Source of the DNA: Mermis nigrescens | Lineage: Eukaryota; Nematoda; Enoplea; Mermithida; Mermithidae | Length of the DNA: 64,000 nucleotides | Assembly (NCBI GenBank): GCA_036768485.1 | Contig: JAVLUZ010000150.1 | Location: 3,109,160-3,173,159, forward strand | Direction: 5' to 3' | Shown: in pieces, positions 1-64,000 of the stretch | Position numbering within the stretch: position 1 is the stretch's first letter | How the letters are laid out: each line of letters begins with the position of its first letter | Translations under genes and position numbers: made by a program | Notes under the pieces: generated by a model | Databases searched by the model: none | What the model was told of the DNA's origin: nothing | The model's input: only the letters and a program-made list of their open reading frames with translations

Positions 1-1495
1 GGTCACATATGATGACAACTAAAGCGCTTCTAAAACGAACTTATCAATCATAAAGTCTGTCACACTTGTGACATACATGCTTACTCTGACCTATGCGTTC
101 AAACTTTAATCTACAATCTTTGAGAGATGGACAAAACACTTTTTTAGCACAGGCTTGGGATAATTTTCGAAGTTTCCTGGCCGAAAAATCGAGGATTTTT
201 TGGATCGTACGCATGTAATTCGTAGAAACAGTGTAGAATCCAGCATATTCAGACTGCGGACGGTATTCCAACTTAAGACTGTCAAACATTGTGCCAGAAA
301 TCCGTTTATTGCGCGCAAGATAGTATATTTTCCGCTATTATATTGTAGACAGAATTATTTCATTTACACTAAAATTTAAACTTTCATTAACCCCTAAAGG
401 CCCACATAAAAACTGTCTCTAGGTCAGCAGAGTAAACTTTTTTCATCGGGCTAACACATTGGCGTAATACAATGCCCAGAAGATAGCCCGTCCCTTCTTT
501 GATCATTCACACACTTTTCACGAATTCTGAATGTAACTGTAATAATTTTTGTCAAATTCCAAGAATAAGACAAAATGTACATACGTACTAGTGTTGGCAA
601 AAGTTACGGAAAAAAGAGCTTCCGAACTAAGTTCGGAATTAAGTTCCTATTGCTTAGAACTTAGAACTAGAGCTTGACTAAGTTAAGCAGCCAATTTTTC
701 AGCATGGGCGGAATAATAGGCTAATGGTAGCGTTCTCAGCATGCATTTCGATGGAAGGGGCATCGGAAAGAGTCTCAAGAACTTTCAAAAACAGAGCACT
801 TTACTGTTAAATTTAAATAATTAAATTTTTGAATGATTGGCCGAATGTTGATTTTGCTTTAAGCCTAAGAAGTATGGAAATTCGTCAACTTATTTTCATG
901 TGTTGTACAGAACATGGGGCAGACGCAGTCAAACGTGCACCGAATTACTGGATAATTTTAATTCGGATCATATTAGCCGGTTTAAGAATTTTATTTGAAG
1001 CTAAACAATATTCTGTATAATTTATCCGAGAAGTTTTTCAGCAAATCTTTTCCGGGGCTACAGTAATTCTATCTTCCCTACTTCCTGTAAGTCATTTAGA
1101 GATCACTGTAGCTACACAGGAAAGAAGTTTTTTCAATAAAATTACTTACAGCAAAATTTTTTCTCGTCTCCCAGCTGATCATGCAACATATTGATGGTTT
1201 TCGAGCATTCAGCTTGTCATAAACCGACCGTGAAGCACGATTGACTATAGTCTCTTTAATAAAGCTTTGAGATTTTTGAAAAAATTTAAAGTGATTACAA
1301 AAGTGTTTTAAACCAACGCAATAAATATGATATTCCAAAGTATATTGATTCATACAGAAACGCATGCTGTTGTTCAGCCGCATTACTGCTTCAAAATTTT
1401 AAATCACTTTTATAGCCTGATTTTTGCGAAAAAATATAAAAGAAAACCGCAAAGTTAAATGAAACAGACTGTAGCATTTAAAACACCGCCAAAAA

Positions 1496-1567
1496 CTTCC
1501 GCATAGCGTAGTGGTAGAACGTCTGATTGTTGTTGAAGCAACACGGATTTGGTTCCTGGTGCAAGAT
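1496..1567 (+). tRNA. tRNA-like pseudogene or SINE head, degraded (copy 1)
   Basis: An A-box-like stretch (TAGCGTAGTGGTAGAAC) is followed about 40 nt later by a degraded B box (GGTTCCTGG). The acceptor and anticodon stems pair poorly, so this is not a functional tRNA gene. The duplicate at 25074 retains a better B box. A tRNA-derived SINE or an old tRNA pseudogene is the likely origin. Confidence 0.4.
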
Positions 1568-2386
1568 TTTTATATAGCGCACTTAATGTTGTATGTCAAG
1601 GCACTATTTGATGCTTGAATTAAATCTATATAATCGGTTTAGTGCATTAAAAATGAAAGAATGGCGGTCGCTGGCCCCCACTTAACTTTTCTGTCGAGTT
1701 ACAGTAAATCAACTAGCCATACTGTAGCCCCCAAACAATTCACTGAAAGAGTTCTCGAATAGATGAAACAGACTATAGAACTCATTCTTATAGTGAAAGT
1801 CTACAGGAAAAATTTTTTTACATAGCAGCTTCAAAACATATTCAGAATTAATGACAAATAAATGAATTCGAGTGATGCATCAAAATTTCGGTGATTTTGA
1901 TCATACAAAACAGTCCGACATTTGACACCAGAAAAAACGTAAAAGGATTAATTGGGGAAAAGTAGAGTCCGGAAATGCAAACGATGGGATAAATGTGGTA
2001 ACAGAAACATTTGAAGTCCCAGAACCGGATTCCACAAGGTAGGCCCTTCAGGATGAACTCCCCAAGTCCATTTCCAGCAAATCCTATGTCAGGGTAATTT
2101 CAGGGTCATAAGGACGGGCTACCCTATTATTTGCATGATATGTATGATAGACCACAATTCTGACATGTGTTTCTTCATCCTAAGGAAGAGGGTGGTTCAA
2201 AGTGCCAAAACCGGCGTTTCCGACTATGGTTCAACAGAATAAACGTTTCCAAACCCGTTTCCTTTAAAATTTCTTTCACTGGTGAATAGTTTAAAGCCTG
2301 GAAACGGAGTACCAACTTCAAGTGTTATGCTACACCCCGTTTCCGTTGGGGGTTTCTCAATCAGGAGATGTTGGTATGATTCAAAG

Positions 2387-2832
2387 TGTCAAGTAAAAAC
2401 ACCATACACCACTACAGTAATCTATTGACACCTGATGTGCACGTTAGAACAGCAGGAATTGAATGCATATATTGAAGAGACATAACATCTGAGGGAACCG
2501 GTCCGAGCTCAGCACGTAAAAGCTGCTGAGTGAGGAGTCAGCGCTGATAAAGGCTATTGGGTTCGCTCAATAGCACTGGTTTTATTAATGCATGTGCGCG
2601 CAATAATATACAGAGCTGCACAATCCACAAGACAGCTCAGTCCGAGCTGGTGACTATACAACAAACACATGGTCAGCCCGTAAGTGGATAAAGTGTATAT
2701 TGATCTAAAATATAGTACCTAGTTTTATAAAGGGCTCGACAGACATGCAAATAGACACGTTGAGTAACCTAATATGAAGAAGAATGTTATAGTATCACAA
2801 TTATTATATATTGACCACTACCAGGCGTGACA
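2387..2832 (+). repeat. TRIM 5' LTR
   Basis: This 446-bp terminal repeat starts TGTCA and ends TGACA, a perfect 5-bp terminal inversion. About the first 100 bp and the segments from GCTGAGTGAGGAGTC onward recur in the 3' LTR. Confidence 0.88.
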
Positions 2833-2923
2833 TATATGGTGGCAGTGGTGGGATAGTCACGTATATTGTGTGAGTCTGTAGCAGCTATTATTGGTCGGGG
2901 AAGATCAAAGCTAAGGAAGGAAG

Positions 2924-3177
2924 TGTCAAGTAAAAACACCATACACCACTACAGTAATCTATTGACACCTGATGCGCATGTTAGAACAGCAGGAATTGAA
3001 TGCATATATTGAAGAGACATAACAAATGTGAAGAACCAGTTTGTGCTGAGTGAGGAGTCAGCGCTGATAAAGGCTATTGGGTTCGCTCAATAGCACCGGT
3101 CTTATTAATGTGTGTGCGATGAAAAAGTATGTTATAGTATTACGATTATTATATATTGACCACTACCGGGCGTGACA
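2924..3177 (+). repeat. TRIM 3' LTR, internally deleted
   Basis: This 254-bp repeat has the same ends as the 5' LTR but lacks about 190 bp of its middle. It shows several substitutions relative to LTR 1, so the insertion is not very recent. Confidence 0.87.
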
Positions 3178-3854
3178 AAAGCGCCGGTACTGGAGTTTCT
3201 CGATTAGGAACCGTCAGGGTGAACACACCCACATATGGACAAAATCCGATCTTTAAATTGATATTAGCTGCCTAATTTTTTGCTTTGTGGTCCCTTTCAC
3301 AAAGTAATTGCTTGGTTGGCACATTGGTTGCTTTGGTTGATTTGGCAATTAATTGTTATATGATTGATTATTGATTATTAGTTCAATAGTCATTGGTTGA
3401 TTGGATGATTGATTACTTCATTTTCATGATTTCCCTAGATTTATCTTTCTTTTAATTGATCGACTAATTGTAGTTGGTTTTTTAATCATTTTTGTGTATT
3501 CCATCATATTTATTCGATTTGTTTAGCATTTTGTAATCGTTTTATATTGATACTTTGCAGGTCTTCCCATTGATACCAATTCAGCCCCCAGTGATATCAG
3601 GTTGCACGATTTTTCCATATATTAACACCCCTAACCCCGATTTTTACATATTTTCTTCCTATGAAGGGTAAGCTTAGGGCTCAGAAACGGATCCACATGA
3701 TTAGCATGTAATGTGTGCTACGTCCCATTTTCGTCGGGGTTCTTTCCATTCTGGGGGTGATTCTATGTGCCATAGGTAGGGCTTCTCATAGAGAGTCCGT
3801 TAGAAATACTCCAAACCCATTTCAGACAGAGTTTTTCCCACTTAAGGGTTATGT

Positions 3855-5510
3855 TCCCCCCAACAGCTATAACAGGACACATCAGTATTGAGTGGTTTTT
3901 CTTTTCTATAAAGATAGATAATACAAACATTCGATGCCGGTGTTTTTTTGTTTTTTAAATGAATATCCAGTGGGTAAAGAGCGTGTAACGTTCAATTGTA
4001 ACGTTAAAACATTCACTTTCTCCAAATTTTGGTCGGTTACCAAACTTTTGCAATCTGTTCAATCTGTTTTTTTAAATGTATACAACTGACTGAGCTCGAA
4101 AATATTTTCTTTAATTTTTTCGAAAAAAGTTTCATCTGTAAAGTGGCACTATATAGAGTATAAAGAATCTGAGGGTGAAAAAACGCATTTCGGCCTGTAT
4201 TTTGTCTACCAACAATTCCAGTTATGATTCCCCGAAACATTCTTCAAGCAGAAGTGTACTACGACTCAAGGGATACTTTCGGCTCGCCAGCGAACCTTTG
4301 TACATTTAATACGGACCTAGTTCCAGGGGTCTGAACTTTTCACTCTTATAGATGGTGTAAAAAAGCGAAAAACAAACGGCGGAAAAACTCGATTTTCCCT
4401 AATTAGATAGGTAAATATCTCAAATATTTTGCGGAACAAAGCTTTTGCACATACAAACGTACTACGATTCAAAGGCTACAACTGGCTTGAACTGAATTTC
4501 TTTACATTCAATAGGAAGTTAGATTCAGATTTTTAAAGTTTACAATTTAGTATATGATGGAAAAATATTTTGTTGTCCTTTTTTTACTTCGGATCTTTCT
4601 CCGTTTAGAAGTCTGAATAAGTCAATTAGAATAGAAATAAGATACTTTCTAAGGAATACACGTCACAGCTAATTGCGTTTATTCACATCAATATTTAGCA
4701 TTTTTTTAAAGTGTAAAGTCTAAACTGGGTGCTTAAACGTCATATATCAAAGAGGCGCGTTTGTTCACACTCTACAGTGGTGTAGAATGGTTTACATCTA
4801 ATATTTGTTTGTCTTCACACCAATGTAGAGACGTAATTTATTCGTGACTATTGATCGTAATATGGAAGTAATAGCAGAATAATGAATCCGACAAAGATCT
4901 TCTTTACATGCTGTGGTTGTTTAAAGTTTACACTTAAACTTAACTTTAGTTTCAGAGCATTGTGGGAGCTCAATTTCAGAGCATTGCGGGAGCTCAAGTC
5001 CCATGCAACGTCAGAATTACAAAACTGACTTTTAGTTTTCTCTAAACCCAGCAGTTGTATGCAGTTTATACTATTTGAAATGCAGAGTTTACACTACAAA
5101 TTAATTTTACTTCCAGAGCGTTGCAAAACGTGAATTGAATTTTTATTCAAATTCTATACAGTAAGGTCAAAATTATGAATATGACGGTATGTTTTCTTTA
5201 TACTTAGTTATTTAGTACATGTGAGGAGCGTGCGTTGAAAATTGAATTAAGTTTTAGAGAATTGTTAACGCTTAATTTTTTTCAGATTATTCCATTTAAT
5301 GTCAGGATAACGAAATGGAGTGTAGTATTCTGACCCAGTATTTGCTTACAGTTTATGCTGAAAACAATTGATCTGTCTTAATAAGTTAAGTTTGTCTTCT
5401 TTATAAGAGATAATGCTGATATTCAGAACAATTTTGTTTTCCGCGTTCTCGAAATGCTGTCATTATTGCAGCATGTTATCGTTGAATTTATTGACTGATT
5501 TACTCAAAAC
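3855..5510 (+). repeat. Family A diverged tandem-unit array (copy 1)
   Basis: This array has two unit types. The first part repeats a few-hundred-bp unit with landmarks GTATAAAGAATCTGAGGGTG, CCAACAATTC and TACTACGATTCAAAGG. The later part repeats a roughly 140-bp unit with landmarks GTTTACACT, CCAGAGC(A/G)TTGCAAAACG and CAGTAGTTGT. Homologous arrays lie at 12905, 26650, 46790 and, reversed, at 54765-60110. No reading frame is conserved among copies. A family B inverted-repeat element follows directly. Confidence 0.75.
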
Positions 5511-5528
5511 ACGCTAATTAAAAATAAG

Positions 5529-6280
5529 GTACTAGCAAGGAAAAATACTTCGATGGAACAAAAAAGACGGGTATACTTAGGATTATGGATTATTATGATG
5601 TAAAAGTGAGGGTCGATGAAAAAAACTGCTATGTATAAGCCTAAAGTCAAGTCGCAACACTTGCCTAGTATTAAGACATATAGAAAACTAAGTGCAATTG
5701 TATTTAGAGGTTTTTTGTTTTGTTATCGTGAGCGGTATAACTAGCAAACCTAGTGTAAATTGATTAGTGCACACAATCGTTGCGGGCATGCAAGTGAACC
5801 TACCTGTAGTCTGTTTCACGTAACTTTACGCATTGCTTAAAACCAACAAGTTCTTTGATTGTCTTGAATGCATTGATGTTTTCAGGTTTCATGCGATTGG
5901 CTTGCAAAGTCGCTCCTAGTTTAATCCGTCTGATTTCCCCATAGCTACTGCATAGCTAACATGCTGCTTTTCAATCTTTTTATGGTCTATTTTATTCTTT
6001 TGCGGCCGTAGAATATAAATCGAATTTTAGCGAACCTTAGAGAAAGTCTATTTATTTATTTATTCATTTCATTTTATTTTATTTTTTTATTATTTTTATT
6101 TTGTTTTTTTTCATCTTCTTTATCATATTGATGACTTTCTATTATTTTAACATTTTTAGCGACTTCAGGTATATATATACGAGCATTTTCTTATCACACT
6201 CCTTTTACATCCTTAATAATCAATAATCCCAAGTATATTCGTCTTTTTTGTTCCATCGGAGCACTTTTCTTTGCTGGTAC
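5529..6280. mobile_element. Family B element with long terminal inverted repeats (copy in duplication 1)
   Basis: The left end GTACTAGCAAGGAAAAA and the right end TTCTTTGCTGGTAC are inverted copies that continue inward for at least 80 bp. Landmarks are CGATGGAACAAAAAAGACG, then a TTAGGATTATGGATTATT-like segment, then a TGTAAAAG(G)AG-like segment. A second inverted pair, CGAAGTATATTCTGCGG-like, lies further in and is clearest in the copy at 14776. No transposase is encoded, so this behaves like a non-autonomous DNA element. Other copies or fragments are at 14776, 20020, 28232, 48678 and 54106. Confidence 0.7.
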
Positions 6281-7333
6281 AGACATACTCATACACATGT
6301 GCCTTTTCCAAAGATCAAACAAAGATTTATTAGCTTATTACATTTTTATTTTATTTTGAATGAAATGAACAAGCTTTAGGCGTCAGTCAGCAGTAACATA
6401 CATATATTGCTAAGAAGGAGGTAACAAAACCAGGTTTGTAACCTACCATAAAGAAAGTAATGCAATTATGTATTTTGTTGCCATCACAGGCATCAAATGC
6501 ATGGCTTGATCACTTATGGAACGCTTGAATAAAGGAACTAATTTAAGAACTAAGTACATCTGGAAATGAAGTGACTCTTTTTCTGAACTGAATTTCTGAG
6601 AATTAGTAGTTGTAACTTAGTAATTTTTTATTTCTTACTTAACTATTGCCAACTTAGTACGTATACCTAAAGTAATCTACTCTATAGCATTGCAATTTCC
6701 GAACTTGTTTAAGAGAATGCTAAAAATTCGCATGCACGTTCGATTTTTATTCCACTTTTTTTTTGCAAAAAAATTTGTATAAGAAGGGCACAATAGCAGG
6801 TAAAAACTATAATTCATGAATTGCACTTATTTCTGAAAAATTTATTATTGATCATGCTCGTAAACGGATTTAACCATGTTAGCCTTAGGAGTGTTAACAT
6901 ATTTTATAAACAACACATACTTTCCTCAAAGACGCCGAAAAAAGCCCGCGCAAAATGAGCCGCGAAATTTGAAATTAGGATAAAGAATAGCGAAATATAA
7001 CTGAAGCTGCATTTCCGTTTTCCTTTATATATAACACATGGGGTGAAATTAAATGCTTATCAAATGAACAATCGTTCTAACTACTCCGTTTTTTTCACGA
7101 ATTAATTTTTAAGCATTAAAATCTTTGCAGTACACCTTAAAACTACATTTTCTGGAGAATCACTTATTTGGAAGTGAATGTACAGAATGGCCCAAAAAAA
7201 GGCTGCATTCCGTTTCGACAGGTCACAACTTCGGCTCATGTAAACTTCTAAGCTTAACACTTGCTGTATTCGAAAGATAAAACTCTTTTCTTAATAAAGA
7301 TGTGAGAAATTTTGATCAAGTCGTAGTGTACCG

Positions 7334-7616
7334 GACGCTAAGGCGATTTGTTTACACCTTTTTTTAATAATGTTTGATTCCCGATAGCGTCATTGGTCCT
7401 GACATCAATTTTCACCCTCTTTTTTACGATATCCTGAAATTTTTGCACTTGGTAGGACACGCATCTATTCTGAAGATTTAAAAATGTGCTTATTAATTTT
7501 TGTGACGATATATTGTAAAAATGTCAAAAAAGGATACCAACATAAACAGTAATATAATACAATGTGTAAACCATAGGGTTTATACAGTGAGGTGTAAACA
7601 AATTGCCGTATTGCAG
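7334..7616. mobile_element. Short MITE-like element
   Basis: GGCGATTTGTTTACACCT near the left end and AGGTGTAAACAAATTGCC near the right end are inverted copies differing at one position. The element is flanked on both sides by GTACCG (7328-7333 and 7617-7622), a plausible target duplication. It has no coding capacity. Confidence 0.55.
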
Positions 7617-8020
7617 GTACCGCTAAAAGCTGGCCAAAATTTTTAACGTCGATTAATTAAAGACATGTTCACCTATCTGATGCAGCTGGTATTCGCCTTA
7701 TGCTGGACTGAAATATTTTTAAGAATATATCTCAAATTTGGTGCTAAATCAAGAAATTCCAGTTCACTATGTTGTTAATCGCTTAAAAGAGAACTTAGAC
7801 TTAACTTTTAAATCGTTTTGGAACCGTGTCTCTCAAACACATATTTTTGAAATTGTTCATCTTTGATAACCTGGGAATTATTATTCCTTTGATGATGTCT
7901 CATATACTCTGATTTAGAGTACTTCCTTTACTGTATTAACTCTGAAGCTTGATTGTTGATGTACTGTTTTGAAATAAAGAATTAATGATATAAAATATAA
8001 TAGTTCATTCAATTTCTCAG
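7617..8020. other. No gene recognised
   Basis: AT-rich sequence lying between the MITE-like element and the gag-like remnant. No coding frame, RNA gene or repeat boundary was recognised. Confidence 0.5.
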
Positions 8021-8926
8021 AATGGAAAAGAATGCGATTAGCAATTTATCCAAGTATATGGAAGAGATTAGAGCTTACCATCTAATGATAAAAATGATCC
8101 CGACTATGATGAAATCTAAGCCAAAGAAAGCCTAGGAAGAGAAGTTTGGACAATGCTATTTGAAAAAGGAAAGCCTTTGAATAAAAGTATTGCTCTCTCG
8201 CAACCGGATGTCTAAAAATCATTTAGCAATTATTTTTGAACTTCATGTATCAAATCTGAAGTTCCTGCATGCTGCCAAACGAATTCTTGAACTCCTGAAC
8301 CTCAAAGGTGAGACACTGTGGAATTCAATTTACTCAGATCATATTACTGATTTAGCAAAATCAATTTCAGTATATGCAAATGAAAAACATTAAATTGATG
8401 AATGTGTCGAGTTTGATGAATTTTGTTTTAATTGGGATGTAATTCGTCTCGATAATGGTAAACATTAATGGGAAATATGTATATGTACGGATATCTATAC
8501 AAAGAACTTATTACTCAGTAAAATAGATTACATGTATAGATTTTTTATATTTTATAGACGATGGTCCTTCCTGTCGTATGCTTCAAGTGTAGGAAAATCG
8601 GTCATGAGGCAAATACATGTTATACATGTTGGGGTGCAAATAAAACAATCACCAGAATTTATCGCTGTAAAACACGCAATCAGACGAATCATACTACCGA
8701 GGAGTGTTTGTATAGATTTCAAAATAATGATTTTCAACATCCGTACTTTATTCCTTCTATTAAGAGTCGAGAAATCTTATTCAAAGCTCAACGGGGCAAG
8801 TCTTACATTCCATATAATGAGAAAAATTATTGTACTCCTATTTACGCGAGTAAAGGGAATGCTAGTTCTTCATCCGAATTTAAGAATCGTTGTGAACAGT
8901 GTACTAAATTGAATGAGGATAAGTAA
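8021..8926 (+). pseudogene. Degenerate gag-like remnant with CCHC zinc knuckle
   Basis: Open segments in different frames run in the same direction. A short frame starts at 8022. A helical-looking segment covers 8190-8393. A Cys-rich frame at 8561-8926 contains CFKCRKIGHEANTC (Cx2Cx4Hx4C), the classic retroelement nucleocapsid knuckle, followed by further Cys/His residues. Stops separate the segments. Downstream, TTTTGGGGGAG at 9006-9016 looks like a polypurine tract abutting a TGTTGC LTR start. No protease, integrase or RT lies between, so if this is an LTR element it has lost its pol. A host CCHC protein cannot be excluded. Confidence 0.45.
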
Positions 8927-9005
8927 ATTCCCCAAGAGATAAAAGACAAGATCAAAAAGGTACAGCAAAAATTTTATAATGAACGGAATTTCTACTAAAT
9001 TTATC

Positions 9006-9587
9006 TTTTGGGGGAGTGTTGCAAATGTCGCAAATATATAATGTCGCAAATATTATAGAAATAATTATTTATTTTTATAACTTTATGAAGTTTGCAGAGT
9101 TTGGTCTGCTGCAAAGTTCAATAATCATCTTTACTTCCGCAAACAGATCTGCAAGAAAGCGGTCCAGCTTAATAGTCATAACTGGGCTGACTTGAACACA
9201 ACAGCTTTCTAATTGTCTTTGTCTGTATTTCTGCAGAAAGGCAGTTTGCCAAAAAAATTATCATAAACGAGACAAAATGAATAAGAAAGTTTATTGATCA
9301 TTTTCTTTTCCTCAATATTCTCAATAAATTTGCGCTTAATGTCGAGAGACTTTGTCATGGCTGATCTAATCTTCGCTCAACGACAAAGACTTTGGCTTTG
9401 GATTTGATTTTTTGAATATTATAGTGTGTAATATTAAATAATTCGAGAAACTTTTCTGTCAATTAGAAATTAGGTACATCGCATCTTATCTGAATAGAGT
9501 AGTCTTCTTTTGTTTTCATGTTTTATATATACTCGTGTCTGAACTGTAAGATAAATTTCTAATATTAGCGTGCCATTGGCTCAAACA
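9006..9587 (+). repeat. Possible polypurine tract and 3' LTR of the gag-like remnant
   Basis: A purine tract (9006-9016) precedes TGTTGCAAATGTC at 9017. The segment could end at TCAAACA near 9587, and an AATAAA lies near 9322. I found no matching 5' LTR upstream, so the right end is a guess. Confidence 0.25.
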
Positions 9588-9791
9588 TCATCGTCAGTGT
9601 CACCCCATAGCTGCCAAGACTGATCAACTTAGTGAGTTGATCATTAGTAATACTTATGTGTCTTAGTGAATCTAATTTTAAGTTGAAATCTAGATAACAA
9701 AATTTATCCTAAAAATTATTCTTTTTGTCGTGAACAGTGGATTAGAAGCCAAATTGTTGAAATTTGTAATTAGAAATAGGATAAAAATTTT

Positions 9792-10693
9792 ATGTTAGCA
9801 ACACCGATAGTTGTCCCTCTTGTAGGCGATCTAAATAGAAGTGCCAGTGGCCTTGACGGTTTGTCTGGAGCCAGTGGTGTATTGAGCGGCTTAATTGGAG
9901 CTGATGGCTGTAGCTTACCCGTAGTTGGTAGTGCATTAAGCAGCTCGGCAGGAACTGGCGGCCAGTCATCTGACGGCTTGCCTGTAACTGATGCATTAAG
10001 TGGCTTAAGAGAAGCTGGCAGTGGCCTTACTAGTGACTTACCCATTTTCGGTGATGTATTAGGTGGCTTGACAGAAGCTGGCGGCGGCCCAGAAGGCGGC
10101 TTACCTATAGTTGGCCCTCTTGTAGGCGACCTAGGCAGAACTGCCGGTGGTCTTGGCAGTTTGTCTGAAGACAGCGGTGCATTGAGCGGCTTAACTGGAG
10201 CTGATAGCGGCAGCTTACCCGTTGTTGGTAGTGCATTGGGCGGCTTAGCCGTAGCTGGCGGCGGGCCATCTGGAAATTTGCCTGTATCTAGTGCATTAAG
10301 CGGCTTAAGTCAAGCTGGCAGAGTCAGCGGTTTATTAGGTGGCTTAACAGGAGTTGGGGCGGCTTAACTGGCGGCTTAACTATAGTCGGTGGTGCATTAG
10401 GCGGTTCAACAGGAACTGGTGGCGGCCTGGCTGTTTGTGTTCCAGTAGCTGAATCTGGCGGCTTACCTGTGGTTAGCAGTGCCTTGAGCGGCTTAAGAGG
10501 AGCTGGCGGTGGCCCAAACGGCGGCTTACCTATAGTTGGCGATTCATAGAGCGGCTTTCCAGGAGCTGTTGGAGGCCTAATTGGTGGCTTATCTGTAGCT
10601 GGCGGCGCATTGGGCGCTCTAACTGGAGCTGGTGGCTCAAGTGACCTAAGCGACCTATTCTGATCACTACAACTAGGACAGCTAGGAGGGTGA
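9792..10693 (+). pseudogene. Gly/Leu/Val-rich repeat protein, broken gene
   Basis: The frame opens at 9792 and runs 191 codons. A one-base loss near 10351-10360 moves it to another frame, which contains TAG at 10547 and TGA at 10661 before a final TGA at 10691. The product is built of about 25-residue units of the kind GGLPVVGSALGGL..AGGG. The first 100 residues (300 bp) are repeated as a whole starting at 10108. The 3' end (GGN TGA AAGCGTGAAGA) and the bases after it resemble those of the secreted-protein gene ending at 22436, so a related origin is inferred. I found no convincing signal-peptide exon upstream. The opposite strand also has long proline-rich open frames, a by-product of the repeat periodicity or, less likely, the real coding strand. 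Confidence 0.5.
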
Positions 10694-10740
10694 AAGCGTG
10701 AAGACGGAACAACTATCAAGCTTGCAGTGAACGACTCTCT

Positions 10741-12235
10741 ATTAATTTACATATTTTAATGAGTGTACCTATGCAAATAAAACAGCTACATTTATGTCAA
10801 TGCAACTGAATTCGTGCATGCTTGTACACTTGTATTTGTCAAACATTGTAAAAAAGAGGTCGTTCGCCTCATTACTTAATTGCTGCTTTAATAATATTTA
10901 ACATTTGTACATTGGGTAAGGCAAAAAACGTCCTCAAACCAATAGATTTCGGTGTTGGCATAGAAGCGTCTCTCTTGTAGTTTTTTCATTGCATCATTTG
11001 ATGATTGTAAAAGTATTATTCAGGCAGGTATGCAATGATGAAGGAAATGCGTGGGTTTGGTATGTGCAAAATGCAATAAAACAATGTGATTTCGATATAA
11101 AATACGAATTTAGAGATGGATAAACTTCTATGTTTGCTAAGCTGGTACAGTCAATAAATTTTTGGTGATTTTGAGGTACGCAAACGCTATCTGATAAAAC
11201 TTCACACACATTTTCTACATTATAGATAATTTATTACTCTATAAGATTGCCATATCACATTAAAATCAATGAACATAAGCGAGGAAAAAAGTTTAGATGT
11301 GACAAAATAACGAACATAATAGTACGTCAGAATCACAGCATTATTAAAGACCCAAACAAGGAAATGAGAAAAATCACCTAAGCATGCAATAATTTTTATC
11401 TGCTAAAAAATGCATCTTTCTCAAAGCAATGCGAAAATTGAAGTATATTCTGCTATCAGCAGGAAGAAAGCATAAATAACCACTATGCCAAAACAACGGC
11501 AGCTTTCTACAAATAGGAAAACAGAATGATTCGCGAAAATAAGAATTTACATTGTGAACAGTATAAACCTGAACTAATTAAAACAGATAAAGGAAAATCT
11601 CCAGAAGCGCTCTATGCATTTGAGTAAAACAAATATGTGTAGTTGTTCCAATAAAGCTTGTGATAAATTACAATTCTTGAGTTGATTTGACTCGATTACA
11701 AAAGATGCTGAAAGTAAAACACTAATCCAAATCCTGTGCATGCTCAAAAAAGAGGCAAAAACGTATCTACTTTTCTACTCAAAAATTAGAATTTTACGAA
11801 TTTGAGTCAGCATTTTATGTGTTTTTTGCATCGGATCTATACTTTGGCATGGAAGAGGAAGAGTGGGGGGCTGGAGAAGGGGTAGGAAACTCGACTTTCT
11901 AGCCGTTAGATAAGATAAACCTCCTGAAAGAAATTTGTGGCGTGTTTTCCGCACTTTTTGTGATTTGGCTCATCCATACCTGCTGCCTATTTACGACTGG
12001 TTCAGCTATCCTTAAGGTTTAAGTATGAATATTAGATCAGTGATACCTACATTCCGCTTGAAAACCAACTATTCATTTGTAACATCAAGTAAAGTTATGC
12101 ATTAAAAATTTTTTAGTTCTGACGGCATGTTTAGCTCAAATTTGTATAATTTCCTCGATGAATACTTCAGCTCTAACACCTTGAATAAAAAATTACAAGC
12201 TGAAATTCAATAACAGCAAATAAAGGGAATATATA
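10741..12235. other. No gene recognised
   Basis: AT-rich sequence. A short piece near 11430-11450 (TTGAAGTATATTCTGC) resembles the inner inverted repeat of family B. No coding region was supported. Confidence 0.5.
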
Positions 12236-12606
12236 CCGTATTTATTCTAATAAACAGCGCGCTGTCTATAACTTTTTTCATTTGAATTTACCCAAAAAGC
12301 ATCAAATTTCTTCATTACTGAACAAAATAAACAAATATTTCTACAATTTCAATCTCAATTACTTTTTGTCTTATTTTTGACATTTTATTTATAAAAATAA
12401 TACTTCATATTCTTATATTAAGTTTAGGCTGCTTTTCGGCCAAGAAATTGTATTCAAGGGACACACTAAACTCAGGACAGCATTGATATAATAGCAGGTG
12501 CCCTTACTATTAGAGGGCGCTGTCTATAACTTTTTCGCTTTGCAGGTGCGCTGTCTATTAGAGGGCGCTTACTATTAGAAGGCGCGGTTTATTAGAATAA
12601 ATACAG
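12236..12606. mobile_element. Mariner-like MITE
   Basis: The left end CCGTATTTATTCTAATAAAC and the reverse-complemented right end CTGTATTTATTCTAATAAAC differ at one base. They are flanked by TA on both sides (12234-12235 and 12607-12608), as expected for Tc1/mariner insertions. Internally, short GAGGGCGCTGTCTATAACTT-type motifs recur. The 371-bp length and lack of coding make it non-autonomous. Confidence 0.7.
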
Positions 12607-12904
12607 TACATATAAATTTTATCAAAAATTTTCACATAAATATTTTATAACAAAAGCTATAAAATATTTACATAAATATTTTATAGCTTCTGTTATATTC
12701 AATCATTAAGCCTGTTTTTAAAGGACAAAATTTTATCTTCGTTAGAAGCTGTTTAATTTTTGGGCCAAAGAAAAATTTTTTCACTTGCCGTTTTTTCGTA
12801 ATTCAATATTTTGATTTTACCTAGAATCTTTTGTTGTTCATCATAAGTAGCCCGTAAGTGCATGGTTAACTATAATTTACTTGGGTACGCCCAATATATG
12901 CGGG

Positions 12905-14760
12905 CTTCCCTACAGCTATAAATGGGACACATCTGTATTGTGCACTCTTTTTAAGAGATAGATAATAAAAAAATTCGCTGCTGGTGTTTTTTGTTTTTTA
13001 ATTCAATATGTGATGTGTAAAGCACGTGTTAAGTTTAAGTGTAAGGTCATAACATATACTTCTTGAAATTTGGTCGGTCACATCACACAACTTTTCTAGT
13101 TCAGTATTACATTCTGTTCAGTCTGGTCTTTTAAATTGTAGACAATTGAGTAAGCTCGTTAGCACTTTTTTATTTTTTGAAAAGTGACTTACTCCCGTAG
13201 AGGCAGTGAAACGAGTGTAAAGAATATGAGGGTGTAGAAATACATTTCGATCACTTTTTTGTCTGCCAACAATTTTGACTATGAGTCCTAAGAATTGTTT
13301 TCTAATAGAATTGTACTCCGATTTTAGGGCTAATTTGGGTTTATCAACAAAACTTCTTTTACTTTCAATACGGAGTTAGATATAGGGGTTTTAACTTAAC
13401 ACTCTGGTGGATAACGTAATAATCAGCTTTTGTCTCAGATTTTTCCGCCTACATCTCCGGTCATAAGTCGGACAAATTTGATAAAATAGAAATATAATAC
13501 ATTTTAAGGGCTAAAGGTCGCAGCAAATTGCGTTTTATAAAACGCAACACTAACCTACAGCACTGAGTTACCTATATATATGTAAAATTAGAAATCAGGA
13601 GTGTGACAAATGAGTGAAAAATGCTTCCTCCTCTTTTCCGATCGGTCAATACCTCCAGAATGATGCGGAATAAAACATTTCACATAAAAAGGTAGTTCGA
13701 CTCAATGGCTAAAAACTGGCCTATAGTGAATTTCTTGAAGCTTAATGGAGAGTTAAATACAAATTTTTGAAGTTTACAATTTAATAAATGGTTTGAAAAT
13801 TTGCTTTCGTCATTTTTTTGTCCGTCAATTTCTCCTGTTAGACGTCAGGAAAAGTCGAATAAAATTTAAAAAAAAGTTTGTTGTAAGGGGTACACGTCAT
13901 AATAAATTACCTTTGTTTACGCCAATTTTGAGCTAGTGCGGGAGATGTAAAGTCCAAACTCGGGCGTGTAAAGCTGTTTCTGTCTAGTGTTTTCTGCCAA
14001 CTTCTCCAGCTATGAGTCTGGACAAGATCTCAAGTCTAAAAGTGTGCTAGGGGTCAAACGTCATACGTCACTTAAGCGCCTTTGTTTGCAATCAACAGTG
14101 GTATAAGAAGGTTTACATCTAACATTTATTCGTCTTAAGAACAATGTCGGGAGTTAATTTTTTCATAAATTTTAATCGCAATATCAGAATTACGAATCAT
14201 ACAAAAATCTCCTTTACACTAGCTGTTGCATAAAAATTACATTAAAAATCAATTTGGATTCTGGAGCATTGCTGGAGCTTAAATTTTCCCGAAATGTTCA
14301 TTTAACGTCAGAATCACGAACCTGACTGTCACCTTCACCCAGTAGTTGTGTAAAGTTCACATTATTATTTGCAGAGCATTACAAAACGATAATTTTTTTC
14401 AAAAATGTTCTGTAATGTCAGGATTAACGAATCTGAATGTATGTTTTCTTCATAAGCCAGTATTTGCGTACAGTTTACACTGAAAATTAAATCTAGTCCC
14501 AGAACGTTAAAAAAACCTGATTTTTTTAAACTGTTCCATGTGCCGTCTGGATAAGGAATCAGAAAATAAGTTTTCGTAACACCCAGTAGTTGTGCAAACT
14601 TAACGTTGAAAACATTTGATCTGTCTACATATGTCATACTTTTCTTGTTTAAAAAAGCCTGTACTGATGTTCAGAACAATCTTCCCTTCTCCTTTATTAG
14701 AATGCTGTCATCATGGTGGCCTGCTACCGTGTCTTTGCTGACTGACTTACTTAAATCTTA
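12905..14760 (+). repeat. Family A diverged tandem-unit array (second locus)
   Basis: It opens with the same sequence as the 3855 copy (CTATAAATGGGACACATCTG followed by a GATAGATAATA segment). It carries the same landmarks in the same order: a TGTAAAGAATATGAGGGTG-like segment, GTCTGCCAACAATTT, then TTTACACT- and GAGCATTGC-containing units. It is more diverged than the duplicated pair and is followed at once by a family B element. Confidence 0.7.
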
Positions 14761-14775
14761 TCAATTAAAAGTAGA

Positions 14776-15496
14776 GTACTAGCAAAGATAAATGCTCCGA
14801 TGGAACAGAAAAGACGAATATACTTTGAATTACGCATTATTATGGAAATAAAAGGAGCAGACTAGGTAAAAGTTACCTATGTATTTATGACAATGAAGTG
14901 GAAGTTGTAAGAATCTATTAAAAATTAGACTTCCGCTAAGAAACGCAAAACATCGAAGTATATTCTGCGGCTTCTCGAAAGAATGTGCGTCACAAAACAT
15001 TGTTTACTGACTCAAAAGAAGATAACGAAGAAGCTCTGACGTTTTTTGATAATTAATCATTTAGTTTCTCATCAATATCAAATTTCTCTTTGAATATCTA
15101 AACAATATTCAGTTAATCATCAATGGATTCATAAATGAATTACGATAAGCACATCATCTTGTGAATTGCTGTCCCATAGCAATACGCGCCATGTCAGGGG
15201 AAGAATGCACATTACGTCGTTTTTTATTAGTGATCGCTTCTTTTCTGGGAATAAGCTACCTACGTTATTTATTTTTGCGTCAGAAGTGCAGTGCGATTCC
15301 CTTCTGCAGGCCGCATAATATACTTCGATTTTTTCTGTTTTTTTAGCTGAATTCTAATTTATTAGTAGATTCTTACAATTTTTAAAGGCATGCATAGGTA
15401 GCTTTTGCCTAGTCCCCTCCTTCTATGTCCTTAATGATGGATAATTCCAAGTACATTCGTGCTTTTATTTCATAAAAGCATTTTTCTTTGCTGGTA
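14776..15496. mobile_element. Family B element with long terminal inverted repeats (second locus)
   Basis: GTACTAGCAAAGATAAATGC at the left is inverted at the right (GCATTTTTCTTTGCTGGTA). Inside, ATCGAAGTATATTCTGCGG near 14957 is inverted at about 15310 (CCGCATAATATACTTCGAT), so the arms extend roughly 200 bp. There is no transposase. Confidence 0.7.
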
Positions 15497-16480
15497 ATTT
15501 ATCATCACACATGGGCATTAGAAGCTGATATAAGACCACTAGGATTCTGTATTTTATTTTTGCTGGTTTTTCTTCAAAATTCTTTGCTTACCATGTGCGC
15601 TTATCGTCCTTTGCTATTTAATTTTTATTTAATTAGCTTAGGCCTGATTGATAGCTATTTGGAATTGAGAGGTCTCTTGTATTTTTTAATTTTCGAGACT
15701 TCTGATGTTTTTGGGATATTTCTAAAAAAATTGTTGGTAAAAATAATGTTTGATTTTTTTGGATTTTTTCAAAATGTTTTTTGTCAACCATTTTTTTGGA
15801 TCAAATCCATATTTTTGACGTTACAGAATGGTTTTGAAAATTCTTCAGCTAAACTCATATTTTTCATGTTTTGGGATGCTCTGGAAATTATTTTGATCAA
15901 ACCCATATGTTTGATATTTTAAAAATTTTTTGTTTGTTGTAGGAAAGGGTGTCATATATCACGTGAAATCTTATATCAGTCATATGTTATAGCAGAGGGT
16001 ATCTCCAATCTAATATCACTGCATGTTGTGGCACTAACAGGGTATCTTATATCACATCATTGTACCTTATATCATTGCCCAGCTTGTAGCATTATGTAGG
16101 CTATATTACGTCCATCGTATGTTATAATGCACACAGCGGCAAAAATATGGTAATCCGAAAATAGTGTAAACTGAATTTATTCAGATTTTCAAAATTTGGT
16201 AAAAAATCGGCTATGTCCTGAAATCGACCATGCTTAAGCATAGAACCGTCTCATGCTTCACCCCGGTACATTTCTTTGATCAAATCCATATTTTCGACGT
16301 TACAGAATGGTTTTTACAATTCTTTAGCCAAAATCATATTTTTGATGTCTCAGAATGTTCTGAAAATTTTTTTGGTCAAACTCATGTTTTTGATGTTTTG
16401 AGATGTTTTGGAAAATTTTTTGGTCAAACCATAAAACCTTTTGAGCTACAATGCCCTTAAAAAACTGATAAGGATACTAA
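15497..16480 (+). repeat. Degenerate ~54-bp minisatellite in two blocks
   Basis: Blocks at about 15780-15920 and 16265-16435 repeat a unit with landmarks TTTTTGGTCAAACTCATAT, TTTTTGATGTT and AGAATG(T)TTT(G)GAAAATT. Between them, ATCTTATATCA-type motifs recur around 15950-16090. A 144-residue hydrophobic open frame (15488-15922) is produced by T-rich repeats and is not considered a gene. Confidence 0.6.
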
Positions 16481-18388
16481 AATAGAATGAAAACTAATTT
16501 AATTCACAGCTTTTGATCAATTTCAAACATTTTTAAATACACTTTCTGATTTTCATTAGTTTATAGGCTTTGTTTTGCCTGACTTGCACCATATAAATTC
16601 GCATTTTTTGTTTTTAACAGGGTCAAAGTTTCTGAACTGCCTGTCTGCATGTTTGTACGTGAGCATCAACGTTCTCGAACTCACAAGCACAATGAGTAGT
16701 GAGAAAAGGTAAAAACATATTTGGTCGGCAGATCCGAGGCTGAAATGTTAGATTTTTTCCATAATGAGTCATAAGTTCACGCATCTAAAATTTTGTTCTG
16801 ACATACGATCTACAATCACACTTTGCTAGACGATATTATTTAGCCCAAGCAATCAAATTGATACGAGAGATTTCCCAACTCTATTTAATCTACAAAGCCT
16901 ACAGTTGTTACTAGTCATGCATTTAAAAGAGATTTATGTGGTTTAGAGCTCTAATAAGAAAAAAGACATTTTTTGAAAAAACAGGACTCAATAAAGGCCA
17001 GAAATTGATTAAAATCAAAATTTTTAATGTGAGTTGATTATTTCCACACGATTTGACATTCCTAAATCTTGCAGTTCTTAAGGCTATTTTGACTTAAAAT
17101 ACTCTCTGATTGACCCTACTTCTCCTAGAGAAGCGAAACCCTTGACCGACCACTGCTGTGCAGCTAGGTTTCTAATCACAGGTGGACTGTAGTTAAATTC
17201 TAGGCGGGGTCCGATGGCAGTAAAACTGCAAAAATATCAAAATTCAATTGAGGTGCCTATCGATTTTTAGGATCGGGTTTTCATTCGCCTGATTCTGAAG
17301 GGAGTTCAGCCTGACCCTCACGCACATGTTTGGTCGTAACGATAATTTTCAAGCCTGAGGAGGTCATCCGGTCAAGGTGTCAGCTAAAGAGTTTTGCGCC
17401 AAAATGATCTCAGATACTGTTGTGAATGCTAAAATAGCGCAAAATATGTTAGTTCACAGTTTCTAGTCAATTTTAAACACTACCGGAGAAAATATTTGAA
17501 TAAACTAGTTTTGCTGTTTATTTTGCATTATTTTTTATTCTAGCTGGAAAGTGTAGGTAGGCTTTATTTATTAACAAATTATTTCTCTTCATTGCACTCA
17601 CATGCATGCCTAGTTCAATGCTACTTCTGCATGTGTTGAAGTGCTTAAATTTAAGAAAACATCAGTTGGAGATTATTAGAACAGTATAAAATAATTCCTA
17701 AAATTTTTTCCAAAAAATATAATGATTTTATGTATAAACAAAACGATTCGTGATAGCTTCAACTTCGGAGAGCCAGAGAGCTTTCTTGGGTTTCGGCAAA
17801 AAATGCTATCATAGTAAAAAGCTTGTACCTCGGATCAACACGTTTTTTTCAAATTTGGGCACTTTTCGCAAAACTAAATTTCGGTTTTAACTAACTTTTA
17901 AGCCTGCATTTTTAGAATTTTGTGAGAATTTTTTTAGTTTTCTGTAGGTATATACTGCCAGACATAGATTTACAGGCTATCGAAAATATACTATTTTAAG
18001 CCAAAATCACCAAACAATACCTAATTTTTGCACCTCTCAGGTTAGGGTAATACTTATCTCACCCCTTTCTGCTTGCGTATAGACATCCCTAAACGTTCCC
18101 TCCTTTAGTGCATGCAAGTCTACTTCCAAATTGTGTACAGTAAAAGCTAATTGACCGTCTCAGGCTTCCTTAAAATCAGAAGCGATGTTCCAAATTGTAT
18201 AACTTAACAATATCATTTCTGAGTTCAATTTTAATTTTAATTCAATTAAATTTTATTTCAATTTATCTTTAAATTTTTATTTTAATTTCACTTTTAATTC
18301 TAATTTTTAATTCAATTTTTGATTCAGTTGTAATCAAATTTGATTAATTGAATTTAATTTTAGTTCAACTTTAAAGGTTACTTCTTAA
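16481..18388. other. No gene recognised; dispersed-repeat pieces
   Basis: A segment at about 17360-17470 (GTTTTGCGCCAAAATGATCTC onward) is repeated in weaker form just upstream at 16440-16560 and in the core of the foldback-like element near 62370-62460. Around 18220-18370 the DNA is a degenerate AATTTTAATTTCA-type low-complexity tract. No coding sequence was supported. Confidence 0.5.
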
Positions 18389-18571
18389 ATCGCAATCAAT
18401 TTCGCTATTGTTGAGTTAGTCGACGATCGGGAAGCACGCAGCATCGCACCATCGTATCGAAGCCTCCTCATAGAGTGTTACAAATATCGTATGGAGGACG
18501 ATTGCTGCTCGGAAAAAAGGGAAAATGATGATTTCGCAACACAAGCTGAGGAACTATTTCGAGGAGTTTGA
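18389..18571 (+). CDS. Possible exon or short ORF, unknown function
   Basis: An open frame after TAA at 18386-18388 ends with TGA at 18569-18571. From about 18410 it has the balanced, charged composition of real coding DNA, unlike its AT-rich surroundings. It includes the segments DREARSIAPSYRSLL and EDDCCSEKRENDDF and ends EELFRGV. An internal ATG (18491) would give only 26 residues. Upstream, TTGTTGAG at 18408-18415 could serve as a weak acceptor, but no partner exon was found. It may be a terminal exon, a gene fragment or chance. I do not recognise the family. Confidence 0.25.
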   Translation: MAINFAIVELVDDREARSIAPSYRSLLIECYKYRMEDDCCSEKRENDDFATQAEELFRGV

Positions 18572-21099
18572 GACTTTTGCATATATAACCTGAGAGATTC
18601 GGATGGTTTGATATGGATTTTCCATATTAAAATTATGTGTCACTGCCACATCAGTGCGTGTATGTTAAGATCCGTCATTTTTTCTTAGTGAATTTGTGCA
18701 ATTTTATGCGAAAATGTATATGAAGGACGAAACAATTCCACTGAATTTAAAAGGATAGATTTATACTACTTTTTGGCGTTGCAACTGTCTGAATTATTAT
18801 ATCGATTAACACGTTGTTTCAGATTTTTCATCAGGAAATTTTAGTTTTATTTTCGTGTTAGGCTAATTAGTAAAATATGGATAATTAAATGCTTACGTGG
18901 ATTGTATCTCTATAAAGTAGGAAACGAAATATATCGTTTTTACTAGTTTTTTTTGCTCAAATAGTATAAACTTCATTTGTTTTCATGCGGCTCGTTTTTC
19001 TACAATTAAAGCATTTAAATTTGTAATAAAATAATTGACCGTCAATGTCAGGCATGTAAATTAGGGTGGGGAAGGCTGATGGGGTCAATGTAGACTTTCT
19101 GCATTGGAAGAAATTGAAATTTCTAGAAAAAACGGCAGGGTGACAAAATGGATTAAAGTCGTAATTTTTTTCGAAATGGCTCTAAATTGACATCGTTTTT
19201 TGATATTTTAGCATTCAAACTAGCTTTTGATGTAATGTTAGCTAAGGTAATTTAATTTGATATTTTTTCTGCTCATCATTTGAGCTGAGTTTTTCTCGAT
19301 ATAGCTATATACAGGCATACAAGTACCGATTCATCGACTACAATTGAAAAATATGTGATGAAAAAATTTTTTCCAAATATTATTCAGTAAACAATAGATC
19401 TAATGGGTGAAAATGTAGCGATTTGATGAGGTAAATAGACCCGTTTCTGAAGAGGCTTCACATGTATATAATGAATTGACATATGAGCGAGCTATTTAAA
19501 ATAAAATTCCGCCTGAAGGAATATGGGAATGGAAAGACAGGTAGTCGCATCGTAACGCATGTAAATGTTAAAATTGCCGGGAAACTTAATTAATTAAGTG
19601 GTCAATTTTTTTGCATTTTAGTGGAAAATTTTATATTTTCAACTAGTATTAAGTTTTATTCAGCCTAGTTTTTTTCCCAAAAAATTTCTTACTTTCACAA
19701 CCTAGGCCTAGACTCATACATGTAACAGGTAAGGTTTGCAGGGACTATCCTCCAATCCCGAAAAAAATGTTTTTAACCTCTCTCCGATTTTTGGCGAACA
19801 GTTGCGTTTCTAAGCTATTTTTTACGTTTTCTTGCTTTTAGGCCAATAATAATGGAGTCGTATACCCCTCCGGAAACCCAAGCAGAAATGTGGAGCCGTT
19901 TCATGTATGCCTAGACCCCCGAAGCCCGTACGTGAATATCTGTGTATATTCTAGACCCCAATGAAGACATTTTAAACTTTCACAAACATTAGATAATTAT
20001 ATTGCTCGCTCTCATCTTTATGTCTTCAATAAAGCATAACTCTTAGGATATGCGTCCTTTTTTATTTCGGAGAATTTTTCTCTGCTAGTAGCTTCGATAT
20101 CAAATCTTGTTTTAGCGATTTTACCGAAGGACCAATTTGGAGGATCAGTCTAATCAAAAGAAGCAATACAAAAGCTAAACAGAGCAAATTCTATCTTTTC
20201 TAAGACAACGGGCGCATACCAGATAAAATTCGAGAGAAATTTGCCAACTCATAATTTTTAAAGATTCGCTTTTCGACAAGGAATTTTTATTTTTATTCTT
20301 GTCTGCCTACGATTTTACATCAAATTTTCAGAAAAAAAATCCATTTTCTCCTTCATAGGATACCTAATTCTTAACTATACGTGCGCGCACAAAGACATTA
20401 GAAATTGCTGAGATTCAGTCAGCAGGATAAGAGGAAATTATTTTAAATAAGTAAAAATGTGGAAAAATAGAGGTGATAATTTGTTTTCCAATATGCACGA
20501 AGTTGCATAAAAATCGCATAATCTTCCTAGTTAGACATAGCTCATTCATGCCCTCCATTCGACCTAAGATTATTCATCGTAGTCTATGCTGCTGACTTTT
20601 GTGACCACAAATTTGCTAAGAGTCTGTTTGATTTTTTTCCTTTGCTTCTTGTCGGTAAAAATTCATGAAAAGCACGCTCAAATCCATGGAAACGGACTAT
20701 AGAATGCAGAAAATTGATATTTACATTTGGTATTTCGGTTTTTTGCGTAAGCCATATTTTGGCCCACACAAGTCTTTGTCAAAGTACTATGTATTTAATG
20801 ATTTTATTTGTATGTATTACTCGCTATTTAGAAAAACCAGGCGGAAAGCTTATTAGAACCAGTAGGCAATTCAAAAATTTTATTCAAAATTTTGCTAATT
20901 AAAAGGTAATCGTTACACTCGATCAATGATTGAATTCAATATACATATGTAACTTTTTTATAATATTTCAGAATGTTTAGCTTAAAAAGTAACTAATATC
21001 TTTCTGCTTTAAAATCGGGAAGTTTTTGGTAAACAACACAGAATCGCCTTAGCCAAACCGACAGGATCAGCTTAAAACTCACCTACCACTTGTAACGCA
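18572..21099. other. No gene recognised; one family B fragment
   Basis: Upstream sequence of the secreted-protein gene at 21100. It is AT-rich and without a supported coding region. A right-end fragment of family B lies at 20020-20091. Confidence 0.5.
20020..20091. repeat. Family B right-end fragment
   Basis: The sequence from TCTTCAATAAAGCATAACTC to TTTCTCTGCTAGTA matches a family B right terminus (AATAATCAATAATCCCAAG... TTTCTTTGCTGGTA). No left end is nearby. Confidence 0.45.
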
Positions 21100-22436
21100 A
21101 TGTTCCGAATCTGCCTAACTACTTTGGTGAGATATACTTTCTATTATTATTCGTTTATCAGTATATAAATCATTTTAAACTCAAAACGCTATTATCTAAA
21201 CAACTTCACTCTTTCATAGCTTAAAACAGCTAATATTCGCAAAACATACAATTTTCTCACAAATATCAGTTTTTTGGACCATCTGAGCTTAAAAAAGCTC
21301 TTCGGCTGCTCTCCTTACCGGCTGACCCCCTCCAGATAAGTTTTGCAGAGAATTTATGGTTATACCTCCCTAAAACACAAGTTCGATTCGTATCATATAC
21401 GACAATGCGGTCTCTTTGATTGTTTTTAGCTTTCGGATTTTTAAAAAATCTTTTTATGTAAATGGCAAATCGGGTTAATTTAAAATTTCAAAAAAAGAAG
21501 ATTTTGTTGTATTGACCTTCTAGCCCTTCAATGCGGACTATATCACTTTAGAACAGTTGAACTTATGTGAAAATTGCAATAATCCTTAATTTGGAAAGGA
21601 TTTTGAATATCTAAAGACAAATTACGATTTTTTTTGATTTGTTGACCACCATATTGTCTTGACGTTTTAAGAAAATTGATCGATTCCATTTTTTAGGCCT
21701 TTAACTTCATATACCAACGAGCATTGTGTTTCGATGATGTTTGGTCATAATTGTCTGAATGCCCAAACAAAGCTCTGGTGTTTCCGATTTTATACAACGC
21801 GTTACGAACAATGACTTATTCTCACGATCTCTATAAAATTTGAATGTCAAAATTACTTACGAAAATTTTAAAAAATTGGCAAATGTTCCAAAAACTTCTG
21901 TGTTTTCTACTAAAGCACCCAGTTCGAGTTCCGCTTAAAAATATTTGCATCAGATTTTCGAATATCGGCCAAAACGTTCGATTTGTTCAAATTTTAAAAA
22001 AATGTGGGTTGTATTGGTTAGAATTTTGAAAGATTAAAAATGAATAAAAAACTAAAAAATTCAAATCATAAAACATTTCGCGAGTGAAGTAAACTAGCAT
22101 CGTCAAAACTGTAACGTAATCGTACGATTATAGCGAACTATTGTCAAATTAATGAAAGTTTATTAATCAACTTATCCCTACGTTTCTTTAGACAAAACAT
22201 TCAATTATCGTACGAAGTTTTTTCTTTTTTTTCAGGTGGTGATCAATCTGATCATCGGCGTTACAGCACAAGGACCTGCACCTGCGGTCATTCAAGAAGC
22301 GAATCAGGACGCCGATAATACCATTGGTGGTGCCGATTCGTCGCTGCAGAATCAAGCTCGATCTGTGAGCGGCGGAATTGGTCAACCCGGAAGTATTATT
22401 AACGCATATCCAGGATATGGATATCCGCAAGGTTGA
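21100..22436 (+). CDS. Small secreted protein, two exons (family member 1)
   Basis: Exon 1 (21100-21126, 27 nt) encodes MFRICLTTL and stops at a GTGAG donor. Exon 2 (22236-22436) follows a long pyrimidine run and CAG acceptor and is in phase 0. The joined product is 75 residues. A hydrophobic leader across the junction ends near GVTAQ, and the mature part of about 54 residues is rich in Gln, Asn and Gly, ends YPGYGYPQG and has no cysteine. The start is chosen because exon 1 has the same length and TL ending as in the genes at 43427 and 50589. An ATTAAA at 22571 may direct polyadenylation. The intron is 1109 nt. Secretion is inferred; the biological role is unknown. The 3' end resembles that of the broken repeat gene at 9792. 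Confidence 0.75.
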
Positions 22437-23531
22437 AAGCGTGAAGAAGGAGCATGATGTAAAATTTGCGATGAAGACGCCTTTTGATTAAGAACTGATT
22501 TTAAATGATAACTATACAAGTAAATGTCGTTTGTTGGCGACAAAGCTATGCATAATTTTTGTCGAATAGAATTAAAACTATGCATGTCGTTTGACCTTTT
22601 CTATAAAAAACGCCGCTAAGTTTAACGAGTAGAGAGGTGTTAGGATGATCAATCTTACTAATATTGAAGAGGAGGAGATTCTGACGATCTGGCGAGAAAC
22701 AATTGAGGAACTACAATCGGGTGAATGCGAGTTGAAAATTTAGATTCTAAGTTTGTCACTTCACTGTTTTTCGTATATCGCGGTTTTCGGCAATTTTCTA
22801 ACCTATGGACTTATTATGGAAGGTGTATACGTGCATGAGCAAGTACGATGCGAAAGCGACTTCCAGTCGCCTATTTGTGGAATCTAAGTAAAGCATTATT
22901 TGCATATCAATCACTTCATGTCTAGGCTTAGGCTTACTTATGCGCATTCTTTTGGTGCCAGCACGTTGGCAGCGAGGCGAGTTTCACTGCATCCCACTGC
23001 TCAGGCGTATTTTATGTTTCACACCAATATGAATCCTCAAGCAAATTTCTAAGCTGCAGTCAAGACAATTCGTTGTATATGCCTAAAATTCTCTAAAAAT
23101 GATCTGCCTTATCATGCGCTGCAGAACAGAAAAGTTATAGAGTAACATTGGCACTTCAGTCGTTATCACCCAATCGTCGCTTTCACCCAAATGTCACTGA
23201 CTCAATCGCTTTTTGCCCACTGTCGTGACCCGGACAGCAGAAAACGTCTGCCTTGTTTATCAAACCATTATTAGTATATTACGTATGACCTAAGGACAAT
23301 AGTGGACGGTTGCTCGGAATAAAACTTCCTTTGAAATCTATTCTTAGATCAATTGATACGTCTGACGATAATGAATCTATTCATGGAAGAGCTTCAATCA
23401 CAGTTAATTCATATGTAAGTGTTAGAAAATGCTCTAACGTGTCGAATCGTTTATTATATCTCGATTAATTTTTGACAATATCCAGCTGATTGTTTATGAA
23501 TTTCCAGATTGCAGAAATTAGGATCACAGAG
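22437..23531. other. Downstream of secreted-protein gene 1; one doubtful short ORF
   Basis: Apart from a 32-codon ATG frame at 22645-22743 (acidic, ending GECELKI), no coding sequence was seen. That frame is too short to support on its own. Confidence 0.4.
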
Positions 23532-25073
23532 GTCACATATGATGACAACTAAAGCGCTTCTAAAACGAACTTATCAATCATAAAGTCTGTCACACTTGTG
23601 ACATACCTGCTTACTCTGACCTATGCGTTCAAACTTTAATCTACAATCTTTGAGAGATGGACAAAACACTTTTTAGCACAGGCTTGGGATAATTTTCGAA
23701 GTTTCCTGGCCGAAAAATCGAGGATTTTTTGGATCGTACGCATGTAATTCGTAGAAACAGTGTAGAATCCAGCATATTCAGACTGCGGGCGGTATTCCAA
23801 CTTAAGACTGTCAAACATTGTGCCAGAAATCCGTTTATTGCGCGCAAGATAGTATTTTTTCCGCTATTATATTGTAGACAGAATTATTTCATTTACACTA
23901 AAATTTAAACTTTCATTAATCCCTAAAGGCCCACATAAAAACTGTCTCTAGGTCAGCAGAGTAAAGTTTGTTCAACCGGCAAACTACAGTATTACAGCAT
24001 TACGCATTAGCGTAATACAACACACAGAAGATAGCCCGTCCCTTGTTTGGTCATGAACACACTTTTCACGAATTCTGAATGGAACTGAAATATTTTTTGT
24101 CAAATTCCAAGAATAAGACAAATAGCATCGCAAATGTACATACGTACTAGTGCTCGCAAAAAGTTCCGGAAAAAAGAGCTTCTGAATTTAGTTCGGAATT
24201 AAGTTCCTATTGCTTGGAACTTAGAACTAGAGCTAGACTAAGTTAAGCAGCCAATTTTTCAGCATGGGCGGGATAATAGGCTAAGGGTGGCGTGCTCAGC
24301 ATGCATTTCGACTTGAAGGTGCATCGGAAAGAATCTCAAGAAGTTTCAAAAACAGAGCACTTCACTGTTAAATTTGAATGATAAAATTTTTGAATGATTG
24401 GCCGAATATTGATTTTGCTTTGGGTCAAAGAACTATGAAAATTCGTCAAGTCAGTCATACGTGCATTATTTTCATGTCTTGTACAGAATTTGGGGCAGAC
24501 GCAGTCAAACATGCACCGAATGAATGGATAATATTAATTAGGATCATATTAGCCGGTTTAAGAATTTTATTTGAAGCTAAACTGTAGTCTGTTTAATTTA
24601 TCCGAGAAGTTTTTCATCAAATCTATTCCGGGGCTACAGTAATTCTATCTTCCCTACTTCCTGTAGGTCATTTAGAGATTACTGTAGCTACATAGGAAGG
24701 AAGGTTTTTTCAATAAAATTCCTTACAGCAAAATTTTGTCTCGTCTCCCAGCTGATCATGCAACATGCGGATGGTATTCGCGCATTCAGCTTGTCATAAA
24801 TCGACCATTAAACACAATCGACTATAGTCTCTTTCATTGAGCTTTGAGTTTTTTGAAAAAATTTAAATGATTACAAAAGTGTCTTAAAGTAACGCAATAA
24901 ATATGATATTCTACAATATATTGAGTCATATAGAAACGCATGCTATTGTTAAGCCGCATTACTGCTATCAAAATTTTCAACCACTTTTCTAGCCTGATTT
25001 TTGCGAAAAAATATTAAAGAAAACCGCAAAGTTCAATGAAACAGACTATAGCATTTTAACCATCGCCAAAAAC

Positions 25074-25143
25074 TTCCGCATAGCGTAGTGGTAGAACGTC
25101 TTATTGTCGTCGAAGCAACACGGGTTCGATTCCTGCTGCAAGA
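25074..25143 (+). tRNA. tRNA-like pseudogene or SINE head (copy 2)
   Basis: A box TAGCGTAGTGGTAGAAC and B box GGGTTCGATTCC are both well formed and correctly spaced. The D stem (GCGT/ACGT) pairs. The acceptor and anticodon stems contain mismatches, so an active tRNA is unlikely. The anticodon cannot be assigned with confidence. Confidence 0.45.
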
Positions 25144-26649
25144 TTTTTATTTAGCGCACTTACTTTTGTGTTTCACAGCACTATTTAGATGCTTGAATTA
25201 AGTCTATATAATCGGTTTAGTGCACTAAAAATGAAAGAATAGCGGCCGCTGGCCCCCACTCAACTTTTCTGTCGAGTTACAGTAAATAAACTAGCCATAC
25301 TGTAGCCCTCAAACAATTCACTGAAAGAGTTCTCGAATAGATGAAACAGACTATAGAACTCATTCTTATAGTGAAAGTCTACAGGAAAAAATTTTTTTAC
25401 ATAGCAGCTTCAAAACATATTCAGAATTAATGACAAATAAATGAATTCGAGCGATGCATCGGAATTTCGGAGCTTTTGATCATACAAAAATGCGCGACAG
25501 TTGACACCAGAAAAAATGTAAAAGGATTAATTGGGGAAAAGTAGAATCCGGAAATGCAAACGATGGGTAAAATGTGGAAACAGAAACATTTGAAGTCCCA
25601 GAACCGGATTCCACAAGTTGGGCCCTTCAGGATGAACACGCCAACTCCATTTCCAGCAAATCCTATGTAAGGGTAATTTTAGGGTCACAAGAACGGGCTA
25701 CCCTATTATTTGCATGATATGTATGATAGACCACAATTCTGTCAGGTGTTTCTTCATCCTAAGGAAGAGGATGGTTCAGAATGCCGTAACCGGCGTTTCC
25801 GACTATGGCTCAACAGAATAAACGTTTCCAAACCCATTTCCTTCAAAAATTACTTTCACTGGAGAATAGTTTTAAAGCGTGGAAACGGAGTACCAACCTC
25901 ACGTATTATGCTACACTCCGTTTCCGTCGGGGGTTTCTCAATCAGGAGATGGTGTCATGATTCAAAGTGCCGGTACCAGAGTTTCTCGATTAGGAACCGT
26001 CAGGGTGAATACACCCACATATGGACTAAAGGCCAGTCTTCACAATTGATATTAGCTGCCTAATTTTGTGCTTGGTAGTCCCTTTCACAAAGTAATTGCT
26101 TGGTTGGCTCATTGGTTGTTTTGCTTGATCGGGCAATTAATGTTGTTATTGATTATTGTGCTTCAATAGTCATTGGTTGATTGGATGATTGATTAGTTCA
26201 TTTTCACGATTTTCCTAGATTTATCTTCCTTTTTCTAATTGATCGACTTATTGTGGTTGGTTTTATGATCATTTTTGTGTATTCCATAATATTTCTTCGA
26301 TTTGCTTAGCATTTCGCTATAGTTTTATATTGATAATTTGCAGGTCTTCCCATTGATACCAATACAGCCCCAGTGATATCAGGTTGCACGGTTTTTCCAT
26401 GTATGATACACACCCCTAACCCCATTTTTTACACATTTTCACCCTATGAAGGGTAAGTTTAGGGCCCAGAAACGGAGTCCCCATGATTCGCATGTAATGT
26501 GGGCTACGTCCCATTTTCGTCGGGGTTCTATCCATCCTGGGGGTGATTATAAGTGCCTTAAGTAAGGTTCCTGATAAAGAGTCCGTCATAAATGCCCTAA
26601 CCCCGTTTCAGACAGAGTTTTTCCCACTTAAGGATTATGTTCCCCCCGA

Positions 26650-28220
26650 GAGCTATAAGAGGACACATCAGTATTGTGTGGTTTTTCTTTTCTTAAAAGA
26701 TAGATAATACAAAAATTTGATGCCGGTGTTGTTTTGTTTTTTTAATGAATATCCAGTGCGTAAAGAGCGTGTAACGTTTAACTGTAACGTTATAACATTT
26801 ACTTTCTTCAAATTTTGGTCGGTTACCAAAGTTTTGCAATCTGTTTAATCTGTTGTTTTAATGTAGACAATTGACTAAGCTCAAAAATGTTTTCTTTTGT
26901 TTTTTCGAAAAAAGTTTATCTCCAAAGTGACACTATATAGAGTATAAAGAATCTGAGGGTGAAAAAACGCATTTCGGCCTGTATTTCGTCTGCCAACAAT
27001 TCCGGTTATGGGTCCCCAAAACTTTGTTCAAGCAGAAATGTACTACGACTCAAGGGATACTTTCGGCTCGCCAGCGAACCTGAGTACATTTAATACGGAC
27101 TTAGTTCAAGGGTTAGAACTTCACACTCTTATAGATAGTATAATAAACAGAAAAACAATAGGCGGAAAAACACGTTTTTCCCCATTTAGATAGGTAAATA
27201 TCTCAAATATTTTGCGGAACAAAGGTTTTGTACATACAAACGTACTAGGATTCAAAGGCTACAAAATGGCTTAAACTGAATTTCTTTACAATCAATGGGA
27301 GTTAGATTCAGATTTTTAAAGTGTACAATTTAGTGGATGATGGAAAAATACGTTTTTGTCCTTTTTTAGTTCTGATCTTTCTCCGTTTAGAAGTCGGAAT
27401 AAGTCAATTAGAATAAAAATAAAATACTTCCTAAGGGGTACACCTCACAGCTGATTGCGTTTATTTACATCAATATTTAGCATTTTTGAGAGGTGTAAAG
27501 ACAAAGCTCGGTGCTCAAACGTCATATATCAGTGAGGCGCCTTTGTTTACACTCCACAGTGGTGTAGAATGGTTTACATCTAATATTTATTTGTCTTCAT
27601 ACCATTGTGGAGACGTAATTAAACATCTTCTTTAAATGCTGTGGTTGTGTAAAGTTTACACTTAAACTTAACCTTAGTGTCAGGGCATTGCGGAAGCTCA
27701 ATTTTTTCAAAATGTCCTATGCAACGTCGGAATTACAAAACTGACTTTTAGCTATCTCTGAACCCAGCAGTTGTGTAAAGTTTACACTATTTGATGTGCA
27801 GAGTTTACACTACAAATTAATTTTACTTCCAGAGCATTGCAAAACGTTAATTTTTATTCAAAATATATACAGTAAGGTCAGAATTATGAATATGGCTGTA
27901 TGTTTTCTTTACACTTAGTTATTGTAAAAGCGTGCTTTCAAAATTCAGTTAAGTTTCAGAGAATTGTAAAGCTTAATTTTTTCAGATTGTTCCATGTAAT
28001 GTCAGGATAACGAAACGGAGTGTAGTATTCTTTACACCCAATATTTGCGTACAGTTTATGCTGAAAACATTTGATCTGTCTTAATAAGTTAAGGTTGTCT
28101 TCTTTAGAAGAGATAATGATAATATTCAAAGTAATATTGTTTTCCGCGTTCTCGGAATGCTGTCATTATTGCAGCATGTTACCATTGAGTTTAATGACAG
28201 ATTTACTCGAAATATGCTAA
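26650..28220 (+). repeat. Family A diverged tandem-unit array (in duplication 2)
   Basis: Direct counterpart of 3855-5510 with the same unit order. It is followed by a family B element at 28232. Confidence 0.72.
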
Positions 28221-28231
28221 TTAAAAATAGG

Positions 28232-29024
28232 GTACTAGCAAGGAAAAATGCTTTGATGGAACAAGAAAGACGAATATACTTAGGATTATGGATTATTAAG
28301 GAGGTAAAAGTAGGGGATGATTAAAACAAGCTGCTATGTATAAGCCTAAAGTCAAGTCGCAACACTTGCCTAGTATTATGACATATAGATAACTAACGTG
28401 CAATTGTATTTAGAAGTTTTTGTTTTGTTATCATGAGCATTATAAGTAGCAAACCTAGCGTAAATTGATTAGTGCACACAATCGTAGCAGGCATGCAAGT
28501 TAACCTACCTGTAGTCTGTTTCACGTAAGTTTACGCGTTGCTCTTAAATCAAAAAGTTCTTTGATTGTCTTGAATGCATTGATGTTTTCGGTTTCATGCA
28601 ATTGGCTTGCAAAGTCGCTTCTAGTTTACTCCGTCTAATTTCCCATAGCTAATGCATAGCTAACATGCAGCTTTTCAATCTTTTATGGTTTATTTTAATC
28701 TTGCAGACCGCAGAATATACTTCGATTTTTTGCGATGGTTAGAGAAAGTCTATTATTTAATTTATTTATTTATTTATTTATTTATTTATTCATTTATTCG
28801 TTTATTTCATTTTATTTTATTTTTTTATTTTTTATAATTTTTCTAAATTTTTTTCATCTTTTTTATCATATTGTTGACTTTCTATTATTTTAACATTTTT
28901 TGCGACTTCAAGTATTTATATATACGAGCATTTTCCTAGTTACCTCCTTTTACATCCTTAATAATCAATAATCACAAGTATTTTCGTCATTTTTGTTCCA
29001 TCAGTGCACTTTTCTTTGCTACTA
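28232..29024. mobile_element. Family B element with long terminal inverted repeats (in duplication 2)
   Basis: The left end is GTACTAGCAAGGAAAAATGC and the right end TTTTCTTTGCTACTAC, inverted copies continuing inward past GATGGAACAAGAAAGACG. Between the arms is a TTTA simple repeat (about 28750-28830), absent or shorter in other copies. Confidence 0.68.
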
Positions 29025-30763
29025 CAGACATACTCATACACATGTGCCTGCCCAAAAGGTCAAACAAAGATTTATTAGTTTATTACATTTTTATTTTTTG
29101 GAATGAAATGAACAAGCCTTCAAGAGGCGTCAGTCAGCAATAACATACATATTGCCTAGAACGCCATCAAGAAGGAGGCGACAAAACCAGGTTTATAACC
29201 TACCATAAAGAAAGTAACGTAATTACGTATTTTGTTGCCATCACAGATATCAAATGGATGGCTTTATCACTTGTGGAACGCTTGAATAAAGGAACTAATT
29301 TAAGAACTAAGTTCAATTGGAAATGAAGTGACTCTTTTCCGAACTAAATTCCTGAGAACTAGTAGTCGTAACTTAGTTCTATTTTATTTCTTACTTAACT
29401 ATTTCAACTAGAGTACGTATACCTAACGTAATCTACTTTATAGCATTGCAATTTCCGAACTTGTTCTAGAGAAATGCTCAAAATTCGCATGCACTTACGA
29501 TTTTTATTCCAGTTTTTCTTGCAAAAAAAAGATGTATAAGAAGGGCACAATAGCGGGTAAAAAATTTAATTTATGAATCGCGCACTTTTTTCTGAAAAAT
29601 TTACTATTAATCATGCCCGTAAACGGATTTAATCGTGTTGGCCTTAGGAGTGTTAATATATTTCATAAAAACAAATACTTTCCTCAAAGACGCCGAGAAA
29701 AGCCCGGCGCAAACTGAGCCGGAAAATTTGAAATTAGGATTAAGAATAGCGAAATATTACTGAAGCTGCATTCCCGTTTTCATTTATATAAGGCATGGTG
29801 TGAAATAAAATGCCTATCAAGTAAACAATCGTTCAAATTACTCCGTTTTTTCTCTCGAATCCATTGTAAAGCATTAAAAGCTTTGCAGTACACGTGAAAA
29901 CCACATTTTCTGGAGGATCACTTATAAGGAAGTGAATATATATCATTAATGAGCACTATCCAGCTGTCAGCGCAAACGACTTACTGTACACATAATCGCT
30001 AATTTAACATTATTAATTATTTAACTTTGTAAGGAAACGCGCTGATTTAGAAGTTTAAACCATTATTGTAACGTAAACTTTAAGTTTAGATGCATACTGT
30101 ATTTTATATCATATATATATATTATCATTAGCGTAACACGTACATTTTTATTTGATATATGTATCGCAAATACATTATGTATATCGCGATTTCGCCGAAA
30201 AGCCAGATATGGTAATGCGTAGAAAAGCGGCAAATTGAAAGAAGATGAGAGCTAGCTAGTACGGTATGTGAATTGCAGACATAAAGACTCCAAAAAGGGA
30301 TTAAAACTGAATTCCAGACACAACAATGAAGTTGACTTAACCAACTTGAATGTCAGACAGAGCGGCTGGGAACCCAGCCATAAGCCGAGTTTAAATCCGA
30401 GAAATACACAAAAGTCAATGAAAGTAGCATATCAATTAGCATGAGTGATGTGTTAAGCGATAGGAAAAGTTCAGCATGCAAGTACGCAATAAATCTCACT
30501 AAATGCAGCGCTACGCTCTGTTATGAAATAGATACAAAATCGGTGAGACCAAAAACGAATGTAGAAAGTATGGCGGAAGCGGGAGGTTAAAAGAGGCCAA
30601 AAGGGTAAAGCTAAGGTATCAAAATAAGAGATATAAAATACGTGTAAACCTCACGGAAAAGATACCCAAAAACTAAAGTAAGCAAAGTTGTTTTGCTTTA
30701 ACTCGCCAAGATTAAGCTTCTTCTTAATCCTTTTACTCGCCAGACCGTATGGCTCCCGAAAAC

Positions 30764-30800
30764 TATAAAAATTGGATTAGAACAACAAAATCGCTCAGTC
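30764..30800 (+). promoter_or_regulatory. LTR core promoter: TATA box plus TCAGTC initiator
   Basis: TATAAAAA at 30764-30771 lies 33 bp upstream of the A of TCAGTC (30795-30800), the spacing expected for an RNA polymerase II TATA-Inr promoter. The same pair occurs in the 3' LTR at 41780. TCAGT is the arthropod-type initiator. Confidence 0.75.
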
Positions 30801-30980
30801 CCGTATGCCCTATTTAGAAAGTCTCCGTATTTTACTGCAAGCTCGAGAACGCTTATTTCGCATTCATCTAATCTTCATCGTTTTCGGCAATATTCACGCA
30901 GCCAGTCCGGCTGTACGGCGAAAATTTGCGAACTCATTTGTTACGTCACTTCTCACTTAACTGTAAGTTTTACTTTCAAC

Positions 30981-30986
30981 AATAAA
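30981..30986 (+). promoter_or_regulatory. LTR polyadenylation signal AATAAA
   Basis: It lies about 185 bp downstream of the inferred transcription start. The copy in the 3' LTR (41997) would end the genomic RNA. Confidence 0.6.
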
Positions 30987-31053
30987 ATCTAAATCGTAAT
31001 TATTGCTGATCTAAGGACTACGCTACCACAAAGGAGTTGGACGTGACATAATT

Positions 31054-31071
31054 TGGTGGCAGCGGTGGGAT
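31054..31071 (+). promoter_or_regulatory. Primer-binding site, tRNA-Leu type
   Basis: TGGTGGCAGCGGTGGGAT starts 5 bp after the LTR. It is complementary over 18 nt to the 3' end of the animal tRNA-Leu species that ends CCCACCGCTGCCA plus CCA. The TRIM at 2387 has the same site with one change. Confidence 0.85.
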
Positions 31072-31981
31072 AATTCGCCGTTGTGAATTTAAAACAAAAA
31101 CGGTTATTTTCGCCTAGTGAGTACCAGAAAATCGGATAAAAAAAATTCTCACCTTTTGGGAATTCTAGAAAATTTCAAACGGATTTCCGCCTAAAGTCGT
31201 AAACTTGCTTTCGGGTTTTCTAAGGTTTACCAAATTTAAAATTTGCTTTCCGATAGTTGAATTTTATTTTTTCCCTCAGACACCGATTTAGAAGTTGAGA
31301 GATTTTATTTCTTATTTTGTTGAATCACGACAGCAATTGGGACGATTTCTCTATTTCTCGAAGGTCGAAGGGGTGGAATATTCTCCGGATTTTAGCCTAG
31401 TGAAAGGATAGGGAAAGAATTTATTGCTGATTTTTATTTTGGGGATACTGCGGATATTCTTAGAGGGAAAGGTATCGTAGTTTTTAAATCGCCCAAGTTT
31501 GAATTAATTGATTTTTTTCACTCGGGTCCTCTTGAATAGAGTTGCTCCTCTAAAATAGAGTTGAGTTTAAATTGAATTATATTATATTTATATTATTTCC
31601 TGACCTTGTTATCGTGATTCCGGTCAGAAGACGGCGCCGTGTTATTTATCCTACTTGCTGAAATCGTTTGGCCAGCGTTTTTCAGCTCGTCCCAAAAATC
31701 CTTATTAAATCCCGAGTACCGAGTTTATTGAATTATTGAAGTATTTGGAAGGAATTATTATTATTTGAATTTATTTGATTATCGGTGTGAAGGAAAGCTA
31801 AACAAATTTAAAATAATTATAACTTTAAATTACGGATTCCCAATTAAACGTATCCGTAGAACTTGAAAGTAGGCAGGAAAGTCCCGAAAACTCAGATCTA
31901 GAAAGTGAAAATTTTGGCGAAACTCTTCGAGCGCACGGAAATCTTTTAGAGTCTATTCGAACTCAAAGTCCTGAATCGATT
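31072..31981 (+). other. Gypsy leader region
   Basis: Non-coding leader up to TAA at 31826-31828. After that stop the Gag frame is open but contains no ATG until 32180. The real start may be non-AUG, supplied by splicing, or mutated. Confidence 0.7.
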
Positions 31982-34900
31982 TTGAACGCTCATCAAAATT
32001 TCCTAGATTTATTTTTAGATAGTACTTTTGGCCATCCACAAGCCCAAAGTACCCCTGGAACCTCGCAAGTTAACATATCAAAACTGGTTGGAGAAAGGCA
32101 GACCATCCTTCCTCAAGTAAAAAGGTCAGAAATCAGAGAATTTTTGATTCAACATTTAAATAGACCAGTTACTCGAGCTATGGCTAATGACGACAGAGAT
32201 TTAGCTGTTGCCTTTAGACATGCTTTTGATGAATTTGGTGACCCTATCAACCAACAATTACGTAATATCACTGATGCGTTAAACCAGGGAGCCGGTCGAC
32301 CCGCAGAGGGAGATCCTTTTCTTCGTTTGGGAGCTATCATGAGCACAAGACCACCAAAATCGTTTTCTGGATCTTTTGGAGAATCATTTCCGGAGTGGTA
32401 TGAAAAATTTAGGAAATTTATGACACTTCAAGGCGTTTCTGGAGCGGAAGATTCCTATAAAATCGCATTTTTAGAATCTCATTTTATTGGTACAGCCTTA
32501 GCAAGTTTGGTAGACATCCTCAAGACCCATCCCGGAATTATTTATGATGATTTGATTGAGGAGTTGAATCAGGCTTACCCAGAGGGTAGGGATTCCGACA
32601 TTTATCAAGGGCTTATTTACGATGCAAAACAAAAAAGGACTGAGTCCGTTCTTGAATTTGTCGAAAGGCTCAAAAAGTTGGCAAAAGCAGCTTATCCTGA
32701 AGTAGCATCGGAAATTCGTGAAAAGATGCTGAAACCGATTTTCGTTAGAGGACTTTTGCCTAAAATTTATGAAGGCTTAAAATATCAGGAAATCGACACT
32801 TTCAAGGACGCTATCCGAAAAGCTATTTATACGGAGCAACAAGTTTTTCGGGAAAATGTCCAGGAATACCCTACAGCCCAAGAACCCAAAACAAATTATA
32901 ATCTGACTGTTTTACGTTCAGACGACATGTACTCGGATCAGATCAGGAGCCTGGTGCAAGCAGTCCAAGAAGCATTGGGAGACCGACGACAGCTAGCTGG
33001 GCTAAGTCGCCGCCCCGAACAGCAGTCGCGCTGTTCTCGTTGTGAAGTTTATCACGGCAATCAGCGGTGCCCCTTCGGTAATAACTTTAATAATAATTCA
33101 AATTATCGAAGTAATCGTACAGACCGTTTTGATAATAATGATAATTCGAATTATCATAATTATGTAAATGGATCTATAAATCGAAGGCGTTTGAATTATA
33201 ATAATATCTACAATCGCGGTAATTTTGGTCGAAATCCGAATTTTGCAAATAATCAAAATAGGCAGAATTTTCGACAAAATCCAAACTTCGAAAATAATCG
33301 TTGGAATAATAGGCGTAATAATAATTTTTATCAATCAGATAATTTAAATCGGAGCATACAAACTGGTTGGAGAGGAAACCAGCCCAGAACTCAGAGACCC
33401 AATCCCGAAACTCAAAATTTCAGTAGACAAAATCCTCAGACATCCACGAATAATAACATTTTGGTCGAAAGTCACGTAATCGAAAATGAAGGACCCGAGA
33501 ATCCTGAAGTTTTGGATGTTGAGGATGAGGGACTGATCCAACGAATGGCAGGAAGTGGTCGTATAAATTTAGTAAGAGTTCCTAATTCCATAGAAACGAC
33601 CGAGCCACCCGGGCCTGAAAGCACCGATAGCGATGCGAGTTCGACTGATTACGCAGCCCTCGAACGCGCCAATTGGGCTCGAGCTTGTTTCCTAGAAGAC
33701 TACAATCGCTGGCAATCGGAAACGCGCTTTTTCCGTTATGAAAATGGTCGCTTGTATCGCTTTGATGGCGATAGTGGTCTCGATTCCGAGGGAGTAGCGA
33801 TAGATGCCCACAATTCGCAAAATGAAAATTCGTCAGATGGCCTGGAACAAGAATTTCTGGCTTGGCTACCAGCCCCAGCTAACGACCTTAATGTAGAATT
33901 CGAGGACTTAGAACGTCCTATTAATCCAATCCAGCCATTAAATAATTTAAATCGTTCTGAGTCTGACGACGGAAATCTTTCAGCCATCCGAACGGGACGT
34001 CAGCGCCGACGCCCACGTCGTCGTCATCATCGCAATCGTCGTACACGCAACTTAGGCCATTTGGCTTATATACGTCGTCGTCGTCGCGAATCCAGCTCTT
34101 CCGGCGGAAATTCATCTCGCCCGAATACGCCAATTAGATGCACATGCATCTATTGCCCTCTCCACGGCCGTAATTGCGATCAACCGACGCCAACGCCTAT
34201 ACCTCCGCCAGCCGTAATTATTTCGTCAACCCCGGCTAGTCCCGAGCCGGCGGAAGATGGTGACGTCGCTTTGAATATGTGGGAACGTTACGAACTCATA
34301 TCAGGTGAGAATATTAAACATTATTTTGCCAAATTATTTTTCCCAATATTCCAAGAAAATTCTTTTAAAATACTTAATAACTCTTCTATTTTTATTCATT
34401 TTCTACAAGTTTTTGCTTTCCTTTTCACTTATCTTCCAGTAAAATATTTGTGCATATTTTATCTTATTTTATGGCATTGTACCTGCTATAGTTTCCTGCT
34501 GTGTATTGTTAGCATACTTATGATGTCCTTTAAAAAATTAAAATTATGGTATAAATCGAGGTTTGTAATAAAATGTTGTTGGAGACAGGCTCAAGAGTGG
34601 AATATACAGAAAAGTCGATTTTTTCTATTATCAAAAATTCTAGATTTACAAAATAAAAATAGAACAAGTCGAAACTACAAGTGCTTATCTTTTAACTCCA
34701 ATTTTTGCATGAAACAACGAGACTTGGAAAATGTTCCTGTTTTACAGAATCGTCGGACCGTGGGCAAAGTGACCCCGTTACTGATTCAGAAAGTTTCGAG
34801 AATGGTCCAGCTCCGACCGAAGTCAGTGGATCAGAACCAATGGCTGCCGATGACTAAAAACAGCTTATCGGTAGTATTGTCGAAGGCTAAAAGAGCAAAC

Positions 34901-37900
34901 TTGCGATTTTTAAGAATAAATCTCGTTAATAATTATATTTTCGACCTAAAAAACCTCAGTTTATGCATTTTAAATTACTGTACAATATTAAAATTTTTTG
35001 TTTGGACGCACATGCTAATTTTTGGAATGCGTATCGGCTTTATTAATTATCTTTCTATCGTAAAAGTCGATTTGAGTTTAATTTTTTGTACAATTTTAAA
35101 ATTTATTGCTTGGATGTATGCGCTAAATTTTGCTATACTTAACTATTCTTTTTTTACCGTGAAAACTGCCGCGAATCTTCGTATAATTTTTAATGTTATT
35201 TTAAACAGTGCAATCCATGTTTATACAATTCCTAGCCACTGTGTAGTTTATTTAAGTTTACGTAAGTCGAAGTATTTTTCCTCAATTCCGTTTATTGAAG
35301 TTACCGGAATTAAATGCCCCAAAATAGAGTTTCGCAACCTAATTTTTGTAATATTGTTGACTATAAACTCTATGCAATTTATCAACGCGGAAAATAGAGA
35401 GTTTCAAATTTGTGGCACTAGTCGAAGTGGTCACCCTGTAGATATACCCCGTTCAGTTCAGTGCACGTTGCCTGGGGGAAAACTGTCTAAACCTGAGGAA
35501 CAAAATGTTACAATTTTTGTTCCAAGATTTGAACCAGCCACTTCTTTTGCCATAAAATGTATGAAAATTTCGAGAACTGTCTGTACCTACACTGGATTTT
35601 TCGGATCATGGGGTACAACCCATGACGAAACTAAAAGCGAGCCGGTTTCTTTTGAAGCTTGCAAAAATGCTTACCAAAATTTGGAGTTCGAAGGAAATCA
35701 TCTAAAAAAGGATAAAAGTGGATTTTTAACAACAGATCTAAAACTGGAAATCAAATATTCGTATTGTTGTCGAGATGTCTGCTCTTCTGTGACAAATTTT
35801 ATAATAGAAGAGGGACAGGTGGCTACCTGGGAAGGACAAATTGCTCTCTCAGATCTGGGAGATGTCAGCCTTTGTCGACCTACTTACGGAAAATGCAAAA
35901 ATCCTGAAAGCACTTTTCTTTGGCAGGGGGATTTGTTTAAAGAAATTTGTCCGTTTGTTCCCCGAGGTACGTTTTCCGCCTTACTCAGCGAGAAATACGT
36001 TGCAGTGAATGAGCTTCAAGCAGCTCTTATGCTAAAAGAAAAATATACTAAATGTGCTGAAATTTCAAATGCATACATGACAGAGCAAGGAATTTTGGTG
36101 GGTTTCAGTTCCAATCAGGAGTGGACATCCCGGCCTGAACATAAACTTGCGTCACCGAAAATTCTCAAAAACGAAAAATTACCACCAGATCCCGTGAATT
36201 TAAAACTGAATTATCTTGAAATTCGAATTCTTCAAGAAGAAATTTCTAGTTTTCGCAGAATTTGGTCTGAACTTTGCCGACAGTTTCAAAGAAATATTGA
36301 TATCATTTGGCAGCTTCTATACTTAGACCCAACCATAGGTGCTCGTGCTTTATTCCAAAGAAGAGATATAGTCGGTGAATTTACGGGGGACGTTTTAACG
36401 ATTTGGGGTTGCAAACAAGTGAATGTTACAAAAATTTATACGGATCATAAAATTAACAGCACATGTTATAAGTATATGCCAGTCGAATATGAAGGAGAAA
36501 TTTGGTTTGTCTTGCCTGGGGGCGAGGACCTCGTACATTTTTCTGAGACGGTCAATTGTTTACACAAAAAGATAGAAATATTTCGATATGGAGACAAATG
36601 GATCACGGAAAACGGCCTAGTTCATGTTTCAAAAGTACCTTTAGAATTAAAATGGAATGAAAACCTTACTTTCTTCCAATTCAATACCCCCGCAGTCTTT
36701 CATGATCAATTAGCGGCAGGAGAACCTACTTTTGGCTTATTTCGGAATTATTTGCATAAAACCGAAAAATTGGAAAGAACTTTACACAGACTTTTGGAGT
36801 ATACGTCCCAACTAGCCTTGGAACCTAGCGTTGTCAAAGAAGCATTGACTGGAGCTGGGACAGGTGTTAAAACAGCTATCGATGGGACTGAAAAAGCTAT
36901 TGAAAAACTTTTGACAAACACTCAAACTCGTTTTTCAACTAATTTTACCGCGTTGCTAAAAGGCCCAATGCAGCTTGTATTCAATTTGCTCTTAATAGTA
37001 ATCATTTTTCTCATAATTGCTTATTTCGCCTACTTATACATGATGCGAAAAACATTTTTCCCCACTTATGCTCACATTCCTCCCCCTAGATCTCTGAAAA
37101 GAAAACATGAATCATTGACAGACATGGTTGCTAAACGTCTTAAGTATGGAACGAGAAAGACTCTCAGCGGAATAAGAGCTGATAAAGTCGATATTAAATC
37201 CGAAAATAAGAATAGAGTGTCAACAAGTCTATGTACTATAAAAGAGGATACGAACAGTAAAAGAATACCACATATTACTGTACTTATAGATCAATGCATA
37301 CAAGTATCTGCACTCATCGACTCTGGAGCAGTGTACTCACTTCTGGATTTAGGGGTAGCAACAAAATTACCTTTCCTCCAGATTTATGAAAGCTCTATTT
37401 CTCCTATTGCTGCAAATGGAACTAAAATCGAAATTTTAGGCTCAGCAGTTATAACAGTAACCACTGGTGACATAAATGAGACAATTTTAGTGCATATTCA
37501 AGAACAGTGTTCTGGAGAATTAATTTTGGGCTCAAATTTTCTGTCTAGATTCAAAAAGATTGAGTTAGACATGGAGAATTCTACAATAAAATTTCGAGAA
37601 ATATGCATAAAAGCTGAAGGAATGAACTACAACCCGCCTGAGAATCGGAGCACAGTAATAATGAACCGTGATGAATGCATACAATCGAGATCTGTACAAT
37701 TAATTCAAGGTCGAGTTCCTAAAATCTATCGCCCTGGAGATCATGTTGTGTTTACTCCTAGCCCCAAAGCGCTGAATGCGGACCATAATGTTTATTTAGC
37801 ACACTGCGTATGTATCGTACAAGAAAATAATACGATTCCTTTACAAATATTAAATCCTCAATCATATCGCGTAAACTTGTATTCTAACGCGAAAATAGGT

Positions 37901-38866
37901 ACGATTAATATGCATAATGCAGATGCTAATACTACCGAGCAAAGCATGGAGAAAGTAAACATACGGGGTTATGGTAAAAGGGACATAAAGCAATGGATCG
38001 AGAAAAATACAAATATTTCTCGTTCTCTGAGTGAAAACGAAAGAGACGAAATTTTGGATCTTCTGGTAAAATATCCTAATCTGTATGCAATCGATGACAA
38101 TGACTGTGGTCATACCAACTTAATATTTCATGAAATTAATACGGGAGAGAACCCGCCTATCAAAAAACACCCATTTAGAACCTCGCCTGGAGAAAAAGAA
38201 ATTATCGTTAACGAGGTAAAAATGCTCGAAAATAAGGGAATTATTAGGCCCAGTATATCTCCCTGGTCCACAAACATCGTTCTAGTAAGAAAAAAGGATG
38301 GAAAACACAGAATGTGTATTGACTTTCGCGCTATTAATGACGTTACAAAGAAAAACGTTTATCCCCTACCACGCATTGATGATATTTTGGATACTTTAAA
38401 AGGCATGAAATATTTTACAACCTTAGATCAGGCTAATGCTTATCATGCTATACCAATTAAGGAGGAAGATAAGGAGAAAACCAGTTTTAATAGCCCGATT
38501 GGTCTTTACGAGTTTAATTTTCTTCCTTTTGGACTATGTAATGCACCTGCATCATTTGCGCGTCTCATGGATATCATCTTATCAGGTCTGCAATGGAAAA
38601 TTTGTTTGGTTTATTTAGACGACATACTAATTTTTGCACCAAACCACAATGAGATGATGGAACGACTAGAAATTTTGTTAGAACGGCTGAATAAGGCTAA
38701 TATGAAGCTAAAGCTGTCAAAATGTAAATTCTCGCATGAAGAGACTGTGTTTTTGGGATATGTAATTTCTAGAAAAGGAATTCTCCCGATCAAAAAAAGA
38801 TTGAAGCTATTAGAACCATGCCAAGGCCCACTAACTTCAAGGAAATCAAATCTTTTTTGGGTTTAA
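31982..38866 (+). CDS. Gypsy ORF1: Gag - class III Env - protease - reverse transcriptase
   Basis: The open frame actually begins after 31828; 31982 is a TTG, and the first ATG is at 32180 (residue 67 in the numbering from 31982). A capsid-like region spans about residues 130-280. CSRCEVYHGNQRC (351-363) is a CCHC-type knuckle with one fewer residue before the His. An Asn-rich tract (366-457) and an Arg-rich tract (about 670-693) follow. Hydrophobic segments occupy about 780-850. The envelope follows from about residue 1120, with a membrane anchor at 1663-1688. The aspartic protease has DSGA at 1780-1783 and the RT has YLDD at 2211-2214. The frame ends shortly after the RT because a base appears lost at 38785-38798, and ORF2 continues the same protein in the next frame. 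All parts share one frame with no stop between them. Confidence 0.92.
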   Translation: MNAHQNFLDLFLDSTFGHPQAQSTPGTSQVNISKLVGERQTILPQVKRSEIREFLIQHLNRPVTRAMANDDRDLAVAFRHAFDEFGDPINQQLRNITDALNQGAGRPAEGDPFLRLGAIMSTRPPKSFSGSFGESFPEWYEKFRKFMTLQGVSGAEDSYKIAFLESHFIGTALASLVDILKTHPGIIYDDLIEELNQAYPEGRDSDIYQGLIYDAKQKRTESVLEFVERLKKLAKAAYPEVASEIREKMLKPIFVRGLLPKIYEGLKYQEIDTFKDAIRKAIYTEQQVFRENVQEYPTAQEPKTNYNLTVLRSDDMYSDQIRSLVQAVQEALGDRRQLAGLSRRPEQQSRCSRCEVYHGNQRCPFGNNFNNNSNYRSNRTDRFDNNDNSNYHNYVNGSINRRRLNYNNIYNRGNFGRNPNFANNQNRQNFRQNPNFENNRWNNRRNNNFYQSDNLNRSIQTGWRGNQPRTQRPNPETQNFSRQNPQTSTNNNILVESHVIENEGPENPEVLDVEDEGLIQRMAGSGRINLVRVPNSIETTEPPGPESTDSDASSTDYAALERANWARACFLEDYNRWQSETRFFRYENGRLYRFDGDSGLDSEGVAIDAHNSQNENSSDGLEQEFLAWLPAPANDLNVEFEDLERPINPIQPLNNLNRSESDDGNLSAIRTGRQRRRPRRRHHRNRRTRNLGHLAYIRRRRRESSSSGGNSSRPNTPIRCTCIYCPLHGRNCDQPTPTPIPPPAVIISSTPASPEPAEDGDVALNMWERYELISGENIKHYFAKLFFPIFQENSFKILNNSSIFIHFLQVFAFLFTYLPVKYLCIFYLILWHCTCYSFLLCIVSILMMSFKKLKLWYKSRFVIKCCWRQAQEWNIQKSRFFLLSKILDLQNKNRTSRNYKCLSFNSNFCMKQRDLENVPVLQNRRTVGKVTPLLIQKVSRMVQLRPKSVDQNQWLPMTKNSLSVVLSKAKRANLRFLRINLVNNYIFDLKNLSLCILNYCTILKFFVWTHMLIFGMRIGFINYLSIVKVDLSLIFCTILKFIAWMYALNFAILNYSFFTVKTAANLRIIFNVILNSAIHVYTIPSHCVVYLSLRKSKYFSSIPFIEVTGIKCPKIEFRNLIFVILLTINSMQFINAENREFQICGTSRSGHPVDIPRSVQCTLPGGKLSKPEEQNVTIFVPRFEPATSFAIKCMKISRTVCTYTGFFGSWGTTHDETKSEPVSFEACKNAYQNLEFEGNHLKKDKSGFLTTDLKLEIKYSYCCRDVCSSVTNFIIEEGQVATWEGQIALSDLGDVSLCRPTYGKCKNPESTFLWQGDLFKEICPFVPRGTFSALLSEKYVAVNELQAALMLKEKYTKCAEISNAYMTEQGILVGFSSNQEWTSRPEHKLASPKILKNEKLPPDPVNLKLNYLEIRILQEEISSFRRIWSELCRQFQRNIDIIWQLLYLDPTIGARALFQRRDIVGEFTGDVLTIWGCKQVNVTKIYTDHKINSTCYKYMPVEYEGEIWFVLPGGEDLVHFSETVNCLHKKIEIFRYGDKWITENGLVHVSKVPLELKWNENLTFFQFNTPAVFHDQLAAGEPTFGLFRNYLHKTEKLERTLHRLLEYTSQLALEPSVVKEALTGAGTGVKTAIDGTEKAIEKLLTNTQTRFSTNFTALLKGPMQLVFNLLLIVIIFLIIAYFAYLYMMRKTFFPTYAHIPPPRSLKRKHESLTDMVAKRLKYGTRKTLSGIRADKVDIKSENKNRVSTSLCTIKEDTNSKRIPHITVLIDQCIQVSALIDSGAVYSLLDLGVATKLPFLQIYESSISPIAANGTKIEILGSAVITVTTGDINETILVHIQEQCSGELILGSNFLSRFKKIELDMENSTIKFREICIKAEGMNYNPPENRSTVIMNRDECIQSRSVQLIQGRVPKIYRPGDHVVFTPSPKALNADHNVYLAHCVCIVQENNTIPLQILNPQSYRVNLYSNAKIGTINMHNADANTTEQSMEKVNIRGYGKRDIKQWIEKNTNISRSLSENERDEILDLLVKYPNLYAIDDNDCGHTNLIFHEINTGENPPIKKHPFRTSPGEKEIIVNEVKMLENKGIIRPSISPWSTNIVLVRKKDGKHRMCIDFRAINDVTKKNVYPLPRIDDILDTLKGMKYFTTLDQANAYHAIPIKEEDKEKTSFNSPIGLYEFNFLPFGLCNAPASFARLMDIILSGLQWKICLVYLDDILIFAPNHNEMMERLEILLERLNKANMKLKLSKCKFSHEETVFLGYVISRKGILPIKKRLKLLEPCQGPLTSRKSNLFWV
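34305..35340 (+). other. Stop-free hydrophobic linker between Gag and Env; possible intron
   Basis: After the Gag-side segment ending ERYELIS there is a good donor (ATATCAG|GTGAGAAT, intron side starting at 34305). The next kilobase is AT-rich, encodes repeated hydrophobic stretches, has no recognised domain, yet stays open. It could be a spliced intron used to make envelope or pol messages, or a real multi-pass linker. No acceptor giving an in-frame join was identified with certainty: the best-looking one, TCCTCCCCCTAG near 37090, does not restore the pol frame. Confidence 0.4.
35340..37180 (+). other. Envelope domain, class III (gB-like) fusion glycoprotein
   Basis: A hydrophobic leader (NLIFVILLTINSMQFINA, about residues 1120-1137) precedes a Cys-rich ectodomain with several N-x-S/T sites. 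Landmarks are CTYTGFFGSWGTTHDE near residue 1200, a W...LC.Q...R heptad region near 1420-1440, then GD(V)L.I.GC..V and STCY..MPV (about 1467-1500). This last run matches the conserved layout of herpesvirus gB-type class III fusion proteins, also known in some chuvirus-like and retroelement envelopes. A single anchor (FNLLLIVIIFLIIAYFAYLY) and a basic tail close the domain and run directly into the protease. No furin-type site is obvious. Class assignment is from pattern recognition only. Confidence 0.7.
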
Positions 38867-40971
38867 TCTCTTACTATAGGAAATTTATTCCGGATTGTTC
38901 TCAAATTGCCGAACCTCTGAATAAATTGCTTAGAAAAGGGTACTGCTTTGCTTGGAAAGGCGAACAAGAAGAGGCCTTCGACAAATTAAAGGAAAAATTA
39001 GTCCAAGCACCCGTTCTTAGCCACCCAGATTTTAAGAGACCATTTATCCTACAAACAGACGCTTCTTATTCAGGAATAGGAGCAGTCCTTTCTCAAATAC
39101 AAGATGACAATATGGAACATCCCATTGCGTTTGCGAGTCGTAGTTTGAAAAATGCCGAGAAAAATTATGCGGTAACCGAACTCGAAACTCTAGCAGTGGT
39201 AGAATTCGTTAAGCATTTTCGTCCATATCTGTATCAACATGAAGTTACAATAGAGACAGATCACATAGCTGTAAAGTCAATTTTAGAGAAAACAAATCCT
39301 TCATCTAGAATTGCACGTTGGGGTCTAGCGCTGGCAGGTACCAAAATATGCGTCACACCCAGAAAGGGGTTGAAAAACCAAAACGCTGACTCTTTGTCTC
39401 GACTTCCGAATCCAAAAGAAACCAAATTTTTAGATATTGACGAAAACGAACTTAAAAACATTGAGGAAATTGGTGAAAATTCGTCAACAGAAACCTCGAA
39501 TAAAGACCTTCGTTTCAGCGTAAATTCTATCTTAGAAGAAAGAGATTCATCTGAGAAAACTAATTTTGAATTAGGAATAGGCTCATTGCAAAAACAAGAT
39601 TCAGAGTTGGAGAACTTATTTCTTTCGAACTCCCCCACTGAAGGATTCATTGTGCAGAACGACATGTTATTCAAAATTGACGACAATATACAGAAAATAG
39701 TAGTACCTACCGTATTAAAAAAACTCATAATTCATGCAAATCATGATGACGAGTTAGCGGGTCATTTTGGAGCCCGAAAAACAATGAAACTGATTACAAG
39801 AAAATATTACTGGAAAGGTATGAACAAGGACGTCACTGAGTACTGCAATACGTGCGATATGTGTCAAAGAAATAAACCTACTCGTAAAAAAGTTGTAGCA
39901 GGTCTCTACCCTATTTCTGCTAGAGGACCATTTGAAAGAATAGCTGTAGACTGTGTGGGACCTCTGAACTTTACTGAATCAGGAAACAGATTTATTGTTG
40001 TCTTTATAGATTATTTTACCAAATACATAGAAGCTTTTGCAACTAAAGACATAACTGCCCAAACTATTGCCAAACTTTTTGTAACTCAAATTGTTTGTAG
40101 ACATGGGGCACCGGAAATACTACAATCAGATAGAGGAACAGATTTTACTTCAGAACTAATGAGGGAGACAACTAAATTATTCAAGACACGACAACTTTAC
40201 ACAACACCTTACCACCCGATAGCAAATGGTGAGGTAGAGAGAGCAAATCAAACTTTAATAACGAGAATTCGGATGTACATCGATAAAAACGAATTAGACT
40301 GGGATAAACATCTTCCGTATGCAATCTTCGCTACTAATATCCATGATAACGAAAGTACAGGGTTTAGTCCTTTCTTTTTAATGTATGGACGATACCCCCA
40401 GTTGCCGATAGATGCGGTTTTAAATTATAATCGCCCGTTTTATCTGTTAGACATCGAAACTTACGAAGAAGAAGTTAAACAGCATTTTACGGAAGCTCTG
40501 ACTAAAGTTCAAAAGCAAATCGAAAAAGCTCAGGAAAGCTATAAGAAATTTTATAACATGAAAGCTAAAGACATAAGATATGAAGTGGGAGATCAAATCC
40601 TTTTAGAAAACGAAAGTATTAAGAAGGGAGTTCCCAAGAAACTTATGTCAGTTTATACTGGACCATATCGTATAATAAGGGTACAATATCCGAACTTAAC
40701 CATAGACGTAGGCAAAAGCCAACCACAAACAGTTCACGTTAATCGAACAAAACGGTATAGACAGCGATCAATGGAAAGTTTCCTAACGTCAATCCATAAA
40801 CAGGACAACAAAATTCAAACGTCAAACAAAAACATCGATAAAAAAATTGATGGAAAAGGAGAATTAGGAAGCCGTGTAAAGAAAAAGAAACAAGCTGATA
40901 AGCTACCAAAGCATGATTATTATTTACGATCGAGACCCTATGCAGTTTCGATCGAGGACGATCGAAGCTAA
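38818..40971 (+). CDS. Gypsy ORF2: RT connection - RNase H - integrase
   Basis: The nominal ATG at 38818 lies inside the RT thumb/connection, and coding similarity in this frame starts a few codons earlier, so this is the broken-off C-terminal half of pol and not a separate gene. FLGLISYYRKFIPD opens it. RNase H follows with LQTDASYSGIGAVL and an ETDH motif. The integrase has an HHCC zinc domain (ANHDDELAGHFGA ... CNTCDMC) and a D378, D438, E474 triad (D,D35E). A GPY/F module (GPYRIIRV) lies near the C terminus. The total is 717 residues. It overlaps ORF1 by 49 bp in the -1 frame. The stop lies immediately before the purine tract and 3' LTR. Confidence 0.93.
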   Translation: MPRPTNFKEIKSFLGLISYYRKFIPDCSQIAEPLNKLLRKGYCFAWKGEQEEAFDKLKEKLVQAPVLSHPDFKRPFILQTDASYSGIGAVLSQIQDDNMEHPIAFASRSLKNAEKNYAVTELETLAVVEFVKHFRPYLYQHEVTIETDHIAVKSILEKTNPSSRIARWGLALAGTKICVTPRKGLKNQNADSLSRLPNPKETKFLDIDENELKNIEEIGENSSTETSNKDLRFSVNSILEERDSSEKTNFELGIGSLQKQDSELENLFLSNSPTEGFIVQNDMLFKIDDNIQKIVVPTVLKKLIIHANHDDELAGHFGARKTMKLITRKYYWKGMNKDVTEYCNTCDMCQRNKPTRKKVVAGLYPISARGPFERIAVDCVGPLNFTESGNRFIVVFIDYFTKYIEAFATKDITAQTIAKLFVTQIVCRHGAPEILQSDRGTDFTSELMRETTKLFKTRQLYTTPYHPIANGEVERANQTLITRIRMYIDKNELDWDKHLPYAIFATNIHDNESTGFSPFFLMYGRYPQLPIDAVLNYNRPFYLLDIETYEEEVKQHFTEALTKVQKQIEKAQESYKKFYNMKAKDIRYEVGDQILLENESIKKGVPKKLMSVYTGPYRIIRVQYPNLTIDVGKSQPQTVHVNRTKRYRQRSMESFLTSIHKQDNKIQTSNKNIDKKIDGKGELGSRVKKKKQADKLPKHDYYLRSRPYAVSIEDDRS

Positions 40972-40980
40972 GAGGGGGAG
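40971..40980 (+). promoter_or_regulatory. Polypurine tract
   Basis: AGAGGGGGAG directly abuts TGTCAG of the 3' LTR, the expected plus-strand priming site. Confidence 0.85.
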
Positions 40981-42064
40981 TGTCAGCGCAAACGACTTAC
41001 TGTACACATAATCGCTAATTTAACATTATTAATTATTTAACTTTGTAAGGAAACGCGCTGATTTAGAAGTTTAAACCATTATTGTAACGTAAACTTTAAG
41101 TTTAGATGCATACTGTATTTTATATCATATATATATATTATCATTAGCGTAACACGTACATTTTTATTTGATATATGTATCGCAAATACATTATGTATAT
41201 CGCGATTTCGCCGAAAAGCCAGATATGGTAATGCGTAGAAAAGCGGCAAATTGAAAGAAGATGAGAGCTAGCTAGTACGGTATGTGAATTGCAGACATAA
41301 AGACTCCAAAAAGGGATTAAAACTGAATTCCAGACACAACAATGAAGTTGACTTAACCAACTTGAATGTCAGACAGAGCGGCTGGGAACCCAGCCATAAG
41401 CCGAGTTTAAATCCGAGAAATACACAAAAGTCAATGAAAGTAGCATATCAATTAGCATGAGTGATGTGTTAAGCGATAGGAAAAGTTCAGCATGCAAGTA
41501 CGCAATAAATCTCACTAAATGCAGCGCTACGCTCTGTTATGAAATAGATACAAAATCGGTGAGACCAAAAACGAATGTAGAAAGTATGGCGGAAGCGGGA
41601 GGTTAAAAGAGGCCAAAAGGGTAAAGCTAAGGTATCAAAATAAGAGATATAAAATACGTGTAAACCTCACGGAAAAGATACCCAAAAACTAAAGTAAGCA
41701 AAGTTGTTTTGCTTTAACTCGCCAAGATTAAGCTTCTTCTTAATCCTTTTACTCGCCAGACCGTATGGCTCCCGAAAACTATAAAAATTGGATTAGAACA
41801 ACAAAATCGCTCAGTCCCGTATGCCCTATTTAGAAAGTCTCCGTATTTTACTGCAAGCTCGAGAACGCTTATTTCGCATTCATCTAATCTTCATCGTTTT
41901 CGGCAATATTCACGCAGCCAGTCCGGCTGTACGGCGAAAATTTGCGAACTCATTTGTTACGTCACTTCTCACTTAACTGTAAGTTTTACTTTCAACAATA
42001 AAATCTAAATCGTAATTATTGCTGATCTAAGGACTACGCTACCACAAAGGAGTTGGACGTGACA
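40981..42064 (+). repeat. 3' LTR of the Gypsy element
   Basis: 1084 bp, the same length as the 5' LTR and matching it wherever I compared the two. It is followed by the CAGC target duplication. Confidence 0.95.
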
Positions 42065-43366
42065 CAGCGCATCGGACAAATTCGGAGAATTCAACAGACA
42101 ATAGTCAAAAATTCATGGAAAAGTCATATCAATTCTTTCCTCTTAATTGCAAACTGTATTGGGTATAAAGGTGAGGGCGGCCGCCCCTGAGGCAAATTGT
42201 CCCTAAAACAAAAAATCCTCAATAAAAAATCTCCAGCAGAACGTCCCCTTGGCAAAACCTCCTTATTTCAAATGTAAATCAAAAATACAAGTACCGACGG
42301 CTGTTTTCCAGCTATTATTTTTCCAACTTACACTAATATTGTTACATTAGCATCGCAATTTAGAAATCCACGCCTCCATTTCCACTATAGATATTATTTT
42401 ATTCTTTGTTTTAGATTTGCATGCACTCGGATCAAGTAAGCGAAAATTTCTGAAGTTACACGAATCCAATCTTGCACATTGTTTTCACCCTAAATTGATT
42501 TATTACGATTTTAATTTTTTTACTTACTTGTTTTAATACAACTTATTTATAAAGATACTTTTTGGATTCGCAATAATTCTACAAAATTATAATGGATTAA
42601 GCCTCTCCCAAGGTACATTAATGGATAGGGGTCACTTGGGGTCAAAGCAACGAAAATACAATGTCGGGATTTAACAATTTTCCACTAATAGCCGTGAACT
42701 ATGAGTATGCGGATGTTTCGTCACAATGGACGTTTGGCTAGGGATGTTTTTATATGGACGTTCTCCTGTGGACATTTTACGCATGGCCCACTGCCCTCTC
42801 TGAATCCGTCATTTTTTGAGAAACCCTACAGCCGATCTCTAAAAAATTTTTTGATGTTACACATAAAAATGTGAATAGTCTTTACACTTCTTTGTTGGAG
42901 TGAAAAATGATTATAATATTTTCATACTTCGAATGGAAATTCGACGAAACTCACGTCACGAAAATGGAATTCAGCAAAAATTTACATTGGCATTTAAATT
43001 TCCAAAATCGTCAACCGTGTCGAAGTTCATTTGCATGTTCTTATTGGTAAAAAATTTTTTTTTCGACACTGACAACGCACAATAGCGAAAGCAATTTATT
43101 GGTGAATAATAACTTAGTTTGTTAATTAAGTCGCTAATTCGCATCAGTTGTTATCAAACGAAAAATATAATCATATTTACGTACTTACTGGTCTCACAAA
43201 TATATGAATTAGCTGAATAGAGAAAGTTTTTGCTAACCGTAAATTTGATTCAGCTAAAACATATTTTCTACGTGAGCTATGGTTTGATACACTGAATGAG
43301 ACATTATGAGTTATAGCCGATCGCTTACATTATATTTTGGTTTATCGCACTTGTAATTCCTTCATC
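42065..43366. other. No gene recognised
   Basis: Sequence between the Gypsy element and the promoter of the secreted-protein gene at 43427. A small GC-rich palindromic patch (GGGCGGCCGCCC near 42178) is the only notable feature. Confidence 0.5.
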
Positions 43367-43374
43367 TATAAAAT
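43367..43374 (+). promoter_or_regulatory. TATA-like box upstream of secreted-protein gene 2
   Basis: TATAAAAT lies 60 bp before the ATG at 43427, leaving room for a short 5' UTR. Confidence 0.4.
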
Positions 43375-43426
43375 GTTTTAAATGCTGCCTAACTTATAGG
43401 AAATAACGATATCGGTCTTCTTAAAC

Positions 43427-45801
<2,375 letters not shown>

Positions 45802-46789
45802 AATTTTCAAAAATCTGCGATTCAGTTTTTATTATTTTCTGTACGATTTCCGTAGCTGTTTTTTTGTAAATTTTATCTCGCTAAAACACCGACGGTGTAC
45901 GATCTTAATTCCGTAGGTATTCACATTTTTGCACGAATTCAAAAGTACAATTTCTCATGATAATGTACGTTTGATCGTTGATTTTGCGTGCTTTGTATCT
46001 GAATGGAAACTATTTAGAGCAAGTGTTTTCCGAATAAATTTTGCGCGTGTAAGGCAAGCTTACAGACGAGGTTTGAAGATACTTGCTATTTTTACAATGT
46101 TTTTATTTATTTGCTTACTTTTTCATATATATTAAAGCATTTATCCAATTTTTATACTTTTTAAATTGTAATCTTTCCTTAGTACACACGCAAATAGCGC
46201 CCGCAATATCTTTATTAAATTATTAACTTTTGAGTCTTTAACGGCTTTGCGCGCGTTATAATGGATATTTATTGTCGAAGGAATTTTTAAAAAAAGTTTC
46301 AGTAGCTGTGCTGGTTTAGTTAGTCTATCACAAAACAATTTATCGAATGTCATTTTCTCAGCAAAATGACTTCAAATTTTGCCAGTGAGTGTAAAAAATT
46401 TATTGAAGGTCATGTTTCAGCAAAAAACGTTAAATTTTGCCTGTAACTGTACACAGAAGGCTCATGGAAACAATTTGATCGACGATAAAATCAATTTTAA
46501 AATGTAAAAGAAGATTTGATTAGAATGCTGCAAGATTCGTCCCTTCAGGTAAATTTTTCGTGGCTTCAGCATAAAAGTCTTAATCTCAGACTTATGCAGT
46601 AAACATTCTTATTGCAAATTGGATTGCGGGAAACTCAATAATCCAAGCAAAATTTGAAAAAATCTTCAAATCACACCGTTAATCTTTGGTGGTACGGCAA
46701 AACAACAGATTAGATAATTCAGCGTAAACGCCTCCTACAATTTTATAATATAAAAATTGTAGAGAATTAATTCTGTAAAACCGATATTC
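45802..46789. other. No gene recognised
   Basis: Downstream region of the secreted-protein gene at 43427. It includes its probable polyadenylation signal at 46033-46038. No further coding sequence was supported. Confidence 0.5.
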
Positions 46790-48640
46790 TTTTGTTTTTT
46801 TAAATTTTGCATTAGTTATCGAGTAGGAGTTAAAGAGTGTGAAAATTAGGGGTGAAAAACACAGTTTGGTCGGGTCTTCTACTTGCTTAGGTCTGCCAGC
46901 AACTAAGATTATGAGTTCCAAGAAATTTTTTCTAATAGAAATGTATTTACGCTTAATGGGCTACTTTCTGCTTACCAGCAAACTTCTGAACGCTTAATAC
47001 GGACTAAGATCTAGGGGTTTAAACTTTACACTCTAGTTAATGTTCTAAGAAACAGATTTTATCTAAGATTTCTCTGCCAACTTTTCTACTTGTAAGTGTA
47101 AATGAAGTACATTATATAGGCTACACGTTGTAGCAAACGGCGTATAAAATAACGCAATATTGAGCTGTCTATGGGGTTTTAAGTTCGAAAATATGGGTGT
47201 AAAATAGGCGAAAAATATTTTTTTCCCTATTTTAATTCTTAAATATCTCAAATATTTAGCGAAACAGACCTTTTACACATACAAACGTACTACGATTCAA
47301 AGGCTACAAACTGGCCCGCCTGAACTGAATTTCTTTACACTCAATGGAGAGTCAAATTCAGATTTTTAAAGTTCACAATGTGGTGGCAGGTGGAAAAATA
47401 CGTGTTTGTCTTCTTTTTTTTGTTCGCTACTTTCTCCGTTTAGAAGTCACGATAGGTCGAATAGAATCAAAGTAACGTAGGAGTACAAGGTCACAGCAAA
47501 ATGCGTTAATTCACACCAATATTCAGCTTTTTCGAGCGGTGTAAAGTCAAAAAGTGCCTGTGTTAAACGTGTTTCTGTCTTCTTTTTTCTGCCAACTTCT
47601 CCGTTTATAAGTCTGGACATGATCTCAAGTCTAAAATTCACCGAAAATTAAACGTGATACGCCAGGTGGGAGCGTTATTTATACTTAACAGCAGTGTAAA
47701 GTGGTTTACATCTAATATTAAATTTTTCTTTGAACTATTATTAAGACTCAATTTATTTATAAATATTAATAGTGATATCAGAGTAATATCAGAATTATAA
47801 ATCCGACTAAAATCTTCTTTACACTCTGTGGTTGTTTGAATTTTACGCTTAAAATTAACTTTACTTCTGGAGCTTTGCAAAAGCTTAATTTTCTTTCAAA
47901 ATGTTATACTTAACGTCAAAATTACGAATCTCAGTGTTACTTTTCTCCTCACCCAGTAGTTGTGTGAAGTTTGCACTACTCATTTATCGTTTATATGTAG
48001 TTCACACTACATATTTATTGAACCTCCAGAGCATTGCAAAGATTGAATTTTTTCATAATTCGTTCCGTAAAGTTAGGTTATAATTCATTACATTTTATAT
48101 TATATATTTTTAGATTATATGTATTCAGATTATATTTTCAGTAATTATGGAATGTCTTCACTGATAATTAAATATAGTTCTAGAGGTTTGCGGAAGCTTA
48201 ATTCTTCTTAAAAATGTTCTACGCAACGTCAGAGTTCAAAATATGACTGTTAGTTTTTTCTATACCCAGTAGTTGTGTAAAGTTTGCACTATTCATTTAT
48301 TGTTAATGTGTAGTTTATGTTTCGTAATTTCCAGATTACGAGTCTGCTTATATATATTTTCTTTACTCCCAGTAGTTATGTAAAGTTTACACTTTATATT
48401 CAATTTAGTTTCAGAGCGTTGCAGAAGCTTAACTTTTTTTTAAATGTTCCGTGTAAGTCAGGATTATGAATCTGAGCGTAAGTGTTCTTAACACCCCATA
48501 CTTGAGTACATTCTATGCTGAAAACCTTTGATCTGTTTTAATGAGGTAAAGTTGTCTTGCTTAAATAAGATATTGCTGGTGATCAGAAGAATATTGTTCT
48601 CCACGCTGTTGTACTGCTGTCATTATTGTGACATGTTACA
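46790..48640 (+). repeat. Family A diverged tandem-unit array (third locus)
   Basis: Landmarks GTCTGCCAGCAACTAAG, ACAAACGTACTACGATTCAA, CTTTCTCCGTTTAGAAGTC and several CAGTAGTTGTGTAAAGTTT units follow in the same order as in the other arrays. A family B left-end fragment (48678-48760) follows directly. Confidence 0.7.
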
Positions 48641-48677
48641 GTAAGTGTTTACTGACATATTTACTCAAATCACGCTG

Positions 48678-48760
48678 ATGCTCCGATGGAAGAAAAAAAC
48701 GAATATGCTTAGGATTGGTGGATTATTAAGAATGTAAAAGGAGGGGACTAAGAAAAAGCT
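48678..48760. repeat. Family B left-end fragment
   Basis: TGCTCCGATGGAAGAAAAAA and the next 60 bp match the left arm of family B. No right end was found, so the element is truncated. Confidence 0.5.
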
Positions 48761-50588
48761 ACCTTTTTATATGTCTAAAGTCGCAAAATTTGCTAAAAAT
48801 CAGACGTAATCTAAGCAAATCCTGAACATTTAAAATCAAGAATAATTTCACATTCTTAAGTAAAGCTGGATTATTTTTTTCAAAACAAAGTTCCTTGTTC
48901 CTTATTTCTTTTCAAAAAAATTCGCAGACACATGGAACTTATAGGAGCGGTGAATTAGGGTATAAACAAATATAACGTTGCTACCATAACGGAAACATAG
49001 ATAATTTTGAAGTAAGTTGATGCTGAAGGTGAGAAGAATTATAAATTATGGAAGTCCTAAATAGGAAATGATTTGAAAAAAGTTTAAAAAACAATGTGTT
49101 TGATTATAAATGCGCGGAGCGCGTTGCTCCTAGCTGTAGCATCTAAAAAAGTAAGAATCTGAAGAACTACGCATTCATAAGTTAAAATATATCTTATTGA
49201 AAAAAGCATAAAATTTTCTTTTTTGTAAAAAGAATAGTGACAATGTTGCAACGAATAAGAATAGAAGTAAATTATATTTTATATATGTAGAAACGCATTT
49301 TTTAAACGCAGTAACACAAATGGCACCCATATTAAAATATTTTTTACTTATTCGAATTAAATAATTAAGTAATTACTTGAAGGCCTTGTTTGCACTTTTG
49401 AAAACAGGGTTCATGATTAGGCACTATACACATATGCACAATAGATAGAAAAGCATGTGCAAATTTTGGCTATTTATTAATGTGGTGCATCGCGGGCATG
49501 AAAAATGCATAATTTTTCAAACAAAATAGTTGTATAACAAATGTTTCGTCAAAACCAAAGCACCTTATATTATTAAAATCGATCAATTAAATCGTTTGAT
49601 GTTGGCAACAACTTATTTTTGTAAGAATGCATTACACACTTAACAAATAATAGTAAAAATGACGAGAAAAGGAGTGGTTTCAAGGGCTAGTAGAGAACAA
49701 AAATGGTGAAATGCGAAGTTTTCTTCAAAAAATAATGCAAAATCGGCGCGAAGCGGATGAATATCTAAAGTATTCTGCAAAACTACTTGCATCAGACTAT
49801 AAACTATATAGATTCATGTTTTTTACGTTGTTTATGCATTTATACCTGTTTTTGTGGCCATTTTGGCTCTAAAAACTTCTCTGAATGATCTTTTAGTCCC
49901 CACAAAACGACCACGTCGAGGATTTATGACTTTTTTTCATTTTTGGATTTATTGTGGGCTACGAAACGTATTGTGAATGTTTTCCTATCTAAATTTTTTT
50001 GTTAAATTTTTCGATTTACTATATGCAAAGACATGCAATGCAGATTAATCAGTCAGAGAATAAAAATTTTTTTCAATTACAATTTTGTATCCTAAATTTT
50101 ATTTCAATAAGAAAAATATATAAAAATGTTTCTTAGGATTAAATTCCAATCATTCTTATCGAATCTATGTATCTTGATTCGATTACGCCATTCGTACGCA
50201 AATGAATCTGAATCAGCAACTATTGTAGTAAATTTCAGGCCTGCTATGCTGACTTCAGAGCCTCACTGACTAAAAAAGCCGGATAAAGACATTAAAAAAT
50301 AATCTTATTCTTTTAAATTGCACACAACACAAAAATTGGTAACTTAAGGAGAATAACGAAAAACTTTATAAATGAAAATTTTATGATTTTGTCATTCTTC
50401 AATATCTCCAAAATGCGCACGACTTCTTGATAGCCAACTTGATATAAGATGTACTCGTATATGTACAGGTCGCGAAAATTGATGTTTGCTAATGGAATAC
50501 TAAAAGTCAAATCAATTACGGCTGGTCGATATTTTATGAGAATTTATTTTTAAAAAATTAGAAACATTATTCGTGATAGGCCCGCAGA
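48761..50588. other. No gene recognised; upstream of secreted-protein gene 3
   Basis: AT-rich. Two GCGC palindromes (GCGCGGAGCGCG near 49110 and GGCGCGAAGCGG near 49744) resemble motifs in the hAT-like elements further right, so old insertions are possible. Confidence 0.45.
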
Positions 50589-52249
50589 ATGATTTTAGTC
50601 TACTACGTTGCCACTCTGGTAAGATTACTTTCATTTTTGTTCATCCTGATGTTCGACATATATTATCCATCGCATAAAATGACACATTTAGTTTTAGAGC
50701 AAATTTTGTAATAAATGCAAAACTATTGAATTTTCTACCTTTTTCGATTTATCGGCATTTTCGACACTGGTAGGTTGCTCTCAAACATGGGCTTTAGAAG
50801 TGATTTGGGGGTTTAGAGCCCCGTAAGATCCTGTAGACCCAGAAATCAACAGAATCCCGGGATTTCTAAGGGAGGGTTCAGCCAGATTATTCTATCCTAT
50901 GTATATATACTTAATCGTGAGCAAGAAAAAATATTGGAGAATCCAAAAATAGTCATGAAAGTTGATGGTAGAACATTGGAACGATTTTGCTTGGTGACCA
51001 GACGTGTTCTTCTAGGGGATTAACATTACCCCAGAGTCTACTGACCTTCGCAAAATGACTGGGACAAAGAATTATCCATTTTCCGAAAAAAAATCGGATG
51101 GAAGTGTGCTGTTTAAAGCGTTTTCAGCTAATATTTTCGGCTAAAAAGTATTAAAACTTCGGCGCTTCATGCAATACACTCATTTTTAACCTATATTTTG
51201 TTCAATTTTCGCAAATACATTCGGAAAATTTACGTTTTCACTATTTTTAGAGAAAAACGAGCATTTAAGCATCTAAAACACTGTTTGTGACATAAATCGA
51301 TCGTTTTTTTAGTCCAAAAGAGTCACTTTTCGAAACTTTCAGCGCAGACTCCCTTGAATTCCTAATGCTGTACAGTACATACGTTACGAAGGGAAAAATG
51401 AAATTCGTTTAATTTATTGCAGGCACGATAAGTTGACGAGACATTTAGAAAATGAAACGATTAAAATATATTACTTAAATGTTTTTATGCCTTCAAAAAA
51501 CAGGGGAAAATATTAAAGTAAAGAAATAAATGCTGAAGGACTAAGTAAAGAAGGTCTTGGCACTATAAACAGAGGAACTAAGGTCGGACGTTTTGGAATA
51601 TTTTCAAAAATCTAAGATATTTGCTATGAGAATTCCCCATTCTTCATACACTTTTCTGAGTTTTGAATACAAAATCAGGCCTTAGAATCCCTGAAACAAA
51701 AAATTATGGCGAGCCATGCTTCGATCACAATAACCATAAACGAGGAGCGACCACATTCTGGTAGGATTCATCAAAATCGTAAGAAAACTTCCCAAAAAAT
51801 TCAATGCTGCGGGAATTTCGGCTTTCGAGCTCTGACCCACCCTTAAACCCATTTCGCTCCCGTGCGTGGATATCCCAGGAACCAAAAATTTAAATTTTTT
51901 TCGTCAAATCGGAAATCGTAAAGCATGCTTTCGTCCCGAATCATTCACCTGTCATTTTTACGTTTTAATCGCTGCAAACTTTTAGGCTCTGCTCAGCTTA
52001 GCTATCAGCGATCCGCCAGGACCAGCTGTTCTTTGGACCGGTGACATCGAAAAAGCAATAAGAGGAATTGTGCAAGTCTTCGATAAAGTGACGGTACCCG
52101 TAATGAACGCATGGCGAAGATTGAGTGATAACATTACTAATATACCTGAAAGTAATAGATTCCAAAGACGTCCTCCACATCGAAACTACGGAATAGCGAC
52201 AATCGATCCTCAAGAACAAGCTGACATGCCTATTTATTTTCCATTTTAA
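50589..52249 (+). CDS. Small secreted protein, two exons (family member 3)
   Basis: Exon 1 (50589-50618, 30 nt) encodes MILVYYVATL before GTAAGA. Exon 2 (51986-52249) follows a TTTTAG acceptor in phase 0. The product is 97 residues. The leader is completed by ALLSLAIS. The mature part begins DPPGPAVLW and has a likely amphipathic helix (GDIEKAIRGIVQVFDKV). It ends with a basic RRPPHR patch and MPIYFPF, and has no cysteine. AATAAA at 52291-52296 is 42 bp past the stop. The VATL ending of exon 1 is shared with the gene at 43427, while the mature sequences are unrelated. No known family recognised. Confidence 0.78.
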
Positions 52250-52290
52250 TGCAAGTATCTTTTTCGATTATTCCGCAACAAACTTTTCTC

Positions 52291-52296
52291 AATAAA
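52291..52296 (+). promoter_or_regulatory. Polyadenylation signal of secreted-protein gene 3
   Basis: AATAAA 42 bp after the TAA, giving a very short 3' UTR. Confidence 0.6.
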
Positions 52297-53037
52297 GTCT
52301 CGTGGATATTACCATTTGTCCTCAACTAAAGAACTCGGATTGTATGTTCAAATCAGATTTTTTGAGCATATTTTATAACATTGTCTTAATGTGTCATTTC
52401 CTGGCATGGAAAATTTACCACCAGAGTCGTCCAAATATCGTATGTAGGCAAATAGGATGTTGGCGGGAAAGGCACACAAGGTACTAATGTTGACGGACAA
52501 AACATTTTTCTTCCATCCATGATAGCCTAGCTATCCTTAAAATTCCAGCAAAAAAATTGTAAAGCCCCGTGTGCTGGAACTTCAACATCCTGCTAGCCAT
52601 GCCAAAAATCTAAATCTTAAAGAATTTACGAATTACATGAATGGCCCTACAAGAGTAGGAACTGATAAGAAAGTAGTGTTGCATTGTTCATTAAAATTTG
52701 GATTCCTGTCCGATTTCTGAAAAAATTTGCTTCATCCTTCAAAAAGTTTGCTTACCAATGTATGTACGTATATATGTAAGCGCATATCAGCATATAACGC
52801 AGCTATTTATCGAAAACAACACGACATCGTGCATGTAAACGGAAGTATACGCGCTTGTCTGCTCGTCTTTATCCGCATATCAAACAAAACATTAAATTGT
52901 CAGGTTTACAATCGCTTTTTATTGATGATTATGCTTTTATATGGGTATGTTTATCGTGAAAGTATTTATCTCTTTCCGGTATTTCAACAGGTTTGACCCT
53001 GTTCCATTAACTGAATACCACTAGCCGTGTATGTAAG
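52297..53037. other. No gene recognised
   Basis: A few short open frames without domains. No repeat boundaries were recognised. Confidence 0.5.
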
Positions 53038-53300
53038 GTTCTGGGAGTTGAGATCACACCTGGACGTAGGATGGGTTTTGGGGGTATGCACCTCCCTCCC
53101 CTGAGAAACTAAAATACCCCTTCCCCAGAAACCAAAATACCCCCCCAGAATTATTTTTTTAAAATTTTTTCTGTTTTTTTCGCAATTCTTTGATGCCAAT
53201 CGATAGCGCACGATGAGAAACGTTGATGGTTTTTTTTCGCCATACTGTCATTTTTTGACCTTTGAAAAGTCTTGCACACCCCTCCCCTGAATTTTGGTGC
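53038..53300 (-). repeat. Dispersed repeat shared with 44481-44722
   Basis: Read on the minus strand it follows the core segment of the first foldback-like element through the same landmarks, including AACGTTTCTCATC and GGTGCATACCCCC. It is not bounded by 17-bp unit arms here, so it can exist outside foldback elements. Confidence 0.65.
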
Positions 53301-53309
53301 CGCTTTAGA

Positions 53310-53875
53310 TGCTAGTTTAACCTAAGGTATGGAAATTCTCGGGTTAGCTAACCCAAGGTTAAATTTGAATATCTAAATTTAACCCGTAAAACAGAAGTTG
53401 GGTTAAACTCGGGTAAGCTAACCTAATCTTAGAGTTGTGTCAAAGGCAGTAAATCTTCATTTGACCTGCTGAATCATATGCTATTCGAGCTTTCAAAATT
53501 GTTTTGACCAATAGCGTGGACACTGCTTTTCCTATTTATTTCAATTTTGAACTATGACTGATTAATTTTTAACTCAACAAAATCGAAACATTTATGGCCA
53601 GCAATGCATTAAGATTGACAACCCGAGATTTAACCCTACTAGGAGCAGGGTTAAAAATCTAGGGTCAAATCGATCATTTTAAGCCCGATGTTTTTTGATC
53701 CGCTTTCTATCATACCGACATTTAACCCGAGATGTAAACCGATTTTAACCTTGGGTCGAAGTTAACCCGCTTTCTGTCGTATCAAAAAGGGTTTAAGCCG
53801 AGATTTGTTGCGGATTTTACTCGATTTTAATCTAAGGTGACGTTTAACCCCCACGTTCTGTAGTCAGGGACTTAG
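53310..53875. repeat. Element rich in TTAACCCGAGATTTAACC-type motifs
   Basis: Motifs of the form TTAACC, AACCCGAG, GGGTTAA and their complements recur more than ten times, clustered at the left (53316-53435) and right (53615-53850), with a motif-poor middle. This looks like a non-autonomous DNA element with subterminal repeats. Clear ends and a target duplication were not found. Confidence 0.4.
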
Positions 53876-54105
53876 TAAATTCAAGCATTGCTGTAAAGTG
53901 CTTTACAAAATTCGTATTCTTAGTACTACTTTTGACCCATTCGTGAAATTCCAAGAAGAAAATTCTTATAAACTTAAAAATTACTGCTAGACTTGCTGTT
54001 TTCGTGCAGTTGAAGCATTATATACAATTCCAATAAAGAATTTGACGCGAAGCGCCAAAAACTTTCAGAATTCTGGAGATACATACTAAGCTAAAATATT
54101 TGTTC

Positions 54106-54753
54106 ACTAAATAAGAAAAATGCTCTGATGGACTAAAAAGGATGAATATACTTGGAATTACGCATCATTAAGGTTATAAAAAGAGGGGACTAGGGAAAAG
54201 ATATTTAAATCGAAGTATATTCTACGGTCTGCAGAAAGTAGTTGCACATCCGACGTAAAAATAAGTAACATGTATATCTTTTTTCTAGATAAGAAGCGAC
54301 CTTTGATCAAAAAAACGACAAAATATGCATTCTTACGCTAGCATGGCATGCACTGTTTTGGGGCAGCAATTAAAGAGATGGTGTGCTTGTCATTATTCAT
54401 TTATATAGCCATTGATGATTAACTAAATATTGATTAGATATTGGAAGATAACTTTGATACTGATGAAAAACTGAACCACTTATTGAAATACATTATAGGA
54501 TCCCTATAATCTGTTTTTCTGAGCTAGTGAACAATGTTTTGTGAAGATACGCTATTTTCTTGTGCCACAAAATGCATTTTGATTTTTTTGCTTTTTTAGC
54601 GGAAGTGTAATTTTTAGTAGATTCTCACAACTTTCATAGGCATGCATACATAGGTAACTTCTCCCTAGCCCCCTCCTACCCGTCCTTATTGATGCGTAAT
54701 TCAGAGCATATTCATCCTTTTTGTTCCATCGGAGCATTTTTCTTTTCCAGTAC
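54106..54753. mobile_element. Family B element with long terminal inverted repeats (reversed locus)
   Basis: The left arm has AAAAATGCTCTGATGGAC, AAAAGGATGAATATACTTGG and TTAAGG; the right arm has the inverse, ending TTTTCTTTTCCAGTAC. The inner pair TCGAAGTATATTCTACGG is present only at the left. The outermost left bases are degraded. A reversed family A array starts right after the right arm. Confidence 0.62.
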
Positions 54754-55268
54754 CCTCTTTTGATTAGCAAGATTTGAGTAAATCAGTCAGTGAACATGTA
54801 CGATAAAGTGCCATATTACAGCAGTCAAGAAGCGGGAAACAAGATCGTCTCAACATTAACATTACCTCCTTCAAATCATACAACCTTACCTTAATTAAAG
54901 AGATCAAATGCTTCCAGCACAAACTTCTTGCAACTACTGGGTGTAAAGAACACTTTCAGTCAGATTTGTAATCCTGACGTTAGATGGAATATTTTTAAAA
55001 ATTTAAACTTTTGCATTGCTCTATAACCAAAGTTAATTCTTGGCGTGAACTTTACATAACTGCTGGGTGTACTGAAAACGTACAGCAAGATTCAAAATCC
55101 TGACATCATGAAACATATCTTGAAAAAATTCACGTTTCGCAATGCTCTTGCAGTAAACTAAGTTTGTAGTGTAGACTCATTACATCAACAATTAATGACT
55201 AGTCTGAACTTTGCACAACTACTGGGTGCAGAGAAATCTGAAAGTCAGATTCGTCATTGTGACGTCAC

Positions 55269-57595
55269 TAGCGTTGGCAAAAGTCCGACTAAGAACCAGC
55301 GAGGACTATAGTCCAGACTAAGTCCTTTAGTCTTTTGACTATAGTCCTAGTTTTTTTAGCCCATTAGTCCGGAAAAGGACTAGTCGTTTTTTGGTGGACT
55401 AAGTACGGGTAGTCCGACCTACCGGACAAAAGTTATTACTTTTTCCATGAAGTGCTATCATTTATTCATTTACTGTAGGTACTAAATTGCTTGTTCCGCC
55501 CGACATTCGACGTGCCTTTTGCAAGTCTCTCGTTCTCTTTGGGGAGTGTTGTTTGCGTTTGACGCCTATGTTCACATTAGTTTTACTTTTATTGTCTGAT
55601 TTTCAAAGTATGCTCAAAGAGATATGCTTTATTTCTTTAGTGGAGGTGGAAAAAAACAGATGAGGTTGTCAACCATACAACAGCTAATTACATAGTTGTC
55701 AACTCAAAAACAGCAATAGTTAAGTTTGCATTATCAATGTTTTTTAATAAAAGTATTGTCCCCAATATTCACTGTCATCTTTTTGTGAAACCTCAGAACA
55801 TAATTGGCTATATAAACATAAACAGTTTCATATTTTGGTTTCAAGACTAAATTTTGTAGAATTGAAGAAAAATTTTCATATTTGGGTTTAAGACTAAATC
55901 TTGTTGGATTCATACGAAGCTTTCAGAGCGCAGTTCTATGGATAGGTTTATGTAGTCCCTTCCCATCCTTTCCAATCTTTCATTTCTAATTTTTTCTCTA
56001 TATCGTCCATACTGTAATTGAGAAGTCCAAAAACTTGGCAGTTCTGAAGACCCGCCACTGGCTGGTGTTCAGTCGCTTGCGCGAACCGAACCAGTGATCA
56101 AATTACCCAAAAAATTGCGCAATTGTATCTGGAGACAAAACGTCATCTCGACGGTATGAAGCGCAAAAGCTATAAAGAGCACAACGGAACAGCGAAATGA
56201 GCTGACGGAAAAAGCTATGTACGAGTAGCAAATCCGCACAACGAAACGAGCTGGCGGCAGAAGCTACGAAAAATAGCAGCGCATTAACTCGATGAGTTTG
56301 TATGTGCACCACACTAAAAATACGTATTTGTTTAATTAATTAATGTATGTGAATACCACCATGTAGTAAGCAATGGCGGATATAGGATTTTCCTAAGGGG
56401 GGCGGTATCCCAACTTTTCCAAAAACAGTCAAAAATAGGTCTAAAATTTTTGCCCTTAAGTCGCGAAATAGCGTTTTCCGAAGTTTTACATTGTATACTT
56501 TTACATAAAATCACTTTTGACGCAATATTTTTTCTGAAAATTTTAAAATTCTAGACAATTTTGTGCGGAAAAATTGTTAAATTTCTTTGACTTTAACAAA
56601 AATTTGGCGCGAAGCGCGGGAAAATATGTGAAATTAAAGCGGATAGACGTCTAGAAGCATGATTTACTGCTTGATTTCCTGGATTTATAGCATTTGATGC
56701 GAAACATCCTAATTTTATTAATTAAAAATAGAAGAAAACTATGCAAAAAATAGCTGTTTCTGCTGTTGAATTCGTTTTGAAACCTATATGAAGTCTTTGT
56801 ACATTTTGTACACACAAATTTTTTGATACTATGATAGAGTATGGTAGCGACTTGAGTGTAGTAAAAACAGAGTTGTATGACCCTTGGTAGTGTATTCTAG
56901 CGAATTCCTGTGTTTATGAGGGCAAAAATTCTTAAGAATGGTCTTCAAACAGCAGGAAGCGCCAAATATTTGACATTTTTCCTTTCAAAATGCGATTTCT
57001 GCTATTACAAAGATATATAGGGCACACAATTACTCATTAAGGCGCGAAGCGCCGATAATTTCTGCGAATTTCGGACCTTTTTTGCAGTTTTTGTCTTCCC
57101 GAAAATCTTTTTACATGTACACAGATGGTACCGAAAAGTCTTTGTACATTGGGAAAAATCTTTGCCGAATACTAAAAAAAACAATGCGTCCAGGTCGCCA
57201 AGAAAGTAAATAAATGTCATTAATAATTATCATCCGACGCGTGCCGCCTGAAAAAATTGTGAACTTATGGCCATTCACAGCCAAAAATCATTGCAAATTG
57301 CATATCCATTCTTTATCTCGCCAAACAGTTTTGGCCATTGGGGGCGCTCCCCCCGCTCCCCTCAAATCCGCCCTAGTAGTAGGTACCAGCATTGTTCTCT
57401 GATTTTCTAACGAAAATCCTGTCTGAGTTTCTTTTCTGTGCATAAATGATACTGTTTTTGATCAAGGACTTAGTCCGAGACTTCGTATTTTTTAAAGGAC
57501 TATGTTCCGGACGATAGTCCAGATCCGGAGCAGTCTGGACTAAAACCTGGACTATAGTCCGGAAAGTCCTTTTTTGCGGACTTTTGCCAACGTTG
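55269..57595. mobile_element. hAT-like element with GGACTATAGTCC subterminal repeats
   Basis: Its 19-bp ends have the consensus YARCGTTGGCAAAAGTCCG. The flanks GACGTCAC (55261-55268) and GCCGTCAC (57596-57603) form an 8-bp target duplication with one mismatch. Palindromic GGACTATAGTCC and AGTCCGGAC-type motifs crowd the first and last 150-200 bp. No transposase frame is present. A second hAT-like element is nested inside. Confidence 0.8.
56373..57374. mobile_element. Nested hAT-like element (GGCGGAT family)
   Basis: The left end is CAATGGCGGATATAGG; the right end, reversed, is TAGGGCGGATTTGAGG. The flanks GTAGTAAG and GTAGTAGG form an 8-bp target duplication with one mismatch. It contains GGCGCGAAGCGCC palindromes. 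Its right part matches, inverted, the element that runs off the window end (shared segment encoding TFIYFLGDL). No complete transposase. Confidence 0.7.
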
Positions 57596-57634
57596 GCCGT
57601 CACATAGAACATTTTGAAAAAATAAGCCTCTGCA

Positions 57635-57833
57635 CAGTGGCGGATCCCGGATTTTTCTATGGGGGGGCGATACCCTTAAGGGTGGGGGCGGAACCCTGCA
57701 TTGGGCAGACAAATTATCCGTTTTAACCCGAAAATCGCTAAACATCGCTCAAAAATCCTTAAGTTTGCGCACTATTTTGGGCCAATGGGGGGGGGGGCGG
57801 CCGCCTTCTTGCCTCCCCCTAAATCCGCCCCTG
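57635..57833. mobile_element. hAT MITE (GGCGGAT family), 199 bp
   Basis: The ends are CAGTGGCGGATCCCGG and, reversed, CAGGGGCGGATTTAGG. A perfect 8-bp target duplication, CCTCTGCA, flanks it (57627-57634, 57834-57841). Confidence 0.88.
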
Positions 57834-58654
57834 CCTCTGCAATGCTCTAGAACTATGTTGTTAGCTTTCAGTGTAAACTTTACAAAATTATCATGTGTAA
57901 TAAAGATTTTCATTGAATTCGTAATTCTGATATTGCGATCAACATTCATGAAAAAATTAACTCTCCGCAATGTTCTCAAACCAAATTAATGTTAGATGCA
58001 AAATATTTTACACTACTGTTGAGTGTAAACAAACGCACTCGATTGACGCATGACGTTTGACCTCTGTTATATTTTTAGACTTGTGATCATGTCCAGACTC
58101 ATGGAGAAATCGGCAGATAAAAACAAGACAGAAACACGCGAAGAAAAAAGGTAGACAACCGTATTTGCAACTATCTATCAGATTGTAAACTTTAAAAATC
58201 TAAAATCATTCCCTATGAAGTGTAAAGAAATTCGGTTTAGACCAGTTTGTAGCCCCCTTAGATCAAAGTATGTCGGTGTATGAGAAAATCTTGTTCCGCA
58301 TTCTACTGGAGACATTGCCCAATCGAAGAAGGGTAGAAAACGTGTTTTTTTCACTCCATGTCACACCCTGATTTCGAACTTTACACTTCCAGAAGTAACT
58401 CAACATTGAATTCTTAAACACAGTTTACTGCCACGTGTAGCCTTCAGAACGTACTTTATTTTTATTCTGTTCAACTTGTCCCAACTTATAAGCGGAGAAG
58501 TTGCTTGAGAAATCTGAGTCAAAAGCTTTTTTGCCGCATCCAATAGATTGTAAACTTTGAACTCCTGGAATTAATTCCATATTGGGTGTAAAACAATTAG
58601 TTTTGAAAAATGAGCTTGCTAAGCGAGAGTTGTAAACTAAGAGGAACTTAAAGT

Positions 58655-59955
58655 TTAAACCTACCATTAAATTATAAAGATAATAAAAGATTTAAAGCTT
58701 TAAGAAAAAGAAAATGTGGTAAATTAAAACAAATTTAAAGGATATGATGAAACATTATTGTTGAGAATAGGACGATCACGTGCTATGTATAATGACTCCT
58801 TGATTAAAAGATCAAAAGAGTTGGATGCTCGACTGATAACCTTGAAGCAATCTGATGTAATTGGATGATTGCTATTTGAGATATGTTTGTGAATAGCAGA
58901 TAAACTATCACCCTGAATTGGCTTTCCTGTAGCAAATGAGATGCCAGTATGCTCTGCCATTCTACTCCCAAAATGTCGGCGAGTTTCACCGATGTAACTA
59001 GCCATACAGCTAGAACACGTATACTTATATACTAAATTTGAGAGTAGCTTAGCAGATACAGCATCCTTGTTCTTGAAAAACCGGCTGATACACATAACAG
59101 GTTTGTAAACAAACCTTACTCTAATCTGAGGGTAAAATGCAGATATAACCTTTAGAATTCTGCTGCGTACATTGTAGCCATGCACACCAGTGTAAGGCAA
59201 AACAAGAGAATAGCATAGTTTATCACACCCAAATTTTATGTCATCACTCTTATTATAAACTTTTGTCATAAAGTCTGATATGACCGTATCAATCAAGCTA
59301 AGCGGATACTCATTTTGCAGTAGAGTCTGCTTCAGCTTGTCAATATCAGAGACAAAAGTCTGATATGAGTTACAAATCATGTGAATACGACTCACAAGTG
59401 TCTTTATTAAACCAACTTTATAGGCAAAAGGAATGAAGCTAGACAATTTGGCATAAAGGCCAGAAAATGTGGGTTTCTGATATGTTGATGTAACAATATC
59501 ATCGGACTTCCTTTCAACAAGCACATCAAGGAAATTTAATTTCTTGTCACATTCAGTTTCAAATGTGAAATTCATATTAGGATGTTGCTGATTCATGTAA
59601 TCACAGAACTTTCTAGGCTGATTTCTGTCAGAAAACACTACAAATGTGTCATCAACATAACGTACATAAAACTTGGGTCTAATCTTTATACTACAGTCTA
59701 TGAGCCACTTTGTTTCATGATGGCTCAAGAAAATGTTGGCAAGAATTGGGCCAAGCGGATTACCCATAGCAACACCATCTATCTGTTGATAGATTTTACC
59801 ATTACACGTAAAGTAACACTCTTTAACTGCGAGTTCTAGAAGCAGTTTGAATTGATGACAATTCATGTTATTTACTAACACGACATTCTGATCATCAAAT
59901 AGTTTCCTAATACATATGTCAATGGTCTCATTGAGTGGAATATTAGTGAACAATT
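58655..59955 (-). mobile_element. Penelope-like element, 5'-truncated
   Basis: The unit is bounded on both sides by reversed family A sequence, so it inserted into that array. On the minus strand it holds only the last 409 codons of the RT-endonuclease protein and a short 3' tail of about 65 bp. 5' truncation is typical of target-primed insertion. Ends are estimated to within about 20 bp. Confidence 0.8.
58724..59953 (-). CDS. Penelope-like RT with GIY-YIG endonuclease, N-terminus missing
   Basis: The open segment starts at FTNIPLNE, a conserved RT motif, and the upstream finger domain is gone. DGVAMGNPLGPILANIF (59-75) and YVDD (99-102) are the RT core and catalytic site. FLDV and TYQKPTFSG follow. 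The C-terminal GIY-YIG nuclease has YKYTC (309-313), YIG (320-322), Arg in GETRRHF, His335, the acidic LLIKESLYI segment (Glu386) and Asn near 398, with the CxxC characteristic of these elements. All nuclease landmarks are intact, so only the 5' loss inactivates it. Confidence 0.88.
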   Translation of the reverse strand: MFTNIPLNETIDICIRKLFDDQNVVLVNNMNCHQFKLLLELAVKECYFTCNGKIYQQIDGVAMGNPLGPILANIFLSHHETKWLIDCSIKIRPKFYVRYVDDTFVVFSDRNQPRKFCDYMNQQHPNMNFTFETECDKKLNFLDVLVERKSDDIVTSTYQKPTFSGLYAKLSSFIPFAYKVGLIKTLVSRIHMICNSYQTFVSDIDKLKQTLLQNEYPLSLIDTVISDFMTKVYNKSDDIKFGCDKLCYSLVLPYTGVHGYNVRSRILKVISAFYPQIRVRFVYKPVMCISRFFKNKDAVSAKLLSNLVYKYTCSSCMASYIGETRRHFGSRMAEHTGISFATGKPIQGDSLSAIHKHISNSNHPITSDCFKVISRASNSFDLLIKESLYIARDRPILNNNVSSYPLNLF

Positions 59956-60110
59956 AGCTGGTAAGCAGAAAGTAGCCCATGAGTCCTATTACATTTCTGT
60001 CAGAAAAAATATTTTGAGCGGGCAGAGTTGTTGGTGGACTTAAAGAAGACAAAAACCCGGCTGAAATCTGTCTTTACGCTCACAGATTTTTACGCTCTTT
60101 ATACTCCCCT

Positions 60111-61179
60111 TCGGAACTAATGCGAAATTTAAAAAAACGAAAAAATAAGGGTTTTAGAAAATTTAGTTTTTTCTTCCATTCTGTACTATTATATTGTATG
60201 AGGCATTCACACCGAGTTGTGAGCGCGCTGGTTAAAAAAACCGTCAGAAGTTCTTAAATGCTATAACGCTACGCTCTAAACTTAACACGCTCATTATAAA
60301 ATTCTCGGTATATGTGAGTAAACGAAAAAAAACTTTGTCGATCTTTTTATTTTCTATCTTTTAACAAATCACACCTGCAAGTGTGTCTCGTTGTAGCTGT
60401 CGGAGAGGCTTCATATGTTGGGGTACCCAAATATATTATGGGAACGAGCTAACGCGCTACCTATGATGCTCTATAAATCCTTCCAAAGGTCATGGAAACT
60501 TTTGTTGCAAAGACGCTCTCGCACCAAAATGATATTTTTCGGCTGCAGAGAAGCTCCAAAAACTGAAATTATCGGTTTTTTACTCATAACCGGACGTGCA
60601 CATAGAGGGTAAGGGGTTCTATACCCCGAAATTGAAAAAATGCAAAATTGAGTGCTTTAAATTGACCAAACACTGTGTAATTACGTAATTTTGACGTTAT
60701 TTTAGCGTTTATGCCACTTTTTTTAGCTCATTTTGTTCCGAAAAAGCTCAATTTTCGACCCCTCTCAGATCGGCCAAAGACATCGGCCATAGATCGACCA
60801 TGCAGGGCATCTATGCTGTTGGCTGTCTGATCAGGAGCGACCATGTGCATAGCATAGCCAGTCTAGAGTCGAGCCCGTTTAATTCCGGAACCAGTATGAA
60901 ATTAAAAAACCGAAAGCTTAGCTTCATCCAATTCAAAAAGTCTTAATCAAATGTATTTTATTACCTTAATTTTGTCCTATTAAAACTTGAAAAATGTCGT
61001 GTTCATCTTTTTAGAGAATCATTGAACCACTGATTTCCTCAATTATGTCGGCAGGAGATGAAGGGTAGGGCGAACTTGTAAGTTCCGAATCGACATTAGT
61101 TTCTGAGACAAAAAGTTGAATCACGAAAAATATGATTTAATCATGGGTGAATATAGATTTGGATGGTTTAATTGAATCG
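60111..61179. other. No gene recognised
   Basis: A 65-codon frame at 60415 lacks domain signs. Around 60780-60860, CGGCCA(A/T)AGA and GATCGACCATG-type short motifs recur. Otherwise featureless. Confidence 0.45.
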
Positions 61180-61860
61180 TCACAGGACAACTGTTTCACA
61201 GAAGGGTCAGCTCTATACACGTACAGTAGCGAAATTCTGGTATGTCTGGATGGCGTAAATTCGGCAAAAACCTCAAGTGCATGCTAAAAATTTAATTTAA
61301 GGGTCTACCGATTTTTAGGGGCTATTGGATTATTGAGCAGGGACGTAGCTGTGGGAGAATGGGAGGGTCCGGATTCCCCCCCCCCAAAATTAAAAAAACG
61401 GAAAAATTGGTTTTTTCACACGTTATTTTGTGCTATTTCTGGCTTAGACCCCCCTAATTGGTGTTGGTCCCCCCAAAATAGAGAGGGCCAGCTACGTGCC
61501 TGTTATTGAGGGGAGTGGAATCTAGATCCTGTACCCGCTCCCTACGTCCAAGTGCGGCCAGCTGCATGTGTTGGACACCAGCTGGATTCAGGTAAGTCTA
61601 GACGGTGAAAAACTGGCAAAAGTCTTCAAAAAACTGCTAAAAAGTCAAATTCTGATGGTCGATTTTCAAGGAACTTTACTGGATTCTCGAAAGGGATGTT
61701 AACTAGAAAGCCTCTACGCCAGTTCCCCACGCCGACGTGTAGTTAGCTCCAGCAGCTGAATTCTTGGAGTCTGATTGGTGTAAAACTAACCATGTCGAAA
61801 AAATCGATTCAAGGGTATATCGATTTTTGGGAATCTACCGGATTCTTGGGGTTCTGAACC
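61180..61860 (+). repeat. ~185-bp tandem units, about three copies
   Basis: Each unit has landmarks GCTGGATTC(A/T), TCTGGATGG/TCTAGACGG, AAAACTGGCAAAAG-like, CTAAAAA and (T)CGATTTTT followed by TACYGGATTCT. The MITE at 61338 and the foldback-like element at 61861 both inserted into this array. A related piece lies near 17260. Confidence 0.55.
61338..61502. mobile_element. hAT-like MITE, 165 bp
   Basis: The ends are CAGGGACGTAGCTG and, reversed, CAGGCACGTAGCTGG. A perfect 8-bp target duplication, TTATTGAG, lies on both sides (61330-61337, 61503-61510). Confidence 0.88.
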
Positions 61861-63059
61861 GATTGTGTCTCAAGAGCCTCACCAGTCCCAACAGCCCCAC
61901 CGTCCCAACAGCCCCACCAAGAATCCCAACAGCCCCACCAGTCCCAACAGCCCCACCAATAATCCCAACAGCCCCACCAGTCCCAACAGCCCCACCAATC
62001 CCAACAGCCCCACCAATCCCAACAGCCCCACCGTCCCAACAACCCCACCGTCCCAACAGCCCCACCGTCCCAACAGCCCCACCAATAATCCCAACAGCCC
62101 CACTAGTCCCAATAGCCCCACCAATCTCAGCAGTTCCACCGTTCCAGCAGTCCTACCGTTCCAACAGTCGCACTGTCCCAACCACACATAAGCTTGGGGG
62201 AGGGGATGTTTAGAGTTTAACCCCCTTAAACCCCCAAATTATGGTAGACCCCAGAATTCTATATTTAGCACTTTACCCCACCAGACTTTTCGCTGCCAAT
62301 TTTGGTTGCAACTACCCCACTGTTATAATCATAGCTTCATAGCTGCACGGCACGATCGGTCTGGAGAAGGAGTTTTGAGCCAAAAATGACCTCAAAACTG
62401 GCATGAATGTTAAAATAGCGTAAAAACTACGCTAATCCACATTTTCTGGCTATTTTGAAGCAGATTAGCGTGAAAGTTTTGATTTTTATTGAATTTTAAC
62501 ACTTCACATCGATCTATGCATGCAATATGCAGCTACATTTGGGCAGTACGTACTTTCCTACCTAAATTGTACGTACATGCTGTTCTTTTATGATCAAACG
62601 GAGCCCGTATAAGTTCAATAATTCAAAAGTACATCCGCCAAACGCACTTCTCGCATAATAGCAATCGCAGTAATGGTGGGGCTGCTGGGATTATTGGTGG
62701 GGCTGTTGGGACGGTGGGGCTGTTGGGACGGTGGGGTTGTTGGGACGGTGGGGCTGTTGGGACGGGTGGGGCTGTTGGGATTACTGGTGGGGCTGTTGGG
62801 ACGGTGGGGCTGTTGGGACGGTGGGGCTGTTGGGACGGTGGGGCTGTTGGGACGGTGGGGCTGTTGGGACTGGTGGGGCTGTTGGGATTGGTGGGGCTGT
62901 TGGGATTATTGGTGGGGCTGTTGGGACGGTGGGGCTGTTGGGACTGGTGGGGCTGTTGGGACGGGTGGGGCTGTTGGGATTTTTGGTGGGGCTGTTGAGA
63001 CGGTGGGGCTGTTGGGACGGTGGGGCTGCTGGGACTGGTGGGGCTCTTAAGACATCACC
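61861..63059. mobile_element. Foldback-like element with 17-bp-unit arms (complete copy)
   Basis: A perfect 8-bp target duplication, TCTGAACC (61853-61860, 63060-63067), defines the ends. The termini GATTGTGTCTCAAGAGC and, reversed, GGTGATGTCTTAAGAGC are imperfect inverted repeats. The left arm (to about 62183) has about sixteen units of CCCAACAGCCCCACCGT type, some with AATAAT or AAGAAT spacers; the right arm (62673-63055) has the same units inverted. The core of about 490 bp has no gene and includes a segment also found near 17360. The long frames through the arms are repeat artefacts. Confidence 0.82.
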
Positions 63060-63472
63060 TCTGAACCACCCCTCCCCTAACCCGCCACCTTCAACCTTCT
63101 CCCAACGCCCACCTCAGCTCAGTCTGCATCTCAATTTATAATTTCTAGTCGATCTTATACATTTAAGCAGAAACTTTTGTACATCTGTTTTGACTGCTGT
63201 GAACCTCCACACGTGCGCATCTCTTCAAACCCCAGAACCCGGCAGACCCGCCTACCCCATTAAATTGACTAGGCTAATAGAATAGCAGTTTTTTGCACTC
63301 GTCCGCTAAAAGTTATTCCCCATCCCGCTGGCATTGTAATGTTGATATATGTGGGTATCACGCCATTACTATCTAAACGAAGTGAATAAAACATAATAAA
63401 ATAAATGAAATACAGAGATAGATAATCATTATTATTATCAATACAATTATAAAGTATAAATCCTAAAAAGAG
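63060..63472. other. No gene recognised
   Basis: Short region between the foldback-like element and the last hAT-like element, with nothing identifiable. Confidence 0.5.
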
Positions 63473-64000
63473 GCGGATTTTTGGGGGCGCCGCCCGCCCT
63501 CCTCGTTGACCTAGAAATAATTGGCGAGATAAATAATGGATATGTAATGTGCAATGGTTTTTTGATCGTAATTTTTCAAACTTTTTCGGCGCTCTCGCCG
63601 GACAATACTTATTATTGACATTTATTTATTTTCTTGGCGACCTGGAAGCCATATACTTTTGCTCAGGAAATAGGTTTAAATTGATTTTAAGAGCAGAGGA
63701 AGCTTTTACAGCATATTTTTCTTCTATTTCAAAATAAAACTCTCGAAAATTCTCAACGTTCTACATCAAATACTACAGATACAGGAAGTCGAGCCACAAT
63801 CTTCCGAACGTTCTTACTCTAGAATTTCATAATTTTTCATGCGTTTCGCGTCAGATTATTGCTAAAATTACAGCGCCAAAACAACTGTTTTAAATAAAAG
63901 TAGACAACGCAAAATGCCGAAAAAACGTAATTTGAAGGGCGGATTTTCAGACCTATGTTCGGCTGTTCTCGGAAAAATTGGGATACCGCCCGCTTAGGAA
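63473..64000. mobile_element. hAT-like element (GGCGGAT family), cut by window end
   Basis: Starts GGCGGATTTTTGGGGGCG near 63473 and matches, in inverted orientation, the element at 56373-57374 over its TTGGCGAGATAAATAATGG segment and the segment encoding TFIYFLGDL. The last bases (TTGGGATACCGCCCGCTTAGGAA) resemble the opposite terminus, so the end must lie just outside the window. Confidence 0.65.

What the first reader, a model, noticed from the sequence alone, without database searches (positions are those of the whole stretch)
31982..40971. Ty3/Gypsy element with a class III, gB-like envelope lying between gag and pol in one reading frame
Seen: CCHC Gag, a leader-ectodomain-anchor protein, aspartic protease (DSGA) and RT (YLDD) follow one another without a stop, and RNase H/integrase continues after a one-base shift. 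Known: in errantiviruses and retroviruses env follows pol and is made from a spliced RNA. Here env interrupts the gag-pol order. The ectodomain run GD(V)L.I.GC..V ... STCY..MPV matches the gB-type layout. Inferred: either an unusual polyprotein with an internal membrane glycoprotein, or a splicing scheme that releases env and joins gag to pol. I know of no described Gypsy lineage with this order.
Basis: partly seen in the sequence, partly recalled or inferred. Interest (0 to 1): 0.87.

Follow-up and report, generated by a model that had tools for sequence, protein, structure and literature searches.

The report
Envelope gene inside a gag-pol polyprotein
This jumping DNA element carries a virus-type membrane-fusion (envelope) gene between its capsid and enzyme genes in one continuous reading frame, an order kept in many diverged relatives, so the envelope is likely made as the middle part of one long protein chain instead of from its own message.

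Summary
The element is larger than reported: 29965-42064, with identical 1084-bp LTRs and a 4-bp target duplication. Order: gag, env, PR, RT, RNase H, IN, ending 9 bp before the 3' LTR. Of 20 copies fetched by env match, 20 have env before PR and 18 have gag before env; 5 run gag to integrase in one frame of 2519-3104 aa. All eight outside proteins found with env and RT in one chain have env before PR. In copies with an unbroken frame the gag-env spacer, which hardly aligns between families, has no stop over 388-935 codons; other frames have 21-102. Env is class III type by sequence profile; the fold could not be tested. The break in this copy's RT is a lesion, absent in sister copies. Best reading: Env is made inside a Gag-Env-Pol polyprotein. 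One subclade also keeps a splice-donor-like site before env, so splicing may skip env; no acceptor was fixed. New gene order for an env-bearing Ty3/Gypsy element, with one key survey unread.

The parts
29961..29964 (.). target site duplication CAGC, left copy
   Evidence: flanks
29965..31048 (+). 5' LTR, 1084 bp, TG...CA
   Evidence: identical to 3' LTR
31054..31070 (+). putative primer binding site 5 bp after the 5' LTR (TGGTGGCAGCGGTGGGA); likeness to a tRNA-Leu 3' end is recalled, and the search for it did not complete
   Evidence: sequence
32180..33418 (+). Gag (C-terminal border approximate): capsid match 32447-32839, CX2CX3HX4C motif 33032-33070, N-rich tail
   Evidence: Pfam Ty3_capsid E 1.8e-5; positions
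33419..34304 (+). gag-env spacer, first part: CxCxxCPLHG motif at 34139-34177 and a W-x-R motif just before the donor-like site
34304..34309 (+). splice-donor-like site: last exon-like base 34304, GTGAG at 34305-34309, phase 1
34305..35332 (+). stop-free, partly T-rich and hydrophobic, unconserved stretch between donor-like site and env
35333..35389 (+). Env signal-like hydrophobic segment, internal (no conserved Met)
35390..36973 (+). Env ectodomain, class III type by profile; PF24664 match 36167-36667; gB-like stretch 36296-36412
36974..37030 (+). Env transmembrane anchor followed by a basic tail
   Evidence: hydropathy, position
37280..37549 (+). aspartic protease (DSGA at 37319)
   Evidence: Pfam
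38285..38767 (+). reverse transcriptase (YLDD at 38612)
   Evidence: Pfam
38818..38866 (+). overlap of two frames: frame break of this copy between RT and RNase H, not shared by L013 and L021
38953..39336 (+). RNase H
   Evidence: Pfam, position
39703..40218 (+). integrase (H2C2 zinc domain and rve core)
   Evidence: Pfam, position
40970..40980 (+). purine tract next to the 3' LTR
   Evidence: sequence
40981..42064 (+). 3' LTR
42065..42068 (.). target site duplication CAGC, right copy
   Evidence: flanks

Best explanation
This is a recently inserted Ty3/Gypsy retroelement of a lineage in which a class III-type envelope gene sits in frame between gag and pol, so that Env is likely made as the middle part of a Gag-Env-Pol polyprotein. 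Shown: the order, the single frame in diverged copies, stop-free spacers far beyond chance, purifying selection on Env, a hydrophobic signal-like segment before Env and one anchor after it. Inferred: the internal signal threads Env into the secretory membrane, leaving Gag in the cytosol, and PR-RT-IN, hung on the Env anchor, on the same side; signal peptidase would part Gag from Env, and the element's own protease, which follows the anchor, would part Env from Pol. Gag (by the leftover signal) and Pol (by the Env anchor) would thus be tethered to the membrane that carries Env. In the subclade of the window copy a conserved in-frame donor-like site suggests that part of the RNA may be spliced; that this skips env to give plain Gag-Pol is untested.
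For: Single frames gag to integrase of 2519-3104 aa in 5 of 20 fetched loci; 8 of 20 (L003, L005-L009, L019, L020) have gag through env to at least part of RT in one frame. 30 of 150 scored env matches (1292 candidates) lie in frames of 2000 aa or more. Spacer stops in the gag-env frame: 0 in 9 rows, 388-935 codons, against 21-102 in the other frames and a Markov minimum of 11-30 in 300; these rows were picked because their frame is unbroken (WIN and L020 are near-copies), so the weight lies in such frames existing at all in several diverged families. The stretch after the donor-like site alone: 0 stops in 159-501 codons in 6 such rows, Markov minimum 3-16 in 2000. No conserved Met before the signal-like segment in the 11 rows read of 13 tried. 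dN/dS of env 0.06-0.12 in 5 of 6 pairs, sixth saturated; dS is high in all. 16 of 17 integrase matches at 100% (window copy included) have env 3.7 kb upstream (compared by hand). All eight outside proteins found with env and RT have env before PR. P0016, inside the same RT group, lacks an env match but keeps two hydrophobic segments between gag and PR. Env and RT similarities agree over 15 rows, Mantel r 0.745, 0 of 5000 permutations as high.
Against: No RNA or protein data. A donor-like site conserved in one subclade points to splicing as well. Many copies do not have gag and env in one unbroken frame: they lie in different frames in L010, L017, L018 and L021, and the frame between them is broken in L013 and L015. 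Four near-identical copies share the same 2398-aa env-to-integrase frame; L013 and L021 are two of them, with gag in another frame or cut off from env, so a young variant was copied with gag and env not fused, by help in trans or by frameshifting. A Gag-Env-Pol chain with a membrane-inserted middle is unprecedented as far as I know, and equal amounts of Gag, Env and Pol would be unusual without a bypass.
Confidence: 0.55

Rival explanations
1. Env is an in-frame alternative intron (exitron-like): the spliced RNA gives Gag-Pol, the unspliced RNA gives the env-containing product, and splicing is the main control.
For: In 9 of 11 subclade rows GTRAG stands in phase 1 after a W motif (L005 has GTGAA, L007 GTACA); T content rises 1.6- to 3-fold, from 0.14-0.21 in the 150 nt before to 0.29-0.46 after, in 10 of 10 rows measured (L007 not measured); residues after the junction change between E and K while GTRAG stays. 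About 0.013 such sites per row expected by chance. Conservation falls off at the site, by eye and in blastn pairs.
Against: No acceptor keeps position and phase, either before env or between the anchor and PR. The W motif served as a filter in the row search, so the count is not independent of it. No donor in a matching place was seen in L009, L010, L011, L016; L009 and L016 each have one GTRAG elsewhere. No spliced provirus was seen: of 4 candidate loci, 1 has an internal deletion with other ends, 1 has a decayed env, 2 diverge inside the spacer.
Confidence: 0.3
2. A T-rich intron is removed just before env, and Env is made from a spliced message as in gypsy; the open frame is a by-product.
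For: T-rich zone in the 350 nt before env and good in-frame acceptors near the signal segment in L018 and L022.
Against: A by-product frame should gather stops; 6 rows picked for an unbroken frame have none there, where chance gives at least 3. In-frame acceptors before env score low in WIN, L003, L006, L007 and L008.
Confidence: 0.1
3. Chance or assembly artefact: an env fragment fell into one element and the frame happens to be open.
For: None found.
Against: Many copies on many contigs, diverged families, outside sources, stop statistics.
Confidence: 0.02

Closest known systems
Errantiviruses (gypsy, ZAM; env-bearing Ty3/Gypsy elements)
   Same: LTR element, Ty3-type pol order, a membrane-fusion env
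   Different: there env follows pol and is made from a spliced RNA (recalled); here env lies between gag and PR, in frame
Anakin BEL/Pao-chuvirus hybrid of mosquitoes (PMC7642597, passages seen)
   Same: chuvirus-type glycoprotein captured by an LTR element
   Different: BEL/Pao pol; [quoted passage not shown] here Ty3-type pol and env upstream of PR
Chuvirus-type glycoproteins near Gypsy fragments in Hymenoptera and Coleoptera (PMC10084718, passages seen)
   Same: same kind of glycoprotein near Gypsy sequence
   Different: that paper reports no clear evidence of capture by Gypsy elements; here env is inside an LTR-bounded element and its frame
Gypsy elements with type III fusion glycoproteins in insects (PMC13172572, passages seen)
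   Same: class III env in gypsy elements
   Different: the passages speak of tandem GAG, POL and ENV frames; an env between gag and pol is not mentioned in them
Cer1 of C. elegans (PMC10309623, search listing only)
   Same: recalled: several genes in one long frame
   Different: recalled order differs; not tested here
Troyka superfamily (PMC12440569, abstract seen)
   Same: Gypsy-like LTR retroelements
   Different: CG...CG ends and 3-bp TSD; here TG...CA and 4 bp

Membership tests
Ty3/Gypsy (Metaviridae) | LTRs with TG...CA ends and 4-6 bp target duplication | tested here: met
Ty3/Gypsy (Metaviridae) | pol order PR-RT-RNase H-IN with related RT | tested here: met
   nearest named RT relatives are Gypsy-like animal proteins; no named reference element such as Ty3 or gypsy was in the tree
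Errantivirus | env downstream of pol | tested here: not met
   frame ends at 40971, LTR begins at 40981; env at 35333-37030
Errantivirus | env made from a spliced RNA | not testable with these tools
   no RNA data; donor-like site only
Class III fusion protein (Monjiviricetes / gB type) | sequence profile match | tested here: met
   PF24664 in 8 of 8 members, best 6.3e-18; gB model in 3 of 8, best 0.01, below cut-off; PDB gB E 0.014. That PF24664 proteins are class III is recalled
Class III fusion protein (Monjiviricetes / gB type) | class III fold | not testable with these tools
   structure prediction switched off
BEL/Pao-chuvirus hybrid (Anakin) | BEL/Pao pol, glycoprotein downstream of it | tested here: not met
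   env upstream of PR; RT relatives Gypsy-like; no BEL/Pao row was compared
Troyka | CG...CG ends, 3-bp TSD | tested here: not met
Exitron (in-frame retained intron) | stop-free intron of 3n length between a conserved donor and acceptor | tested here: inconclusive
   donor-like site and stop-free frame yes; acceptor not fixed

The most novel reading that the evidence does not exclude
A retroelement lineage whose envelope is an optional, in-frame insert of Gag-Pol: unspliced RNA makes a membrane-threaded Gag-Env-Pol that ties capsid, enzymes and fusion protein to one membrane, and a conserved donor lets spliced RNA drop env and make a plain Gag-Pol, so splicing switches the same element between infectious and cell-bound forms.
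Probability: 0.33. Interest if true: 0.88.

Novelty: new variant of a known kind. Interest (0 to 1): 0.76.

Why it matters
In retroviruses and errantiviruses env sits after pol and has its own message (recalled); that is often treated as a rule. A large lineage that keeps env inside the gag-pol frame would show another way to build an enveloped retroelement, with direct questions for topology, cleavage and packaging. It also shows a chuvirus-type glycoprotein inside LTR-bounded Gypsy elements, where an earlier survey reported no clear capture (PMC10084718, passages), and scans that expect env after pol may miss this group.

Tried and rejected
Spliced proviruses: five loci with gag at 95% or more and no listed env were noted, four were read (C334 was not); none shows a splice-like loss of env. 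Acceptor search before env and between anchor and PR: no site keeps position and phase; an in-phase AG at the S-L-G column occurs in 7 of 13 distinct rows and in L006, while L022 did not match the pattern; not enough. Env-less relatives by integrase: of 40 scored matches (384 candidates), 16 of the 17 at 100% have env 3.7 kb upstream (C331 is internally deleted); of the other 23, at least 12 have env upstream at about the usual distance (C208 read; C29 and C93:153416 read; nine by list), 2 (C81) have it about 10 kb upstream, 2 (L028, L030) have none in the 2.1 kb read before RT, 7 were not examined. L028 is close to the window in RT (97-99% of residues), so it is not simply old; it lacks most of PR too and its pol frames are broken. 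Viral-contig scans with env and with RT gave nothing. Host species was not identified. One origin for all env-first rows on the RT tree: not shown, not rejected (3 changes; AU p 0.0745). For that tree 64 of 135 RT rows were used; I chose them by hand and dropped mostly near-copies of one pseudoscorpion and duplicate loci.
Full report
What is there. The finding's frame lies inside a complete LTR element at 29965-42064: two 1084-bp LTRs without a difference, TG...CA ends, CAGC target duplication, so the insertion is very recent. The first ATG of the long frame is at 32180. Pfam places a Ty3-type capsid (below cut-off), then env (PF24664, Monjiviricetes_fusion, E 2.5e-12), then the aspartic protease (below cut-off) and RT in the 2294-aa frame, and RNase H and integrase in the 717-aa frame. 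The last stop lies 9 bp before the 3' LTR, so there is no room for an env in the usual place.

Is the order real and old. A 168-aa env query gave 1292 candidate places in the 524-Mb genome; 150 were scored, 18 at 100% (window included), the rest down to 53% identity, and 30 of 150 lie in stop-free frames of 2000 aa or more. I fetched 20 of these, chosen for long frames and spread of identity, so the sample is not random. Env lies before PR in 20 of 20 and gag before env in 18 of 20 (L004 and L012 gave no capsid match); L003, L005, L006, L008 and L009 hold gag through integrase in one frame. Starting from integrase instead, 16 of 17 matches at 100% (window included) have env 3.7 kb upstream; the odd one, C331, has lost the middle of the element. 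In the public protein searches, env-plus-RT chains turned up in eight proteins (P0003, P0004, P0005, P0011, P0035, P0078, P0082, P0099), and env comes before PR in all eight. A gag match lies upstream in five (one above Pfam's cut-off, four below); P0005 has a helicase there; P0004 and P0035 start in or at env. Six of the eight are among the 120 listed of 2078 RT hits, so more may exist.

Relationships. On an RT tree of 64 rows, 15 of the 18 env-first rows plus P0016 and P0032 form one group with 96/84 support; P0003, P0005 and P0099 fall elsewhere; one origin for all is not rejected (p 0.0745) and not shown. Env and RT similarities run in parallel over 15 rows (Mantel r 0.745). Env is under strong purifying selection (dN/dS 0.06-0.12 in 5 of 6 pairs, one saturated, dS high throughout).

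Env. All 8 members of the env alignment match PF24664 and the bornavirus G model; 3 of 8 weakly match herpesvirus gB. These weak gB values support class III kinship but do not prove it. The segment has a signal-like start without a conserved Met, and one strong anchor with a basic tail.

How it is probably expressed. The spacer between gag and env aligns only in short stretches or not at all in the listed pairs of families, apart from a short CxxCPxH motif and a WxR motif read by eye. Yet in 9 rows with an unbroken frame it has no stop over 388-935 codons, against 21-102 stops in each of the other frames and a Markov mean of 25-48. The rows were picked for being unbroken; the point is that frames this long exist at all in several diverged families, which chance does not give (Markov minimum 11-30). 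The gag frame is thus kept open into env, which is what a polyprotein needs. The break between RT and RNase H in the window copy is absent in L013 and L021, so it is damage. P0016, in the same RT group, has no env match but keeps two hydrophobic segments between gag and PR, as if membrane tethering had its own use; that is inference. P0032, also in that group, starts about 100 residues before PR, and what lies upstream is unknown.

Against it. Gag and env are in different frames in L010, L017, L018 and L021, and the frame between them is broken in L013 and L015; L011, L014 and L016 are broken inside env. Four near-identical copies share one 2398-aa env-to-integrase frame, so a young variant was copied with gag and env not fused. 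Help in trans or frameshifting could explain it; a strict need for fusion could not.

A complication. In the subclade of the window, a donor-like GTRAG in phase 1 follows the W motif in 9 of 11 rows, with GT kept in the other two. T content rises 1.6- to 3-fold at that base in 10 of 10 rows measured (0.14-0.21 before, 0.29-0.46 after), and protein conservation falls off there. The row search used the W motif as a filter, so the count is not independent of it; still, the residues just after the junction vary while GTRAG stays. The stretch from this site to env is stop-free too in the 6 unbroken rows tested. This looks like an intron that must also be translatable. I could not fix an acceptor: candidates before env and after the anchor do not keep position and phase. 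L009, L010, L011 and L016 show no donor in a matching place (the env anchor of L011 and L016 was approximate there). The splice-site weights used were recalled consensus values.

Known or new. Nine paper searches listed no title or abstract start that describes env between gag and pol in one frame; the two with the phrase gag-env-pol found no paper. I did not read the listed papers in full. PMC10084718 reports no clear Gypsy capture of such glycoproteins (passages); PMC7642597 describes the BEL/Pao hybrid (passages); PMC13172572 mentions type III fusion glycoproteins in gypsy elements (passages). Chary and Hayashi 2025, a survey of env-bearing gypsy elements in animals cited there, is not held, so the order may be in print there. 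The verdict is a new variant of a known kind.

Noticed in passing
P0005 (search for homologous proteins, 3263 aa): Single protein with an SF1-type helicase (AAA_11/AAA_12) in place of a gag match, then env, two protease-like stretches, RT, RNase H and integrase.
   Followed up: partly
P0099 (2797 aa): Gag with an RRM RNA-binding domain between the zinc knuckle and env, then pol, in one protein.
   Followed up: no
P0016 (1903 aa): Relative in the same RT group without an env match, but with two hydrophobic segments between gag and protease.
   Followed up: partly
P0011 residues 1360-1863: More than one protease-like domain between env and RT.
   Followed up: no
L028 (C452): Copy with RT 97-99% like the window's at the residue level but no env and little of PR in the 2.1 kb read upstream.
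   Followed up: no
L020 around 7233: Copy with the same gag-env-RT frame that lacks RNase H and integrase, joined straight to the 3' part.
   Followed up: no
C331 (L023): Copy at 98.7-99.9% DNA identity that has lost the spacer-env-PR part, with about 360 bp of other sequence between.
   Followed up: partly
window 44823-45278 and 45526-45697: Long ATA and AAC triplet arrays followed by an 18/36-bp array.
   Followed up: no
window 58724-59953, minus strand: 409-aa frame with a partial RT match, E 6.3e-6, below cut-off; probably another decayed retroelement.
   Followed up: no
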